Positions 1-57,275 of a DNA stretch of 57,275 nt are shown here, piece by piece. The position numbers and the translations under genes were made by a program. This DNA comes from Actinomyces succiniciruminis. GTDB taxonomy: Bacteria > Actinomycetota > Actinomycetes > Actinomycetales > Actinomycetaceae. The notes under the pieces are model-generated. The model was given only the letters and a program-made list of their open reading frames with translations. It did not search any database and was not told the origin of the DNA. The stretch lies in the NCBI RefSeq assembly GCF_900002405.1, contig NZ_LK995525.1, positions 17,968 to 75,242 of the forward strand, written 5' to 3'. Within the stretch, counting starts at the first letter, position 1, and every line of letters begins with the position of its first letter.

Positions 1-224
1 CCGGCCCGCGGCCACCCGCCGCGCCGGTGCGACTGGCCGTTCACTACGGCGACGATCCGGCCGACGGACGCGCCCTGGAGAACGATCTGGCAGATGCCAT
101 GGTCGAGGCCGGAGCCGTCGTCGAGTCCATCATGCGTTCACCCGCCGACCCGGCCAGCCGCGTCCACCTGGGCCCCGGCGCCCTGGGCATCGTCGTCGCC
201 CCGCACCTGGAGCCGCCGCGCTAG
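1..224 (+). CDS. DegV family protein, C-terminal fragment (runs off left edge)
   Basis: The reading frame is open to the window edge and ends at a TAG, leaving about 73 visible residues. The visible part has a beta strand (VRLAVHYG), an acidic helix, and a closing stretch with HLGPGALGIVVAP, which resembles the end of DegV fatty-acid-binding proteins, where a GPG loop near the C-terminus helps hold the bound lipid. DegV proteins bind fatty acids, some of them for fatty-acid kinase. The neighbouring comEA-comEC-holA order fits the usual actinobacterial context of this family. The N-terminal domain lies outside the window, so only the family call is offered. Confidence 0.7.
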   Translation, partial: GPRPPAAPVRLAVHYGDDPADGRALENDLADAMVEAGAVVESIMRSPADPASRVHLGPGALGIVVAPHLEPPR

Positions 225-327
225 TACACGCGCCGCCAGGGTCCACAGGCACCGTTCGCCGCACCCACCGCCGACGCCGTCCACAGTCCCAAAGACGGGG
301 CGACCCCAGTCGCCCTACCGTCGGCGC

Positions 328-1098
328 ATGAGCGGCAAACGGGTGGCGGACCGGGTGGGCAAACGCCCCCTGGCGGACTTCGTGCGCATCGCCTGCTCCA
401 CCGACCCGATCGAACCGGTGCGGCGCCCGCGGCGACTCGCCCTCGCCCCCAGGGCCGCCATCGGCATCGGCGTCGCCCTGGTGACACTGGCACTCGTTCT
501 CGCCCTGCGCACGGTGCTGGTCGCCCCCAAGCCCCAGAGCCGCGAGGCCGCCACCACTTCGGCTGCCCCCGCGGCGACCGTCCCGGCTACCGATCCACTG
601 GGAACCGTCGCGCCGGCCGGCGCTGAGGCGGGTGGGGAGGTGGTGGTGCACGTCGCCGGCGCCGTCACCAGCCCCGGCGTGGTCGTGCTGCCAGCGGGTG
701 CCCGCGTCGTCGACGCGATCGCCGCCGCGGACGGCGCCCTGCCCGACGCGGACACCGACCAGCTCAACCTCGCCCGCATCCTCTCCGACGGCGAGCAGGT
801 GCGTGTGCCGCACCAGGGAGAGGACGCCTCCAACTGGAACCTGGACGACGCCACCGCGGCGGGAACGAGCGCCGCGGGGAATGGCGGCGGCGCCGAAGCC
901 ACCGGCGGCCGCGTCAACATCAACACCGCCACCGCCGCCGAACTGGAAGGCCTGACCGGCATCGGGCCCGCCCTGGCCCAGCGCATCGTCGACTACCGCG
1001 CCGAACACGGCCCCTTCACCGCCGTCTCCGAACTCACCGACGTCTCCGGTATCGGCGCCGCCAAGCTCGAGGCACTCCGAGACGAGGCGACCGTATGA
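328..1098 (+). CDS. comEA: ComEA: helix-hairpin-helix DNA receptor of the competence system
   Basis: This is a membrane-anchored DNA-binding protein that captures incoming double-stranded DNA outside the membrane and hands it to the ComEC channel. The 256-aa product has a cytoplasmic N-terminus, one membrane segment at about residues 44-66, an Ala/Thr/Pro-rich linker, a SLBB domain (VVVHVAGAVTSPGVVVLPAG) and a C-terminal double helix-hairpin-helix domain with GRVNINTATAAELEGLTGIG and a second SGIGAAKLEAL hairpin. The ATG at 328 is preferred because upstream codons in this frame encode Pro/Arg/Ser-rich text lying over the DegV gene. Its stop overlaps the comEC start (ATGA), so the two are translationally coupled. 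Confidence 0.93.
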   Translation: MSGKRVADRVGKRPLADFVRIACSTDPIEPVRRPRRLALAPRAAIGIGVALVTLALVLALRTVLVAPKPQSREAATTSAAPAATVPATDPLGTVAPAGAEAGGEVVVHVAGAVTSPGVVVLPAGARVVDAIAAADGALPDADTDQLNLARILSDGEQVRVPHQGEDASNWNLDDATAAGTSAAGNGGGAEATGGRVNINTATAAELEGLTGIGPALAQRIVDYRAEHGPFTAVSELTDVSGIGAAKLEALRDEATV

Positions 1099-2831
1099 AC
1101 AGCGATCGCATGAGCGCCAGGCCGGCCGGCGCGCGTCGGCACCGCGCCCACCGCAGCGAGACCGCGCCCTGGGACGATCCCGCCACCCTGCGCCGCCTGT
1201 CCCCGAACCGGCGTGCGCGGCACGCCATCAGCGACAGTGCCCCACCGCCACTCGACCTGCGGCTGGCCCCCGCCGCGGTCGCTGCCTGGGCCGGCGCCTT
1301 CTGGGCGATCGGCCTCGGCGGAGAACGGCCCTGGCTGCCTGCGGCGGTGGGGGCGGCCGGTGCCGTGCTGGCAGCAATCCCCCTGGCCGCGGCCGGTGCC
1401 CGCTTCCGTCCTCCCCGGCACCGCCGCGACCCCAGGCCCGGCGCCAACGCCCCCGACGGCTCCGCGATCGGATCGGTGTCCGCCTCACTGCTCGTACTGG
1501 TGCTGGCGGTCGCAGCGGTGCTCGCGGCCACCGCGGCCGGCTCCTGGGCTCGCAGCCGCGATCCACTCACCCTTGCCGCCGCGCAGGAGCGCACCGTCAT
1601 CCTGACCGGCACGGTCACCCGTACGCCGCGCGCCACCGCCACCGCACGCTGGACGACCGTCTTGACCACGCTCGCCGTCGACACCGTCGACGGCGCCCCC
1701 TCTCGCCTTACGGCAACCGTCCTGGGAGACGCCGACTGGTTGAAGGTGCCCATGGGCGCACCGGTGCGCGTACAGGCGCGGCTGCGCCCCGCTGACCCCG
1801 GCGGCGCCGAGGCCGCCATCATCGGCGCCAACGCCGCAGTGACCACCACCGGCCCCGCTACCGGGGTGCTCGGCACCGTCGCCTCCCTGCGTGACGGGCT
1901 CATCACCGCCGTCGGGGCGGAGCCCGCCCGGACGAACCCCGGGAGCGGGACCCGGATGACCTGGCCGCCCGGCGCCCGCGCCCTCGTGCCCGGCGTCGCC
2001 CTCGGGGATGACCATGCGCTGCCCACCGAGGTGCGCGAGGACATGCGCACCGTGTCCATGACCCACTTGACGGCGGTCTCCGGTGAGCACGTAGCCATCG
2101 TCCTGGGCCTGGCGCTGACCGGACTGGGCATCCTGCCCCGGTGGGCGCGTGCCGGCGTCGGCGCCCTGGTCCTGGTCGGGCTGGTGGTGCTGGTGCGTCC
2201 GGACGGCTCCGTGCTGCGGGCGGCCACCATGGGCGCGGTCATGCTGCTGGGCGTGGCGGCGGGAAGACGCTCCGCCTCTCTGCCCGCCCTGTGCACCGGG
2301 GTGATCGTCCTGCTGCTGGTCGACCCGTGGCAGGCCCGCGACTACGGCTTCGCCCTGTCCGTGCTGGCCACCGCCGGCATCCTGCTTGGCGCCGCCCCGC
2401 TGACCACCGCCCTGTCCCGCCGCCTGCCGCGCCCGCTGGCCGCCGGCCTGGCGCTGCCGGTGGTCGCACAACTCGCCTGCGCCCCGGTGCTGGTACTCCT
2501 GCGTCCGAGCGTCGGTATCTGGTCGGTGGCGGCCAATGTGCTCGCCGCCCCGCCCGTGCCCGTAGCCACCGTCTGCGGCATCCTCGCCGCCCTGGTGGCG
2601 CCGTGGTGGCCGCAGGCCGCAGCGGTGATCGCGTGGCCGGCGACGGCCTCTTGCGCCTGGCTGGCGCTGGTGGCCCGGGTGTGCGCCCGCCTTCCGGGCG
2701 CTGCGCTCGCCTGGCCGGGGCAGTTGGGCGGGGCGCTGTTGCTGGCCGGCATAGAGGCGGCGGCGATCGCGGCCCTGTATCGGCGTGGCCGGCGGCGCGA
2801 ACATGGCACCGGCCGCCGTGGCAGGCTATGA
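1095..2831 (+). CDS. comEC: ComEC/Rec2 family DNA uptake channel
   Basis: This is a polytopic inner-membrane protein expected to form the channel for single-stranded DNA during transformation. The 578-aa product has N-terminal membrane segments, a soluble OB-like stretch (residues about 160-260), and the Competence domain, recognised by MTHLTAVSGEHVAIVLGLAL and by many hydrophobic segments to about residue 565. The usual SGSN is SGEH here. The C-terminal metallo-beta-lactamase domain found in Bacillus-type ComEC is absent, as in some other actinobacteria. The gene overlaps comEA by 4 bases and is followed 3 bases later by holA, so the three probably form one transcript. Confidence 0.92.
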   Translation: MNSDRMSARPAGARRHRAHRSETAPWDDPATLRRLSPNRRARHAISDSAPPPLDLRLAPAAVAAWAGAFWAIGLGGERPWLPAAVGAAGAVLAAIPLAAAGARFRPPRHRRDPRPGANAPDGSAIGSVSASLLVLVLAVAAVLAATAAGSWARSRDPLTLAAAQERTVILTGTVTRTPRATATARWTTVLTTLAVDTVDGAPSRLTATVLGDADWLKVPMGAPVRVQARLRPADPGGAEAAIIGANAAVTTTGPATGVLGTVASLRDGLITAVGAEPARTNPGSGTRMTWPPGARALVPGVALGDDHALPTEVREDMRTVSMTHLTAVSGEHVAIVLGLALTGLGILPRWARAGVGALVLVGLVVLVRPDGSVLRAATMGAVMLLGVAAGRRSASLPALCTGVIVLLLVDPWQARDYGFALSVLATAGILLGAAPLTTALSRRLPRPLAAGLALPVVAQLACAPVLVLLRPSVGIWSVAANVLAAPPVPVATVCGILAALVAPWWPQAAAVIAWPATASCAWLALVARVCARLPGAALAWPGQLGGALLLAGIEAAAIAALYRRGRRREHGTGRRGRL

Positions 2832-2834
2832 GCC

Positions 2835-3869
2835 ATGGCAACCTCCCGAACCTCCCGCGGCAGCCGCCGCGCCCCCGCCGGACCCGCCTGGGACGAGGTC
2901 GAGCTCGCGCCGATCGTGCTGATCCGGGCGGGGGAGGAGCTGCTCGCCGACCGGGCCGTATCGCGGCTCGAGGCCCAGGCGCGCCGACGGGACCCGGCCA
3001 CCGAGGTCACCACCGTCCAGGCCGCCACCTACGAGGCCCACCAGCTGGACACGCTGGTGTCGCCATCCCTGTTCGGCGAGCCCAAGCTCGTGCTCATACC
3101 CGCCCTGGAGCAGATGACCGACGCGCTGCTGACGGACCTGCTCGCCTACGTGCCCGCGCCCGCCCCGGATGTCACCGTGATCCTGCGGCACAACGGCGGC
3201 CAGCGCGGCAAGAGGCTACTGGACGCGCTCGCCAAGTCCCCCTACCCGGTCTGCACGATCCAGGCCGTGAAGTCTCCCAAGGACAAGGCCGCCCTGGTGA
3301 GCGCGGACGTACGGCGGGCCGGGCGCCGCATGGAGCCCGACGCCGTCGGGGCGCTGGTTGACGCGCTCGGAAACGACCTGCGGGAACTGTGTGCGGCCGC
3401 CGAGCAACTCATATCCGACACGCAGGGCACCATCACCGTTGACATCGTCAACACCTACTACGCCGGTCGCTTCGAGGCCACCGGCTTCACCGTCGCCGAC
3501 GCCGCCGCGGCCGGGAACGTCGCCCAGGCCGTCACCGCCCTGCGGCACGCCCTGGCCACCGGCACCGACCCGGTGCCCATCGTCGCCGCCCTGGCCATGA
3601 AGATCCGCCAACTCGCCCGGGTCGCCGCCATGGGTGGTCGCCGTGGCATGACCGCTCGCGACCTGGGCATGGCGCCGTGGCAGGCAGACCGCGCCCGCCG
3701 CGAGCTGGCCGGCTGGTCCGACGACGCCCTCGCCGTGGCGATCCAGGCGGTAGCCCGCGCCGACGCCGAGGTCAAGGGCGCCTCCCGCGACCCCGTCTAC
3801 GCCGTCGAGCGGGCCGTTATCACCATCTGCGACGCCCGCCGCGGAAGAGTGCCGGGGCGCTCCTCCTAG
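2835..3869 (+). CDS. holA: DNA polymerase III delta subunit
   Basis: The delta subunit opens the beta sliding clamp inside the clamp-loader complex. The 344-aa product starts with a Ser/Arg-rich tail and continues with APIVLIRAGEELLADRAV, a degenerate AAA+ P-loop region typical of HolA. It keeps the SLFGEPKLVLIPALEQM segment, the NDLRELCAAAEQL helix and the all-helical C-terminal collar domain. Length and order match the family. The ATG at 2835 lies 3 bases after the comEC stop. comEA-comEC-holA is a common order in actinobacteria, usually followed by rpsT; here a riboflavin operon and a DUF1846 gene lie between. Confidence 0.93.
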   Translation: MATSRTSRGSRRAPAGPAWDEVELAPIVLIRAGEELLADRAVSRLEAQARRRDPATEVTTVQAATYEAHQLDTLVSPSLFGEPKLVLIPALEQMTDALLTDLLAYVPAPAPDVTVILRHNGGQRGKRLLDALAKSPYPVCTIQAVKSPKDKAALVSADVRRAGRRMEPDAVGALVDALGNDLRELCAAAEQLISDTQGTITVDIVNTYYAGRFEATGFTVADAAAAGNVAQAVTALRHALATGTDPVPIVAALAMKIRQLARVAAMGGRRGMTARDLGMAPWQADRARRELAGWSDDALAVAIQAVARADAEVKGASRDPVYAVERAVITICDARRGRVPGRSS

Positions 3870-3906
3870 CGCCGGACCCAACGCCGGGTGGCGGGCCGCC
3901 CGCTGC

Positions 3907-4383
3907 TCAGGACTGCGCGATGGCGGCCAGAGTCAGCGCGGTGCGCATTGCCGCGCACGCCGCCTCGTAACCCTTGTCCTCGTCAGAGCCGGGGCCACCG
4001 CAGCGGGCGAGCGCCTGGGCCTCGTCGTCGCAGGTGAGCAGGCCGAAACCCACCGGCACCTCCGTGTCGAGGGCAACCCTGCTCAGCCCGTCGGTGGCGG
4101 CTCGGCACACGTAGTCGAAGTGCGGAGTGCCGCCGCGGATGACCACCCCCAGTGCCACGACGGCATCGGCCCCGCCTCGCGCCGCGGCGGCGGCGAGGAT
4201 CGGCAACTCGAAGGAGCCGACGGCCCGCACAACGTCCGCCCGCGCTCCGGCGTCCTCGATAGCGCGCAGGGCCCCCGCGAGCAGACCGTCCATGACCTGC
4301 TCGTGCCACTGGGCGGCGACAACCGTCACCTTCATTCCATGCGCGCGCGGTGCACTCTGCTCCGGTGCCCCGGTTCCACTCAT
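3907..4383 (-). CDS. ribH: 6,7-dimethyl-8-ribityllumazine synthase
   Basis: RibH condenses 5-amino-6-ribitylaminouracil with 3,4-dihydroxybutanone 4-phosphate to make lumazine, the step before riboflavin. The 158-aa product has the family landmarks: the W in AAQWHEQVMDGL, the substrate loop GSFELPILAAAAA, the VALGVVIRGGTPHFDYV core and VPVGFGLLTCDDEAQALAR. It is the last gene of the operon. Its ATG overlaps the ribBA stop (ATGA), so expression should depend on coupled translation. It converges on holA with a 37-base gap. Confidence 0.96.
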   Translation of the reverse strand: MSGTGAPEQSAPRAHGMKVTVVAAQWHEQVMDGLLAGALRAIEDAGARADVVRAVGSFELPILAAAAARGGADAVVALGVVIRGGTPHFDYVCRAATDGLSRVALDTEVPVGFGLLTCDDEAQALARCGGPGSDEDKGYEAACAAMRTALTLAAIAQS

Positions 4384-5798
4384 CGTGCTGCTCCTTCGGT
4401 CTCGTTGATGCTGCTGTTGCCGGTGCGGTCGCCGCTGTCGTCCAGCGCCGGTCGGTCACTGGAGGCCGTCTCCTCGGAGGGCGGTGCAGCCGACGGGGGA
4501 GGTGTCCCGCCGGCGTCGAGCCCCGTGAACAGGTGCCCCATGCGATCACGTTTGGTACGCAGGTAGGTGAGGTTCTCCCCGTTGGCGAAGGTCGGCGTCG
4601 CCCGCCGGGCCGACACGCTCACCCCGTAGCGCTCCAGGCCCGCGACCTTGTCCGGGTTGTTCGTCATGAGCTCGACCGAGCGCACGCCGAGGAATCTCAG
4701 CACCTGGGCGGCGGTGGCATAGCTGCGCGCATCGGCCGGCAGCCCCAGTGCGACGTTGGCGTCGAGGGTGTCCATGCCCTCCTCCTGGAGCGCGTAGGCG
4801 CGCAGCTTGTCGATGAGCCCGATGCCGCGCCCCTCATGATCGGAGGCATAGACGAGCACGCCGCGTCCGCGGGCGCTGATCGTCTCCATGGCGGCGCGCA
4901 GCTGCGGCCCGCAGTCGCAGCGCAGGGAGGAGAGGACGTCGCCGGTCAGGCAGGCGGAATGCACCCTGGTGAGGACGTCCTCGCCGTCGCCGATGCTGCC
5001 GCACACGAGCGCGAGGTACTCGGCGCCGTCGACCCGGCTGCGCAGGGCATGAGCGGTGAACTCTCCGTGGGCGGTGGGCAGGTGCGCCGTGACGACCTCC
5101 TCGACGAGCTCCTCGTGCAGCCACCGGAAGTGTTCGAGCTCGCCTACCGAGATCATGGGTATGGAGTGCGCGTCGGCCATCTGGCGCAGCTCGTGGCGGC
5201 GCGCCATGGTTCCGTCGTCGTTGACGACCTCGACGAGGACCCCGACCGGGCGGTGACCGGACAGGCGCATGAGGTCGATGGCGGCCTCGGTGTGCCCGCG
5301 GCGCGCAAGAATCCCTCCCCGGCGGGCGCGCAGCGGGAAGACGTGGCCGGGGTGGACGAGGTCGGTCGGTACGGAGTCCGGGTCTGCCAGGACGCGGATG
5401 GTGCGTGCCCGGTCGGCGGCGCTCACGCCGGTCGTAACCCCGTTGCGGGCGTCTGCGCTCAGCGTGAAGGCCGTTCGCTTGGGGTCGGTATTGCGCTCAG
5501 TCATCATGGGGATGTCCAGGCGTTCGAGCTCCTCTGCGGTCGTGGGCACGCAGATGATTCCCGTTGAGTGGCGGACGGCGAAGGCCAGTTGCTCGGCGGT
5601 GGCCGTCTGTGCCGGGAAAATGAGGTCCCCCTCGTTCTCCCGGGCCTCGTCGTCGACGACGATCACCATGCGGCCTGCGCGGAGCGCGCCGAGGGCCTGC
5701 TCGACGGTGTCGAAGCGGATGCCGGCAGACGTGTCCGCGGGACCGGCAGTCGGATCGTCCCGGTGCTCCATGGGGCGGGTGCTGTCGGGCATGCTCAC
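4380..5798 (-). CDS. ribBA: Bifunctional 3,4-dihydroxy-2-butanone-4-phosphate synthase / GTP cyclohydrolase II
   Basis: The fused enzyme makes both precursors of lumazine. The N-terminal half (about residues 30-230) converts ribulose 5-phosphate and keeps VDDEARENEGDL, HSTGIICVP and the GHTEAAIDL motif. The C-terminal half (about 235-425) opens GTP and keeps the zinc-binding CLTGDVLSSLRCDCG segment and YASDHEGRGIGLIDK. A Ser/Asp-rich tail follows. The 472-aa length is longer than many RibBA proteins because of low-complexity ends. The ATG overlaps the end of ribE by 4 bases, and the stop overlaps ribH by 4 bases. Confidence 0.96.
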   Translation of the reverse strand: MSMPDSTRPMEHRDDPTAGPADTSAGIRFDTVEQALGALRAGRMVIVVDDEARENEGDLIFPAQTATAEQLAFAVRHSTGIICVPTTAEELERLDIPMMTERNTDPKRTAFTLSADARNGVTTGVSAADRARTIRVLADPDSVPTDLVHPGHVFPLRARRGGILARRGHTEAAIDLMRLSGHRPVGVLVEVVNDDGTMARRHELRQMADAHSIPMISVGELEHFRWLHEELVEEVVTAHLPTAHGEFTAHALRSRVDGAEYLALVCGSIGDGEDVLTRVHSACLTGDVLSSLRCDCGPQLRAAMETISARGRGVLVYASDHEGRGIGLIDKLRAYALQEEGMDTLDANVALGLPADARSYATAAQVLRFLGVRSVELMTNNPDKVAGLERYGVSVSARRATPTFANGENLTYLRTKRDRMGHLFTGLDAGGTPPPSAAPPSEETASSDRPALDDSGDRTGNSSINETEGAAR

Positions 5799-6439
5799 GC
5801 CTTCTCCCGATCCGACCCGGCGGCGAGGAGCCGTTCGACGTACTTCGACATGACATCGACTTCCAGGTTCACCCGATCGCCCGGCGCTCTGATGCCGAGG
5901 GTCGTGCGGCGCAGAGTCTCTGGAATGAGGCCGACGGTGAAGGACGGCCCGCCCCGGTCCGGGGCCTTGCCATTCCCGGTACCGTCGTCGACCTCGACCA
6001 CGGTCAGGGAGACCCCGTCGAGGGCGACGGAGCCCTTGCCGGTGACGTAGCGGGCGAGATGCCGGGGCAGGCCGAGGCGCACGAGGTCCCAGTGCTCCCT
6101 GTGCCGGCGGTCAAGGATGTTGACGGTTGCGTCGACATGTCCCTGGACGACGTGCCCGCCCAGGCGGTCACCCGCGCGCAGCGCCCGTTCGAGGTTGACG
6201 TGGTGGTCGGGGGCCAGGTCGCCCAGGTTGGTACGGGCGAGCGTCTCCGCCATGAGGTCCGCGGTGAAGGCGCCGTCGTGCAGTTCGGTGACGGTCAGGC
6301 AGCAGCCGTTGACGGCGATGGAGTCGCCCTCCCGCGCGTCCCGGGTGACCGTCGGCGCATCGACCGTGAGCCGGGCGGAGTCCGCCATGGTCTCGAGCCG
6401 GACGACCCGTCCGAGCTCCTCAACGATTCCCGTGAACAT
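5795..6439 (-). CDS. ribE: Riboflavin synthase, alpha subunit
   Basis: The enzyme dismutates two lumazine molecules into riboflavin and a recycled pyrimidine. The 214-aa product opens with the diagnostic MFTGIVEELG and is an internal duplication of two lumazine-binding barrels. Repeat one carries GDSIAVNGCCLTV and repeat two GKGSVALDGVSLTVVEV. The gene sits between ribD, whose TGA shares one base with this ATG, and ribBA, with which it overlaps by 4 bases. This protein is called RibE in some organisms and RibC in Bacillus-type naming. Confidence 0.95.
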   Translation of the reverse strand: MFTGIVEELGRVVRLETMADSARLTVDAPTVTRDAREGDSIAVNGCCLTVTELHDGAFTADLMAETLARTNLGDLAPDHHVNLERALRAGDRLGGHVVQGHVDATVNILDRRHREHWDLVRLGLPRHLARYVTGKGSVALDGVSLTVVEVDDGTGNGKAPDRGGPSFTVGLIPETLRRTTLGIRAPGDRVNLEVDVMSKYVERLLAAGSDREKA

Positions 6440-7560
6440 CAGTGATTCTCCTCAGCGTGTTGTGGGGTAGTGGGTGTAGTCATGGATGAGGGGACGGTTG
6501 TGGTGGCGCGGTCTGTGCCGCCGAGATCACCGGTCACGCGGATCGCAGGATCGCCGCCCGCGTCTAGAACCTCGACGTGAACCTGCCCGAGGCGCAGGAT
6601 GTCGGCGATCGTCGACACTCCGAAGTCAGCTGTGGCGGCGGGCCCGGCGCCGAGCAGCGCGGGGGCGATGTAGGCGACCACCTCGTCGATTACGCCCGCG
6701 CGCAGGAAGGCGGCCGCGAGGGTGGGGCCGCCCTCCAGGAGGACGTGGCGGATCTCGCGGGCCGCGAGGGCGGCGAGTACGGCGTGCGGGTCGCGCTCCG
6801 ACAGCAGGAGGTGATTGTCGTCGGCGAGCACCTGCGCGGTCGGTGGGACGGGACGCGAGCCGACGACGACGCGCAGCGGCTGGAGTCGGGCCGGAGCCGG
6901 CTCGCCCGCGTCGTCACGGATGGTGAGTGCCGGGTCGTCGGCGAGTACGGTGCCGGTGCCCACCATGATGGCATCACAGTCGCGGCGCAGGCGGTGTGCG
7001 TCGTGTCGGGCCGCCGGAGGGGTGATCCAACGGCTTGTCGCATCGGCAGCGGCGATGCGGCCGTCGAGGGTCGCCGCGAGCTTCCAGGTCACCATGGGAC
7101 GGCCGGTCCTGACGGCGAAGAGCCAGGGGCGCATGAGCCGTGCGGCCTGCTCGGCGCACAGGCCGCGCTGGACGCGGACCCCGGCGGCTGCGAGGGCGGC
7201 CGCACCGCCCCGAGCCTGCGCGGTGGGATCGTCCAGGGCGTAGACGACCTTGGCGACCCCCGCGTCGAGGAGTGCCTGAGAGCAGGGGCCGGTGCGGCCC
7301 TGGTGATTACAGGGCTCAAGCGTGACGACAGCGGTGGTGCCGCGCGCGCTGAACCCCGACGCCGTCAGGTTCTTCAGGGCATCGACCTCGGCGTGGGCGG
7401 TGCCGGCGCCGCGGTGGTGGCCCTCGGCCAGGACGTCTCCCGTGCGGGAGAGAATGACGCAACCGACCCGGGGATTGGGACCGGCGGGGACGTCGGGGGA
7501 GGCGGCTGCGTCGAGGGCGCGGTGCATCGCGGCCGTCTCCGCAATCGAGAACGCGGTCAT
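6439..7560 (-). CDS. ribD: Bifunctional diaminohydroxyphosphoribosylaminopyrimidine deaminase / 5-amino-6-(5-phosphoribosylamino)uracil reductase
   Basis: RibD carries out the second and third steps of the pyrimidine branch of riboflavin synthesis. The 373-aa product has an N-terminal CDA-like zinc deaminase domain with His56 and Glu58 in HAEVDAL, and Cys84 and Cys93 in PCNHQGRTGPC. A C-terminal NADPH-dependent reductase domain begins near residue 150 (RPMVTWKLAATLDGRIA) and includes HVLLEGGPTLAAAFLRAG. The ATG at 7560 has a GAGAGGA ribosome binding site; an upstream in-frame start would enter the leader. It is the first gene of the operon, controlled by the FMN riboswitch starting about 85 bases upstream. 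Confidence 0.95.
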   Translation of the reverse strand: MTAFSIAETAAMHRALDAAASPDVPAGPNPRVGCVILSRTGDVLAEGHHRGAGTAHAEVDALKNLTASGFSARGTTAVVTLEPCNHQGRTGPCSQALLDAGVAKVVYALDDPTAQARGGAAALAAAGVRVQRGLCAEQAARLMRPWLFAVRTGRPMVTWKLAATLDGRIAAADATSRWITPPAARHDAHRLRRDCDAIMVGTGTVLADDPALTIRDDAGEPAPARLQPLRVVVGSRPVPPTAQVLADDNHLLLSERDPHAVLAALAAREIRHVLLEGGPTLAAAFLRAGVIDEVVAYIAPALLGAGPAATADFGVSTIADILRLGQVHVEVLDAGGDPAIRVTGDLGGTDRATTTVPSSMTTPTTPQHAEENH

Positions 7561-7644
7561 GTGGTCCTCTCCCTCGGGTGCACTGGGGGAGAGGACGCGC
7601 GGGCGCGTCGGCCAACGGCCACATGACGCGACACCACGTGTCCC

Positions 7645-7772
7645 GTGTGCGCTTCCCATCCGGACTTTTACCGTCGGTCCAGGAGTTCCACCTGGTCAGC
7701 CGACCGCAGAAGCGGACGGGTCGCGGACTGTCACCGCCGGTTCGGACTTACACCGACCCCAGAGCACACGAG
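7645..7772 (-). promoter_or_regulatory. FMN riboswitch (RFN element)
   Basis: Read on the minus strand, the leader contains the conserved RFN blocks in order: the GGGGTCGGTGTAA entry strand, CCGAACCGGCGGTGACAG, GACCAGGTGGAA and AGTCCGGATGGGA, flanked by complementary closing strands (GTGTGCTC and GGAAGCGCAC). These are the hallmark bases of the six-way FMN-binding junction. It lies directly upstream of ribD, so FMN binding should shut down the whole ribDE-BA-H operon. Whether it acts on transcription or translation is not settled. About 85 bases separate it from ribD, and I see no strong U-tract terminator there. Confidence 0.95.
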
Positions 7773-7789
7773 AATGTCTCGTTGCGGCG

Positions 7790-7795
7790 AATATA
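7790..7795 (-). promoter_or_regulatory. Candidate -10 box for the rib operon
   Basis: On the minus strand TATATT lies about 20 bases before the riboswitch, inside an AT-rich island unlike the surrounding sequence. The upstream -35 is weak (GGTTTC at 16-base spacing), so this is a tentative promoter. Confidence 0.35.
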
Positions 7796-7850
7796 CCGAG
7801 ACATGGCGATTGAAACCAGCGGTTTCGGTGGGGAGAGGGAACAGGCCGTG

Positions 7851-9338
7851 CTACTTCTTGCGATATAGGGACTTCGTGGCGAAGACCGGCTCGTTGGTCA
7901 CCTGAATCCCCAGGGAGCGGAAGATGCCCTCGTCCACCGGTCCCAGGATGGTCGAGGTGTGCACGTCGCAGCCGCGCAGGCTGCCCAGCTCGTCCAGTGC
8001 GCGGGCGGCGTTGGCATCCCCGTTGGCTGACACCGCCAGCGCGATCAGTACCTCGTCGGTGTGTAGGCGCGGGTTGCGGCTGCCCAGGTGGCGGGTCTTG
8101 AGCGTCTGGATCGGTTCGATCGACTCCTTGGCGAGCAAGTCGACCGTCGGGTCTATGCCGGCCAGGCGCTTGAGGGCGTTGAGCAGCATGGCGGAGGAGC
8201 ATCCCAGCAGCGGAGAGGTCTTGCCCAGCTCGATGGATCCGTCAGGCAGCTCAATGGCCGCGGCCGGCGCATCGGTCGCAGCGGCCAACTCCAATGCCGG
8301 TTTGACGACGGGACGGTCCTCCTTGGCAATGCCGAGCTTGCTCATCAGCAGGGCGATCCGCCCGGACTGGACCGGCTCGAGCATGTCCCGCTTCTCCGCC
8401 ACCAGTGCCTTGTAGTAGCGGCGGATCACCTCCTGTTTGGAGGCCTCCCGGCACACGTCGTCGTCGCTGATGCAGTAGCCGGCCATGTTCACCCCCATGT
8501 CGGTGGGGGAGGCGTACGGGGAGCTGCCCATGATCTGCTCGAACAGGCGCGAGAGCACCGGGAACACTTCGACGTCGCGGTTGTAGTTGACGGTCTGCAC
8601 GCCGTGGGCGGCCAGGTGGTAGGGGTCGATCATGTTCACGTCGTCAAGGTCGGCGGTGGCGGCCTCGTAGGCGATGTTGACCGGGTGGTCCAGCGGCAGA
8701 TTCCAGATGGGGAAGGTCTCGAACTTGGCGTAGCCGGAGGAGATGCCGCGCACGTGGTCGTGGTAGATCTGCGACAGGCAGGTGGCCATCTTTCCCGATC
8801 CCGGCCCCGGCGCGGTGACCACCACCAGGTCGCGGGACGTCTTGATGTACTCATTGCGCCCGTACCCCTGGTCGGAGACGATGCGCGCCACGTCGTTGGG
8901 GTAACCGGGGATCGGGAAGTGGCGGTAGACGGTGATGCCGAGCTTCTCCAGTTTGCGCTTGAACTCGGCGGCCTGCTGGTTGTCGTCGGTCCACTGGGTG
9001 ATCACCACGCTGCCCACATACAGCCCGTAGTCGCGGAAGGCATCCACATGGCGGAGTACCTCGTCCTCGTAGGAGGTGCCGTGGTCGGCGCGGATCTTGT
9101 GGCGGGCGAAGTCCTTGGCGTTGACGGCGACGATGATCTCCACGTCGTCGGCCAACTCGGCGAGCATCACGATCTTGTTGTCGGGGGTGAAACCGGGCAG
9201 GACGCGGGAGGCGTGCATGTCGTCAATGAGCTTGCCGCCGAACTCCAGGTAGAGCTTGCCGCCGAACTGGGCCCGGCGTTGTGCGATTCGCTCGGACTGC
9301 AGTTTGAGGTATTTGTCCCGGTCGAACCCGATGCGCAT
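7851..9338 (-). CDS. DUF1846 domain-containing protein
   Basis: This 495-aa cytosolic protein belongs to the DUF1846 family, recognised by its start [18 protein letters not shown], the block [18 protein letters not shown], the P-loop-like [19 protein letters not shown] and a Tyr/Lys/Arg-rich end. Members occur widely in Firmicutes and actinobacteria. The fold suggests a nucleotide-related function, but the reaction is not established as far as I know. The start is supported by GAGGAG 6 bases upstream. It stands alone between the rib operon leader and rpsT; no operon partner is evident. Confidence 0.88.
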
Positions 9339-9449
9339 GCGTTCTCCTCACGGTCGCCTGAATGTGCGGCCGGGCGGGAGGGCGCCGGCCTGAGGAATCG
9401 TAACGCCGTCGGAGCGGGCCACGAGCTCAGGTCCGGAAGACGGAAACCA

Positions 9450-9483
9450 GGAAGGGCGCCTCCCAGTTGGGAGACGCCCTTCC
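9450..9483 (-). terminator. Terminator hairpin downstream of rpsT
   Basis: The two arms GGAAGGGCG and CTCCCA pair with TGGGAG and CGCCCTTCC across a short ACT loop, leaving one mismatch. It begins 25 bases after the rpsT stop on the minus strand. No clear U tract follows, as is common in actinobacterial terminators. Confidence 0.75.
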
Positions 9484-9507
9484 AGACGCATTCGTGCGCG
9501 CGCCGGG

Positions 9508-9768
9508 TCACATGGCGTTGACGCGCTTGGCCAGCTTCGACTTGCGGTTGCGGGCCTGGTTGCGGTGAATGACGCCCTTGGAGACGGCCTTGTCCAGCTT
9601 GCGGCAGGCCTTGCGCAGGTGCTCCTCGGCGGCCTGCTTGTCGCCGGCCTCGACGGCCTCGCGCGTCCGGCGCACGTAGGTCTTGAGCTCGGACTTGACG
9701 GACTTGTTGCGCAGGCGGGCCTTCTCGTTGGTCTTGATGCGCTTGATCTGAGACTTGATGTTCGCCAC
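9508..9768 (-). CDS. rpsT: 30S ribosomal protein S20
   Basis: S20 binds the 5' domain of 16S rRNA during early small-subunit assembly. The 86-aa, Lys/Arg-rich product has the family opening [22 protein letters not shown] and the ending [21 protein letters not shown]. It uses a GTG start, which is frequent for this gene. It is monocistronic, with a strong hairpin behind it. In many actinobacteria rpsT sits next to holA; here it is about 5.6 kb away. Confidence 0.97.
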
Positions 9769-9996
9769 TGTGAGTGAAGCTTTCTGGTGTCTGAATGGTC
9801 AATGGCCGGAGAGAGGGTTGGCGCCGCGGGCGGACTTGAGGTGGTGGAAGCACCCGGCAGGCCCGATCGCCGGACCCCGAAGCCGGCCAGGCCAGAGGTC
9901 CAAGCGCACTTTAGCACCGGATACACCGGCAATACTCGGTCGAATACCGGCCGACGACGTGAAGTGCGTCGCGCCGCAGCCACCCGTGGCGGGTGA

Positions 9997-10617
9997 TCAG
10001 GACCAGTGCGCCCGCAGAGCGGTAACGACGCCGTCGAAGGTTGACCGCTTCATGGTGGCGCCCTCGCGGCGCACCACATCCGGCTCGACGAGCAGCAGGC
10101 GGTCCAGGCGCACCTCGCTGGGGCGGCCCTTGGAGTCCCAGGGCCCGGTGCCGACGTCGTGCCAGTAGCGACCCCAGCGGGCCTCCTGGGCGGCGTCAAG
10201 GTCGTGGTCCTTGCTGGTCAACTGGGCGGCGACGAGCCGCTTGCCGTGGTGGGCCAGGACGAGCACGGGACGGTCCTTGCCCTGGGTGGCGTCCTCCTCG
10301 AAGGGCACCCAGGTCCACACCACCTCGCCGGGATCGGCGTCGCCGTCGGGATCGGGGGAGTAGGTGAAGTCCGGAAGTCCCAGGGAGGCGACGTCGTAGA
10401 CCCCGACGCCGTCGTGCGCGCCCGTGCGGGGGCTGTGTGCCGGCGTCCGGGAGGCGGCACCCGCGGGCACGCCCTCCCGCTTCGTCTCAGGCCGGGACGA
10501 GCTGCGCTTGCGCGACTTCTCCCGGGTGCTCAGCTCCTCCTCGAGGGCGTCGGTTACGGTCCGTTTGGCGCTGGAGGTAAGAATCCGGGCGATCCGCTTG
10601 AGCAGTGGGGATGGCAT
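9997..10617 (-). CDS. PemK/MazF-like family protein with charged N-terminal extension
   Basis: The 206-aa product has a basic low-complexity N-terminal half (residues 1-75, Ser/Lys/Arg/Glu-rich). A C-terminal half follows with the PemK-like fold: VVWTWVPFEED, KDRPVLVLAHHGKRLVAAQLTSKDHD and RLDRLLLVEPDVVRR. In true MazF/PemK toxins this fold is a ribonuclease. No antitoxin gene is seen on either side, and actinobacteria carry such stand-alone long members next to housekeeping genes. The molecular role is therefore open; toxin activity is not implied by the sequence alone. It diverges from the GntR operon with a 178-base gap. Confidence 0.75.
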   Translation of the reverse strand: MPSPLLKRIARILTSSAKRTVTDALEEELSTREKSRKRSSSRPETKREGVPAGAASRTPAHSPRTGAHDGVGVYDVASLGLPDFTYSPDPDGDADPGEVVWTWVPFEEDATQGKDRPVLVLAHHGKRLVAAQLTSKDHDLDAAQEARWGRYWHDVGTGPWDSKGRPSEVRLDRLLLVEPDVVRREGATMKRSTFDGVVTALRAHWS

Positions 10618-10755
10618 GAGCCGACCCTACCGGCACGCATATGAGTCCGGGGCTTTTCTGGTCGGTAGGCGCGGGGAAGTCGCCACGATGCCCGCGTCAG
10701 AGAACCGTTGGGGCTCGGAGCGTAGCGAGACGGTTTGACACCCCTATGGTCATAT

Positions 10756-10779
10756 GGTTCAGTAGTTGTGTAATGAACC
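10756..10779 (+). promoter_or_regulatory. Candidate operator of the GntR/YtrA operon
   Basis: An inverted repeat GGTTCA-N12-TGAACC lies 17 bases before the gntR start, and a TTGACA hexamer lies at 10735-10740. YtrA-type regulators commonly repress their own operon from such a position. No convincing -10 box at normal spacing to the TTGACA was found, so the promoter itself is uncertain. Confidence 0.4.
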
Positions 10780-10795
10780 GGCGAGGGGGTGTTCT

Positions 10796-11182
10796 GTGGA
10801 GCTTGATTCGACCACGCCGATCTACAAGCAGATAGCTGACGACATTCGCCACCAGATCCTCATTAGGGCGCTGACTGACGGGGATCGGGTGATGTCGACC
10901 ACACAGTACGCCACCAGCTACCGGATCAACCCAGCCACTGCTGCCAAGGCGTTCGCTCAGCTGATCGAGGAAGGGCTTCTCGTCAAGCGCCGAGGCCTTG
11001 GCATGTTCGTAGCTGAAGGCGCCCGTGACCGTCTGATCGCCGCCGAGTACACCGGATTCATTGATCAGACCTTCTCCGCGGTCGTCCGTCAGGCGTTTGC
11101 ACTCGGTATCGACGCGAACACCCTCATCGAACACATCCGCGCCATTTCTGCCGAAGGCGCAACGGACCAGACCAAGGAGTGA
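10796..11182 (+). CDS. GntR family transcriptional regulator, YtrA subfamily
   Basis: The 128-aa product is an N-terminal winged helix-turn-helix (TTPIYKQIADDIRHQIL ... RINPATAAKAFAQLIEEGLL) with only a short helical dimerisation tail. This is the architecture of the YtrA subfamily, which usually represses an adjacent ABC transporter and responds to cell-envelope antibiotics. The GTG at 10796 is chosen because AGGGGG lies 6 bases upstream; the longer in-frame ATG has no ribosome binding site. The stop touches the ABC ATPase start, so the two are cotranscribed. The gene uses more A/T in third positions than the flanking core genes. Confidence 0.88.
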   Translation: MELDSTTPIYKQIADDIRHQILIRALTDGDRVMSTTQYATSYRINPATAAKAFAQLIEEGLLVKRRGLGMFVAEGARDRLIAAEYTGFIDQTFSAVVRQAFALGIDANTLIEHIRAISAEGATDQTKE

Positions 11183-12070
11183 ATGATGATACACATCGAC
11201 TCCCTCACCCACACGTACCGGGGTTCGAAGGCTGCCGCCCTCGACAACGTCTCCATGGACATCGCCGAGGGCTCGATCACCGGAGTGCTCGGCCCCAACG
11301 GATCCGGCAAAACCACGCTATTCCACGCTCTTGTCGGTTACCTCGAGCCGGCCTCTGGCGCCATCATCATCGATGGTCAGGAAACATCGCGAGACCAACG
11401 GATCGCCCTGGGGGTATATGCCGGCAACTACGCGGATCCCGCTAGTGTTTCTACTAAGTCCTTGCTGCGTCTGGCCAGTTGTCGGCCCACCTGGGATGAG
11501 GGCAGATTCGCCCGGCTCAGTGATCGTTTCCAACTCGAGCTCGGCGGCAGTCTCGGCAAACGCTCTCAGGGTGAGCGCTCGCTCTTCGTGACGGCGATTG
11601 CTTTGGCCTGCGGCGCTCCGATCACAATGCTCGATGAGCCCACCGACGCGCTCGACGTTCCTACACGCATGGCGTTGACGGAGGAGATCATTCGCGCTTC
11701 GGCCGATGCTGCGGAGGCGGGGGCTCCGCGTACGTTATTGGTTGCCAGCCATCTGGTATCCGAGCTGGAGTCCCTGATTGAGAACGTCATCGTCCTCGCT
11801 GAGGGCAGGGTCGTCTGTGTGGATACCGCTGAGCACCTTCGTGCCTACGCGCTGGCGCTTGTCGGTCGGCCCGAGGTGATCCATCGGATCCTCGATGCCG
11901 ACGCCGAGTCCCGCGTCCTCTCCGAGCGCCAACTCGGTCGCTTTGCTCGGATCGTCGCGACGGGGCTCACCGATGCCTGTCTGGAAGCCCTCGCCGCCGC
12001 CGACGTCGAGGTTCAGCCTCTGTCGTTCCAGGACAGTTTCGTATCACTCATAGACCACAACATGGCCTGA
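11183..12070 (+). CDS. ABC transporter ATP-binding protein of the YtrA-type operon
   Basis: The 295-aa ATPase has Walker A GPNGSGKTT, Walker B ITMLDEPTDALD and the switch histidine in ASHLVSELE. The signature helix reads KRSQGERS rather than LSGGQ, a strong departure. The C-terminal 90 residues (RPEVIHRILDADAESR ...) form an accessory domain. Two ATG codons lie in tandem at 11183 and 11186; AAGGAG at 11174-11179 fits the second slightly better. It should energise the membrane protein encoded from 12220. Substrate unknown; YtrA-linked transporters are usually connected with antibiotic stress. Confidence 0.88.
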   Translation: MMIHIDSLTHTYRGSKAAALDNVSMDIAEGSITGVLGPNGSGKTTLFHALVGYLEPASGAIIIDGQETSRDQRIALGVYAGNYADPASVSTKSLLRLASCRPTWDEGRFARLSDRFQLELGGSLGKRSQGERSLFVTAIALACGAPITMLDEPTDALDVPTRMALTEEIIRASADAAEAGAPRTLLVASHLVSELESLIENVIVLAEGRVVCVDTAEHLRAYALALVGRPEVIHRILDADAESRVLSERQLGRFARIVATGLTDACLEALAAADVEVQPLSFQDSFVSLIDHNMA

Positions 12071-12178
12071 TGACCTGCGCTGTCATGGTGTTGCGCGGCT
12101 GCGGTCGAGCAGCGGACAAATCGTGGTTGGCTCGGCGTTGTCGGGCTTGCGGCCGGGGCATTTGTCCCCCAGGTCCCC

Positions 12179-12192
12179 TTAGGTTCACCTAA
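12179..12192 (+). promoter_or_regulatory. Possible DtxR-like half box before the permease gene
   Basis: TTAGGTTCACCTAA is a dyad that matches 12 of 19 positions of the classic DtxR/IdeR consensus. It lies 27 bases upstream of the permease start in a 149-base gap. Further left, arms GGACAAAT (12114-12121) and ATTTGTCC (12160-12167) could pair around a long loop. Nothing else was seen in this gap. Confidence 0.25.
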
Positions 12193-12219
12193 TTCCCAGA
12201 TCAACTTAGGAGTATTCAC

Positions 12220-12990
12220 ATGACTATTGTTCCTCCTGGCTCAGGCCGTAGCGTTCTTGCAGATCAGGGGCTGCGGAGCAACTTGCTGCCGTTGCTCAAA
12301 TATGCTCTCAGTGAGACGTGGTGGCTATGGCTTATGGCCGGCATTGGAACGTTGTGCAGCGGATTGTTCAATTATATGGTCCCGGCGTTGACCAATGGGG
12401 CTACTAGGCCCCTGGACGGTTTTGCTTTCGCGGCGAATTCAACTTGGTTCTTTGGGTGGATGCTCCTGCTGTTCGTGAACGGTATGCTGCAGGCCACGTC
12501 TGCGATACCGCGCATGTCGTTGGCGGGGGTCGGACTTAGTAGGATCCGTATCGTGCACGCCCTGAGCACCCTGATCACTGTTGCTGGAGCGCTTATAGTC
12601 TGGGCCATCGGCTTCCTGATCCTGCCGACTCAGCTGCATTTCACAGGCGGGATAACACTTGACTCGTTGAAGCTGGGTCCCGTGAGTGGGTGGACCTCCG
12701 GCACTTGGTGGCAGGTTCTCATTATGGCGTTCGTTTGGACCGTGTTCGCCGCTTTCGGGCAGGCAGTGGGACATGCGTACAGGCGAGGCCCTCGGCTCAC
12801 GCTAGTGGTGGCCATGACATATGCAGTAATTCTCATGGCATGCGTCGGAGCCCTCATTCTCTTCCTCACGGACGGCGGCAGTGTTATCACCCTGGTCCTG
12901 TGCTTGGCTGCGCTGTCGTCGATCCTGCCGACGGCATGGGTGCTGGCGGGGGCGGGGCCGATCCGCTTCGCGCAGGTGGGGCGTGACTGA
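12220..12990 (+). CDS. Membrane protein, probable ABC permease partner
   Basis: The 256-aa product is hydrophobic, with about six membrane segments (for example residues 35-55, 78-95, 120-142, 165-187, 201-223 and 226-244) and no recognised catalytic motif. Its place behind the GntR regulator and ABC ATPase makes it the likely membrane half of that transporter. CTTAGGAG is a good ribosome binding site. A 149-base gap separates it from the ATPase, so it may have extra control. I do not recognise a named family. Base composition is lower in GC than in the core genes. Confidence 0.7.
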   Translation: MTIVPPGSGRSVLADQGLRSNLLPLLKYALSETWWLWLMAGIGTLCSGLFNYMVPALTNGATRPLDGFAFAANSTWFFGWMLLLFVNGMLQATSAIPRMSLAGVGLSRIRIVHALSTLITVAGALIVWAIGFLILPTQLHFTGGITLDSLKLGPVSGWTSGTWWQVLIMAFVWTVFAAFGQAVGHAYRRGPRLTLVVAMTYAVILMACVGALILFLTDGGSVITLVLCLAALSSILPTAWVLAGAGPIRFAQVGRD

Positions 12991-13056
12991 CCCGCTGACG
13001 ATGGCGCCACTGGTTGGTCTGCCCCGCTTCCTTGAACGACCGGCCAACCCATCCGG

Positions 13057-13887
13057 TCAGACCCGAGGCGTTGCAGAACCTGCCATGCGTGCCAGCAGCG
13101 TCCAGAAGACTGCGCCGCCCGCCACGGCCCAGGCCAGGACCGGACCGATGCCGGCCCAGTCCAGGCCGCCGGCGTCGGTGAGGGCGTTCGAGCCGAGCGT
13201 CAGCGCCCGCGTTACCAGCGAGTACGGCCACAGCCCCGCCACTGCCCGCGACTGGTAGGCCACGGCAATGCCGATGACCGTTCCCGCCAGCCCCAGGGCC
13301 ACGGGAGCGGCGAAGGACCGCATCCGCATCGACAACAGGGACTGCAAGCCAACCAGCGGCACCGCTGCCACCACCGCCAGCAGTGCCGAGACCGCGAAGC
13401 CGACGGGCAGGCCCCCACCCAGGTGCAGGAACACAATGCCGGACAGCCAGGTGAGTGCGATCAGCAGCAACTGCATGGCGGCCACCGGCATCAGGATCAC
13501 CCCCGTCTTCGCCAGGGCGACCGCGGCTGGAGAGTGCGGTGTCGTGGCCATGTAGTTCCAAGACGAACCCCGATGCTCCGGGCGCCACGCCGCCGCCAGC
13601 AGCAGGGCGACCGCGATCGAGAAGAAGAACAGGCCGTAGAACAGGGTGACTTGGCCGGCGAAGGTCTCCCAAGTAGGCGCCAGCACCTCCTGATTCATTG
13701 CGAAGTTGACCGATCCGGAGATGACGGTGAGCACCGGCAGTACCGCCACGACCCACCACACCAGGGACCTGCGCAGCTTGAGGGCCTCCACGGTCAGCAG
13801 GGCCGGCCAGGTGCCTTTTTTGGCGGTCGGCGTCTGGGTAACCGAAATGGGGGCGGGAGTGCCGCGTGAAACACTGGTTGCAGGCAT
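13057..13887 (-). CDS. ABC-2 type permease, lantibiotic-immunity-like (second permease)
   Basis: The 276-aa membrane protein has about six segments. The first (LVWWVVAVLPVLTVISGSVNF) follows a basic juxtamembrane stretch VEALKLRRS. An EHRGSSWNYMATTPHSPAAVALAK loop between segments 2 and 3 resembles LanE/LanG-type permeases, which expel lantibiotics from the membrane. The ATG at 13887 has AAAGGTGAG upstream; earlier in-frame starts would lie in the preceding permease gene. It is last in a three-gene operon with another permease and an ATPase, 5 bases after the former. Confidence 0.8.
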   Translation of the reverse strand: MPATSVSRGTPAPISVTQTPTAKKGTWPALLTVEALKLRRSLVWWVVAVLPVLTVISGSVNFAMNQEVLAPTWETFAGQVTLFYGLFFFSIAVALLLAAAWRPEHRGSSWNYMATTPHSPAAVALAKTGVILMPVAAMQLLLIALTWLSGIVFLHLGGGLPVGFAVSALLAVVAAVPLVGLQSLLSMRMRSFAAPVALGLAGTVIGIAVAYQSRAVAGLWPYSLVTRALTLGSNALTDAGGLDWAGIGPVLAWAVAGGAVFWTLLARMAGSATPRV

Positions 13888-13892
13888 GGGTC

Positions 13893-14729
13893 TCACCTTT
13901 CGATGCGGTCGAGGCGGGAAGTGATTGCGTAGAAACAGGCGGTGGCCAGCCCCAGAAATCCGGCTATCCAGCCCAGGGGTGGGCGGGCGACCATGAGGTC
14001 GCCGGGGCCGCCCTGGGAGATGGGGCAGATCATTGCCCAGTACCCCCACGGCAGCAGCCGCGCGAGCCAGGCCGGGGCGAGGAACATGTACACGCCGATG
14101 AAGGCACCCACCAGCCCGAGGCCCACACACGCAAGCTGGTTGTCGAGCACGGCCGCGAGCAGAACGTGCAGCGCGCACATGGCCAGGTCGACGCCGATCA
14201 ACAGGGTGGTGTATCCGGCCCACATCCCGATTGACAGCGGCACGGTGGCACCGGCGGCGCAGGCCGCGACTATCAGTGCCAGCGTCTGCAACGCGAGCAC
14301 CGGCACCAGCATGAGTGCCAGGGCGGCGAACTTGGCCCGACACAGCCGCCCGGGCGTCAGGCCGGCCGTTGCAGACAGGTACCAGCCGCCGGACGCGTGC
14401 TCAATGTCGGTCAGACGGCTGGCCAGCACCGCCACCAGAATCGGTGAGAACAGGGCATTGACCAGCGCATACTGCAGCAGGATCCCCTCCCACGGGTGGG
14501 CTGCCGGATCGGCCAGGCCCGCCCGGGAGGACGCGGACAGTGGCGCGGCGAACGCCACTGCGGTCACGCCCAGTACGATCACGATCGGCATGGTGCGTAG
14601 GCGCCGCAGCTTGGCCAGTTCCAGTCGCACGGCGACGCGGAAGGACCCGCCCGAGCGCAGCGGCGGTGCGTAACCACTGTAGCCGCGGCGCCCGCGGGAG
14701 GACCTGGCGACTGTCGGCTGTGTACCCAT
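13893..14729 (-). CDS. ABC-2 type permease, lantibiotic-immunity-like (first permease)
   Basis: The 278-aa permease has about six membrane segments after an Arg/Gly-rich cytoplasmic tail and the stretch VRLELAKLRRLRTMPIVIVLG. A DIEHASGGWYLSATAGLTPGRLCRAKF loop carries the segment typical of MutE/EpiE-like immunity permeases. The ATPase TGA shares a base with the ATG chosen here; a GTG one codon upstream is equally possible. It is expected to pair with the permease downstream to form the membrane channel. Confidence 0.8.
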   Translation of the reverse strand: MGTQPTVARSSRGRRGYSGYAPPLRSGGSFRVAVRLELAKLRRLRTMPIVIVLGVTAVAFAAPLSASSRAGLADPAAHPWEGILLQYALVNALFSPILVAVLASRLTDIEHASGGWYLSATAGLTPGRLCRAKFAALALMLVPVLALQTLALIVAACAAGATVPLSIGMWAGYTTLLIGVDLAMCALHVLLAAVLDNQLACVGLGLVGAFIGVYMFLAPAWLARLLPWGYWAMICPISQGGPGDLMVARPPLGWIAGFLGLATACFYAITSRLDRIER

Positions 14730-15751
14730 CACAGCGCCCCCGCTCCGCCGGTCAGGTTCATGAAGACGTCCTCCAGGCTTTGGGGCTCACGTCGCAGCTC
14801 ATACACGGGGACCTCCGCGGCTACCAGCCGCCGCACCAGCTCGGCGGCGGCCCCGGGAGACAGGCCGGGAATTCGTACACCGGCTTCGGTCACGGCCACC
14901 GCCGTGGGCGGCTCCGGCGTAGGCCGGTTACCTGCGGCACCGTCCAGTCCGGCCAGCATCGTCGGGGTGAGGTCCTGGGGGCGGGGCGTGACCAGGAGCA
15001 GGTCCGGCACCGAACGGCGCATGAGCTCGGCACGCGTGCCCTGGAAGACGAGCCTGCCGGCCGACAGGATGCCGAGCACGCTCGCCATGCGGTCGATCTC
15101 GTCGAGCAGGTGACTGGAGACCATCACCGTCACGCCCTCACCCGCCAACGACACCAGCAGATTGCGCACCTCCTCGATGCCGGCCGGGTCAAGGCCGTTG
15201 GTCGGCTCATCCAGGATGAGCAGCTCCGGCTGCCGGGCCAGCGCCATGGCGATGCCCAGACGCTGCTTCATGCCCATTGAGTAGGTCTTCACCAGGCGGT
15301 CCCGATGGCCGGTCAAACGCACCAGGTCAAGGGCCCGGTTCACCTGGGCGTCGCTGAGCCCGAGCATGCGCTGCACCAGGCGCATGTTCTCAGCGCCGGT
15401 CAGGTGCCCGTAGCCGGGCGGCTGCTCGATCATGGAGCCGGTGCGCGCCATGAGCCCGCCGCGACTGCGCCGATCCAGCGGGACGCCGAACAGGTTCACA
15501 CTTCCAGACGTCGGTGTCAGCAGGCCGAGCAACAGCTTCATGGTTGTGGACTTGCCGGAGCCATTGGGGCCCAGGAAGCCGTAGACGACGCCGCGGGGAA
15601 TGACCAGGTCGAGGTGGTCGACAGCGGTGCGGGCGGCTGCGCCCCTGCCGAAGGTCTTGGTCAGGGCACTGGTGGTGACGACGGCGTCCGGGAACCGCGT
15701 TGCGGCCTCGCCCCCGGTGGGTCCGGGGCGGGTGAGGGTGACTGTGTTCAT
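14729..15751 (-). CDS. ABC transporter ATP-binding protein, lantibiotic/bacitracin-resistance type
   Basis: This is the ATPase of the three-gene transporter. Walker A is GPNGSGKST, the signature YSMGMKQRLGIAMALA, Walker B LLILDEPTNGLDP, and SSHLLDEI follows. The YSxGMKQR signature is typical of BcrA/LanF-like ATPases. The C-terminal part (from about residue 235) is an extra domain common in that group. The start at 15751 gives 340 aa; alternative ATG codons at 15763 and further upstream cannot be excluded. The operon diverges from a two-component system, the usual arrangement for sensing the transported compound. Confidence 0.87.
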   Translation of the reverse strand: MNTVTLTRPGPTGGEAATRFPDAVVTTSALTKTFGRGAAARTAVDHLDLVIPRGVVYGFLGPNGSGKSTTMKLLLGLLTPTSGSVNLFGVPLDRRSRGGLMARTGSMIEQPPGYGHLTGAENMRLVQRMLGLSDAQVNRALDLVRLTGHRDRLVKTYSMGMKQRLGIAMALARQPELLILDEPTNGLDPAGIEEVRNLLVSLAGEGVTVMVSSHLLDEIDRMASVLGILSAGRLVFQGTRAELMRRSVPDLLLVTPRPQDLTPTMLAGLDGAAGNRPTPEPPTAVAVTEAGVRIPGLSPGAAAELVRRLVAAEVPVYELRREPQSLEDVFMNLTGGAGAL

Positions 15752-15933
15752 GCCTTGCAGCATTCCCGCGCCCGCGGTCGTCGGCATCGGGCCCGGGGCG
15801 GAAGTTCGGGCGCTCTCGGTCGCCGGACTCATACTCGGGTATGAAGACCCGGCTCGCGCCGTGCCGCTACCGTCGCATACCGGATAGCGCTCCGCGGAGG
15901 GCGGGCCCCTTACACAGGTGGGGAGAGGCGGGG

Positions 15934-17286
15934 ATGAGGATGCGCGACGGCGAGGCGGCGGGGCGTGGCCGGCGGGCGCCGGCCGTGCCGGACAGCGGTG
16001 TGCGGCGGTGGCCGCCAAGGGGGCGTCCGGGTGTGGCCGACATGCTGCTGGCCGTCTCCCTGGCCTATGTGTGCGCATGGAATCCGCCCATGATCACGGA
16101 GCAGCCGGCCGGCGCTCTGCGCAACGCACTCGTCGACTCCGGTGCCTACATCATCATCCTCGCCGTGTGCTGCGTGGCCATCGCGCTGCGCCGCCTCGCC
16201 CCGACCGTCGCCGTCGTCGCCGTCGGAGTGGCGCTTGCCGCTCACGTACTGATCTTTGACGGGCTCTCCATCCTCGCCATCGTCGCCTGCCTGGTGGCGG
16301 TGGAGACCTGCACGAGTCGTGTCCCGCGCCCCCACGCCTGGCCGCTGGCGGCCCTGGGGTACCTCGGTGGCGCGGTCGGCGCCCTGCGCGCGGACAAGCT
16401 GATCGACCCGCCCACCCCGGGCGCCGAGCTGATCGTCCTCGCGGTGAGCTGGGCGTTCATCACCGTCGCCTTCCTGACCGGCCTGCTGCGCCGACGCGCT
16501 CGCGAGCGGATCGAGCAGGCCCTGGAGCGGGCAGAGGTACTGGCCGCCCAGCAGGAGGCCGAACGACGTCTGGCCGTGGTGGCCGAGAGGCAGCGCATCG
16601 CCCGGGACGTGCACGACCTGCTGGGGCACTCGCTGTCCGTCATCGGCATGCAGGCCGAGGGCGCCCGGGCCGTCCTGGCTACCAATCCCGCGGCCGCCGC
16701 CGAGGCGCTGGCGGTGATCGGGCGGACGAGCCGGCGCTCCGTCTCCGAAGTACACGCACTGGTCGACATGCTGCGCGCCGACGTCGACGAATCCCCCATG
16801 GCCCGGCCCTCGCCGCAGTCGGACGGGAGCGCGGCACCGGCCGGCTCGAGTCCGGGCCTCGACGACGTGCCACGGCTCGTTACGGGTGCGCGGCGGGCGG
16901 GCCTGCCGCTCACCCTCGACCTGCGCTGCGACGCCGAGCCGCCGGCCCCGGTGGGGGAGGCGGCGTACCGCTGCATACAGGAGGCCCTGACCAACGTGAT
17001 GCGCCATGCCGCATCCGCGCCGACCAAGGTCCGGGTGCGGGGCGAGGACGGCGGAGTCGATATCGTCGTCGAGAATGCGGAGCCCATATCGGCCGGAGGC
17101 GGTGCCGCAGGCGCGCTGGACGACGACACCCGGCGGGGAACGGGGCTGCAGACCATGCGCGAACGAGTGGTGGCGCTCAACGGCCGGTTGTGGGCCGGGG
17201 AGCGGTCGGAGGGCGGCTGGCGCGTGCACGTCACCCTGCCGGCGCCGCCGCACCTCACCCAGGCGCAGCCGGGACAGGCCGCATGA
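15934..17286 (+). CDS. NarL-type sensor histidine kinase
   Basis: The 450-aa kinase has an N-terminal membrane domain of about five segments (residues 35-195) with little external loop, so it probably senses at or within the membrane. A coiled stretch RERIEQALERAEVLAAQQEAERR leads to the HisKA_3 dimerisation domain with the phospho-accepting His227 in RDVHDLLGHSLSV. The HATPase domain shows EALTNVMRHA and RGTGLQTMRERV. The ATG at 15934 has a GGGGAGAGG site. The stop overlaps the response regulator by 4 bases. Divergence from the ABC operon suggests it controls that transporter. Confidence 0.92.
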   Translation: MRMRDGEAAGRGRRAPAVPDSGVRRWPPRGRPGVADMLLAVSLAYVCAWNPPMITEQPAGALRNALVDSGAYIIILAVCCVAIALRRLAPTVAVVAVGVALAAHVLIFDGLSILAIVACLVAVETCTSRVPRPHAWPLAALGYLGGAVGALRADKLIDPPTPGAELIVLAVSWAFITVAFLTGLLRRRARERIEQALERAEVLAAQQEAERRLAVVAERQRIARDVHDLLGHSLSVIGMQAEGARAVLATNPAAAAEALAVIGRTSRRSVSEVHALVDMLRADVDESPMARPSPQSDGSAAPAGSSPGLDDVPRLVTGARRAGLPLTLDLRCDAEPPAPVGEAAYRCIQEALTNVMRHAASAPTKVRVRGEDGGVDIVVENAEPISAGGGAAGALDDDTRRGTGLQTMRERVVALNGRLWAGERSEGGWRVHVTLPAPPHLTQAQPGQAA

Positions 17287-17975
17287 ACGGCATCATCAGG
17301 GTCGCGCTGGTGGACGACGAGCCGCTGTTCACCGCGGGGCTGGCCATGCTGCTGGGGGCGCAGCCGGACATCGAGGTCGCCTGGCAGGCCGGCGACGGTG
17401 GCCAGGCGCTGCGGTGTGCACAGAGCGATCCCGTGGACGTGATCCTGCTGGATGTGCAGATGCCGGGCCTTGACGGCCTGGCCACGACCCGCCGCCTGAT
17501 TGAGGCGGGAGCCCAGGGCCGCATCGTCATACTCACCACCTTCGACACCGACGGCTACGTCATGGGTGCCATCGAGGCCGGCGCGGCCGGGTTCCTGTTG
17601 AAGAATACGGCCCCGGAGCGGCTGATCGAGGCGGTGCGCACCGTCCATGGCGGCGACTCGGTCATCTCGCCCGGACCGACGCGGCGGTTGTTGACCGCCG
17701 TACGCGCCGGCCAGGTGGAGCAAACCCGGCCCCAGCCGCCGCCGCTGCCCGGTGGGCTCACCGAGCGGGAGACGGAGGTACTCGCGCTGGTGGCCCGGGG
17801 GCTGACCAACCAGGAGATCTGCGACCGGCTGTGGCTGTCCATGGCGACGGTGAAGACGCACATCTCCCACCTGTTGGCCAAGACCGGGGCGCGCGACCGG
17901 GTGCAGCTGGTGCTGCTGGCGCTGCGCACCGGCGTCGTCGAGCTAGATGAGCTGCTGATCGAGACAGAGGCGTGA
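17283..17975 (+). CDS. NarL/FixJ family response regulator
   Basis: The 230-aa regulator has a receiver domain with the phosphorylation site Asp57 (ILLDVQMPG), the acidic pair VDDEP and Lys in GFLLKNTAP. A C-terminal LuxR-type helix-turn-helix follows (LTERETEVLALVARGLTNQEICDRL and MATVKTHISHLLAK). It is translationally coupled to the histidine kinase. The likely target is the divergent immunity-like ABC operon, though no operator was identified. Confidence 0.93.
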   Translation: MNGIIRVALVDDEPLFTAGLAMLLGAQPDIEVAWQAGDGGQALRCAQSDPVDVILLDVQMPGLDGLATTRRLIEAGAQGRIVILTTFDTDGYVMGAIEAGAAGFLLKNTAPERLIEAVRTVHGGDSVISPGPTRRLLTAVRAGQVEQTRPQPPPLPGGLTERETEVLALVARGLTNQEICDRLWLSMATVKTHISHLLAKTGARDRVQLVLLALRTGVVELDELLIETEA

Positions 17976-18074
17976 GCCAGTCCTGAGACAGCTCCGGCAC
18001 GCGATGGGGCCTCGGGGAGGTCGCGCAGGCCGTCCTGATCTGCGTCGGCGGCTGCGGCCGAGCCGCCGACGGGC

Positions 18075-19280
18075 TTAGAACAGTCCTCCGAAGACCCAGC
18101 CGAACAGTGCCTGGGCGTAGAGCAGGCCGGCCACCAGGTTGCAGACTGTGCCGGCGAGGAACACCAGCACGGGCTTCCAGCCGGCCTCCCGCAGGGCACT
18201 GACCCGGAACTCCAGGCCGATCGACACGAAGGCCAGTGTGAAGAACAGGGTCTGGAGCGCCTTGGCGGAGGCCAGACCGGTGCTCAACCAGCTGCTCTCG
18301 TCCGCGACCAGGCCGGGCGCGGCGGCGGCAATGGCGGAGACCAGCACCGACGCGGCGATGAAGCCGAGAACGAACTTCGGGAAGCGCTGCCAGACCTCGC
18401 GCCAACCGGGGCGGGTAGCAGAGGCGGCGGTGCCGTCGGCGTCACGGCGGTCCACGCGCAGGGTGAACCAGAGGGACAGGCCCACGGCAACGAAGCCGAT
18501 GAGAGCGTTCTGCGTCATCTTCACAATCGCGGCGAACTCGAGCACGTCCTCGCCGGCGACGGCCCCCGCGGCGGTGACCGCCGCCGTGGTGTCGATGTTT
18601 CCGCCGATCCAGGCCCCCGCCACCGGCGCGGACAGTCCCAGGAGGGCGGCGAGCCACGGCAGCAGGAAGATGCTCGGCAGGGCGAAGACCACGACGAGCC
18701 CGGCCGTGTAGGCGAGCTGCTCGCGCTTGGCGTTGACGGCACCTGCCGCCGCCACGGCGGCCGAGACCCCGCAGATCGACAGGGCCGTGGCCAACAGGGC
18801 CTTGAGGTGCGGTTCGACGCGCAGCAGGCCGGCGATCCACCAGGTGAACAGGAAGACCGTGGAGATCATGAGCAGGGCCTGAATGATCGCCGGCGCCGCC
18901 GCGGAGACGATTACGTTGATATTGACGGTCGACCCCAGGAGTACGAGCCCCGTCTTGATGAAGAACTCGGTGCGGAACGCCGCCGAGAGGCGGTCGATGA
19001 TGCCGAGCGCCGACAGGAGGGCATTGGCGACGAATCCCAGGGCGATGGCGTAGACGGGGAACTCGATCGAACCGGCGATTCCGCCGAGCCAGGTCCCCTC
19101 GCTCCAGAGGGGGACGTGACTGTCCAGGTAGTCGACGGCGGCGGCCAGGCCGACGACGACGATGAGGCCGAACAGCGTCCAGCCCGGGGAGGCGGCCTCC
19201 GGGCGGGCGTCCGGGGCGGGCTCGGCGCCGGGGCCGGCAGCAGTGGGTGTGGGCGTGTTGACGCGGGCGGGAGCACTCAT
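18075..19280 (-). CDS. YeiH family putative sulfate exporter (UPF0324)
   Basis: The 401-aa membrane protein has about eleven segments and the motifs of the YeiH/Cons_hypoth698 family: FFIKTGLVLLGSTVNINVI, ATALSICGVSAAVAAAGAV, AWIGGNIDTTAAVTAAG and KMTQNALIGFVAV. Members are annotated as putative sulfate exporters, but direct transport evidence is thin. The ATG at 19280 is chosen because it overlaps the stop of the upstream 65-aa membrane peptide (TGATG), so the two are coupled. An N-terminal Pro/Ala tail of about 35 residues precedes the first segment. Confidence 0.9.
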   Translation of the reverse strand: MSAPARVNTPTPTAAGPGAEPAPDARPEAASPGWTLFGLIVVVGLAAAVDYLDSHVPLWSEGTWLGGIAGSIEFPVYAIALGFVANALLSALGIIDRLSAAFRTEFFIKTGLVLLGSTVNINVIVSAAAPAIIQALLMISTVFLFTWWIAGLLRVEPHLKALLATALSICGVSAAVAAAGAVNAKREQLAYTAGLVVVFALPSIFLLPWLAALLGLSAPVAGAWIGGNIDTTAAVTAAGAVAGEDVLEFAAIVKMTQNALIGFVAVGLSLWFTLRVDRRDADGTAASATRPGWREVWQRFPKFVLGFIAASVLVSAIAAAAPGLVADESSWLSTGLASAKALQTLFFTLAFVSIGLEFRVSALREAGWKPVLVFLAGTVCNLVAGLLYAQALFGWVFGGLF

Positions 19281-19477
19281 CACAACCACCCCGAGATGCT
19301 CGGGATGACGCCAAGCAGGGCCAGAACGAGCAGGCCGAGTCCGGTGATGGTGGCCACCCAGTCCTCGCTCAGGGAGAACTTTCCGTCCCCATCGGGCGGG
19401 ATGACGGTGGTGGGTGGGACGTCCACGTGGCCGTCCGCGGCCTTGGTATTGCGGCCCGTGTTACTGGTAGGGGGCAT
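19280..19477 (-). CDS. Small single-pass membrane protein coupled to the YeiH-type transporter
   Basis: This 65-aa protein has a polar Thr/Pro/Asp N-terminus, a KFSLSEDWVATI amphipathic approach and one membrane segment at about residues 40-61 (TITGLGLLVLALLGVIPSIS). The ATG has AAAGGT 6 bases upstream, and the stop shares a base with the transporter ATG. Tight coupling suggests it is an accessory subunit of the exporter, perhaps like the small partner peptides of other secondary transporters. I do not know a named family. Confidence 0.72.
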   Translation of the reverse strand: MPPTSNTGRNTKAADGHVDVPPTTVIPPDGDGKFSLSEDWVATITGLGLLVLALLGVIPSISGWL

Positions 19478-19981
19478 GGGCAGACCTTTCGGGTACTGCT
19501 GCGTACACGTCAGGACCTGCCCCGACAAGTGGGGCCCGTTAGAGGGACAGACACAGGAGGAGTCGTCGGCAGGCACCTGCCGACGCAGCTCGTGTCAAGG
19601 GAAGGGCGTGTCAGTCGGCAGCGGTGATGCGGATACCGCGACACATACACATCTCGGCCACGCCGAAACGGCCGCCGGCTGCGCCGATGACCGAACGGAG
19701 CGGGAGAGTACTGAACACGGCTCGGACCATAGGACAGGGCGGAGCCGACAATCCAGGCCCGTCCGCATGGCGAACTGCGGTGATTCTCGGCACGCAACTG
19801 GCTGTTTGTGTTTGTGGGTGCGGTGGTTCGGGCGCGGCTGGTGGTGTGGTGGTCGTGTTCGGGGCCCTGTTCGACGTGAACCGGCCCGCCAGGCGGTCGG
19901 GTTCGCGTGTGGGAGGTCGTGTTCGGGCCGCCGAGGTCGTATTCGGCCGATCAGAGGACGTCGTCGGGCCGCCGTGGGGTG

Positions 19982-20215
19982 GACGGTTCGTGTGTTCCTG
20001 TGACGGTTCGTCACCTAGCAGCAACGGTTCGGCATGAACCACGACGGTTCGTACACCTACCCCACGAACCGTCGTCGGATGTGCCGAACCGTCGACCGCA
20101 ACGTACGAACCGTCAATGGAACGCACGAACCGTCGACCGCAACGTACGAACCGTCAACGGAACGCACGAACCGTCAGGCGAAGGCGTGAACGTTGACCCG
20201 AACGCACGAGCCGTC
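19982..20215. repeat. Symmetric array of a 10-bp motif with about 20.5-bp period
   Basis: GACGGTTCGT (or close copies) starts at 19982, 20002, 20023 and 20043. The reverse complement ACGAACCGTC (or close copies) then starts at 20064, 20084, 20105, 20125, 20146, 20166 and 20206. Steps alternate 20 and 21 bases, about two helical turns. The direct part can also be read as a 41-bp tandem unit repeated about 3.5 times. Degenerate GGTCG-N-GTTCG copies at 19895, 19915 and 19935 may extend it. The whole gene-free stretch 19478-20380 contains no convincing coding region or RNA gene besides this and the 23-bp repeat next to trpA. Confidence 0.85.
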
Positions 20216-20347
20216 GTGCCTGGCCCACCGTGCTCCAACGCGCACCCCCACCAATCGCGCCACGCGCCACGCAACCGGCACGCGTGCGCCAACGACCCCC
20301 GGCGAACCAACGCCCATCAGCTCACCACACCCGCAAGCGCGAAGAGC

Positions 20348-20393
20348 CACGTAACTTCTACCGATCTCGGCACGTAACTTTTACCGATCTCGG
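20348..20393. repeat. Two tandem 23-bp repeats at the trpA stop codon
   Basis: Two copies of a 23-bp unit, each starting CACGTAACTT and ending CCGATCTCGG, lie head to tail and differ at one base. On the minus strand the second supplies the last codons of trpA (Asp-Arg) and its TAA stop. A related element sits at 40602-40658 at the end of another gene, so this is a dispersed small repeat. Confidence 0.85.
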
Positions 20394-21250
20394 CGGGTGG
20401 CGGCCTTCATGGTGGCGACGAAGTCGCGCAGCTCGGTCTGCAAGGCCTGAACCGCAGCGGCGTACTCGGGGGAGTCCTCGCCGGACTCCTGCGCCAGGCG
20501 GGCCAGCGTCGGCACGTGGGACTCGATGATCTTCACGGTCGCCGATCCGGAGATGGCCCCGTCGGCGCCCGCGGCAATCGCCTCGGCAACCTGCTCGGGG
20601 CCGGAGATGCCGAAGCCCAGCATCACTGGTGCGGCCGCATCCTGCCGCAGCCGCGCCACCGACTGCGCCAGGCCCACGGTGGAGGAGGCGCGCTCGGTCC
20701 CGGTCACCCCGGCCCGGGAGACCGCGTACACGTAGCCGCGGGAGGCCTTGGCCACCGCGTCGAGGGTCTGGGCGGTCGCCGACGGCGGGGCGATGTACAC
20801 GGCGTCAATCCCGGCGGCCTCGGCGGCGGCGGAGAACTCCGCCGACTCGCGCACCGGCACGTCCGGCAGCAGCACCGAGTCGATGCCGGCAGCGGCGCAG
20901 CGGGCGTAGAACTCCTCCAGGCCGATCGCGAAGGGCACATTGCCGTAGATGAGCATGCCGATGGGCAGCTGAGGGTGGCGTGCACGCACGCGCGCCACCA
21001 CGTCCAGACAGTCGGTGAAGCTCACCCCGGCGTTCAGCGCGCGCAGGTGTGCGCGTTGGATCGTCGGCCCGTCGGCCACCGGGTCGGAGAAGGGCGTGCC
21101 CAGCTCCAGGGCATCAGCACCGCCGTCGATCAGCGCCTCGATAATCGCCTCCGAGGCTGCGGGGGTGGGGTCGCCGACCATGACGAAGGGCACGAAGGCA
21201 CCCTCACCGGCGTCGGCCAGGCGGGAGAACATGGCGGGATAACGGCTCAT
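20381..21250 (-). CDS. trpA: Tryptophan synthase alpha subunit
   Basis: TrpA cleaves indole-3-glycerol phosphate and channels indole to the beta subunit. The 289-aa TIM barrel keeps the catalytic Glu49 and Asp60 (ALELGTPFSDPVADGP), the same numbering as the E. coli enzyme, and the phosphate-binding GFGISGPEQV and GAISGSA loops. The start at 21250 lies one base after the trpC-trpB stop. The last two codons and the stop fall within a 23-bp dispersed repeat, so the natural C-terminus may have been altered by repeat insertion. Confidence 0.96.
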   Translation of the reverse strand: MSRYPAMFSRLADAGEGAFVPFVMVGDPTPAASEAIIEALIDGGADALELGTPFSDPVADGPTIQRAHLRALNAGVSFTDCLDVVARVRARHPQLPIGMLIYGNVPFAIGLEEFYARCAAAGIDSVLLPDVPVRESAEFSAAAEAAGIDAVYIAPPSATAQTLDAVAKASRGYVYAVSRAGVTGTERASSTVGLAQSVARLRQDAAAPVMLGFGISGPEQVAEAIAAGADGAISGSATVKIIESHVPTLARLAQESGEDSPEYAAAVQALQTELRDFVATMKAATRRDR

Positions 21251-21251
21251 C

Positions 21252-23531
21252 TCAGGCCTCCTCAGACTGGTGAGTCGGCGCTGCCGACTCTGCGTTCGCC
21301 CCGGCACGTGCCAGCGACAGGTACTCGGTGCGCTTGCCCATCTGCTCCACCATGGCGGCGGCCCGGGCGACGGCGGAATCCTCGGAGAAGCTGCCGCCCA
21401 GGCGCATGCGCACCTGCTCCAGGTCCTTGTCCCCGCGCCCGGATAGGCACACCAGCAGGTGCGGCGTGGGGGCGTCGGGCGGAGTCTCGCGGGCGATCTT
21501 GAGGGCCTGTGCGAGCGCGTGGGCGGACTCCAGGGCCGGGATGATGCCCTCCCAGCGGCTCAGCAGGCGGAAGGCCTCCACCGCCTCGTCGTCGGTGATC
21601 GCAACGTACCGGGCCCGCCCGGAATCGGCCAGCCAGGCGTGCTCGGGCCCGACGCCGGGGTAGTCCAGCCCCGCCGACACGGAGAAGGACTCCCGTACCT
21701 GCCCCTCCGGGGTGCGCATCAGGTAGCTGCGTGCCCCGTGCAGGATGCCGGTGGTGCCGTTGTTGATCGGGGCGCCGTTGCGGGGCGTGTCCAGCCCCTC
21801 GCCGGCCGGCTCCACGCCGATCAGGCCGACGCCGACGTCGTCGATGAACTCGGAGAACATGCCGATCGCGTTCGAGCCGCCGCCCACGCAGGCGATCACC
21901 TGATCGGGCAGGCGCCCGGTCAGGGCCAGGATCTGGGCGCGCGCCTCAAGGGAGATGCAGCGGTGGTACTCGTGCACGATCGTGGGGAAGGGGTGCGCGC
22001 CTGCGGCCGTGCCCAGCAGGTAGTGGGTGGTGGCGAAGGAGGCGGTCCAGTCGCGCAGGGCCTCGTTGACGGCGTCCTTCAGGGTGCCGGCGCCGCTGGC
22101 CACGGGCACCACCCGCGCCCCCATCAGCTCCATGCGCTCCACATTGGCGGCCTGCCGCACCACATCGGTGGCGCCCATGTATATGGTGCAGTCCAGGCCC
22201 AGCAGCGCGCACACCATCGCGGTGGCGGTGCCGTGCTGGCCGGCGCCCGTCTCGGCGATGATGCGGGTCTTGCCCATGCGCCTGGCCAGTAGCGCCTGCC
22301 CCAGCACCTGGTTGCCCTTGTGGGCGCCGCCGTGCACCAGGTCCTCCCGCTTGAGGAAGATGCGGGCGTTGCCCTCGCGGGGCAGGTTGTGCAGCTCCGT
22401 CACCGGGGTCGGGCGCCCCAGGTAGCGGCGCATGAGCTCGTCCAGCTCGGCGGCGAAGGATGGGTCCGCCTGGGCATCGATGTAGGCATCCTCCAACTGA
22501 TCCAGGGCGGGGATCAGCAGCTCCGGCACGTACTGGCCGCCGTAGGGGCCGAAGTAGGCGCTCAACCGCGGGTGCGTGTGGTCGGCGTGCTCCCGCTGCG
22601 CCCGGGCGGCATCCGCCCCGGCCACCCGTTCAGCGGGTTGGGCGGCGTCGCGTGCCTGACCGCGTTCGGGCACCGGCACGGCGGTGGCCAGCACCTCGGC
22701 CACCACGCCCGGGTCGGGCGCCGCCGACAGGGCCGAGCCGATCAGCAGGGCATCCACCTGCCCGGCCAGGCGCCGCACGTCGTCGGCCGTCTCCACCCCG
22801 GACTCGCCCACCAGCACCACGCCGGACGGCGCCAGCGGTGCCATCTGCTCCGTGCGGGAGATGTCGGTGGCCAGGGTGCGCAGGTCGCGGTTGTTGATGC
22901 CGATCACCTGCGCCCCCAGGGCGGCGGCCCGGTGCATCTCCGCGGGCGTGGACACCTCCGTGAGCACCTCCATGCCCAGCGAGTGCGCCAGCTCCGCCAG
23001 CTCGGCGTAGACGTCGTCCGGCACCACCGAGAGCATCAGCAGGATCGCGTCCGCCCCCAGGCTGCGGGCGGCCAGCACCTGCACGGGGTCCACGATGAAG
23101 TCCTTGCACAGCACCGGCACGTCCACCGCGCCGCGCACGGCGGCCAGGTCCTCGAAGGAGCCGTTGAAGCGGTCCGGCTCGGTCAGCACGGACACCGCCG
23201 CCGCCCACGGCGCGTAGGCGCGCGCCAGCGCGGCCGGGTCGTAGCTGGAGCGAATCGTGCCGCGTGAGGGGGAGGCGGACTTGCACTCCATGATCAGGGC
23301 GGGCCGCGGGCTCGCGTGATCGCCGCTGCGGGTGCGCAGGGCGTCGGCGAAGGAGCGCCGGGAGGGCTCCAGCTGCTCGGCGCGCAGGTGCCCGAAGCGG
23401 GCGCGCAGTTCGGGCAGGCGCTCGCGCCGTGCGGCCACGATCGCATCCAGTACGGTGCCGGTGGCGATCAGCCGCTCGTCCACCGGACGGCGCTGAGGCC
23501 GGGCACCGCCGGCGTTGGGGGCGCCGCTCAT
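21252..23531 (-). CDS. trpCB: Fused indole-3-glycerol-phosphate synthase / tryptophan synthase beta (TrpC-TrpB)
   Basis: One uninterrupted 759-aa frame encodes two enzymes. Residues about 20-285 are TrpC, with [11 protein letters not shown] (Lys84), [19 protein letters not shown] and [10 protein letters not shown]. An Ala/Arg/Glu-rich linker spans about 286-320. Residues about 322-725 are TrpB, with the PLP lysine Lys405 in [18 protein letters not shown], the phosphate loop [10 protein letters not shown] and LSGRGDKD. TrpC makes indole-3-glycerol phosphate, TrpA converts it to indole, and TrpB makes tryptophan. The frame overlaps trpD by 4 bases and is one base from trpA. The linker shows no stop codon or internal start with a ribosome site. 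Confidence 0.94.
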
Positions 23532-24610
23532 CGGGCCTCACCCTCCGCGGCGGCCTTGGTCATGGAGTCCAGGTGCTCGGCGACCCGGCCGCTGGCCAAC
23601 TGGTCCAGGGCCATCCGGGTGCCGTCGGCCAGGTTGTCTGCCGGACCGGCCAGGTACAGCAAGGCGCCGGCGTTGACGGCGATCGCGTCGCGGTGGGCGG
23701 GTTCGCCCCGACCGGCGAAGACCTCCCGCAGCAGGGCGGCGTTCTCCTCCGGCTCGCCGCCCAGCACGTCGGCAAGATCGTAGGTGGACACCCCCAGCTC
23801 CTCGGGGGTGACCTCGTAGGCCTTGACCCCGCGCGGGGTGGCCTCCCGCACCTGGGTGGTGCCGTGCACGGCGATCTCATCGGTGCCCGCGCCGTGCACG
23901 ATCAGGGCGCGCTTGCGGCCCAGCTTGACCATGGTCTCGGCGATCATGTCCAGGATGTCCGGGTCGGCCACCCCCATCAGCTGGTAGGTCAGGTGGGCGG
24001 GGTTGAGCAGGGGGCCCAGCACGTTGAAGATCGTCGGGGTCGCCAGGGCCTTGCGGATCGGGGCCACGTGCCGCATGGCCGGGTGGTATGCCTGGGCGAA
24101 CAGGAAGGTGAAGTGGTCACGGGCCAGGATCTCAACGGCACGCTCCGGAGCCACGTCCAGGGGCAGGCCCAGGGCGGCGACGACATCGGCGGCGCCGGTC
24201 TTGGAGGACACGGCCCGATTGCCGTGCTTGGCGACGGATACGCCCATGGAGGCGGCCACGATGCCCGCGCCGGTGGAGATGTTGATGGTGCCCACGCCGT
24301 CGCCGCCGGTGCCGACGACGTCCACCAGCGGGAAGGTGACCTCGGGGAAGGGACGGGCGGCGTCGCGGAAGGCGCTCGCGGCGCCGGCCACCTCATCGGC
24401 GGTTTCGCCGCGGGCGTGCAGGGCGGCCAGTAGGGCGGCGGTCTCGGCCTCGGACAGGTCTCCGGCGCCGAGCGCGGCGAAGACGATGCCGGTCTCATCC
24501 TGGGTCAGGCGCCGGCCCTGGATGACGCCGCGCAGCAGGCGGTGCGCGTCCTCGGCGTCGGCCACCGCGGGGGTATGCATGGCGTTGTTCTCAGCGGGTG
24601 CGGGGGTCAT
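23528..24610 (-). CDS. trpD: Anthranilate phosphoribosyltransferase
   Basis: TrpD transfers the phosphoribosyl group from PRPP to anthranilate. The 360-aa product has the PRPP-binding [17 protein letters not shown] motif, the [16 protein letters not shown] segment, and [20 protein letters not shown]. The N-terminal helical domain is preceded by about 15 extra residues. AGGAGC lies 8 bases before the ATG. A 75-base gap with no clear hairpin separates it from trpG; the downstream junction overlaps by 4 bases. Confidence 0.96.
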
Positions 24611-24685
24611 GGTGTGCTCCTAAAACAAACAATGGGGTTGATGATTCGGTTTTGAGGAATTGCGTGGGGGTGGGGACGGCGCCGG

Positions 24686-25345
24686 TCAGGTGATCGCGGC
24701 GGCGGCCAGGCCGGCGGTAAGCGCGTGCAGGATGGTGGGGCCCTGTGGGGTCAGCACGGACTCGGGGTGGAACTGCAGCCCGACGACGGGGCGGGAGCGG
24801 TGGCGGGCCGCCATCACAATGCCGGGGCCGGCGGGATCCTCCGCCCCGGTCACCGCCAGCGCTTGCAACGGCGGCGGCAACTCCCGCGTGCCCAGGGAGT
24901 GGTAGCGGGCCACGTCCAGGCGACCGTCGGGCAGGGCCCGGAAGGCCGGGTCGGCGCGCCCGGCCTCGGTCAACTCCACGCGCACGCTGCGGCCGTGCAC
25001 GGGCCCGACCCGGTCGATGGAGCCGCCGCAGGACTCGACGATCGCCTGGAAGCCCAGGCAGATGCCGAGCGTGGGGATGCCGCGGTCCAGGGCGGCGTCG
25101 ATCAGTTCCATCAGGTTGCCGGAGGCGCGCGGGTGACCGGGGCCGGGGGACAGGCACAACACCGGGCGCTCGCTGCGGGCCGTTTCGGCGTGTGCGTCGC
25201 CACCGACGGCGGGTTCAAGCGCGTTCAACACCGTGGCGGCGGGGGCCGTGTTGCGGTAGACGGCGATATCCGCTCCCAGGGAGGCGAACTGGTCCACCAG
25301 GTTGTAGACGAAGGAGTCGCGGTTGTCGAGCAGGACTACGCGCAT
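24686..25345 (-). CDS. trpG: Anthranilate synthase glutamine amidotransferase subunit
   Basis: TrpG releases ammonia from glutamine for anthranilate synthase. The 219-aa class I amidotransferase has the nucleophile Cys96 in LGICLGFQAI, the oxyanion loop LSPGPGHPRASG, and the His-Glu pair in LQFHPESVLT. The ATG at 25345 is preferred because GGGAGG lies 8 bases upstream and the trpE stop ends one base before it. It should work as a complex with TrpE, and possibly also serve 4-amino-4-deoxychorismate synthesis. Confidence 0.95.
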   Translation of the reverse strand: MRVVLLDNRDSFVYNLVDQFASLGADIAVYRNTAPAATVLNALEPAVGGDAHAETARSERPVLCLSPGPGHPRASGNLMELIDAALDRGIPTLGICLGFQAIVESCGGSIDRVGPVHGRSVRVELTEAGRADPAFRALPDGRLDVARYHSLGTRELPPPLQALAVTGAEDPAGPGIVMAARHRSRPVVGLQFHPESVLTPQGPTILHALTAGLAAAAIT

Positions 25346-25346
25346 T

Positions 25347-27002
25347 TCAGCGCCTCCCTTCCGGCCGGGCGGCGCCATTGCCGGAGTCGATGACGAGCTG
25401 GGCTCCCTGGGCGGCGGCGACGGCCGCCAGCACCGCGCTGGCCTTGTGGACGGTCTCGGCGGCCTCGGCGGCCGGCACCGAGTCGGCGACCACGCCGGCC
25501 CCGGCCTGCACCAGCGCCGTACCCCCGCGCACGAAGGCGGAGCGGATGACGATGCAGGTATCCAGTTCGCCGTCGCCCCGGAAGTAGCCGACCGAGCCGC
25601 CGTAACTGCCGCGCCGCACCCCCTCGGCGTCGCGGATCAGCTCGGCCGCCCGCAGCTTGGGGGCGCCGGTAAGGGTGCCCATGGTCATGGAGGCGCGGAA
25701 GGCGTCCAGCGCATCCAGGTCCGGGGCCAGTTGCCCGGATACCTCCGAGACCAGGTGCATGACCCGGCTGTAGCGGTCCACACGCATCAGGTCCCCGACC
25801 CGGCGCGTTCCGGGCACGGACACCCGGGCGACGTCGTTGCGGGCCAGGTCCACGAGCATCACGTGCTCGGCGACCTCCTTGGCGTCGGTACGCAGCTCAA
25901 GTTCCAGGCGCGTGTCCAGCTCGTGGCTGATCCCCCCGTCTGGGACCAGTCCGCGCGGGCGGGTGCCGGCGATCGGGCGAATGGCGACCTGTCCGGTCTT
26001 GGCCGAATGCAGTAGGGCGGACTCGGGGGAGGCGCCGAGCAGCTCGAAGTCGGGAGCGCCCACGTAGAACATGTACGGGCTCGGGTTGGACTCGCGCAGC
26101 GCATGGTAGGCGGCCATCGCGTCCGGGCAGGGCAGGGTGAAGCCGCGGGCGGGCACCACCTGGTACACGTCCCCGGCGGCGATCGACTCCTTCATGGACT
26201 CCACCACTGCGGCGTAGTCGGCGTCGGACTGGGTGGGGGCGGCATGCAGGACCGGATGGGCGGCCTCCTCAGCGGCGTCCTGCGGGGCGGGGGGCGGCGT
26301 GGCCGCGTCCCCGGCGGCGAAGGCGTCCGCGGCGGCGGCCAGTGCGTCCAGGCGTGCGGCGAGACTCGCGGCATCCACCGAGGCACCCACCAGGGTCGCC
26401 ACACGGGTGGGATGGTCGATCACCAGGATGATGCGGGCGTCGTAGAACAGGTAGTCGGGGCAGGTGTTGGCGCCCATGGCGACCTCGGGCAGCGTCTCGA
26501 AGGTCGCCAGGTAGTCGAAGGCGAAGACTCCCGCCTCCAGCGGCAGGTGCGGGTGATCCACGTCGGCCGCAGCCAGCACGCGCAACGGCTCGATGGTGGA
26601 GATCGCCTTTAGGCGCTCGCGCTCCTCCAAATCGTTCGCGACGGGAGGGAAGGTGAGGGTGAGGCTGTCCGCGGCGTCGTCGGCGACATGGGCGGCCAGG
26701 GCGGTGCGCAGCCGGTCCAGGGCGGCGGCGCCGTCGGCGGGCGCCTGGGGGAGGACCTCGGCCACGACGGCGTTGCCGCGGCAGGTCAGGCGGGTCGAGG
26801 ACTCCAGGACGGCGATCGTCGTGCGGGAGGCCTTGGTGGCGATGTCCACCGACTCCAGCAGGACGGTGTCCAGCGGCCGCGGCTCGCCGGTGTCCGCCGT
26901 GGTGGCGACCAGGCCGGTGCGGGCCAGGTGCTCCAGCAGGGTGCCGCCGTCGTGCTGGTAGCGCACCGACCGCGTCAGCACGGTGGGTGGGGGAAGCGTC
27001 AT
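25347..27002 (-). CDS. trpE: Anthranilate synthase component I
   Basis: TrpE converts chorismate and ammonia to anthranilate, the first committed step. The 551-aa product has the tryptophan feedback motif LLES at residues 48-51, which indicates allosteric inhibition by tryptophan. A C-terminal chorismate-binding domain carries RPIAGTRPRG, ELRTDAKEVAEHVMLVDLARND and SMTMGTLTGAPKLRAAEL. The Ala/Pro-rich insert near residues 255-285 is longer than usual. The ATG at 27002 has AGGAAGG upstream and lies just after the attenuator. It is the first structural gene of the operon. Confidence 0.96.
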   Translation of the reverse strand: MTLPPPTVLTRSVRYQHDGGTLLEHLARTGLVATTADTGEPRPLDTVLLESVDIATKASRTTIAVLESSTRLTCRGNAVVAEVLPQAPADGAAALDRLRTALAAHVADDAADSLTLTFPPVANDLEERERLKAISTIEPLRVLAAADVDHPHLPLEAGVFAFDYLATFETLPEVAMGANTCPDYLFYDARIILVIDHPTRVATLVGASVDAASLAARLDALAAAADAFAAGDAATPPPAPQDAAEEAAHPVLHAAPTQSDADYAAVVESMKESIAAGDVYQVVPARGFTLPCPDAMAAYHALRESNPSPYMFYVGAPDFELLGASPESALLHSAKTGQVAIRPIAGTRPRGLVPDGGISHELDTRLELELRTDAKEVAEHVMLVDLARNDVARVSVPGTRRVGDLMRVDRYSRVMHLVSEVSGQLAPDLDALDAFRASMTMGTLTGAPKLRAAELIRDAEGVRRGSYGGSVGYFRGDGELDTCIVIRSAFVRGGTALVQAGAGVVADSVPAAEAAETVHKASAVLAAVAAAQGAQLVIDSGNGAARPEGRR

Positions 27003-27049
27003 CGGTTGCCTTCCTGTTCGTGCCACCGGTGGGATTCGCCCCGTATGCG

Positions 27050-27075
27050 AAGAGCCCGCCTGGTGACGAGCTCTT
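27050..27075 (-). terminator. Attenuator hairpin of the trp operon
   Basis: AAGAGC pairs with GCTCTT, and an inner CG pair can form, about 15-40 bases after the trpL stop and about 50 bases before trpE. No run of U follows (CGCATAC). The position fits the terminator of a ribosome-mediated attenuator, but alternative pairings with the leader peptide region were not modelled. Confidence 0.5.
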
Positions 27076-27090
27076 GTGATCCGGCGCCGG

Positions 27091-27156
27091 CTACGCGGCG
27101 TGAGTGGCTCGCCCATTGGGGAGCCACCACCACTGGCTGGTGCGGAACGCGGTCAT
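27091..27156 (-). CDS. trpL: trp operon leader peptide
   Basis: A 21-residue open frame begins with ATG and contains three consecutive Trp codons in SQWWWLPNG, then stops at TAG. Such a run is the sensor of a ribosome-mediated attenuator: low charged tRNA-Trp stalls the ribosome on these codons and lets transcription enter trpE. No ribosome binding site precedes the ATG; a TAACCT box only 6 bases upstream suggests that transcription begins at or beside the ATG (leaderless). It is too short for most gene finders. Confidence 0.9.
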   Translation of the reverse strand: MTAFRTSQWWWLPNGRATHAA

Positions 27157-27162
27157 GGCGGC

Positions 27163-27192
27163 AGGTTAGACCGGCGTGCGGGCCGGGCCAAA
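27163..27192 (-). promoter_or_regulatory. Candidate promoter of the trp operon
   Basis: On the minus strand TTTGGC (27192-27187) and TAACCT (27168-27163) are separated by 18 bases. The -10 box ends 6 bases before the trpL ATG, so the transcript would start at the leader start codon. The -35 is a poor match. Confidence 0.45.
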
Positions 27193-27424
27193 TCGGTGAC
27201 ACGTGGTGAGACGGGCCGGGCGGGCGGCGATCAAGCAGAACATGTGCCCGGGCCGACAGATTGTGCGGCATCGGGCCCGGGCGCGTGATCGGGGCCATAA
27301 AGTCTTGGGTGCCAACGATGGCCCGCTCGCCGCCGCGCCGACGACCGACGCGCTCCCGCTGAGCCGCAAGCCCCTCGGGGCACGACCCGAACGACCCGAA
27401 CCCAACCTGTCCGAGGAGACCATT

Positions 27425-30400
27425 GTGCTCCAGCTCATCATCAACATCCTGACGCCGATTCTCGGCGGCATGGGAGTCTCATCGGCCGACGTCGAAACGT
27501 ATGTGCACAACTGCGCCGGCTACATCTACGCGCTCCTCGCCATCATCCTGGTTGCAATCGCGGTGGCGATCGGCGCCCACTGGCTGGCCAAGAAGGGGGA
27601 CCGGCACTTGTGGCGCTGGGGCGCCGGCCTGACCGCCGTCGTGGCCGTCGTCGTGATTGGCAATCTGGTGATCTTCGGTCCCCTGTACTCGACCGTTTCC
27701 ATCCTCGTCAACGCGCGGGGATCGGTTTCCGACGCCTCGCGCGCCGCGTCGGAGGAGATCATCGGCCGCGTCGGTGACGAGGGCTTCGTCCTGGCGGAGA
27801 ACGACGACGACCTGCTGCCGCTGCCCGCCGAGACCACCAGCCTCAACGTCTTCGGGTGGGCCTCCACCGTCCCGATCTACGGCGGCACCGGCTCCGGCGC
27901 CGCCGACATGTCCAACGCGACCGGCGTCCTGGACTCCCTGCACGACGCCGGCTACACGACCAACGACACGCTGACCTCGCTGTACACCAGCTACCGGGAC
28001 AGCCGTGAGGTCCAGGAGACCGGCACGATCGGTTTCACCGACTGGACCCTGCCGGAGCCGACCGCCGACGCCTACACCGACGAGGTGCTGGACGAGGCCA
28101 AGAACTTCTCCGACACCGCCGTGGTGGTCCTGTCCCGCTCCGGCGGTGAGGGACAGGACCTGCCCACCGACATGAAGGCCGTGATCGACGGCGACTACGC
28201 CAAGATGGCCGAGACGGTGGCCGGCGGCAACGAGCGCTACTCCTACTTCAACGCCGAGTACACCAACAACGGCGACTACGACGACTTCGAGGCGGGCGAG
28301 CACTACCTGCAGCTCTCACGCACCGAGAGGGACATGCTGCAGATCGTCAACGACAACTTCTCCCAGGTGATCGTGCTGATCAACTCCAACAACACGATGG
28401 AGCTGGACTGGCTGGACGACTACCCCTCCATCAAGTCCGTGCTGCTCGCCCCCGGAACCGGCCAGAACGCCATGGGGGCGCTCGGGCGCATCCTGTCCGG
28501 CGAGGTCAACCCCTCCGGGCACACCGTGGACATGTTCGTCAACGACCTGACCGCCACGCCGGCCTACAACAACTATGGCAACTTCACCTACACGAATGTG
28601 GATGACCTGGTGGAGCAGTACACGGCCGCGGATCCCGGATTCCAAGGTGTACTCGGCCGCGTGAGCTACAACGAGGGCATCTACGTCGGCTACCGCTACT
28701 ACGAGACCGCCCACGACGACGCCGTGGAGGGCTTCGACTACGACGCCGCCGTGCGCTACCCCTTCGGCTACGGGCTGTCCTACACCGACTTCACCCACGA
28801 GATCACCGCCTTCAATGCTGACGGGGACGACGTGCAGGTGACGGTGACCGTCACGAACACCGGTGACGTGGCCGGCAAGGACGTGGTCGAGCTGTACTCC
28901 ACGCCGCCGTACATCGATGGTGGCATCGAGAAGGCCTCCGTGAACCTGGTCGACTTCGCCAAGACGGAGCTGCTCGATCCCGGTGCAACCCAGGCGATCG
29001 ACTTCGTGATTCCCAAGGAGGAGCTCGCCTCCTACGACTCCTCCGCCCTGAAGACCGCCGACGGCGGCTACGTGCTGGAGGCCGGCGAGTACACCATCTC
29101 CGCGCGCTCCGACTCCCACACCGTGTTGGACTCCGAGACCTTCACGGTGGACGCCGACGTGGACTACTCCGCCGGGGGACGCGCCTCCGACTTCGAGGTC
29201 GCCACGAACCGCTTCGAGGATTACTCGGCGGGCGGCGTCACCTATTCTCTCCCGCGCCGGCGGATTCGCCAACTATGACGAGGCCACCGCCGCGCCGAGT
29301 GCCGAGGACCTGACCATGACCGAGGAGGAGAAGGCCTTTATCGACTCCTACTCGGTGGCCAACTACAACCCGGCCGATCATGAGGATCCCGATGCGGTCA
29401 TGCCCACGACCGGTGCGGACGGCGACCTGAGCCTGCGAGATATGACCGGCTTGGCCTACGACGATGAGCAGTGGGAACAACTGCTGGACCAGCTCACCGT
29501 CAAGGAGATGTCCGAGCTGGTCGCCGTCGGCGGCTTCCAGACCGTTGGCATTGGCTCCATCGACAAGCGGGCCACACTCGACTCCGACGGGCCCGCCGGC
29601 CTGAACGACTGGGTCATCGGCGTGATGGGCACCCCCTACCCGGCCGAGGTACTCATCGCCCAGACCTGGAACACCGAGCTGGCAGGTGAAGTCGGCGGGG
29701 GCATCGCCCAGGAGTACGCCGACGCCCACATCTACGGCTGGTACGGCCCCGCCATGAACACCCACCGCACCGCCTTCGGCGGGCGCAACTTCGAGTACTA
29801 CTCGGAGGACGGCGTGCTCGCCGGCAGGATCGCCTCGGCAACCACCAACGCGGCGGCGGCCAAGGGCGTGTACGGCTACATCAAGCACTTCGTGATGAAC
29901 GACCAGGAGATCAACCGCTGCACGCTGCTGCAGACCTACGCCACCGAGCAGACCATGCGGGAGATCTACATGAAGCCCTTCGAGATCGTGGTGAAGAACC
30001 GGGCGGAGGGGCCGTACGCGGTGATGTCCTCCTTCAACTTCATCGGCAACCGGTACGCCGGCGCCAACGCCGACCTGCTCAACGGCGTCCTGCGGGACGA
30101 GTGGGGCTTCGAAGGCATGGTGCTGACCGACTGGTACGGCTCCTACGGCTACCAGATCACCATGGACTCGGTACTCAACGGCAACGACATCATGCTGGGC
30201 ATGGGTTCCCAGGCCCGCTCCGAGATTGAGAACCCGGACTCGCCGACCATGGTGACAGCGCTGCGGCAGGCCTCGAAGAACGTGCTGTACACGGTGGCCA
30301 ACTCCGGCAACTACACCGTGGAACCCGACGACAGCGGCCTGGACCGGCTCACCACCATGGCGATCATCATCGATGCGGTGACCGGTCTGCTGTGCGTGGG

Positions 30401-30467
30401 CGCGATGACCGCCGTCGTATTGCGGTGGCGTTCCAAGCGGGCCAAGGCCCGGGCGAGCGCCGACTGA
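27425..30467 (+). pseudogene. Membrane-anchored, permuted GH3 glycosidase broken by a one-base insertion
   Basis: Two frames, 27425-29278 and the continuation ending at 30467, together match the intact paralogue at 33026-35938 from end to end. At 29245-29246 the sequence reads TATTCTCTCC where the paralogue's pattern needs TAT-CTC-TCC, so one T is extra and the first frame ends at TGA 29278. The first part has two membrane segments, the GH3 C-terminal sandwich domain and a fibronectin-like domain. The second has the TIM barrel with the nucleophile in VLTDWYG (codon 30129-30131) and a C-terminal membrane segment. The GTG at 27425 has GAGGAGA upstream. Apart from this base both halves are intact, so the break is recent or a sequencing error. 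Confidence 0.85.
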
Positions 30468-30488
30468 GAAAACGGAGCGATCAGGCAG

Positions 30489-30529
30489 GTGCGCGGGTAC
30501 CTCGTCCGTCAGGACAGGTACTCGCGCAC
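30489..30529. terminator. Bidirectional hairpin between GH3 and trpB2
   Basis: Arms GTGCGCGGGTACCT (30489-30502) and AGGTACTCGCGCAC (30516-30529) pair over 14 bases with one mismatch and a 13-base loop. The right arm lies inside the last codons of trpB2. It could end both converging transcripts. Confidence 0.6.
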
Positions 30530-31834
30530 CTCGCCCATGTCCTTGTCGCCGCGGCCGGACAGGTTCACCAGCAGCAGCGGTTCGGCGGCGTCGGGGTGGT
30601 CGGTCTCGGCGTGTTCTCGGGCCAGTTTGAGTGCCTGGGCGACGGCGTGCGCCGACTCCATGGCCGGAATAATGCCCTCGTGGCGGCTCAGCAGCCGGAA
30701 GGCCTCCAGCGCCTCGGCGTCGGTGACGGCCACGTACTCGGCCCGCCCGGTGTCGGCCAGGTAGGCGTGCTCCGGCCCCACCGAGGGGTAGTCGAGTCCG
30801 GCGGAGACCGAGTGTGAGGGCAGGACACTGCCGTCGTCGTCGAGCATGACGAAGGAGCGCATACCGTGCAGCACCCCGGTGCGGCCGGCGTTGATGGGGG
30901 CGCCGTGCTCGCCGGTGTCCAGTCCTCGTCCGGCCGGCTCCACGCCGATCAGCCGCACCGACGGGTCATCCAGGTAGGCGGCGAAGGCGCCGATCGCGTT
31001 GGAGCCGCCGCCCACGGCGGCAATGACGGCGTCGGGCAGGGCGCCGTAGCGCTCCAGCACCTGGCGGCGAGACTCGACGGAAATGACCTCTTGGAAATGC
31101 CGCACGATCGTGGGGAAGGGGTGCGGCCCGGTGGCCGAGCCCATCAGGTAGAAGGTGTCCTCCAAGCGGGTGCACCATTCGGCGAGGGCGGCGTCGATCG
31201 CATCCTTCAGGCCCGCTTGTCCGGCGGTCACCGGCACCACGGTGGCCCCCATCAGCTCCATGCGCTCTACGTTGGGGCGCTGCCGCTCCACGTCGTGCGC
31301 ACCCATGTAGATGGTGCATTCCATGCCCATCAGCGCAGCCACCATCGCGGTGGCGGTGCCGTGCTGACCGGCGCCGGTCTCCGCGATCAGCCGTCGCTTG
31401 CCCATGCGCTTGGCCAGCAGCGCCTGGCCAAGCGCGTTGTTGCCCTTGTGGGCCCCGCCGTGAGCCAGGTCCTCCCGCTTCAGCAGGATGCGGGCGCCGC
31501 CGGTCAGCGGCAGGTGACGGCACTCGAAGACGGGTGTCTCGCGCCCCAGGTAGGTTGTCCGCAGGTCCGCAAGCTCGGCCTCGAAGGCGGGGTCTGCGAC
31601 GGCCTCGGTGTAGGCGGCCTCGAGTTCGTCGAGCGCGGGCAGCAGCTCGGCGGGGACCTCCTGGCCGCCGAAGCGACCGAAGTAGGCGGGTAGAAGCGTG
31701 TGGCGCGGAGTGTCGGTGCCGGGTGCGGGCGGGGTGTAGCCGGGCGCGTCGGGTCCGAGCGGCCCGGTCGGCACACGGTTGGCGGTGGGGGCCGCCCCGG
31801 GAAGGGCGGTTTCGTGGTCTGCGGGGGTGCGCAT
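30509..31834 (-). CDS. trpB: Second tryptophan synthase beta chain (stand-alone TrpB)
   Basis: The 441-aa product is a full TrpB with an Ala/Pro-rich N-terminal tail of about 45 residues, the PLP lysine Lys130 in [28 protein letters not shown] and LSGRGDKD. It is clearly a paralogue of the TrpB half of the fused gene and is of the ordinary TrpB1 type, not the distant TrpB2 type. AAGGAGG lies 6 bases before the ATG. No trpA neighbours it and no tryptophan-rich leader was found upstream, so control differs from the main operon. It may pair with the same TrpA or act as an indole-salvaging serine synthase. Confidence 0.93.
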
Positions 31835-31955
31835 GGGTGCCTCCTTGCTGTCTCCAGCGCTCGACGGCGGTCGCGTGCGTGAGGGTAAGGGCGCCGCGGG
31901 CGGTGGGCAAAAGGACACCCGGGCGTCTCACATGACGGGACTACGGTCGGGGGCT

Positions 31956-31974
31956 AGTCGGCATCTCTCCGACT
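31956..31974 (-). terminator. Possible short hairpin after the DUF membrane gene
   Basis: AGTCGG and CCGACT can pair around a 7-base loop, 14 bases beyond the stop of the membrane protein gene at 31988. There is no U tract, so the call is weak. Confidence 0.35.
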
Positions 31975-31987
31975 CGCACAGCACGAC

Positions 31988-32773
31988 CTAGCTCCAGAAG
32001 ATGGTGTTCACCGTATTTGCCCACGCCTGATACTCCGGGCCGGTCCAGCCGGTGCCCTCCGGCGCGGTGGGGTCACGGCGGAAGGCCGCCGGATTGGCGG
32101 CCGGCCCCTGGAGCAGTACCTCCCGCAGGGGTTTGGCGCACTGGAAGTTGAGCGCGGACTGCACCCGGTTCAGACCCCGGTTGAGCTCCCGCGGGTCGCC
32201 CGGACGCTTGCCCGGGAAGCGGCCCTCGGCGGTGGCACGCAGCAGGTAGAGGGCCAGGTTGGGGGCGGAGAACCAGTTCATGTTGAGCTGCACCTTCCTT
32301 CCGTGCCGGTCGCGCACGACGGAGGAGCGCTGGCCGGTGTTCGAGAAGGAGGTGATCTCCTGGTGGGGGATCTGTACGGCACGGCCCCGCCAGTCGGTGC
32401 CGGCGATCAGCGTGGGAGCGTCGATGAGGCTGCAGTTGCGATAGGCGGCCAGGGAATAGCAGCCGAAGCCGATGGATACAAGCGCGAGGGCGGCGAATAT
32501 CCCGACGGCCTGCAGACTGTCAACGGCGGGCAGGGCGAGGAGGACGAGGAAGAGGACGCCGCATCCTAACAGGATGACCAGGGCGACATTGACCGCCGCA
32601 CTGGGACGCTGGACGGGGTACTCGTAGGTGGTCGTTCCCGCCCCGGGCACGGGCTCGGTGATGCGTGCCTTGTCCGGGCGGGCTCCGCCGCGCAGGAGGG
32701 GCAATGTCAGCAGCACCATGATGATGCTGAGCGCGTAGACGGCGATCAAGATGAGTATGCGTGTGGTGCTCAT
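31988..32773 (-). CDS. Uncharacterised membrane protein
   Basis: The 261-aa product has three clear membrane segments (residues about 4-24, 63-83 and 90-110) and a cytoplasmic C-terminal part of about 145 residues. This part begins with CSLIDAPTLIAGTDWRGRAVQIPHQEIT, a strand-rich region resembling a PH-like membrane-sensing domain, and ends in a polar tail. I do not recognise a named family. AGGAGG lies 4 bases before the ATG. It diverges from the intact permuted GH3 gene and follows trpB2 on the same strand with a 153-base gap. Confidence 0.7.
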   Translation of the reverse strand: MSTTRILILIAVYALSIIMVLLTLPLLRGGARPDKARITEPVPGAGTTTYEYPVQRPSAAVNVALVILLGCGVLFLVLLALPAVDSLQAVGIFAALALVSIGFGCYSLAAYRNCSLIDAPTLIAGTDWRGRAVQIPHQEITSFSNTGQRSSVVRDRHGRKVQLNMNWFSAPNLALYLLRATAEGRFPGKRPGDPRELNRGLNRVQSALNFQCAKPLREVLLQGPAANPAAFRRDPTAPEGTGWTGPEYQAWANTVNTIFWS

Positions 32774-33025
32774 GGATCCTCCTGGGCCGTTCGATGATCG
32801 CGAAGCGGACCCGGACTGGCGTTTGACAGGTTATGCGCACGAACCGACAGATCGAGCGGTCAAGACGGTGTAGCGGACTGATATCGGCCGAGAATACGAC
32901 TGCATGTCAATGGCCGGTAGTACGCGGCCCCGGACGCCGAGTGGTGGTTCGAGGCCCGTCCCGCCGGTGAGCATCCCCATCCCCCTCGCAATCCCATGCG
33001 GGGAACACAGAGAGGTGTCCCGACA

Positions 33026-35938
33026 GTGTTGTCGATCAACTGGAACGACGTCTGGAACGTGGTGGCGAGCCTGCGGCCGCAACTGATCGCCATCGGTGTG
33101 GCGCTGCTGGCAGCGCTCATCATCACGATTGCCGTGCGCAGGCTCAACAAGCCGACCCGCAAGCTCGTGCGCTCCACCACCTGGATCGCCGCGGTAGCCG
33201 CCATCGCGGTTGCCGTGACCGGCATGATGTACGGCGGTCTGAAGACCATCCTTGACCTTTCCTCCGGCTCCGGCACACTGACCGAGCAAACCAAGGCCTC
33301 CGTCGAAGAACTCGGCAACACGATCTCCGACGAGGGCATGGTTCTGCTGAAGAACGACAACGCCGCCCTGCCGCTTGAAGACGGTTCCGCCATCAACGTG
33401 CTCGGCTGGGCCTCCACCAACCCCGTCTACGGCGGCACCGGATCCGGCTCTCTCTCGCCCGACAACCCCACGACCTCTCTGCTGGACGGCCTGCACAACG
33501 CCGGGTTCGAGACCAACGCCGAACTGAGTGACCTCTACACCGACTACCGCGCCGAGCGCCCCGAGGTCGGCATGTTCGCCGCCGACTGGACCCTGCCGGA
33601 GCCCACCTCCGAGGCGTACACCGACGCCGTCGTGAGCTCCATCCAGGACTTCTCCGACACCTCGGTGGTGACCATCGCCCGCTCCGGCGGGGAGGGCTTC
33701 GACCTGCCTCAGGACGTCAACGCCGAGGTTGCCGCCAACGGCGCCTTCTCATACACCGACAACTCCACTGACCAGCCCGACTTCGCCGACGGGCAGGGCT
33801 ACCTGGAGCTGACCGCCCCCGAGCGCGACCTCATTCAGCTCGCCAAGGACAACTCCGAGACCGTGGTCGTCGTCTACAACGGCGCCAACGCCTTCGACCT
33901 GTCCGATCTGGCCGCCGACCCCGAGATTGACGCCATCATCTGGGCTATCCCCGGTGGGCAGGTGGGCTTCAACGCCCTGGGTCGCATCCTCGACGGCGAG
34001 GTCAACCCCTCCGCCAAGACTCCAGACACGTTCGCCGCAGACCTGAAGGCTTCTCCGGCCGCCAACAACTTCGGCGACTTCACCTACACCAACATGGAGG
34101 AGTACGGCCAGTCCTCGCCCTTCACCGACGCCACCACCTACCCCGCCTTCGTCAACTACGTGGAGGGCATCTACGTCGGTTACCGCTGGTATGAGACGGC
34201 TGCCGTCGAGGGCGTCATCGACTACGACGAGGCCGTCACCTATCCCTTCGGCTACGGCCTGTCCTACACGACCTTCACCCAGGAGATGGGGGAGATCAGC
34301 CGCGACGCCGACGGCACGATCAGCCTCGACGTGACCGTCACCAACACCGGAGACACGGCCGGCAAGGACGTCGTGGAGGTCTACTACACCGCGCCCTACA
34401 CCAACGGCGGCATTGAGAAGTCGGCCGTGAACCTGGCCGCCTACGGCAAGACCGGCCTGCTGGAGCCGGGCGCCTCCGAGACCGTCACCGTCACCTTCGC
34501 CGAGGACGACATGGCCTCCTACGACTACCAGAACGCTCGGGCCTATGTGCTCGAGGCCGGCGACTACACCATTTCCCTGCGCTCGGACTCCCACACGGTG
34601 ATCGACGAGCAGACCCTCACGGTCGATGCGACCATCACCTACGACTCCGACGACAACACGCACAGCGGTGACGCCATCGCCGCCACCAACCAGTTCGACG
34701 CCGCCGCCGGTGACGTCACCTACCTCTCCCGGGCGGACTCCTTCGCCAACTACGAGGAGGCCACCGCCGCTCCGGCCAGCCTGGAGATGTCCGAGGAGCA
34801 CCGGGCGGCCTTCGTCGCCAACTCCAACTACGACTCCACCGCCTTCGACAACGACTCCGACCAGATGCCCACCACCGGCGCCGACAACGGCCTGGTCCTG
34901 GGCGACATGTACGGCCTGGACTACGACGACCCCAAGTGGGATCAGCTGCTCGACCAGCTGTCCGTCGCCGACATGAACAGCCTGATCGCCAACGGCGGCT
35001 ACGGTTCCGTGGCCGTGGACTCCGTCGGCAAGGTCCGCGTGTCCGACGTGGACGGGCCCGCCTCGCTGAACAACAACTTCACCGGCGTCGGCTCCATCGG
35101 CCTGCCGTCGGCGGTGTCCGTCGCCGCCACCTGGAACCAGGAGCTGGCACACGAATTCGGCACCGCCATCGGCACCATGGCCCACGACATGGACGTGGCC
35201 GGTTGGTATGCACCGGCCACCAACACTCACCGCTACGCCTACGCGGGCCGCAACTTCGAGTACTTCTCCGAGGACCCGGTCCTGGCCGGCACCCAGGTCG
35301 CCCAGGAGATCCAGGGCGCCAAGGAACTGGGGGTGTACGCCTTCATCAAGCACTTCGCCATGAACGACCAGGAGACCAACCGCACCAACATGCTGGCCAC
35401 CTGGTCCAACGAACAGGCGATCCGCGAGATCTACCTCAAGCCCTTCGAAATCGGCATCAAGGACGGCGGCGCCGGCGCGGTGATGACCGCCTTCAACTAC
35501 ATCGGCACCACCTATGCCGGAGCACTGCCCGAGCTGCAGCAGACCGTGCTGCGTGACGAGTGGGGCTTCCGCGGCATGACGCTGACGGACTACTTCGCCG
35601 GCTACGGCTACCAGAACGCCGACCAGCTCACCCGCAACGGCGGTGACATGATGCTCGCCACCACGGACATCACCGTCAACTCCGTGCAGAACACCTCCGC
35701 CACCGGAGTGATCGCCATGCGGGAGTCCGCGCACAACATCCTGTACACCGTCGCCAACTCCTGGATCTACCAGGACGGTCAGCCGGATGTGCAGCGGGCC
35801 TCCTGGGAGTACCTGACCTGGGGCGTCCTGGCTGTGCTCGGCATCGGCCTGCTCGCGCTCGAGGCACTCGCCATCCGCCGCTACCGGCACCGCCGGGCGG
35901 AGGCAACCGCCGCCGTCGAGAGCTCCGAGATGAAGTAG
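33026..35938 (+). CDS. Membrane-anchored GH3 glycosidase with permuted domain order
   Basis: The 970-aa enzyme has two N-terminal membrane segments (about residues 20-38 and 52-70) and one near the C-terminus (about 935-955). The GH3 C-terminal sandwich domain comes first (VEELGNTISDEGMVLLKNDN), then YPFGYGLSYTTF at about 405 and a fibronectin-like VTNTGDTAGKDVVEVYY domain. The GH3 N-terminal TIM barrel comes last, with DVDGPASL near 674, FIKHFAMNDQE near 773 and the likely nucleophile Asp855 in LTDYFAGYG. This reversed order is known in some rumen and clostridial beta-glucosidases. GTG with GAGAGGTG upstream is the start. Substrate unknown, probably beta-glucosides or related oligosaccharides outside the membrane. 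Confidence 0.9.
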   Translation: MLSINWNDVWNVVASLRPQLIAIGVALLAALIITIAVRRLNKPTRKLVRSTTWIAAVAAIAVAVTGMMYGGLKTILDLSSGSGTLTEQTKASVEELGNTISDEGMVLLKNDNAALPLEDGSAINVLGWASTNPVYGGTGSGSLSPDNPTTSLLDGLHNAGFETNAELSDLYTDYRAERPEVGMFAADWTLPEPTSEAYTDAVVSSIQDFSDTSVVTIARSGGEGFDLPQDVNAEVAANGAFSYTDNSTDQPDFADGQGYLELTAPERDLIQLAKDNSETVVVVYNGANAFDLSDLAADPEIDAIIWAIPGGQVGFNALGRILDGEVNPSAKTPDTFAADLKASPAANNFGDFTYTNMEEYGQSSPFTDATTYPAFVNYVEGIYVGYRWYETAAVEGVIDYDEAVTYPFGYGLSYTTFTQEMGEISRDADGTISLDVTVTNTGDTAGKDVVEVYYTAPYTNGGIEKSAVNLAAYGKTGLLEPGASETVTVTFAEDDMASYDYQNARAYVLEAGDYTISLRSDSHTVIDEQTLTVDATITYDSDDNTHSGDAIAATNQFDAAAGDVTYLSRADSFANYEEATAAPASLEMSEEHRAAFVANSNYDSTAFDNDSDQMPTTGADNGLVLGDMYGLDYDDPKWDQLLDQLSVADMNSLIANGGYGSVAVDSVGKVRVSDVDGPASLNNNFTGVGSIGLPSAVSVAATWNQELAHEFGTAIGTMAHDMDVAGWYAPATNTHRYAYAGRNFEYFSEDPVLAGTQVAQEIQGAKELGVYAFIKHFAMNDQETNRTNMLATWSNEQAIREIYLKPFEIGIKDGGAGAVMTAFNYIGTTYAGALPELQQTVLRDEWGFRGMTLTDYFAGYGYQNADQLTRNGGDMMLATTDITVNSVQNTSATGVIAMRESAHNILYTVANSWIYQDGQPDVQRASWEYLTWGVLAVLGIGLLALEALAIRRYRHRRAEATAAVESSEMK

Positions 35939-35946
35939 TCGGCGCA

Positions 35947-35984
35947 TGGGGCGGGGCGAGGAGGCCGCTTCTCGCCCCGCCCCA
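35947..35984 (+). terminator. Strong hairpin after the permuted GH3 gene
   Basis: A 14-base GC-rich stem (GGGGCGGGGCGAG pairing with CTCGCCCCGCCCC, plus an outer T-A pair) with a 10-base loop starts 9 bases after the stop. It probably separates this gene from the next GH3 gene. Confidence 0.75.
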
Positions 35985-36060
35985 GTCGGCGAGCCGCACT
36001 GGAGCAACACGCTTCGGTACCCAACCCATTCAGACCACCCGTCAAGGTAAGGAACACGCC

Positions 36061-38514
36061 GTGACCGCCACCGCCTCGGACCTCACCCTTCTAGAGGCAG
36101 CCGCCCTCCTCTCGGGAGCCTCCGAGTGGGACTCCCGCGCCCTGCCCCAGCGCGGCATTCCCTCCTTCGTCCTGTCCGACGGGCCGCACGGCGTGCGCCG
36201 CCAGCTCGGCAGCGGTGACCACCTCGGTATCGCCGCTTCCGAGCCCGCCACCTGCTTCCCGACGGCGGCCACGGTCGCCAACTCCTGGGACCCGGAACTG
36301 GCCGAGCAGATGGGCGCCGCGCTCGGACAGGAGGCACTCGCACTCGGCGTGGACGTACTGCTGGGGCCGGGGATGAATATCAAGCGCTCCCCGCTGTGCG
36401 GACGCAACTTCGAGTACTACTCCGAGGACCCCATCCTCGCCGGCCGCATGGCCGCCGGCCTCGTCCGCGGCATCCAGTCCCGGGGCGTGGCCGCCACCCC
36501 GAAGCACTTCGCCGTCAACGGTCAGGAACTGCGCCGCATGGCCTCGGATTCCGTAGTCGACGAGGCCACCATGCGCGAGATCTACCTGACCGCATTCGAG
36601 GTCGTCGTGCGTGAGGCGCACCCGCGCGCGCTGATGAGCTCCTACAACCGGGTCAACGGCACCTACGCCAACGAGCACCCGCAGCTGCTCGCCGAGATCC
36701 TGCGCCGGGAATGGGGCTTTACGGGACTGGTGGTCTCCGACTGGGGCGGCTCCAATGACGCCGCCGCGGCCGCCGCGGCCGGCTCCTCCCTGGAGATGCC
36801 CGCACCGGGGCTGCACTCCGCACGGGAGGTCGTCGCCGCCGTCGAGGAGGGGCGCATCAGCCGTGAGGCCGTCTATGCGCGGGCCGCCGAGGTCATTGCC
36901 ATGGCCACGTCCGCACCCTCGGCCAGGACCGCCCCGGAGGACCGGCCGACCTTCGACGTCGACGCCCACCATGCCCTGGCACGCCGGGTGGCCGAGGAGT
37001 CCATCGTGCTGCTGCGCAACCAGGACGGCATCCTGCCGCTGGCCCCGGGCACACGCGTCGCCGTCATCGGCGACATGGCCTCCACGCCCCGTTACCAGGG
37101 CTCGGGCTCCTCGCAGATCAACCCGACCCGGCTGGAGACCACCCTGGAGGAGATTGCCGGTACCGGTCTGGAGCTGGTCGGCTACGCCCAGGGCTACGAC
37201 CGCCAGGGCAAGCCCGACCAGGCCCTGCTCGACGAGGCGGTCGCCCTGGCCGGGCGGGCGGAGGTGGTACTGGCCTACATCGGGCTGGATGAGCTGTCCG
37301 AATCCGAGGGCCTGGATCGCCCCCACATGCGCCTGCCGCAGGCACAGACCCGGCTGCTTGCCGCCGTCGCCCGTGCCAACCCCAACGTGGTCGCCGTCGT
37401 CTCCGCCGGATCCGCGGTGGAAACCGACTGGGAGGAGCACATCCGGGCCGTGGTCCACACCAGTCTGTCCGGGCAGGCCGGTGCTGGCGCCGCACTGCGG
37501 GTGCTCACCGGCGCGGTCAACCCCTCCGGCCGCCTGGCTGAGACCTACCCGGTGCGCTACGAGGACAACCCCACCTCCGCCTGGTTCCCGGCCACGGGGG
37601 AACTCGCCCTGTACAAGGACGGCCCCTACGTCGGCTACCGCTACTACACCACCACCGGCACGCCCGTGGCCCACCCATTCGGCTTCGGACTGTCCTACTC
37701 CAGCTTCGAGTACTCCGGACTGAGCGTGGACGTGACCGGCGCGCACCTGACGGTCACCAACACCTCCGCCGTCGACGGCACCGAGGTGGTCCAGCTGTAC
37801 GTCACCGCCCCCGACGGCGTGTGGGGGCCGGACCGCGAGCTGAAGGGCTTCGCGAAGGTCCCCGTGGCGGCGGGGGAGACGGCGACAGTGACCATCCCCT
37901 TCGATGACTACACCTTCCGCCGCTACTCGGTGCGCGAGGGGCGCTGGGTGCACCCGGCCGGCACGTGGCGCGTGCGGGTGGGGCGCAACGTCGATGACCT
38001 CCCGCTCGAGGCCCCCTGGGAGGTGGACGGCGACCCGGTCGCCCCGGCCGACCCGGTCCTGGGCCACTACCTGGACGGCACCGTCACCGAGGCCACCGAC
38101 GCCGAGTTCGCTGCGCTGCTGGGACGACCGGTGCCGCAGCCGGAGACATCCGGCCGCATCGGTCTCAACAGCCCCATCTCCGACCTCGCCCACGGCCGCA
38201 GCCGCATCGGCAAGCTGGCCGTCAAGATCCTGGAACGCCAGAAGGCCAAGGCCGACGCCTCCGGCAAACCCGATCTGAACATCCTGTTCATGCTCAACAT
38301 GCCGCTGCGCGCCATGGGCAAGATGACCGGCGGCATGGTGTCCGCCGAGATGGTCGACGGCATCGTCGACTTCGCGGGCGGCCGTGGGCTGCACGGCCTG
38401 CGCACCATCGTGGGTGGTTTCTTCCGCAACCGGCGCCAGGACAAGGCCACTCAGAGACGGCTTGATAGCCCCGCTGACTCCGTAGGGCCCGGGGGATACC
38501 GGTCCGGCCTCTAA
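36061..38514 (+). CDS. GH3 beta-glucosidase, conventional domain order
   Basis: The 817-aa soluble enzyme has no signal peptide, so it is probably cytosolic. It has the TIM barrel first (VLSDGPHGVRRQ, NFEYYSEDPILAGRMAAG, TPKHFAVNGQE) with the nucleophile Asp227 in VVSDWGG, then the sandwich domain (VAEESIVLLRNQDGILPL) and a fibronectin-like domain (HPFGFGLSYSSFEYSG). A C-terminal extension of about 120 residues carries an ILFMLNMPLRAMGKMTGGMV segment. The likely activity is hydrolysis of beta-glucosides or similar imported oligosaccharides. GTG with AAGGAA upstream is the start. Confidence 0.9.
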   Translation: MTATASDLTLLEAAALLSGASEWDSRALPQRGIPSFVLSDGPHGVRRQLGSGDHLGIAASEPATCFPTAATVANSWDPELAEQMGAALGQEALALGVDVLLGPGMNIKRSPLCGRNFEYYSEDPILAGRMAAGLVRGIQSRGVAATPKHFAVNGQELRRMASDSVVDEATMREIYLTAFEVVVREAHPRALMSSYNRVNGTYANEHPQLLAEILRREWGFTGLVVSDWGGSNDAAAAAAAGSSLEMPAPGLHSAREVVAAVEEGRISREAVYARAAEVIAMATSAPSARTAPEDRPTFDVDAHHALARRVAEESIVLLRNQDGILPLAPGTRVAVIGDMASTPRYQGSGSSQINPTRLETTLEEIAGTGLELVGYAQGYDRQGKPDQALLDEAVALAGRAEVVLAYIGLDELSESEGLDRPHMRLPQAQTRLLAAVARANPNVVAVVSAGSAVETDWEEHIRAVVHTSLSGQAGAGAALRVLTGAVNPSGRLAETYPVRYEDNPTSAWFPATGELALYKDGPYVGYRYYTTTGTPVAHPFGFGLSYSSFEYSGLSVDVTGAHLTVTNTSAVDGTEVVQLYVTAPDGVWGPDRELKGFAKVPVAAGETATVTIPFDDYTFRRYSVREGRWVHPAGTWRVRVGRNVDDLPLEAPWEVDGDPVAPADPVLGHYLDGTVTEATDAEFAALLGRPVPQPETSGRIGLNSPISDLAHGRSRIGKLAVKILERQKAKADASGKPDLNILFMLNMPLRAMGKMTGGMVSAEMVDGIVDFAGGRGLHGLRTIVGGFFRNRRQDKATQRRLDSPADSVGPGGYRSGL

Positions 38515-38563
38515 TCCATCCAGTTCCCATCGCTAAAAGAGACAACAGAAACCGAGACCACGC

Positions 38564-39205
38564 ATGAAATCGATCACCGCCTGGTGGCACCGCTTCGAGG
38601 AGCGGCACGAGACCATCGCCCAGTTCATCGTCTTCTTCATCCTGTCCAACGGCGTGACCCTGCTGCAGCTGATCCTGATGCCGGTGTTCCGGTGGATCTT
38701 CGGATTCACCTCGCTCCAGGGCACCACCTTCCAGTTCCTCCCGGTCGGGTCCTCGGGTGGCAGCCCCGTATACCTGTTCGACTACGTGGCCGGCCCCATC
38801 CAGGCCGACGGCTCCGGCGGCGGTCTGGCCTACTTCCTGGCGGTTGAGATCACCCTGCTGATCGCCCAGGTGATCAACTTCTTCGCCCAGCGCTCCATCA
38901 CCTTCAAGTCGAACTCCTCCATCTGGAAGGCGGCCTTCTGGTATGCGCTGGCCTACGTGGTCATCACCATCGTGGCCGCCGCCCTCCAGGTGCTGTACAA
39001 GGAGCCCATCTACTCCTGGTGCAAGGGCACGCTCGGCGCCTCCACCGGTGAGACCGTGGCGGACGTGGTCACCATGATCATCAACGCGGCCATCTCCTTC
39101 TGGGTCTTCTTCCCGATCTTCAAGGTCATCTTCAAGCGCGTGCCCGAGGATGCGGAAGCACAGTCGGAAGCAGACACCCAGGCCGGGGTGCCGTCGGTAC
39201 ACTGA
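38564..39205 (+). CDS. GtrA-like membrane protein
   Basis: The 213-aa product has four membrane segments, with IAQFIVFFILSNGVTLLQL first and the characteristic FFAQRSITFKSN after segment two. This arrangement fits the GtrA family, which helps move lipid-linked sugars across the membrane. A 40-residue loop between segments one and two is unusual. It lies between a GH3 glycosidase and a glycosyltransferase, so a role in cell-surface glycan export is plausible. Confidence 0.8.
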   Translation: MKSITAWWHRFEERHETIAQFIVFFILSNGVTLLQLILMPVFRWIFGFTSLQGTTFQFLPVGSSGGSPVYLFDYVAGPIQADGSGGGLAYFLAVEITLLIAQVINFFAQRSITFKSNSSIWKAAFWYALAYVVITIVAAALQVLYKEPIYSWCKGTLGASTGETVADVVTMIINAAISFWVFFPIFKVIFKRVPEDAEAQSEADTQAGVPSVH

Positions 39206-39325
39206 GCCGGGCACGGTCCGGTAGGGTCATGCACGTCAATCACCAGGAGCGCCTCGGGCGTGGGTCGGGCGACTGCCCGATGACCGCGGTACGCCGGGAC
39301 TCCGTCTAACAAGGAGATCCGCACG

Positions 39326-40414
39326 GTGACCGCTAGCCCGCTAATCACGGTCGTAGTCCCCGCGTATAACGCCGAGGACTGCCTGGGTCGTTGCCTGTCC
39401 AGTCTCGTGGCGGCAGACGATGGGAGCGGCGCCCTGGAGATCATCGTCGTCGACGACGGCGCCACGGACGGAACCGGAGCCCTCGCCGACGCCTACGCCC
39501 AGGCGCACACGGCCATCGAGGTGATCCACCAGGACAACGGAGGCCACGGCGGTGCTATAAACACCGGGGTCGCCGCGTCCCGGGGCACCTGGCTGAAGGT
39601 GTGCGACGCTGATGACGCCATCGATCCCGGTGCCCTGCGCACCCTGCTCGCGGCCCTGCGCTCGTGGCAACGGGAGGGCAACGAGCCGGACCTGGTGGTT
39701 ACCAACTTCGTGTACGTCCGTGAGGGCACGCCCGCCTGGTACCGGCTCAGCCACGGACCCGCCCGCCGGGGCCCGCGGGGGATCAGGCCCGGCCGCCACG
39801 TCGTGCGCTTCCGGGGGCTGCTCCCGAGCGGACGCATTGGCGGCTGGGACGACGTCGGACGCTTCCGCCCCGACCAGTACCTCATGATGCACTCCCTCGC
39901 CTACCGACGGGAGGTGCTGGAGCGCTCCGGGATGCGGCTGCCCGAGCACTGCTTCTACGTGGACAACCTGTTCGCCTTCGAACCGCTGCGCCACGTGCGC
40001 ACGCTGACCTACCTGGACCTGGACCTGTACTACTACACGGTGGGGCGGGCCGGGCAGTCGGTCGCCGACGACGTGATCGTGGCGCGCCTGGACCAGCACG
40101 ACCGGGTGAACGCGCTCATGCTGGAGGCGATGCCCCACGAGGGCGACGTGCCGAAAGCACTGCTGCGCTACCTGGTACACATCTACACCATGAGCGCGGT
40201 GGTGATCACCACCATGGCGCTGCGCTCGGGTACGCCCCGCAATATCGCCATAAAGCAGCAGCTCTGGGAGCGGCTGGATGGCACGCGGCCTGACGTGGCC
40301 CGGCGGGTGCGCGGCTCCGTCATGGGACGGCTGATGACGCTGCCGGGGCGCCCCGGCAACTGGGTGCCGGTGGCCGGTTACCAGGTGGCTCGCCGAGTAT
40401 TGGCCCTGAACTGA
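39326..40414 (+). CDS. Family 2 glycosyltransferase
   Basis: The 362-aa enzyme has the GT2 GT-A fold: the nucleotide-sugar motif TVVVPAYNAEDCLGRCLSSL, EIIVVDDGATDGTG, the QDNGGHGGAINTGV loop, and the metal-binding CDADDAID motif. No membrane segment is evident, so it is cytosolic or peripherally bound. The GTG at 39326 has AAGGAG at good spacing. The GtrA-like gene before it and glf later suggest surface polysaccharide or glycolipid synthesis. The transferred sugar cannot be told from sequence. Confidence 0.9.
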   Translation: MTASPLITVVVPAYNAEDCLGRCLSSLVAADDGSGALEIIVVDDGATDGTGALADAYAQAHTAIEVIHQDNGGHGGAINTGVAASRGTWLKVCDADDAIDPGALRTLLAALRSWQREGNEPDLVVTNFVYVREGTPAWYRLSHGPARRGPRGIRPGRHVVRFRGLLPSGRIGGWDDVGRFRPDQYLMMHSLAYRREVLERSGMRLPEHCFYVDNLFAFEPLRHVRTLTYLDLDLYYYTVGRAGQSVADDVIVARLDQHDRVNALMLEAMPHEGDVPKALLRYLVHIYTMSAVVITTMALRSGTPRNIAIKQQLWERLDGTRPDVARRVRGSVMGRLMTLPGRPGNWVPVAGYQVARRVLALN

Positions 40415-40423
40415 GAACGGGAC

Positions 40424-40471
40424 CGGTGTGGGACTGCCACACCGACCTCGGCGGTAATAACGCCGGTTTTT
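40424..40471 (+). terminator. Double terminator after the glycosyltransferase
   Basis: A perfect stem CGGTGTGG/CCACACCG (40424-40444) is followed by GGCG/CGCC (40450-40464) and a T5 run at 40467-40471. The second hairpin plus T run is a textbook intrinsic terminator. The rest of the gap to 40639 contains no other gene. Confidence 0.8.
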
Positions 40472-40601
40472 CGCTGGTTCGGCCGGACCAGTCGTTGCGG
40501 GCCCGGACTCGTTCTTCTGGGCGTCCAGTCTTTGTGGCCCGGGAGCCTTCCTTGGGGTCGGGAGTGGGGCTTCACCACACCCCAAACACAGAATCACAAC
40601 G

Positions 40602-40658
40602 CCCGACCTCGGCACGTAGCTTCTACCGGTCTCGGTGTGTTACCGACGCCGGTCTCGG
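40602..40658. repeat. Second copy of the 23-bp dispersed repeat
   Basis: One good unit (40613-40635, starting CACGTAGCTT and ending CGGTCTCGG), one diverged unit (40636-40658) and a partial unit (40602-40612) match the pair at trpA. On the minus strand it provides the final Arg codons and TAA of the sensor kinase, just as at trpA. Confidence 0.7.
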
Positions 40659-41977
40659 TGAGGGAGCGCGGTGGGGATCGGCAGCAGTACGCGCAGCATG
40701 AAGGTGCCTTGTGCACTCTCTCCCGCGGTGACCTGCCCGCCGTAGGCCTTGGCGGCCGCGCGAATGGCGCCGAGGCCGTAGCCGTGCGCGCCGCCACTCG
40801 CCCCGGCGCGCCGTGGGGGCTCGTCGTCGGTGGACATGAGTTGCCCGCGCGCCAGCGGATTCTCCACCTCGATCAGTACGAATCCGCGGCGGGCGCGCAC
40901 ATCCACGCGGATCCACCGGTCGGCGTCCCCGCTGCTTGAGACCGCGTCCAGGGCGTTGTCCAGAGCGGTGCCAACCAGCGTGGCCAGGTCCGCGGCGGCC
41001 ATGAAGCCGAGCGCGGCGCCATCGGCGATCGTGGTCATGGTGACGCCGGCCTCCAGACAGACCTGCTCCCGGTCGGTCAGGATCACATCGAGCACGGGGC
41101 TGCCGGTACGCACGAACACCTCGTAGGGGCGCACGGACGCCTCCAGGTCGCCGAGCCGGTCCAGGCGAATCGTGGGGTCCGGCTCTGCGCGCACCGAAGC
41201 GATCATGTGCCGCAGGTCGTGGTACTTGCGGTTGACGATGTCGATGGCCCGCTTGGAGGTCAGGTACTGCTCGTACTGTGAGCGCAGCAGCGCCTCGGTG
41301 CCGGCCAGTTCGAAGGAAGCCCGGTTTTGCAGGTCCACCTCCCGCTGGGCGTACAGGATGATGAATCCGCACAGATCCACGAGTGTGCGGATGTAGAAGA
41401 CCTCGGCTCCCAGGCGCCCGGAGAAGGGGGTGGCCGTGCTGAGGAAACTGAGATTGGACATGGCGAAGGTGATCGCGGCGATTGCCGCCGCCGCGGCCAC
41501 GGTAGCGGTGGTGGGAAAGACCTCGCTGCGGAACCGGGGCCGCTCCAGTAGGTAGACGGCCCCGAGTACGACGCCGTCGACGACGATTGCACAAAGCACG
41601 GCCGGCCGCGTTCCGGCATGCCCGTCGAGGAGGAACACCTCCAGTTGCCACTCGAGGGAGGCCACCATCTCGGCGGCGACGAAGGCTCGCACTACCAGAT
41701 AGGTGGACCGGCGCAGTGAGCCGTTGAGCGCCAGGTGCAGGATGCTCCACATGGCGGCGACCGCCCCCAGCATGCCGGCCAGCCACAGTGAGATCGGAAG
41801 GCGCGCGGCAAGCACCTGGTAGACGCACAGCGCCGGCAGCGCCGCCGTCATCACGGCGGCCCCGCGGCGTCGGGAGTCCTGCGGCCGCCACGTAGCCAGC
41901 ACGTACAGCAGGCATGCGCCCCACTCGGCCAGTGCCGTCCACAGTCGGGGGATGTCTGGCAGCGCCTCCTGAATCAC
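40640..41977 (-). CDS. Sensor histidine kinase with GHKL ATPase, LytTR partner type
   Basis: The 445-aa kinase has about six membrane segments in its first 215 residues, as in AgrC/ComD-like peptide sensors. A coiled region follows, then an H-box KYHDLRHMI and an HATPase domain with NALDAVSSS and HGYGLGAIRAAAKAYGG. The GTG start overlaps the response regulator stop by 4 bases. The C-terminal Arg residues and stop lie in the 23-bp repeat. The ligand is unknown; no peptide gene is evident next to it. Confidence 0.88.
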   Translation of the reverse strand: MIQEALPDIPRLWTALAEWGACLLYVLATWRPQDSRRRGAAVMTAALPALCVYQVLAARLPISLWLAGMLGAVAAMWSILHLALNGSLRRSTYLVVRAFVAAEMVASLEWQLEVFLLDGHAGTRPAVLCAIVVDGVVLGAVYLLERPRFRSEVFPTTATVAAAAAIAAITFAMSNLSFLSTATPFSGRLGAEVFYIRTLVDLCGFIILYAQREVDLQNRASFELAGTEALLRSQYEQYLTSKRAIDIVNRKYHDLRHMIASVRAEPDPTIRLDRLGDLEASVRPYEVFVRTGSPVLDVILTDREQVCLEAGVTMTTIADGAALGFMAAADLATLVGTALDNALDAVSSSGDADRWIRVDVRARRGFVLIEVENPLARGQLMSTDDEPPRRAGASGGAHGYGLGAIRAAAKAYGGQVTAGESAQGTFMLRVLLPIPTALPHRDRRR

Positions 41978-42714
41978 GTAAGAGTCCCGGATACGTGCTC
42001 GGTCAGGGCGCGCATGAACTCCTTCTTGCGGGGACGGGAGATGCGCAGCGCCTCGCCGGTGCTCATAACGGAGTCCTGCTCCCGCACTGCTACCACATGG
42101 CGCAGGTTGACGATGTAACAGGAGTTGGAACGAAAGAAGCCGTGGGGCGCCAGCTGCGGCTGCATTTGCTTGAGTGATCCGGTAAGAGTGATGACACCGT
42201 CGGCCAGGTGCACGTCCAGGCGGTGACCCGAGGACTCCAGGTAGACGATGTCACGCACGTGCACGCGCCGCAGTTCCTGCCCGTCCTTCAGCACGACGCT
42301 GGCGTTGTCCTGCCGGCTCAGTAGCGCCAGGGCGCGGTTCAGCTCGCGGGCCAGGGAGGCGTAGGGGAAGGGCTTAACCAGGTAGCCGAGGGCGGAGACC
42401 TCGTAGCCGTTGATCGCGTACTGCTGTGCGGCGGTGATGAAGATGATGACGACGTCCGGGTCGGTACGACGCACTGCCCGGGCGAGCGCCAGGCCGTCGG
42501 TTCCCTCCATCCGGATATCCAGCATGAGGATGTCGTAGACCGGGCGGAACCCGTCCAGGAGAGTCCGCCCGTCGTCGAACACGGATATTCGCAGTTCCAG
42601 TCCTCGCTCGCGCCCGAAGCGGTCGAGGTAGTCGGACAGGACACGGCGGTGCCGGGCATCGTCTTCAACGACGCCCACGCGGAGTACGGGAATGGGGCTC
42701 GTATTCACTTTCAT
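41974..42714 (-). CDS. LytTR family response regulator
   Basis: The 246-aa regulator has a receiver domain with Asp66 (ILMLDIRMEG) and the VVEDDARH acidic pair. A LytTR DNA-binding domain covers residues about 140-240 (VRDIVYLESSGHRLDVHLADG and FFRSNSCYIVNLRHVVAV). LytTR proteins often control bacteriocin, biofilm or cell-wall genes. No ribosome site is obvious before the ATG. The divergent neighbour is glf, a possible target. Confidence 0.92.
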   Translation of the reverse strand: MKVNTSPIPVLRVGVVEDDARHRRVLSDYLDRFGRERGLELRISVFDDGRTLLDGFRPVYDILMLDIRMEGTDGLALARAVRRTDPDVVIIFITAAQQYAINGYEVSALGYLVKPFPYASLARELNRALALLSRQDNASVVLKDGQELRRVHVRDIVYLESSGHRLDVHLADGVITLTGSLKQMQPQLAPHGFFRSNSCYIVNLRHVVAVREQDSVMSTGEALRISRPRKKEFMRALTEHVSGTLT

Positions 42715-42982
42715 TGGCGGCTGTAGGTGGTGCGTGGATGCTGATACCGGCGCTGGGGCGCGATGGCAGGCGGAATGTCAGGGCCGCGCGTTCTGAGGAG
42801 CGCCGAAAGTAACAGTTAGACCGTGTTAGTGTACCGGCGCTGCGGGGGGACCGCGGTCTCGGCGGAGTCCGCAATCACTGGCGGACACCCACCAGGCCGA
42901 ATGTTCGGCGGGTACCAGTGTCAGGAGTTACTGGCAGGCGATCGGTGAGGCGATCGTTGAGCTACGACGGAGGGCGCTAGCG

Positions 42983-44137
42983 ATGCGGGCGGATCTAGTA
43001 GTGGTCGGTTCGGGGCTCTTCGGTGCCACGGTCGCCCAGCGTGCCGCCGAGGAACTGGGCGTGCACGTGGTCGTGGTCGAGTGCCGCGAGCACGTAGGCG
43101 GGAATGCTTACTCCTACCGGGATGCGGACACCGGCATCGAGGTGCACCGCTACGGCTCACACATCTTCCACACCTCCAACGAGCGGGTCTGGGCCTACGC
43201 CAATCGGTTCACCGCCTTCGACGACTATCGACACCACGTCTACGCCAACCATGCCGGCGAGATCTACCCGCTGCCCATCAACCTGGGCACCATCAACCAG
43301 TTCTTCCGCGCGGCCCTCGGACCGGAGCAGGCCCGGGATCTGCTCGCCCAGCACGCCGCCGAAATCACCGGCGAGCCCGCCAACCTGGAGGAGAAGGCCA
43401 TCAGCCTGATCGGGCGGCCCCTGTACGAGGCCTTCATCCGCGGCTATACCGCCAAGCAGTGGCAGATCGACCCCACCGAGTTGGACGCCGCCATCATCAC
43501 CCGCCTGCCGGTGCGCCTGAACTACAACAACCGCTACTTCTCCGACCGCTACGAGGGCATCCCCGTGGGCGGCTACGGTGCCTGGGTCGAGCGGATGCTC
43601 GATCACCCGCGCATCGCAGTGCGGCTGGGGGAGGACTTCCTGGCAGGCGACGGTCCGCTCGGCCGCGACGCCTGTGTGGGGCGGGTTCCGGTGGTCTACA
43701 CCGGCGCCGTGGACCGCTTCTTCGGTCACCGGCTCGGGGCCCTTACCTGGCGCACCCTCGACTTCGAGACCCGCATCCTGCCCACGGGTGATTACCAGGG
43801 CACCGCGGTCATCAACTACCCCGATGCCGAGGTCCCCTACACGCGCGTGCACGAGTTCCGTCACTACCACCCCGAGCGCTTCCATCCCGACGACGCCACC
43901 GTGATCATGCGGGAGTACTCGCGCATGGCCGGCCCCGACGACGAGCCCTACTACCCGGTGGGGACGCCGACCGACCGCGAACGGCTGAGCCGCTACCAGC
44001 AGTCGGCGGCCGAACTGGAGGCGCAGCGGGTCGTCTTCGGCGGCCGCCTGGGCTCCTACCAGTATCTGGACATGGACCGCACCATCGCGGCCGCTCTGGA
44101 CTGCTTCGAGCGCCGAGTGCGTCCGTGGTTCGGCTGA
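42983..44137 (+). CDS. glf: UDP-galactopyranose mutase
   Basis: Glf converts UDP-galactopyranose to UDP-galactofuranose, the donor for galactofuranose in cell-wall or exopolysaccharide chains. The 384-aa flavoprotein begins with the FAD-binding VVVGSGLFGATVAQRAAEE, and keeps HRYGSHIFHTSNERVW, the substrate region RYFSDRYEGIPVGGYGAW and YLDMDRTI. GGAGGG lies 8 bases before the ATG. The 268-base gap to the LytTR regulator gene should hold both promoters; no clear boxes were identified. Confidence 0.95.
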   Translation: MRADLVVVGSGLFGATVAQRAAEELGVHVVVVECREHVGGNAYSYRDADTGIEVHRYGSHIFHTSNERVWAYANRFTAFDDYRHHVYANHAGEIYPLPINLGTINQFFRAALGPEQARDLLAQHAAEITGEPANLEEKAISLIGRPLYEAFIRGYTAKQWQIDPTELDAAIITRLPVRLNYNNRYFSDRYEGIPVGGYGAWVERMLDHPRIAVRLGEDFLAGDGPLGRDACVGRVPVVYTGAVDRFFGHRLGALTWRTLDFETRILPTGDYQGTAVINYPDAEVPYTRVHEFRHYHPERFHPDDATVIMREYSRMAGPDDEPYYPVGTPTDRERLSRYQQSAAELEAQRVVFGGRLGSYQYLDMDRTIAAALDCFERRVRPWFG

Positions 44138-44282
44138 GTACCCGCCGCACACCACCGCATGTCACATTGACCCGACGCGGGAGGCGGTGATGGTCCGTGG
44201 GAGACTAGACGGCGTTTAAACCGGCGGCACCAGCCGACCGGGCATCCACACTGACCGCAGGAAGAGCCAGGAACCGATTCAC

Positions 44283-46154
<1,872 letters not shown>

Positions 46155-46201
46155 CCGTCGGCGGCAATGCAGTAAGAACACCAGCGGAAGGAGACGGTCC
46201 C

Positions 46202-47110
46202 GTGCCGCAGCAGCATCCACCCCGCTCGCATGCCATCCACGCCCGCGTGCGCTCCTACTCGCGGGCCGGGGGTCGCCTGACCGACTCACAGGCTCGCGCC
46301 TTGGAGCGTTACGGGGACCGCTACGTCATCGACGTGCCCCGCGCTGACGCGATCCGCACCGTCGATCCGGCCTTCCGCCTGGACCCGGCCGCCGCCTTCG
46401 GCCATGTCGGCCAGCTGCGTCCACTGATCGTGGAGGTGGGCTCCGGGGCGGGGGAGGTGATTCTCGCGCATGCCGCCGCCCATCCGGGGGTGGATTACCT
46501 GGCGGTGGAGGCGTGGGAGACGGCGATCGCCAAGCTGGTGGCCGGTGCCGCCAAGGCCGGTCTGCGCAATCTGCGGGTGGTGCCCGCCGACGCGGCCCAA
46601 CTGCTGGCCACTGCCCTGCCGGTGGGCTGCGCCAGCGAGGTTTGGGTGTTCTTCCCGGACCCATGGCGCAAGCCCAGGCACCGCAAGCGGCGCCTGGTCA
46701 CGGCCGCCTTCGCCGACTCCGTGGCCCGGGTACTGCGACCCGGCGGGGTGTGGCGGCTGGCCACCGACTGGGCGGACTACGCCTGGCAGATGCGCGACGT
46801 GCTGGAGGCCGCCTCCGCCCTGCCCGAGGGCCTGGAGGCGGACTGCACCGGCCCCTACTTCCGTTTTCCCGACGCCGGGGCCCGCCCGGACCTGGGCGCC
46901 GACACCGCCGAGGAGGGCAGCCTGGGCAACGGCTTCGACCCCGGCTCCCCGGCCGGCGTGCGTGGCGGCTGGTCGCCGCGCTATCCGGGCCGGGTGCTGA
47001 CCCGATTTGAGGAGAAGGGCATACGTGCCGGCCGCACCATCCGTGACCTGACCGCGGTTCGCACCGGCGAGATATGGGTACCCCTCCGGCGTGAGGCGGT
47101 GGCGCTTTGA
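46202..47110 (+). CDS. trmB: tRNA (guanine-N7-)-methyltransferase
   Basis: TrmB methylates G46 of tRNA with S-adenosylmethionine. The 302-aa product has the SAM loop VEVGSGAGEVILAHA, YLAVEAWETAIAKL, and the hallmark VFFPDPWRKPRHRKRRLV. It is longer than the typical 210-240 residues, with an N-terminal tail and an insert near residues 225-260 rich in Gly, Pro and Asp. GTG with GGAAGGAGA upstream is the start. Its stop overlaps the hemW TTG start. Confidence 0.92.
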   Translation: MPQQHPPRSHAIHARVRSYSRAGGRLTDSQARALERYGDRYVIDVPRADAIRTVDPAFRLDPAAAFGHVGQLRPLIVEVGSGAGEVILAHAAAHPGVDYLAVEAWETAIAKLVAGAAKAGLRNLRVVPADAAQLLATALPVGCASEVWVFFPDPWRKPRHRKRRLVTAAFADSVARVLRPGGVWRLATDWADYAWQMRDVLEAASALPEGLEADCTGPYFRFPDAGARPDLGADTAEEGSLGNGFDPGSPAGVRGGWSPRYPGRVLTRFEEKGIRAGRTIRDLTAVRTGEIWVPLRREAVAL

Positions 47111-48381
47111 GCCCTGCCCAGCCCGACGGCGCACCCCTGCCCGGCGCGGCCGATTTGCCGGCGCAGGTCCGGGCGGACACCGGGGGAGAGACGGGTCGGG
47201 GACGCCCCTTCTCGGTGTACCTGCACGTGCCCTACTGCCGGGTGCGCTGCGGCTACTGCGACTTCAACACCTACACGAACCTGTCCATGGGCGGCGGGGC
47301 CTCGGCAGGGGATTACGTGGACACACTCGCCGGCGAGCTGCGTCTGGCCCACACCGCGATGGAGCGGGTCGGCCTGCCGCAGCGGGCGGCACGAACCGTG
47401 TTCGTCGGCGGCGGCACCCCCACCATGCTGCCGGCCGGGGACCTGGCCCGCATGCTGACCTTGGTGCGGGACACCTGCGGCCTGGCCGACGGCGCGGAGG
47501 TGACCACGGAGGCCAATCCGGAGACCGTGGACGAGCGCTACCTGGCGGCCCTGGCGCAGGCTGGCTTCACCCGGGTGTCCTTCGGCATGCAGTCCGCGGT
47601 GCCGCAGGTGCTGCGCATCCTGGACCGGGCCCACACCCCCGAGCGGGTGCTGCAGGTGGTGTCATGGGCGCGGCGGGCCGGACTGGCCACGAGCCTGGAC
47701 CTGATCTACGGCACGCCGGGCGAGTCCCTGGACGACTGGCGCCGCTCGCTGGAGGCGGCGGTGGAGATCGGCCCGGACCATTTGAGCGCCTACGCCCTGG
47801 TGATCGAGGAGGGCACGCGCATGTGGTCCCAGGTGCGCCGCGGCGAATTGCCCCTGCCTACCGACGACGACGAGGCGGCCAAGTACGAGTTGGCCGATGC
47901 GGTGCTGGGCCGTGCCGGCTACGCGTGGTACGAGATCTCCAACTGGGCGCGGCCCGGGCATGAGTGCGTGCACAACCAGGCCTACTGGCGCGACTGGGAC
48001 TGGTGGGGCGCCGGCCCGGGGGCGCACAGCCACCTGGGGGACGTGCGCATGTGGAACGCCAAGCATCCGGTGGCCTGGGCCGGACAGGTGACGGCCGGGA
48101 GACTGCCCGTCGCGGGGCATGAGGTCGTCGATGCCGACTCGCGAGAACTGGAGCGGGTAATGCTCGGCATTCGCATGCGGGAGGGTCTGGAGTTGCGGAG
48201 TCTGACGCGGCCGGGGGAGGCCGCGACGGCGTCGGGAACCCCGCGGCGGCTCGTGCCGGTGGTGGGAGGTTTCGTCGCACAGGGCCTGCTCGAGGGTGCC
48301 GCGGCCATGGCCGGACGCGCCGTGCTGACCCTGCGGGGACGGCTCATGGCGGACACGGTCACCCGCGAGCTCGTCGACTGA
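47107..48381 (+). CDS. hemW: Radical SAM heme chaperone HemW
   Basis: HemW belongs to the coproporphyrinogen oxidase-like radical SAM group and delivers heme; it is not the oxidase itself. The 424-aa protein carries the cluster-binding Cys44, Cys48 and Cys51 (CRVRCGYC), FVGGGTPTML, the EANPETV strand and FGMQSAVPQVL. The HemW C-terminal domain follows HNQAYWRDWDWWG. The TTG start at 47107 shares bases with the trmB stop; a downstream start at about 47167 is possible, since the first 30 residues are low complexity. Confidence 0.9.
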   Translation: MSPAQPDGAPLPGAADLPAQVRADTGGETGRGRPFSVYLHVPYCRVRCGYCDFNTYTNLSMGGGASAGDYVDTLAGELRLAHTAMERVGLPQRAARTVFVGGGTPTMLPAGDLARMLTLVRDTCGLADGAEVTTEANPETVDERYLAALAQAGFTRVSFGMQSAVPQVLRILDRAHTPERVLQVVSWARRAGLATSLDLIYGTPGESLDDWRRSLEAAVEIGPDHLSAYALVIEEGTRMWSQVRRGELPLPTDDDEAAKYELADAVLGRAGYAWYEISNWARPGHECVHNQAYWRDWDWWGAGPGAHSHLGDVRMWNAKHPVAWAGQVTAGRLPVAGHEVVDADSRELERVMLGIRMREGLELRSLTRPGEAATASGTPRRLVPVVGGFVAQGLLEGAAAMAGRAVLTLRGRLMADTVTRELVD

Positions 48382-48394
48382 CGTGTTACTGGGA

Positions 48395-49096
48395 CTATCG
48401 GGTGGTGTAGGGCTGGAGGTCAACGGTGCCGGAGCAGGTGGCGATGACGGTTTCGTCATGGCTGGCCACGATGATCGTCTTCCCTCGATCCCGCAGTTCC
48501 TTCAGTAGATCGAGCACTGCGTCCCGGTTGGTGCTGTCCAGAGAGCCGGTGGGTTCGTCTGCCAGGATGATGTCGCAGGGCTTGAGTAGCAGCCGCGCGA
48601 TAGCGGTGCGCTGCTGCTCGCCCCCGGAAAGGGTGTAGACCTTGCGCGATTCGAAGCCGGGAAGGCCCACTGCGGCCAGAGCCTCGGATATGAGGTCGGC
48701 CTTGGCCCGGCCCTCGTTGTCGGCGTAGGTGAGGGCTAGGCGCAGATTGCTCTCGACCGACTCATGGTCGATCAGTGCGTAGTTCTGAAACAAGTAGCCG
48801 AGGTGGTAGCGGATGAAACGGTTGGCGGCGCGGGTGCGGGGCCGAGGCGAAGGGGAGCCATTCAGGAGGACGGCACCGCTTCCGGGTGATTCCAGCAGAC
48901 CGAGGATGTTGAGTAGTGTCGACTTGCCCGACCCCGATGGGCCGGTGACGGCGAACATCTGCCCGGCGCCGACGGTGAACGAGATGTCGTTCAGGACCCG
49001 GTGCTTGCCATAGGCCTTGTCGAGGTTGCGAACATCGACGGCCACGCTGTTCTGCGCGCCGCTCGGCGCGGTCTGAGTGCTTGTTACGGATGACAT
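48395..49096 (-). CDS. ABC transporter ATP-binding protein, bacteriocin-export type
   Basis: The 233-aa ATPase belongs to the MacB/LolD-like group, with Walker A GPSGSGKST, LGYLFQNYALIDHESVESNL, the signature LSGGEQQRTAIARLLL and Walker B DIILADEPTGSLD. The GYLFQN(Y/F)ALI-E-VE-NL wording recalls ATPases annotated with lactococcin-972-like bacteriocin export. It is last in a minus-strand operon headed by a 45-aa peptide gene. It follows the second membrane protein by one base. Codon use is less GC-biased than in hemW next door. Confidence 0.88.
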   Translation of the reverse strand: MSSVTSTQTAPSGAQNSVAVDVRNLDKAYGKHRVLNDISFTVGAGQMFAVTGPSGSGKSTLLNILGLLESPGSGAVLLNGSPSPRPRTRAANRFIRYHLGYLFQNYALIDHESVESNLRLALTYADNEGRAKADLISEALAAVGLPGFESRKVYTLSGGEQQRTAIARLLLKPCDIILADEPTGSLDSTNRDAVLDLLKELRDRGKTIIVASHDETVIATCSGTVDLQPYTTR

Positions 49097-49097
49097 C

Positions 49098-50402
49098 TCA
49101 CAGTTCCTTCAATCGTCTCGTCAGGCTTACCCGCTCGGTGGCCAGCGCGGTGAGGGCTCCGATCCCGGCCTCAATCGCCGCGGCGGCGCCTAAGATGGCC
49201 GTCACCAGCAGGAGTCCCTGAGCACCGAGCGCGCCAAAGGTGTACTGCAACGGGTGAAGGTACGGCAGCGGAAGACCGAGAGACTTGAGTGCTCCCAGAA
49301 CGGTCGCGAATACGAGGGCGACTAACCAGCTGCATCCTGACACGCGGAACAGTCCGGAGTAAGTCCGGGGCAACGATGCGCCGTGCAGCCTGTGAACGGC
49401 AATCGCGCGGTACTGCGAGTTGAAGTAGATGACTGTTGCGGAGGTGCCGAGCAGAACCACCAGTACGAACAGTGAGGAACCCGTCGTCACAGCGTCCCAG
49501 AACATCTCGCGCTCACCGAGCGCGAGCTCGAAGCGCTGGGCGTCACTCGTGGTGACCAGGTGGGTGAAATTGTCGTCAAGGCTGAGCTCCTGGAGGGTGG
49601 GGAGCAGTCTCTCGTATGTGGACTCCGGATCCCCATCGGTAAAGATCTTGAGAGCGGTGTCGGGATCGCCGGTAATCGAGTTCAGCCTGTCGCCGGCGAG
49701 GCTGTTGGAAGGCGTCATGATCTCGATGATGGGGTCGCGTACCGTGTTCCCCGATTCGGGGGAGATCTTGGAGTTGAACGTGAACACGTCCTGTCCGGGT
49801 GCGGTCCAGACAATGATGACGTCCTGTTCGTGTAGATCCTCCGGCACGGGTAGGCCCATGCGCTCATCGGCCTGAATAACGCCTTCTACTTCGGGGGTCC
49901 CGTTGCGAGACACATAGTAGGTCCGGCGGATGTGCTCCTCCTGGCTTTTGAGAGTTGAGGGGGCGGCGACGATCCAGGAGTCCTCGGAGGGGTCGATTTC
50001 TAATGGTTGTCCGTCCTCTGCGTATACCGGGTAGCGTGCCAAGTAGTTCAGATTCACGGTCAGTGACTGCGTCATCGGGTCGTCGGGCTGTGGGTAATCT
50101 GGCTCGTAGTTGAACGATTCTATGTACAACGCTCCTGCCTGATCCACCATGGGATACAGGTCGCGCGCTACGGTCACTTCGGTGGTGTAATCACCGGAAT
50201 CGATATCCTGCTCGTTGTCGCCCACATAATAGGGGAAGAGCACTCCGTAATCATCTGTGTCTCCCCAAGCGGACAGGTGCTGGCGCTCGTCACGCGAGTC
50301 GAGAATCGACGCGGACGCCTGGGCGATGACAATAATCAGCATCGTGGTTATCAGTGTTTTTACCGCTAATGACAGTAAAAGCGGGGTTGAATGGGGTGAC
50401 AT
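49098..50402 (-). CDS. FtsX-like membrane protein of the putative bacteriocin locus (large half)
   Basis: The 434-aa protein has one N-terminal membrane segment (about residues 7-31), an external domain of about 280 residues rich in Asp, Glu, Tyr and Pro, and three C-terminal segments (about 310-332, 356-378 and 390-418). This one-plus-three arrangement is that of FtsX/MacB permeases. It ends in the basic tail RVSLTRRLKEL. It and the neighbouring 332-aa protein look like two halves of the 650-residue bacteriocin-associated immunity membrane proteins, a relation inferred from topology and context rather than clear motif matches. Confidence 0.7.
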   Translation of the reverse strand: MSPHSTPLLLSLAVKTLITTMLIIVIAQASASILDSRDERQHLSAWGDTDDYGVLFPYYVGDNEQDIDSGDYTTEVTVARDLYPMVDQAGALYIESFNYEPDYPQPDDPMTQSLTVNLNYLARYPVYAEDGQPLEIDPSEDSWIVAAPSTLKSQEEHIRRTYYVSRNGTPEVEGVIQADERMGLPVPEDLHEQDVIIVWTAPGQDVFTFNSKISPESGNTVRDPIIEIMTPSNSLAGDRLNSITGDPDTALKIFTDGDPESTYERLLPTLQELSLDDNFTHLVTTSDAQRFELALGEREMFWDAVTTGSSLFVLVVLLGTSATVIYFNSQYRAIAVHRLHGASLPRTYSGLFRVSGCSWLVALVFATVLGALKSLGLPLPYLHPLQYTFGALGAQGLLLVTAILGAAAAIEAGIGALTALATERVSLTRRLKEL

Positions 50403-50452
50403 CGGTTCTCTCTGAGGGTGTGCTTATATTCTTCCGGGTGCGGGGTGGTGTG

Positions 50453-51451
50453 TTAGAGGCGCCCTTTAACGAGATCTGACACCTTGAACCTGCTTATCGT
50501 CGCCATGCCGACGCCGTAGGTGACCAGCAGAACGGCGGCGGATGCTAACATGTATCGCAGAAACATGGTGTGAACCAGAATTCCACTCATCTCGGGAACT
50601 GTTAACGCGAGAACAATGGTGACGGCGAGTCCCGCCCCGAGTGTTATTAGTGTGGGTCTACCGGTGGTGGTGTACCAAATACGATTGTTGGGATAGCCGT
50701 GCAACGATAGTACTCCGAGTTGCCTGCCCGCGCGTGTCACCGTGGCGGGGATCAGCGCGGCGGCGATCAGTGTCAATAGGTAGGGCGCGTACAAGAAGAA
50801 CCTGGATGCAGTCGTTCGTAGCTTGGCGCTGGCGATTTCGGACGGATCCACCGGGTTCAAGTCGGCGGGTTTGTACTCCTCTCCGCTCATGTCTGTGAGT
50901 GCACCGGCAATGAGCTGAAGGAACTCGTCCCGAGCATCTCGCGTAGGAGCCTCGACGGTGTAAGTGCCCTCGGCTGGCAGCCTGTTATAGGCGGTCTCGA
51001 GAGGCTCGACGCTGAGGTCGTATCGCCCCGCTACAACATTCGGCACGCCCACCACTCCGGGGTTGGTCGGTTCTATGGTGGTGGCGGTCTCGCCGTGCCG
51101 CAGGCCGGATGCGGAGGGCCAGTTGCCACGGCTCAGCTCGATGATGTCGAACAGTTGCGTGTCTCGGCCGCCCAAGTAAACATAGTAGTGGATATGCCTG
51201 CGATCGCGCCCGGAGGAATCGATCGATACTCTCAGGACGTTGACTCCGGACTCCGCTGCGGCTGTAGTAAGTGTTTCGAGTGCGTCGTCGGGCTCGGCGA
51301 GGTTGCGAGCTGCGGGCCAATTAAAGCGTGTGCCCAGCTGCTCCGCGGCGTGCAAGTGTTGCTGCTCCTGATTGTGTGCGTAGTCGACTGCGGTCGATAT
51401 CGGCACTAAGGCCAATATGACAGTCAGGAGGATGTGCAAAGACGCTCTCAT
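50453..51451 (-). CDS. FtsX-like membrane protein of the putative bacteriocin locus (small half)
   Basis: The 332-aa protein has an N-terminal membrane segment (about residues 4-22), an external domain of about 200 residues, and three C-terminal segments with ILVHTMFLRYMLASAAVLLVTYGVG last and the ending FKVSDLVKGRL. The ATG at 51451 is chosen; a TTG four codons earlier has no better ribosome site. A 50-base gap separates it from the large half. It lies behind a hairpin that follows the peptide gene, so it may be expressed at a lower level. Possible roles are peptide export, immunity or both. Confidence 0.68.
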   Translation of the reverse strand: MRASLHILLTVILALVPISTAVDYAHNQEQQHLHAAEQLGTRFNWPAARNLAEPDDALETLTTAAAESGVNVLRVSIDSSGRDRRHIHYYVYLGGRDTQLFDIIELSRGNWPSASGLRHGETATTIEPTNPGVVGVPNVVAGRYDLSVEPLETAYNRLPAEGTYTVEAPTRDARDEFLQLIAGALTDMSGEEYKPADLNPVDPSEIASAKLRTTASRFFLYAPYLLTLIAAALIPATVTRAGRQLGVLSLHGYPNNRIWYTTTGRPTLITLGAGLAVTIVLALTVPEMSGILVHTMFLRYMLASAAVLLVTYGVGMATISRFKVSDLVKGRL

Positions 51452-51505
51452 GGTTCTTGTCAAATGCTGTGTTGTATTGTGTTCTCCGTGCTGGCATGGA
51501 GTTGG

Positions 51506-51542
51506 CCCGGCGGCCGTGGTAGTGCATTCGTCGACCGCCGGG
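51506..51542 (-). terminator. Attenuating hairpin after the 45-aa peptide gene
   Basis: CCCGGCGG and CCGCCGGG pair perfectly around a 21-base loop, 24 bases beyond the peptide stop and about 55 bases before the first membrane gene. There is no U tract, so partial read-through is expected. Such a hairpin often lets a bacteriocin gene be expressed far above its export genes. Confidence 0.6.
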
Positions 51543-51565
51543 CGGCTCCGTTGGCGACCTGTCTG

Positions 51566-51703
51566 TCAGTATGTGTAGCAGGTCGGCTTGGTGTTGCTGG
51601 AGTTGACTGAAGCCAGTGCCGTTTTTCCGGCATCTACGGTGCTTGTTCTGGTCGTGTTCCCCATTTTGGCGGTGGCGCTGGTGCGTGTTGGCCCGGTGCG
51701 CAT
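51566..51703 (-). CDS. Candidate 45-aa exported peptide (bacteriocin-like)
   Basis: A 45-codon frame begins at ATG 51703, with TGAGGAG 6 bases upstream, and ends at TGA. The peptide is polar and basic, rich in Thr and Ser (about 18 of 45), without a hydrophobic signal. It has a single Cys at position 42 in the tail NTKPTCYTY. It sits first in an operon with two FtsX-like proteins and an export-type ABC ATPase, under a near-consensus promoter. I know no named family. It might be a bacteriocin, a modified peptide precursor or a signalling peptide. The antisense frame is hydrophobic but lacks start signals. Confidence 0.65.
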   Translation of the reverse strand: MRTGPTRTSATAKMGNTTRTSTVDAGKTALASVNSSNTKPTCYTY

Positions 51704-51783
51704 TGTTGCTCCTCAGGAATCTTACTTCGTGGCTGATTCAGGGTGTGCTCGATCCATTCGTGGAACACGTCGAGGCATGCATG

Positions 51784-51823
51784 AGCGTAGACATGCCGGA
51801 TGTGGTTGTCAACACAATAGTGT
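51784..51823 (-). promoter_or_regulatory. Promoter and possible operator of the peptide operon
   Basis: On the minus strand TTGACA (51812-51807), a 17-base spacer and TACGCT (51789-51784) form a near-consensus housekeeping promoter. Transcription would start near 51777, giving a leader of about 74 bases. A dyad ACAC-TATT-GTGT (51823-51812) touches the -35 box and could bind a regulator; no regulator gene is adjacent. Confidence 0.75.
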
Positions 51824-51890
51824 GGTGAGTGACATGTTACTCGCGTTGTGTGTCGCCTCGTATCGCTTGACGCACCCTTGGAGAAGGCGC

Positions 51891-52031
51891 GTGGACACTG
51901 ACACGTCGTTCCTCGAGGGCGATGTCGTGTGGATCGACCTCTCGCCGGTCGTCGGTGGGGAGCGGAGCGGCAGACGGCCGATCGCTACTGGAGCACCTTG
52001 TGATCCGCCAGTCGTAGCGGCGGACGCTTGA
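51891..52031 (+). pseudogene. Truncated MazF/PemK toxin remnant
   Basis: A 46-codon frame starts at GTG 51891, with GGAGAAGG upstream, and encodes GDVVWIDLSPVVGGERSGRRP, the first strand and loop of MazF toxins, then runs into unrelated residues and stops. MazF proteins are about 110 residues, so at least half is missing, and the catalytic second half is gone. No antitoxin gene is present. It lies beside the peptide operon and is probably a decayed mobile remnant. Confidence 0.65.
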
Positions 52032-52105
52032 CGCCTCCGCCGGCGTGGCGGCCTCCACAGTATTTCGGCGGGACATACAAGGTGTCGATTTGGCATCCTG
52101 GAGTC

Positions 52106-52873
52106 ATGAGCACAGGTATGCCCAGTTACGGAGCACCCCAGAACAACGGATATGGAAACACCGGCCAGGGATACGGCTATGGCGCGTCGCAGCCTGGCGC
52201 CTCCGGGCCGTACGGTTCCATGCCCCCGGTTCAGCCCACCCTCACGATTGGTGACGGCCTGTCCTGGGCGTGGTCCCGCATCACCGACAACCCCGTGGTC
52301 CTGCTGGTCGGCTTCGGCATCTGGACGATCCTCACCGGCCTCGGTGCGCAGGCGAGCTACACGGTCGACGGCGTCGAGCACACCTACGGCCTGGGAATCC
52401 CCGGCGGCAACATCATCTCCCTGGCCGCCATGCTGATCGGGCCCATCGCCATGGCGCATGTGGGGCTGCTGACATCCTCCGGTCGCAAGGCGCGCTTCGC
52501 CGACTTCTTCACCTTCCCGAACTTCCTGCAGGGCTTCCTTGCCATGCTCCTCTCGGGCCTGGCCACCGTGATCGGCTCCATCTTCCTGATCGTCCCCGGC
52601 ATCATCCTGTACTACCTGTTCACCTTCGTCAGGTACGCGGCCGTCGAGTACCACCTGAACGCGATCGCCGCCATGCGCCACTCGATGCGCCTACTGTCGG
52701 CCAACGTCGGCGTGCTGCTGCCTTTCGCATTGATCGGTTTCCTCCTGCTCGTCGCCGGAACCGCCACCGTCATCGGTTGGATCGTCACCGTTCCCCTGGT
52801 GGCCCTGATGACCACCTACGCATACGTGCGCGTCCAGGGACGGGACGTGGCCCGCTACCCGAGCCAGGGCTGA
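52106..52873 (+). CDS. Membrane protein with Gly/Tyr-rich N-terminus
   Basis: The 255-aa protein starts with a Gly, Tyr, Gln and Pro-rich cytoplasmic tail of about 45 residues, then six hydrophobic segments between about residues 60 and 245. The last four surround FLIVPGIILYYLFTFVRYAAVEYHLNAIAAMRHSMRL, a pattern common in uncharacterised actinobacterial DUF membrane proteins related to the glycerophosphodiesterase membrane domain. GGAG lies 4 bases before the ATG. It stands alone. Function unknown. Confidence 0.75.
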   Translation: MSTGMPSYGAPQNNGYGNTGQGYGYGASQPGASGPYGSMPPVQPTLTIGDGLSWAWSRITDNPVVLLVGFGIWTILTGLGAQASYTVDGVEHTYGLGIPGGNIISLAAMLIGPIAMAHVGLLTSSGRKARFADFFTFPNFLQGFLAMLLSGLATVIGSIFLIVPGIILYYLFTFVRYAAVEYHLNAIAAMRHSMRLLSANVGVLLPFALIGFLLLVAGTATVIGWIVTVPLVALMTTYAYVRVQGRDVARYPSQG

Positions 52874-53068
52874 CCCGCGTCGACGACGGTGGGCGGCGAC
52901 GTCGTCGCCCCTCACCGGCGTCGGAGCCCGACGTGCTTCCGGTCACCTTGTGCCCGGGACACGCCGATGTCTCGCGATATGGGACGGATGTCGTCATAGG
53001 GTGAAGCTAGCGTCGTCGCATCTTTGATGGGGCGACGAGCACGCCTGCCCCGAACTGAGGAGTCTCAC

Positions 53069-54472
53069 GTGGAGTTGCAGTGGTGGTCCATACTGCCCTT
53101 CGTCGTCATGCTGGCATCGATCGCGGTCCTGCCGCTCGTGCCGGCGACGTCCCATTGGTGGGAGAAGAACTCCCACCAACTGCTGGTCGCCCTGGTCCTG
53201 GGACTGCCCGTCGCGGTCTGGATGCTGGTGGCCATTGGCTGGGAGCCCGTATTCGCCTCCGTGGTGGAGTACATCCAGTTCATCTCCCTGCTTTTGGCGC
53301 TGTTCGTCGTCTCCGGTGGCATCTTCCTGAAGGGTGACATTCAGGCGACCCCGCGCAACAACACCATCTTCCTGGCGATAGGCGCGCTGCTGGCCAGCTT
53401 CGTCGGCACGACCGGCGCCGCCATGCTGCTGATCCGCCCGCTGCTGAACACCAACCGCGAGCGCGAGTACCGCGTCCACACCGTCCTGTTCACCATCTTC
53501 ATGGTTGCCAACTGCGGCGGCCTGCTGACCCCGCTTGGTGACCCGCCGCTGTTCCTCGGCTTCCTGCGCGGCGTCCCCTTCACCTGGACCTTCAGCCTCG
53601 CCGTCGAGTGGCTGTTCGTCAACGCCATGCTGCTGGCCAGCTACTTCGCCCTGGACTCCTGGTACTACTCGCAGGAGCCCGCCGCCGACATCCTGGCCGA
53701 CAAGACGGACATCGAGCCCCTCGGCCTGCGCGGCGCCAATAACCTGATCTGGTTCGTGGTCATCATCGCCGCCGTCGCCTTCGCCCCCTCCATCGACGCC
53801 GAGGCCATAGAGGAGGGGCACGCCACGCTTATGAACTGGATTCCAGTGCGAGAGATGATCATGCTCGCCGCGGCCGCCGCCTCCTTCAAGTTCGGCGACA
53901 AGCGCGCCCGTTTCGAGGATAACCAGTTCGAGTGGGGGCCGATTGCCGAGGTGGCCGCGCTGTTCATCGGCATCTTCCTGACCATGATTCCGGCCCTGCG
54001 CTACCTGGATGAAGTCGCCGGCAGCCTGCCGCTGAACGAGATCACCTTCTTCGTGTTCACCGGCGGCCTGTCCTCCCTACTGGACAACGCCCCCACCTAC
54101 GCCACCTTCTTCGAGATGGCCGGTCAGATCCCTCACCCCGGCGGGGCCACGGTTGCCGGCGTGCCAGAGTTGTACCTGCGCTCCATCTCGCTGGGCGCGG
54201 TCCTGTGCGGCGCCCTGACCTACATCGGCAACGGCCCGAACTTCATGGTCAAGTCCGTGGCGGAGGCGCGCGACGTCGAGATGCCGTCCTTCGGCGGCTA
54301 TATCGGCCGCTCCTTCATGTACCTGGTGCCCGTGCTGGCCGCCATGGTCCTGCTGTTCATCGCCAACCCGCTGTGGGCCAAGCTCCTCGGCGTCGTGCTG
54401 GTAGTCGTGCTGCTGGCCAACAATGTCCGGCTGCTGCGCTCCAGCCGCCGCCTGGCGCTGGCGGACGCCTGA
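53069..54472 (+). CDS. NhaD-like sodium/proton antiporter (citrate-transporter superfamily)
   Basis: The 467-aa membrane protein has about twelve segments and NhaD/CitMHS family motifs: SGGIFLKGDIQATPRNNT, ASFVGTTGAAMLLIRPLL, NCGGLLTPLGDPPLFLGFLRG, GGLSSLLDNAPTYATFFE and YIGNGPNFMVKSVAE. Such proteins usually exchange Na+ or Li+ for protons, which suggests a role in pH and salt balance; substrate specificity was not established. GTG at 53069 has GAGGAG 7 bases upstream. The 195-base gap before it shows no obvious promoter boxes. A perfect bidirectional terminator follows. Confidence 0.9.
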   Translation: MELQWWSILPFVVMLASIAVLPLVPATSHWWEKNSHQLLVALVLGLPVAVWMLVAIGWEPVFASVVEYIQFISLLLALFVVSGGIFLKGDIQATPRNNTIFLAIGALLASFVGTTGAAMLLIRPLLNTNREREYRVHTVLFTIFMVANCGGLLTPLGDPPLFLGFLRGVPFTWTFSLAVEWLFVNAMLLASYFALDSWYYSQEPAADILADKTDIEPLGLRGANNLIWFVVIIAAVAFAPSIDAEAIEEGHATLMNWIPVREMIMLAAAAASFKFGDKRARFEDNQFEWGPIAEVAALFIGIFLTMIPALRYLDEVAGSLPLNEITFFVFTGGLSSLLDNAPTYATFFEMAGQIPHPGGATVAGVPELYLRSISLGAVLCGALTYIGNGPNFMVKSVAEARDVEMPSFGGYIGRSFMYLVPVLAAMVLLFIANPLWAKLLGVVLVVVLLANNVRLLRSSRRLALADA

Positions 54473-54504
54473 CGACGGCGCTCCCCGCCGCCGATACGAG
54501 CGGA

Positions 54505-54540
54505 CCGGGGCCCGGACACCCGCAGGTGTCCGGGCCCCGG
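54505..54540. terminator. Bidirectional terminator
   Basis: A 16-base perfect GC-rich stem with a CGCA loop lies between the converging antiporter and tannase-like genes. No T run is present on either side, but the stem is very stable and suits both directions. Confidence 0.85.
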
Positions 54541-54553
54541 TGTGCCTATCGGG

Positions 54554-56464
54554 TCAGGAGGTGGCCCGCTCGGTGACCCAGGCGATGAAGTTCTCCTCGC
54601 CGGTGCCGGTCAACTCGGCCATGGTGTGCCCCTGACCCCAGACGGTCGCGAAGTCCACCGCCTGGCCGGCCGCCTGCAGCGCCAGTGCCAGGTTCACCTC
54701 CACCGTGCTGGCCGTGTCGCCCTGGGTGATGCCGGTGCGGATGCGCCAGGAGGGCGCCACCGTCGACGTGCCGGCACCCTCGTAGGCGGTGGATAGGAAG
54801 TACATGGGGTTGTACATGTGCTCGCGGGTGAGCACGTCGACGCCTAGCGCGTCGGTCTGCACAAAGTCCGAGTCGTACTCGGAAGAGCCGTACTCGTCGG
54901 ACCAGTCGGTCAGGGAGGCGTAGGCGTCCTGGTTGGCGTCGACCACGTCGCGGGAGAGCTTCGAGAAGTGCATCGCCGTCTGCCCGACCCCGAGGACCGT
55001 GTTCTCCGTCTGACCGCGGTCGACGCCGTCGAGGGCGCCGACGTCCTTGGTCGCCGCCTTCTGACTGGCGACGAAGCCCTCCAGGCCCGTGATGGTCGCG
55101 GTATTGCTCGAGGGGTCGTAGGAGACCCACTCCACATCCTGGTTCAAGGCGGCGATGTAGTCGTCCACCGTCTCATAGGTGACCGACTCGGAGGAGTCTT
55201 CGGAGGATCCTCCGGGCGCGCCATCTGTGCTGCCGCCATCGGTCGGGGCGCCGTCGGGGGCCTCAGCATCGCCGGGGGCGCCGGAGGGTAGCCCAGGGGC
55301 TTCGCCACCCGCCCCGTCCGGGCCGCCCTCGCCGTCGCCGGGCGCACCGGCTCCGCCCTGGGCCTCCATGCCGGCCATCTCGGTGGAGTTGGGCGTGTAG
55401 GGGAACTCGGTGGCGGCCAAGAAGTCGTTCAAGGACTGCTCGACCACCGCGACCATGTGGTTGTAGTAGGTGCCGGCCAGGTACTGCCCGTCCGCGGACT
55501 CCTCAAGGGTAAGGGCATTGCCGTCGGCGTCGACCAGCCCCAGGCCGTTGAGGTGGCTGGCGTAGGCGGCGGCCAGATCCTGGGAGTATGCCCGCGTCCA
55601 GGTGCCCTCCGCACGGGTGCCGGTGGTGGCGAACTGGCCCATGTTCCACTCGTAGGCGGCGTTGGCGGCGTCCAGGCTGGTGATCGGGCACCAGCACATG
55701 GCCCCCGCGATTGCGTCCGACAGTGCCTTGCCGTCGGCGTCCGTGGTGGCGGCGCCGAGCGCCTCCAGGTAGGGGGTGTACAGCGCGGAGTCGCCGGAGG
55801 CCCCCATCACCGCGGACTGGGCGCCGCCGCCGGAGTGGCCGAACACGAAGATCTGCTCCGGGTCGCCGGGTAGGGCGGAGGCGTTGTAGCGCAGGTAGCG
55901 GACGGCGGCCTTCAGATCGGTCACGCCCCAGGGCGCATTGCCGGGGGCCGCGTCGGTGGTGGAGTCCTTACCGCGCAATCCCGCCTGCACGTAGACGAAG
56001 CCGGCCTCCATGTAGGCCGCGACCGTGTCGTAGGAGTACTCGCTGGGAGGCTGCTGGGCCGCGTAGCCGGGGGTGTTGACCGGCAGCACGATTGGCGCCG
56101 TCGCCGCCGTCCATTCGCCGACCGCGCCGTCGCCGGCAATCTCGGCGGTGAAGGTGCCGTCGCCGTTGTCGATGGCGGACATGTAGGCGCCGGGCACGAA
56201 GACGCCCAGGGTCTCGTAGCTGCTGTCCTGTGGGGAGGCGACGTAGGTCAGGCCCAGCTGGTAGTACACGTCGCCGTCGGCGTCGTAGCTCCATGCCGCC
56301 GAGTCGAGAGCCAGCGCGGTGCTGGTGGTGGGGGCGGCCGAGGCCGACTCGCCCGTGGCGCCGCCAGCGCCGCCGGAGTCGTTGGAACAGGCGGCCAGGC
56401 CCGCGGCCCCGAGCAGTGCGGCCACCGGCACCGCATGCATGACGGCACGTCGAGAGATATTCAT
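54554..56464 (-). CDS. Tannase-family alpha/beta-hydrolase lipoprotein
   Basis: The 636-aa precursor has a lipoprotein signal with lipobox LAAC (Cys26). It has the tannase architecture: YETLGVFVPGAYM, AAYMEAGFVYVQAGLRGKDS, LKAAVRYLRYNASALPGDPEQIFVFGHSGGG with nucleophile Ser211, PSWRIRTGITQGDTA, and a C-terminal His613 in WGQGHTMAE. It may cleave gallate esters or related phenolic esters outside the cell. A Gly/Pro/Ala/Asp/Ser-rich disordered insert of about 65 residues (about 365-430) interrupts the lid domain. AAGGAA precedes the ATG. Confidence 0.82.
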   Translation of the reverse strand: MNISRRAVMHAVPVAALLGAAGLAACSNDSGGAGGATGESASAAPTTSTALALDSAAWSYDADGDVYYQLGLTYVASPQDSSYETLGVFVPGAYMSAIDNGDGTFTAEIAGDGAVGEWTAATAPIVLPVNTPGYAAQQPPSEYSYDTVAAYMEAGFVYVQAGLRGKDSTTDAAPGNAPWGVTDLKAAVRYLRYNASALPGDPEQIFVFGHSGGGAQSAVMGASGDSALYTPYLEALGAATTDADGKALSDAIAGAMCWCPITSLDAANAAYEWNMGQFATTGTRAEGTWTRAYSQDLAAAYASHLNGLGLVDADGNALTLEESADGQYLAGTYYNHMVAVVEQSLNDFLAATEFPYTPNSTEMAGMEAQGGAGAPGDGEGGPDGAGGEAPGLPSGAPGDAEAPDGAPTDGGSTDGAPGGSSEDSSESVTYETVDDYIAALNQDVEWVSYDPSSNTATITGLEGFVASQKAATKDVGALDGVDRGQTENTVLGVGQTAMHFSKLSRDVVDANQDAYASLTDWSDEYGSSEYDSDFVQTDALGVDVLTREHMYNPMYFLSTAYEGAGTSTVAPSWRIRTGITQGDTASTVEVNLALALQAAGQAVDFATVWGQGHTMAELTGTGEENFIAWVTERATS

Positions 56465-56573
56465 CAGCGGATTCCTTTACGTTGGCATCAGGGATACGCA
56501 CATCATGCAACCCGGGCAGTCTGGGCATAAGCCGGGAACGACGCTGTGCGCCGCGTGTGAGAACGGTGAACCA

Positions 56574-57275
56574 CTAGCGGGTGCCGGGGGCGGTCACGAA
56601 GTCGATCAACTCTTCCATGCGGCCCAGCAGACTCGGCTCCAGATCCTTGTAGGAGCGCACCGTCGCCAGAATCCGCTGCCAGCCGCGGGCGATATCCGCC
56701 TGGTCGGCATGCGGCCAGCCCAGTGCCTCCAGGGTGCCGTGCTTGATGTCGGTGCCGCGGGGAATCTCCGGCCAAGCCTGCAGACCCACCCGCTCGGGCC
56801 GCACCGCCTGCCACACATCCACATACGGGTGCCCCAGGATCAGCACGTTCTCGCCGCCGGGCATGGCCCGCACCTGCTCGGCTATGCGCGACTCCTTCGA
56901 GCCGGGCACCAGGTGGTCCACGAGCACTCCCGCCCGCCGCTGAGACGAGGGGCCGAAGGCGGCCATGACCTCCTCGAGGTTGTCGACGCCGTCCAGCATG
57001 AGCACCACCACGCCCTCATGGCGCAGGTCATCACCCCACACCTTCTCCACCAGCTCGGCGTCGTGCTTGCCCTCCACCCAGATGCGCGAGGCCCGCGCCA
57101 CCCGGGCCCGCTCGCCCTCGACGGCGTAGGAGCCCGAGGCGGTCAGCCTGCGTCCGCCGGCGCTGACCGGACCGGCGGGGGGACGCCTGCGCGGGGCCGG
57201 CGGGTCCACGATCACGGGCCGGCCCTCCAGCCAGAAGCCCGGCCCGAGTGGGAAGGCGCGCTGCACGCCCCGCCT
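56574..57275 (-). CDS. DUF3097 family protein (runs off right edge)
   Basis: The frame is open to the window edge and gives 230 or more residues with the DUF3097 landmarks: RIWVEGKHDAELVEKVWGDDLR, VVVLMLDGVDNLEEVM, VDHLVPGSKESRIAEQVR, ILGHPYVDVWQAVRP and WPEIPRGTDIKHGTLEALGWP. The VEGKHDAELVEKV region resembles the Toprim fold, so a nucleic-acid role is possible but not shown. This family is usually next to hemW in actinobacteria; here 8 kb of other genes intervene. Confidence 0.85.
   Translation of the reverse strand, partial: RRGVQRAFPLGPGFWLEGRPVIVDPPAPRRRPPAGPVSAGGRRLTASGSYAVEGERARVARASRIWVEGKHDAELVEKVWGDDLRHEGVVVLMLDGVDNLEEVMAAFGPSSQRRAGVLVDHLVPGSKESRIAEQVRAMPGGENVLILGHPYVDVWQAVRPERVGLQAWPEIPRGTDIKHGTLEALGWPHADQADIARGWQRILATVRSYKDLEPSLLGRMEELIDFVTAPGTR

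Follow-up and report, generated by a model that had tools for sequence, protein, structure and literature searches.

Among described systems, those closest to the present locus are the cluster for lactococcin 972 (Lcn972) of Lactococcus lactis pBL1—lcn972-orf2-orf3—and the partial streptococcin loci of the pneumococci. In the passages of the two sources on which we draw, orf2-orf3 are treated as putative immunity genes (PMC4055356), and Lcn972-like peptides are thought to use the Sec route, with the B and C products being given as unverified in any Lcn972 locus (PMC11796350). The majority of the partial streptococcin loci are devoid of the bacteriocin gene, immunity and/or transporter genes being kept, for which configuration the portion of the source cited here mentions a possible 'cheater' phenotype (PMC6120550). 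In 25% of pneumococci, furthermore, the functional scb gene for the bacteriocin is recorded as naturally deleted, and pneumococci without the bacteriocin gene are described, in the same excerpted source, as showing no expression of the locus on their own and as being inhibited by producers (PMC11796350). The retained-transporter arrangement is itself already known from other bacteria. Among the papers retrieved on Lcn972 together with Actinomyces, no title or opening of an abstract named such a locus.

We analysed a stretch of 57,275 nucleotides from Actinomyces succiniciruminis—hereafter, the window—in which a frame of 45 codons precedes a set of transporter genes. This frame is probably the deletion remnant of an Lcn972-type bacteriocin gene whose presumed immunity transporter was kept. 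A short and odd peptide ahead of a bacteriocin transporter can thus be the stump of a known family rather than the founder of a new one.

The frame and the transporter genes behind it

The frame begins with an ATG at 51703 on the minus strand, ends at 51566, and encodes 45 residues, 12 of which are Thr, while the sole Cys is residue 42, in agreement with a preliminary description made from the sequence alone, which had given a Thr/Ser-rich peptide of 45 aa with one Cys near its end. That description had also noted the lack of a hydrophobic signal, which we confirmed, the best 12-residue hydropathy being 0.63 as against 2.83 for the counterpart in A. ruminis and 2.28 for the peptide of a distant locus of the genus (G009); the signal core is therefore gone. 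Upstream, the ribosome-binding site TGAGGAG, which had likewise been pointed out, lies at 51715-51709 (minus strand; GAGGAGCAACAATG) and is identical in A. ruminis. As to the promoter proposed earlier, the element TTGACA-17-TACGCT is indeed in place at 51784-51812 on the minus strand (TTGACA at 51812-51807, TACGCT at 51789-51784), with the imperfect dyad TGTGTTGACAACCACA on the -35 box; its quality, however, is modest, for the -10 hexamer agrees with TATAAT at 3 of 6 positions, and a consensus scan that called for at least 4/6 per hexamer and 9/12 overall did not include it among its matches.

Three genes follow on the same strand: permease 1 (50453-51463; 336 aa when read from a TTG, with an ATG at 51451 that may be the true start), permease 2 (49098-50402; 434 aa, MacB/FtsX-like), and an ABC ATPase of the Lcn972 group (48395-49096; TIGR03608). 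The order is that of an Lcn972-type immunity/transport locus (bacteriocin gene, permease, ATPase), with the permease in two pieces, and the two FtsX-like proteins and the bacteriocin-type ATPase of the preliminary description were recovered as TIGR01654- and TIGR03608-like products. The best NCBIfam models for permease 2 and the ATPase were in fact TIGR01654 ("bacteriocin-associated integral membrane protein") and TIGR03608 ("putative bacteriocin export ABC transporter"), although both scores fell below the curated cut-offs (138.9 bits versus 189.35, over profile positions 294-641 of 681 only, and 250.6 bits versus 254.85, respectively). Permease 1, which had no family match above noise in either Pfam or NCBIfam, was recognised only through a fused relative of 749 residues (P0013), itself under the TIGR01654 cut-off at 164.9 bits: permease 1 aligns with residues 5-267 of that protein (28% identity, E 6e-17), and permease 2 with residues 335-747 (35% identity). 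Since both align with the same protein, we consider the two genes to be the N- and C-terminal halves of a TIGR01654-type permease that has been split. A search with permease 2, in which the candidates were ranked by shared words and proteins more than 1.75 times the length of the query were left out, found 12 proteins among the best 8000 candidates, 11 of half length and one fused. The predicted structure of permease 2 (pLDDT 70) retrieved with Foldseek MacB-like, YtrF, LolCDE, and HrtBA chains, among others, at TM values of about 0.2-0.3, the best E (2.4e-7) belonging to a non-canonical ABC transporter of S. pneumoniae with a low TM of 0.29; at these low TM values, a MacB/FtsX fold class is likely rather than certain.

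The transporter has been kept under purifying selection. In the comparison of the window with A. ruminis, our own Nei–Gojobori script gave permease 2 a dN/dS of 0.17 and the ATPase one of 0.14; for permease 1, two parts had 0.43 and 0.19, and three neighbouring genes ranged from 0.14 to 0.27. The 0.43 of the one part of permease 1 counts against retained immunity, as do, in the pneumococci, the missing expression of the locus in strains without the bacteriocin gene, the inhibition of such strains by producers, and the unverified state of the B and C products (PMC11796350). The two half-permeases together with the one ATPase would form an ABC complex of the FtsX/MacB type, which would most likely guard the cell from the Lcn972-like bacteriocins of its neighbours, in the manner of a retained-immunity or 'cheater' locus. 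The transporter genes are better read as immunity genes than as an exporter, and the former proposal of an export operon for a new bacteriocin found no support.

Similarity of the frame to the Lcn972 domain

In Pfam, the peptide had a single family match, to Lactococcin_972 (PF09683; E=0.0056, 17.7 bits, under the cut-off of 22), which placed residues 9-43 on profile positions 28-59 of 62, whereas NCBIfam, TIGR01653 included, gave no match. One of 10 shuffled peptides matched an unrelated family at E 0.0038; since the Pfam match was thus weak by itself, we built two profiles of our own from Lcn972 domains found with PF09683: one from six domains of the genus, the other class-wide, from 25 domains that included those six. 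With the class-wide profile the peptide scored 17.1 bits, in a match beginning at model position 26, and none of 20000 shuffles did as well; with the six-domain profile it scored 4.8 bits, a value equalled by 58 of 2000 shuffles and therefore not significant. When the genus, or else a set of sequences that we labelled the Streptomyces-like group, was left out of the profile, the full peptide was still unmatched in 10000 shuffles. By themselves, residues 13-45 likewise outscored all 10000 shuffles with each of three profiles, and residues 17-45 were equalled by 0, 0, and 3 of 10000, as compared with 60 to 330 of 10000 for residues 1-20. Among the 1173 stop-to-stop frames of at least 20 codons in the window, moreover, the peptide ranked first with the class-wide profile, at 17.1 bits versus 10.0 for the next.

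Pairwise alignments of the peptide to the six genus domains fell short of significance, 67 to 933 of 1000 shuffles doing equally well, and the 18 comparisons that result upon adding two A. ruminis frames spanned 31 to 933 of 1000. From the profile scores, then, the last 30 residues or so of the peptide, some two thirds of its length, resemble the C-terminal half of the Lcn972 domain; the N-terminal GGxW half of the mature domain was not found in the frame. The preliminary description had set the peptide apart from the lactococcin-972 type, and here we must correct it: the product appears to be a truncated relative of that very type. We also dropped the idea of a peptide family of a new kind, whether leaderless or Cys-containing, given the lack of homologues together with the Lcn972 profile signal. 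A sequence search of the PDB returned nothing useful, and nowhere in the genome of the window was an Lcn972 domain found with either PF09683 (E 0.01) or TIGR01653 (E 0.05).

That the frame is open merely by accident downstream of the transporter promoter, with no kinship to bacteriocins, we regard as very improbable. Frames of 45 codons are common—138 ORFs of at least 30 aa overlap 44000-57275, so that the length alone is unremarkable—and the base composition by codon position (0.35, 0.70, 0.70) is unlike that of the neighbouring genes; yet the ATG, the ribosome-binding site, and the first residues are common to A. ruminis, and the Lcn972 profile score exceeds that of all the shuffles and of all the other frames of the window, which evidence places the frame above chance.

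In the deletion that we favour, an Lcn972-type locus would have arrived, the middle of its bacteriocin gene would have been lost, and the transporter would have stayed, so that residues 1 to about 12 would represent the start of a signal peptide and residues from about 13 to 45 the C-terminal half of an Lcn972 domain, the two parts having been fused. With both the signal core and the GGxW half gone, Sec export of the product is not to be expected, nor is its folding into the Lcn972 beta-sandwich, and we infer that the bacteriocin function was lost. In the protein collection, the cluster of the peptide comprises two member sequences on four contigs, a persistence that we counted against the reading as a remnant.

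The A. ruminis counterpart and the leader region

A contig of A. ruminis (CtC72) carries syntenic counterparts of all four genes, with 85% identity in the transporter. Behind the same ribosome-binding site and ATG there is an open frame of 77 codons, which encodes a clear hydrophobic signal and closes with VGGGTWN; the last residues of a second frame are NSKDTSLRCNVYWDTY. Both ends of the window peptide are similar to this Lcn972-type gene: residues 2-24 align with the opening of the first frame better than any of 5000 shuffles, and for the last 12 residues, which correspond to the close of the second frame, 6 of 5000 shuffles were as good. At the DNA level, the peptide frame could be aligned at 106 of 135 bases, with 151 gap positions. 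The Lcn972 reading of the A. ruminis frames themselves consists in the adjoining VGGGTW and GTNSK motifs, recognised by eye; each frame alone had no Lcn972 score with the class-wide profile (-4.7 and 1.1 bits), their single alignments to Lcn972 domains were equalled by 31 to 752 of 1000 shuffles, and the peptide frame had no match at E 1 in the protein collection. The A. ruminis assembly also breaks housekeeping genes, lepA being in four pieces and hemW in two, whence we conclude that it probably contains indels, that its pseudogene-like frames are untrustworthy, and that the frame break of the peptide orthologue is uninformative as to whether that gene is intact or broken. The refuting observation named beforehand, a lack of the peptide beside homologous transporters, applies by half: the close transporter homologue of A. 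ruminis is accompanied by an orthologous gene, though one that encodes a signal peptide and whose deletions are other ones.

In the window both A. ruminis-like ends lie in one frame, a circumstance that selection could explain and that, like the openness of the frame, weighs against the reading as a remnant; in A. ruminis they lie in different frames. Together with the open frame, the good ribosome-binding site, the conserved start region, and the two member sequences on four contigs, the holding of both termini in one frame speaks for a functional short peptide in a new role, along the lines of the preliminary description: an abbreviated bacteriocin, or a signal, derived from Lcn972 and exported or sensed via the adjacent ABC complex. 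We nevertheless deem such a function unlikely: no homologue of the peptide other than itself was found among 5.8 billion proteins, the product is left with half a domain and without a signal core, and Sec, the route attributed to Lcn972-like peptides in the cited part of PMC11796350, is a different one.

The DNA upstream of the frame is conserved. From 51704 to 51823 (minus strand), which stretch comprises the promoter and the 5' leader, 101 of 120 bases equal those of A. ruminis (L005, 4441-4560; 84%, no gaps), and the promoter element, read there in the same place and in gapless alignment as TTGACG-17-TAAGCT, with one inner base of the dyad differing, appears largely conserved. This promoter probably still drives the downstream transporter genes. 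The intergenic stretch between the frame and permease 1 (51464-51565, minus strand) contains a 12-bp G+C-rich hairpin without a U-run and folds with a z of -2.5, none of 200 shuffles being as stable. A Thr-rich frame directly upstream of such a strong hairpin and of the transporter start, behind conserved promoter and leader DNA, might suggest a leader in which the translation of the Thr-rich codons tunes the expression of the transporter genes; against it, the A. ruminis counterpart folds unremarkably (z -0.36), the hairpin lacks a U-run, and a known structured RNA ahead of the transporter was discarded upon finding no Rfam match in 48000-53000 at gathering thresholds. We hold a leader of this kind to be unlikely. 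To a related proposition—that the half-domain peptide, still translated, acquired a fresh function at the immunity locus to which it belongs, whether as a leader, as a decoy, or as a cytosolic partner for the two permease halves—we assign a similarly low probability; were it true, a former toxin gene would now be regulating its own immunity genes.

Distribution of the locus and comparison with known systems

The operon has a G+C content of 0.60 within a window of 0.69. A match to permease 2 occurred in 2 of the 59 relatives examined, the genome of the window included; within the taxonomic family, 3 of 213 genomes gave an alignment of its protein family, of which one was weak and located in a fused frame of 785 codons; and a class-wide search of 394 genomes returned only the window's own genome. 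Of 30 loci around the neighbouring gene at 52028, operon genes were present only at the window's own, the A. ruminis operon lying beyond its 1.5-kb flank; nine had hemW in the flank, and none of those nine carried operon genes, for which reason we take the operon to be probably a later arrival between hemW and the 52028 gene. In one relative (L028, 2595-3425, minus strand), a frame of 276 codons without similarity to the operon proteins at E 1e-6 lies between hemW and a 52028-type gene; the junction may take different inserts. Carriage by a virus was rejected, none of 106 pattern matches in viral contigs being a relative, as was carriage by a plasmid, the one plasmid match having 24% identity over about half the length.

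At 51918-51980, on the plus strand of the window, lies a fragment of 21 residues that is similar to the N-terminal end of a PemK/MazF toxin (PF02452; E 0.0066, 17.1 bits, below the cut-off of 23.1); the remainder of the domain is absent from that frame, which is perhaps another remnant. Elsewhere in the genus, PF09683 scored above its cut-off in 7 of 49 genomes (L010-L016), six of the matches falling within long precursor frames of 150-171 codons, and those seven genomes gave no TIGR01654 match at E 0.001. Genome G343 contains three tandem Lcn972 domains within about 0.9 kb (L069, L083, L084) and two more near each other on another contig.

As for the more distant homologues of the transporter, a peptide ahead of it was found in one of two cases. 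The G009 locus (L009) resembles the window in the order peptide, permease, ATPase and differs in having one fused permease, in a frame of 741 codons, and a peptide of 93 residues with a signal; that peptide is weakly Lcn972-like (TIGR01653 at E 0.011 for the protein, and 10.0 bits against the class-wide profile), with no match to PF09683, nor any in the genome search at E 0.05. For the homologue in G582, no peptide was identified in the list of frames. The A. ruminis locus is much nearer: it shares the four gene counterparts, a similar promoter, and the identical ribosome-binding site, and its peptide gene, unlike that of the window, has kept the signal peptide and VGGGTW, with other deletions and a frame break.

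With respect to the Lcn972 cluster of L. lactis pBL1, the window has an ATPase and a permease that match the NCBIfam models of the group and a peptide whose C-terminal half matches the Lcn972 domain; it differs in lacking a signal peptide, in retaining half of the bacteriocin domain only, and in having the permease in two genes. With the partial loci of S. pneumoniae, for example scbBC without scbA, it would share the retention of immunity or transporter genes after the loss of an Lcn972-like gene, as far as the cited passages describe them (PMC11796350, PMC6120550); unlike the scb locus, which according to those passages lost part of its promoter region, the window, which comes from another phylum, keeps a short open remnant and the promoter. 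The present locus would thus add to the pneumococcal partial loci an actinobacterial one, of the retained Lcn972 type and with its permease split in two.
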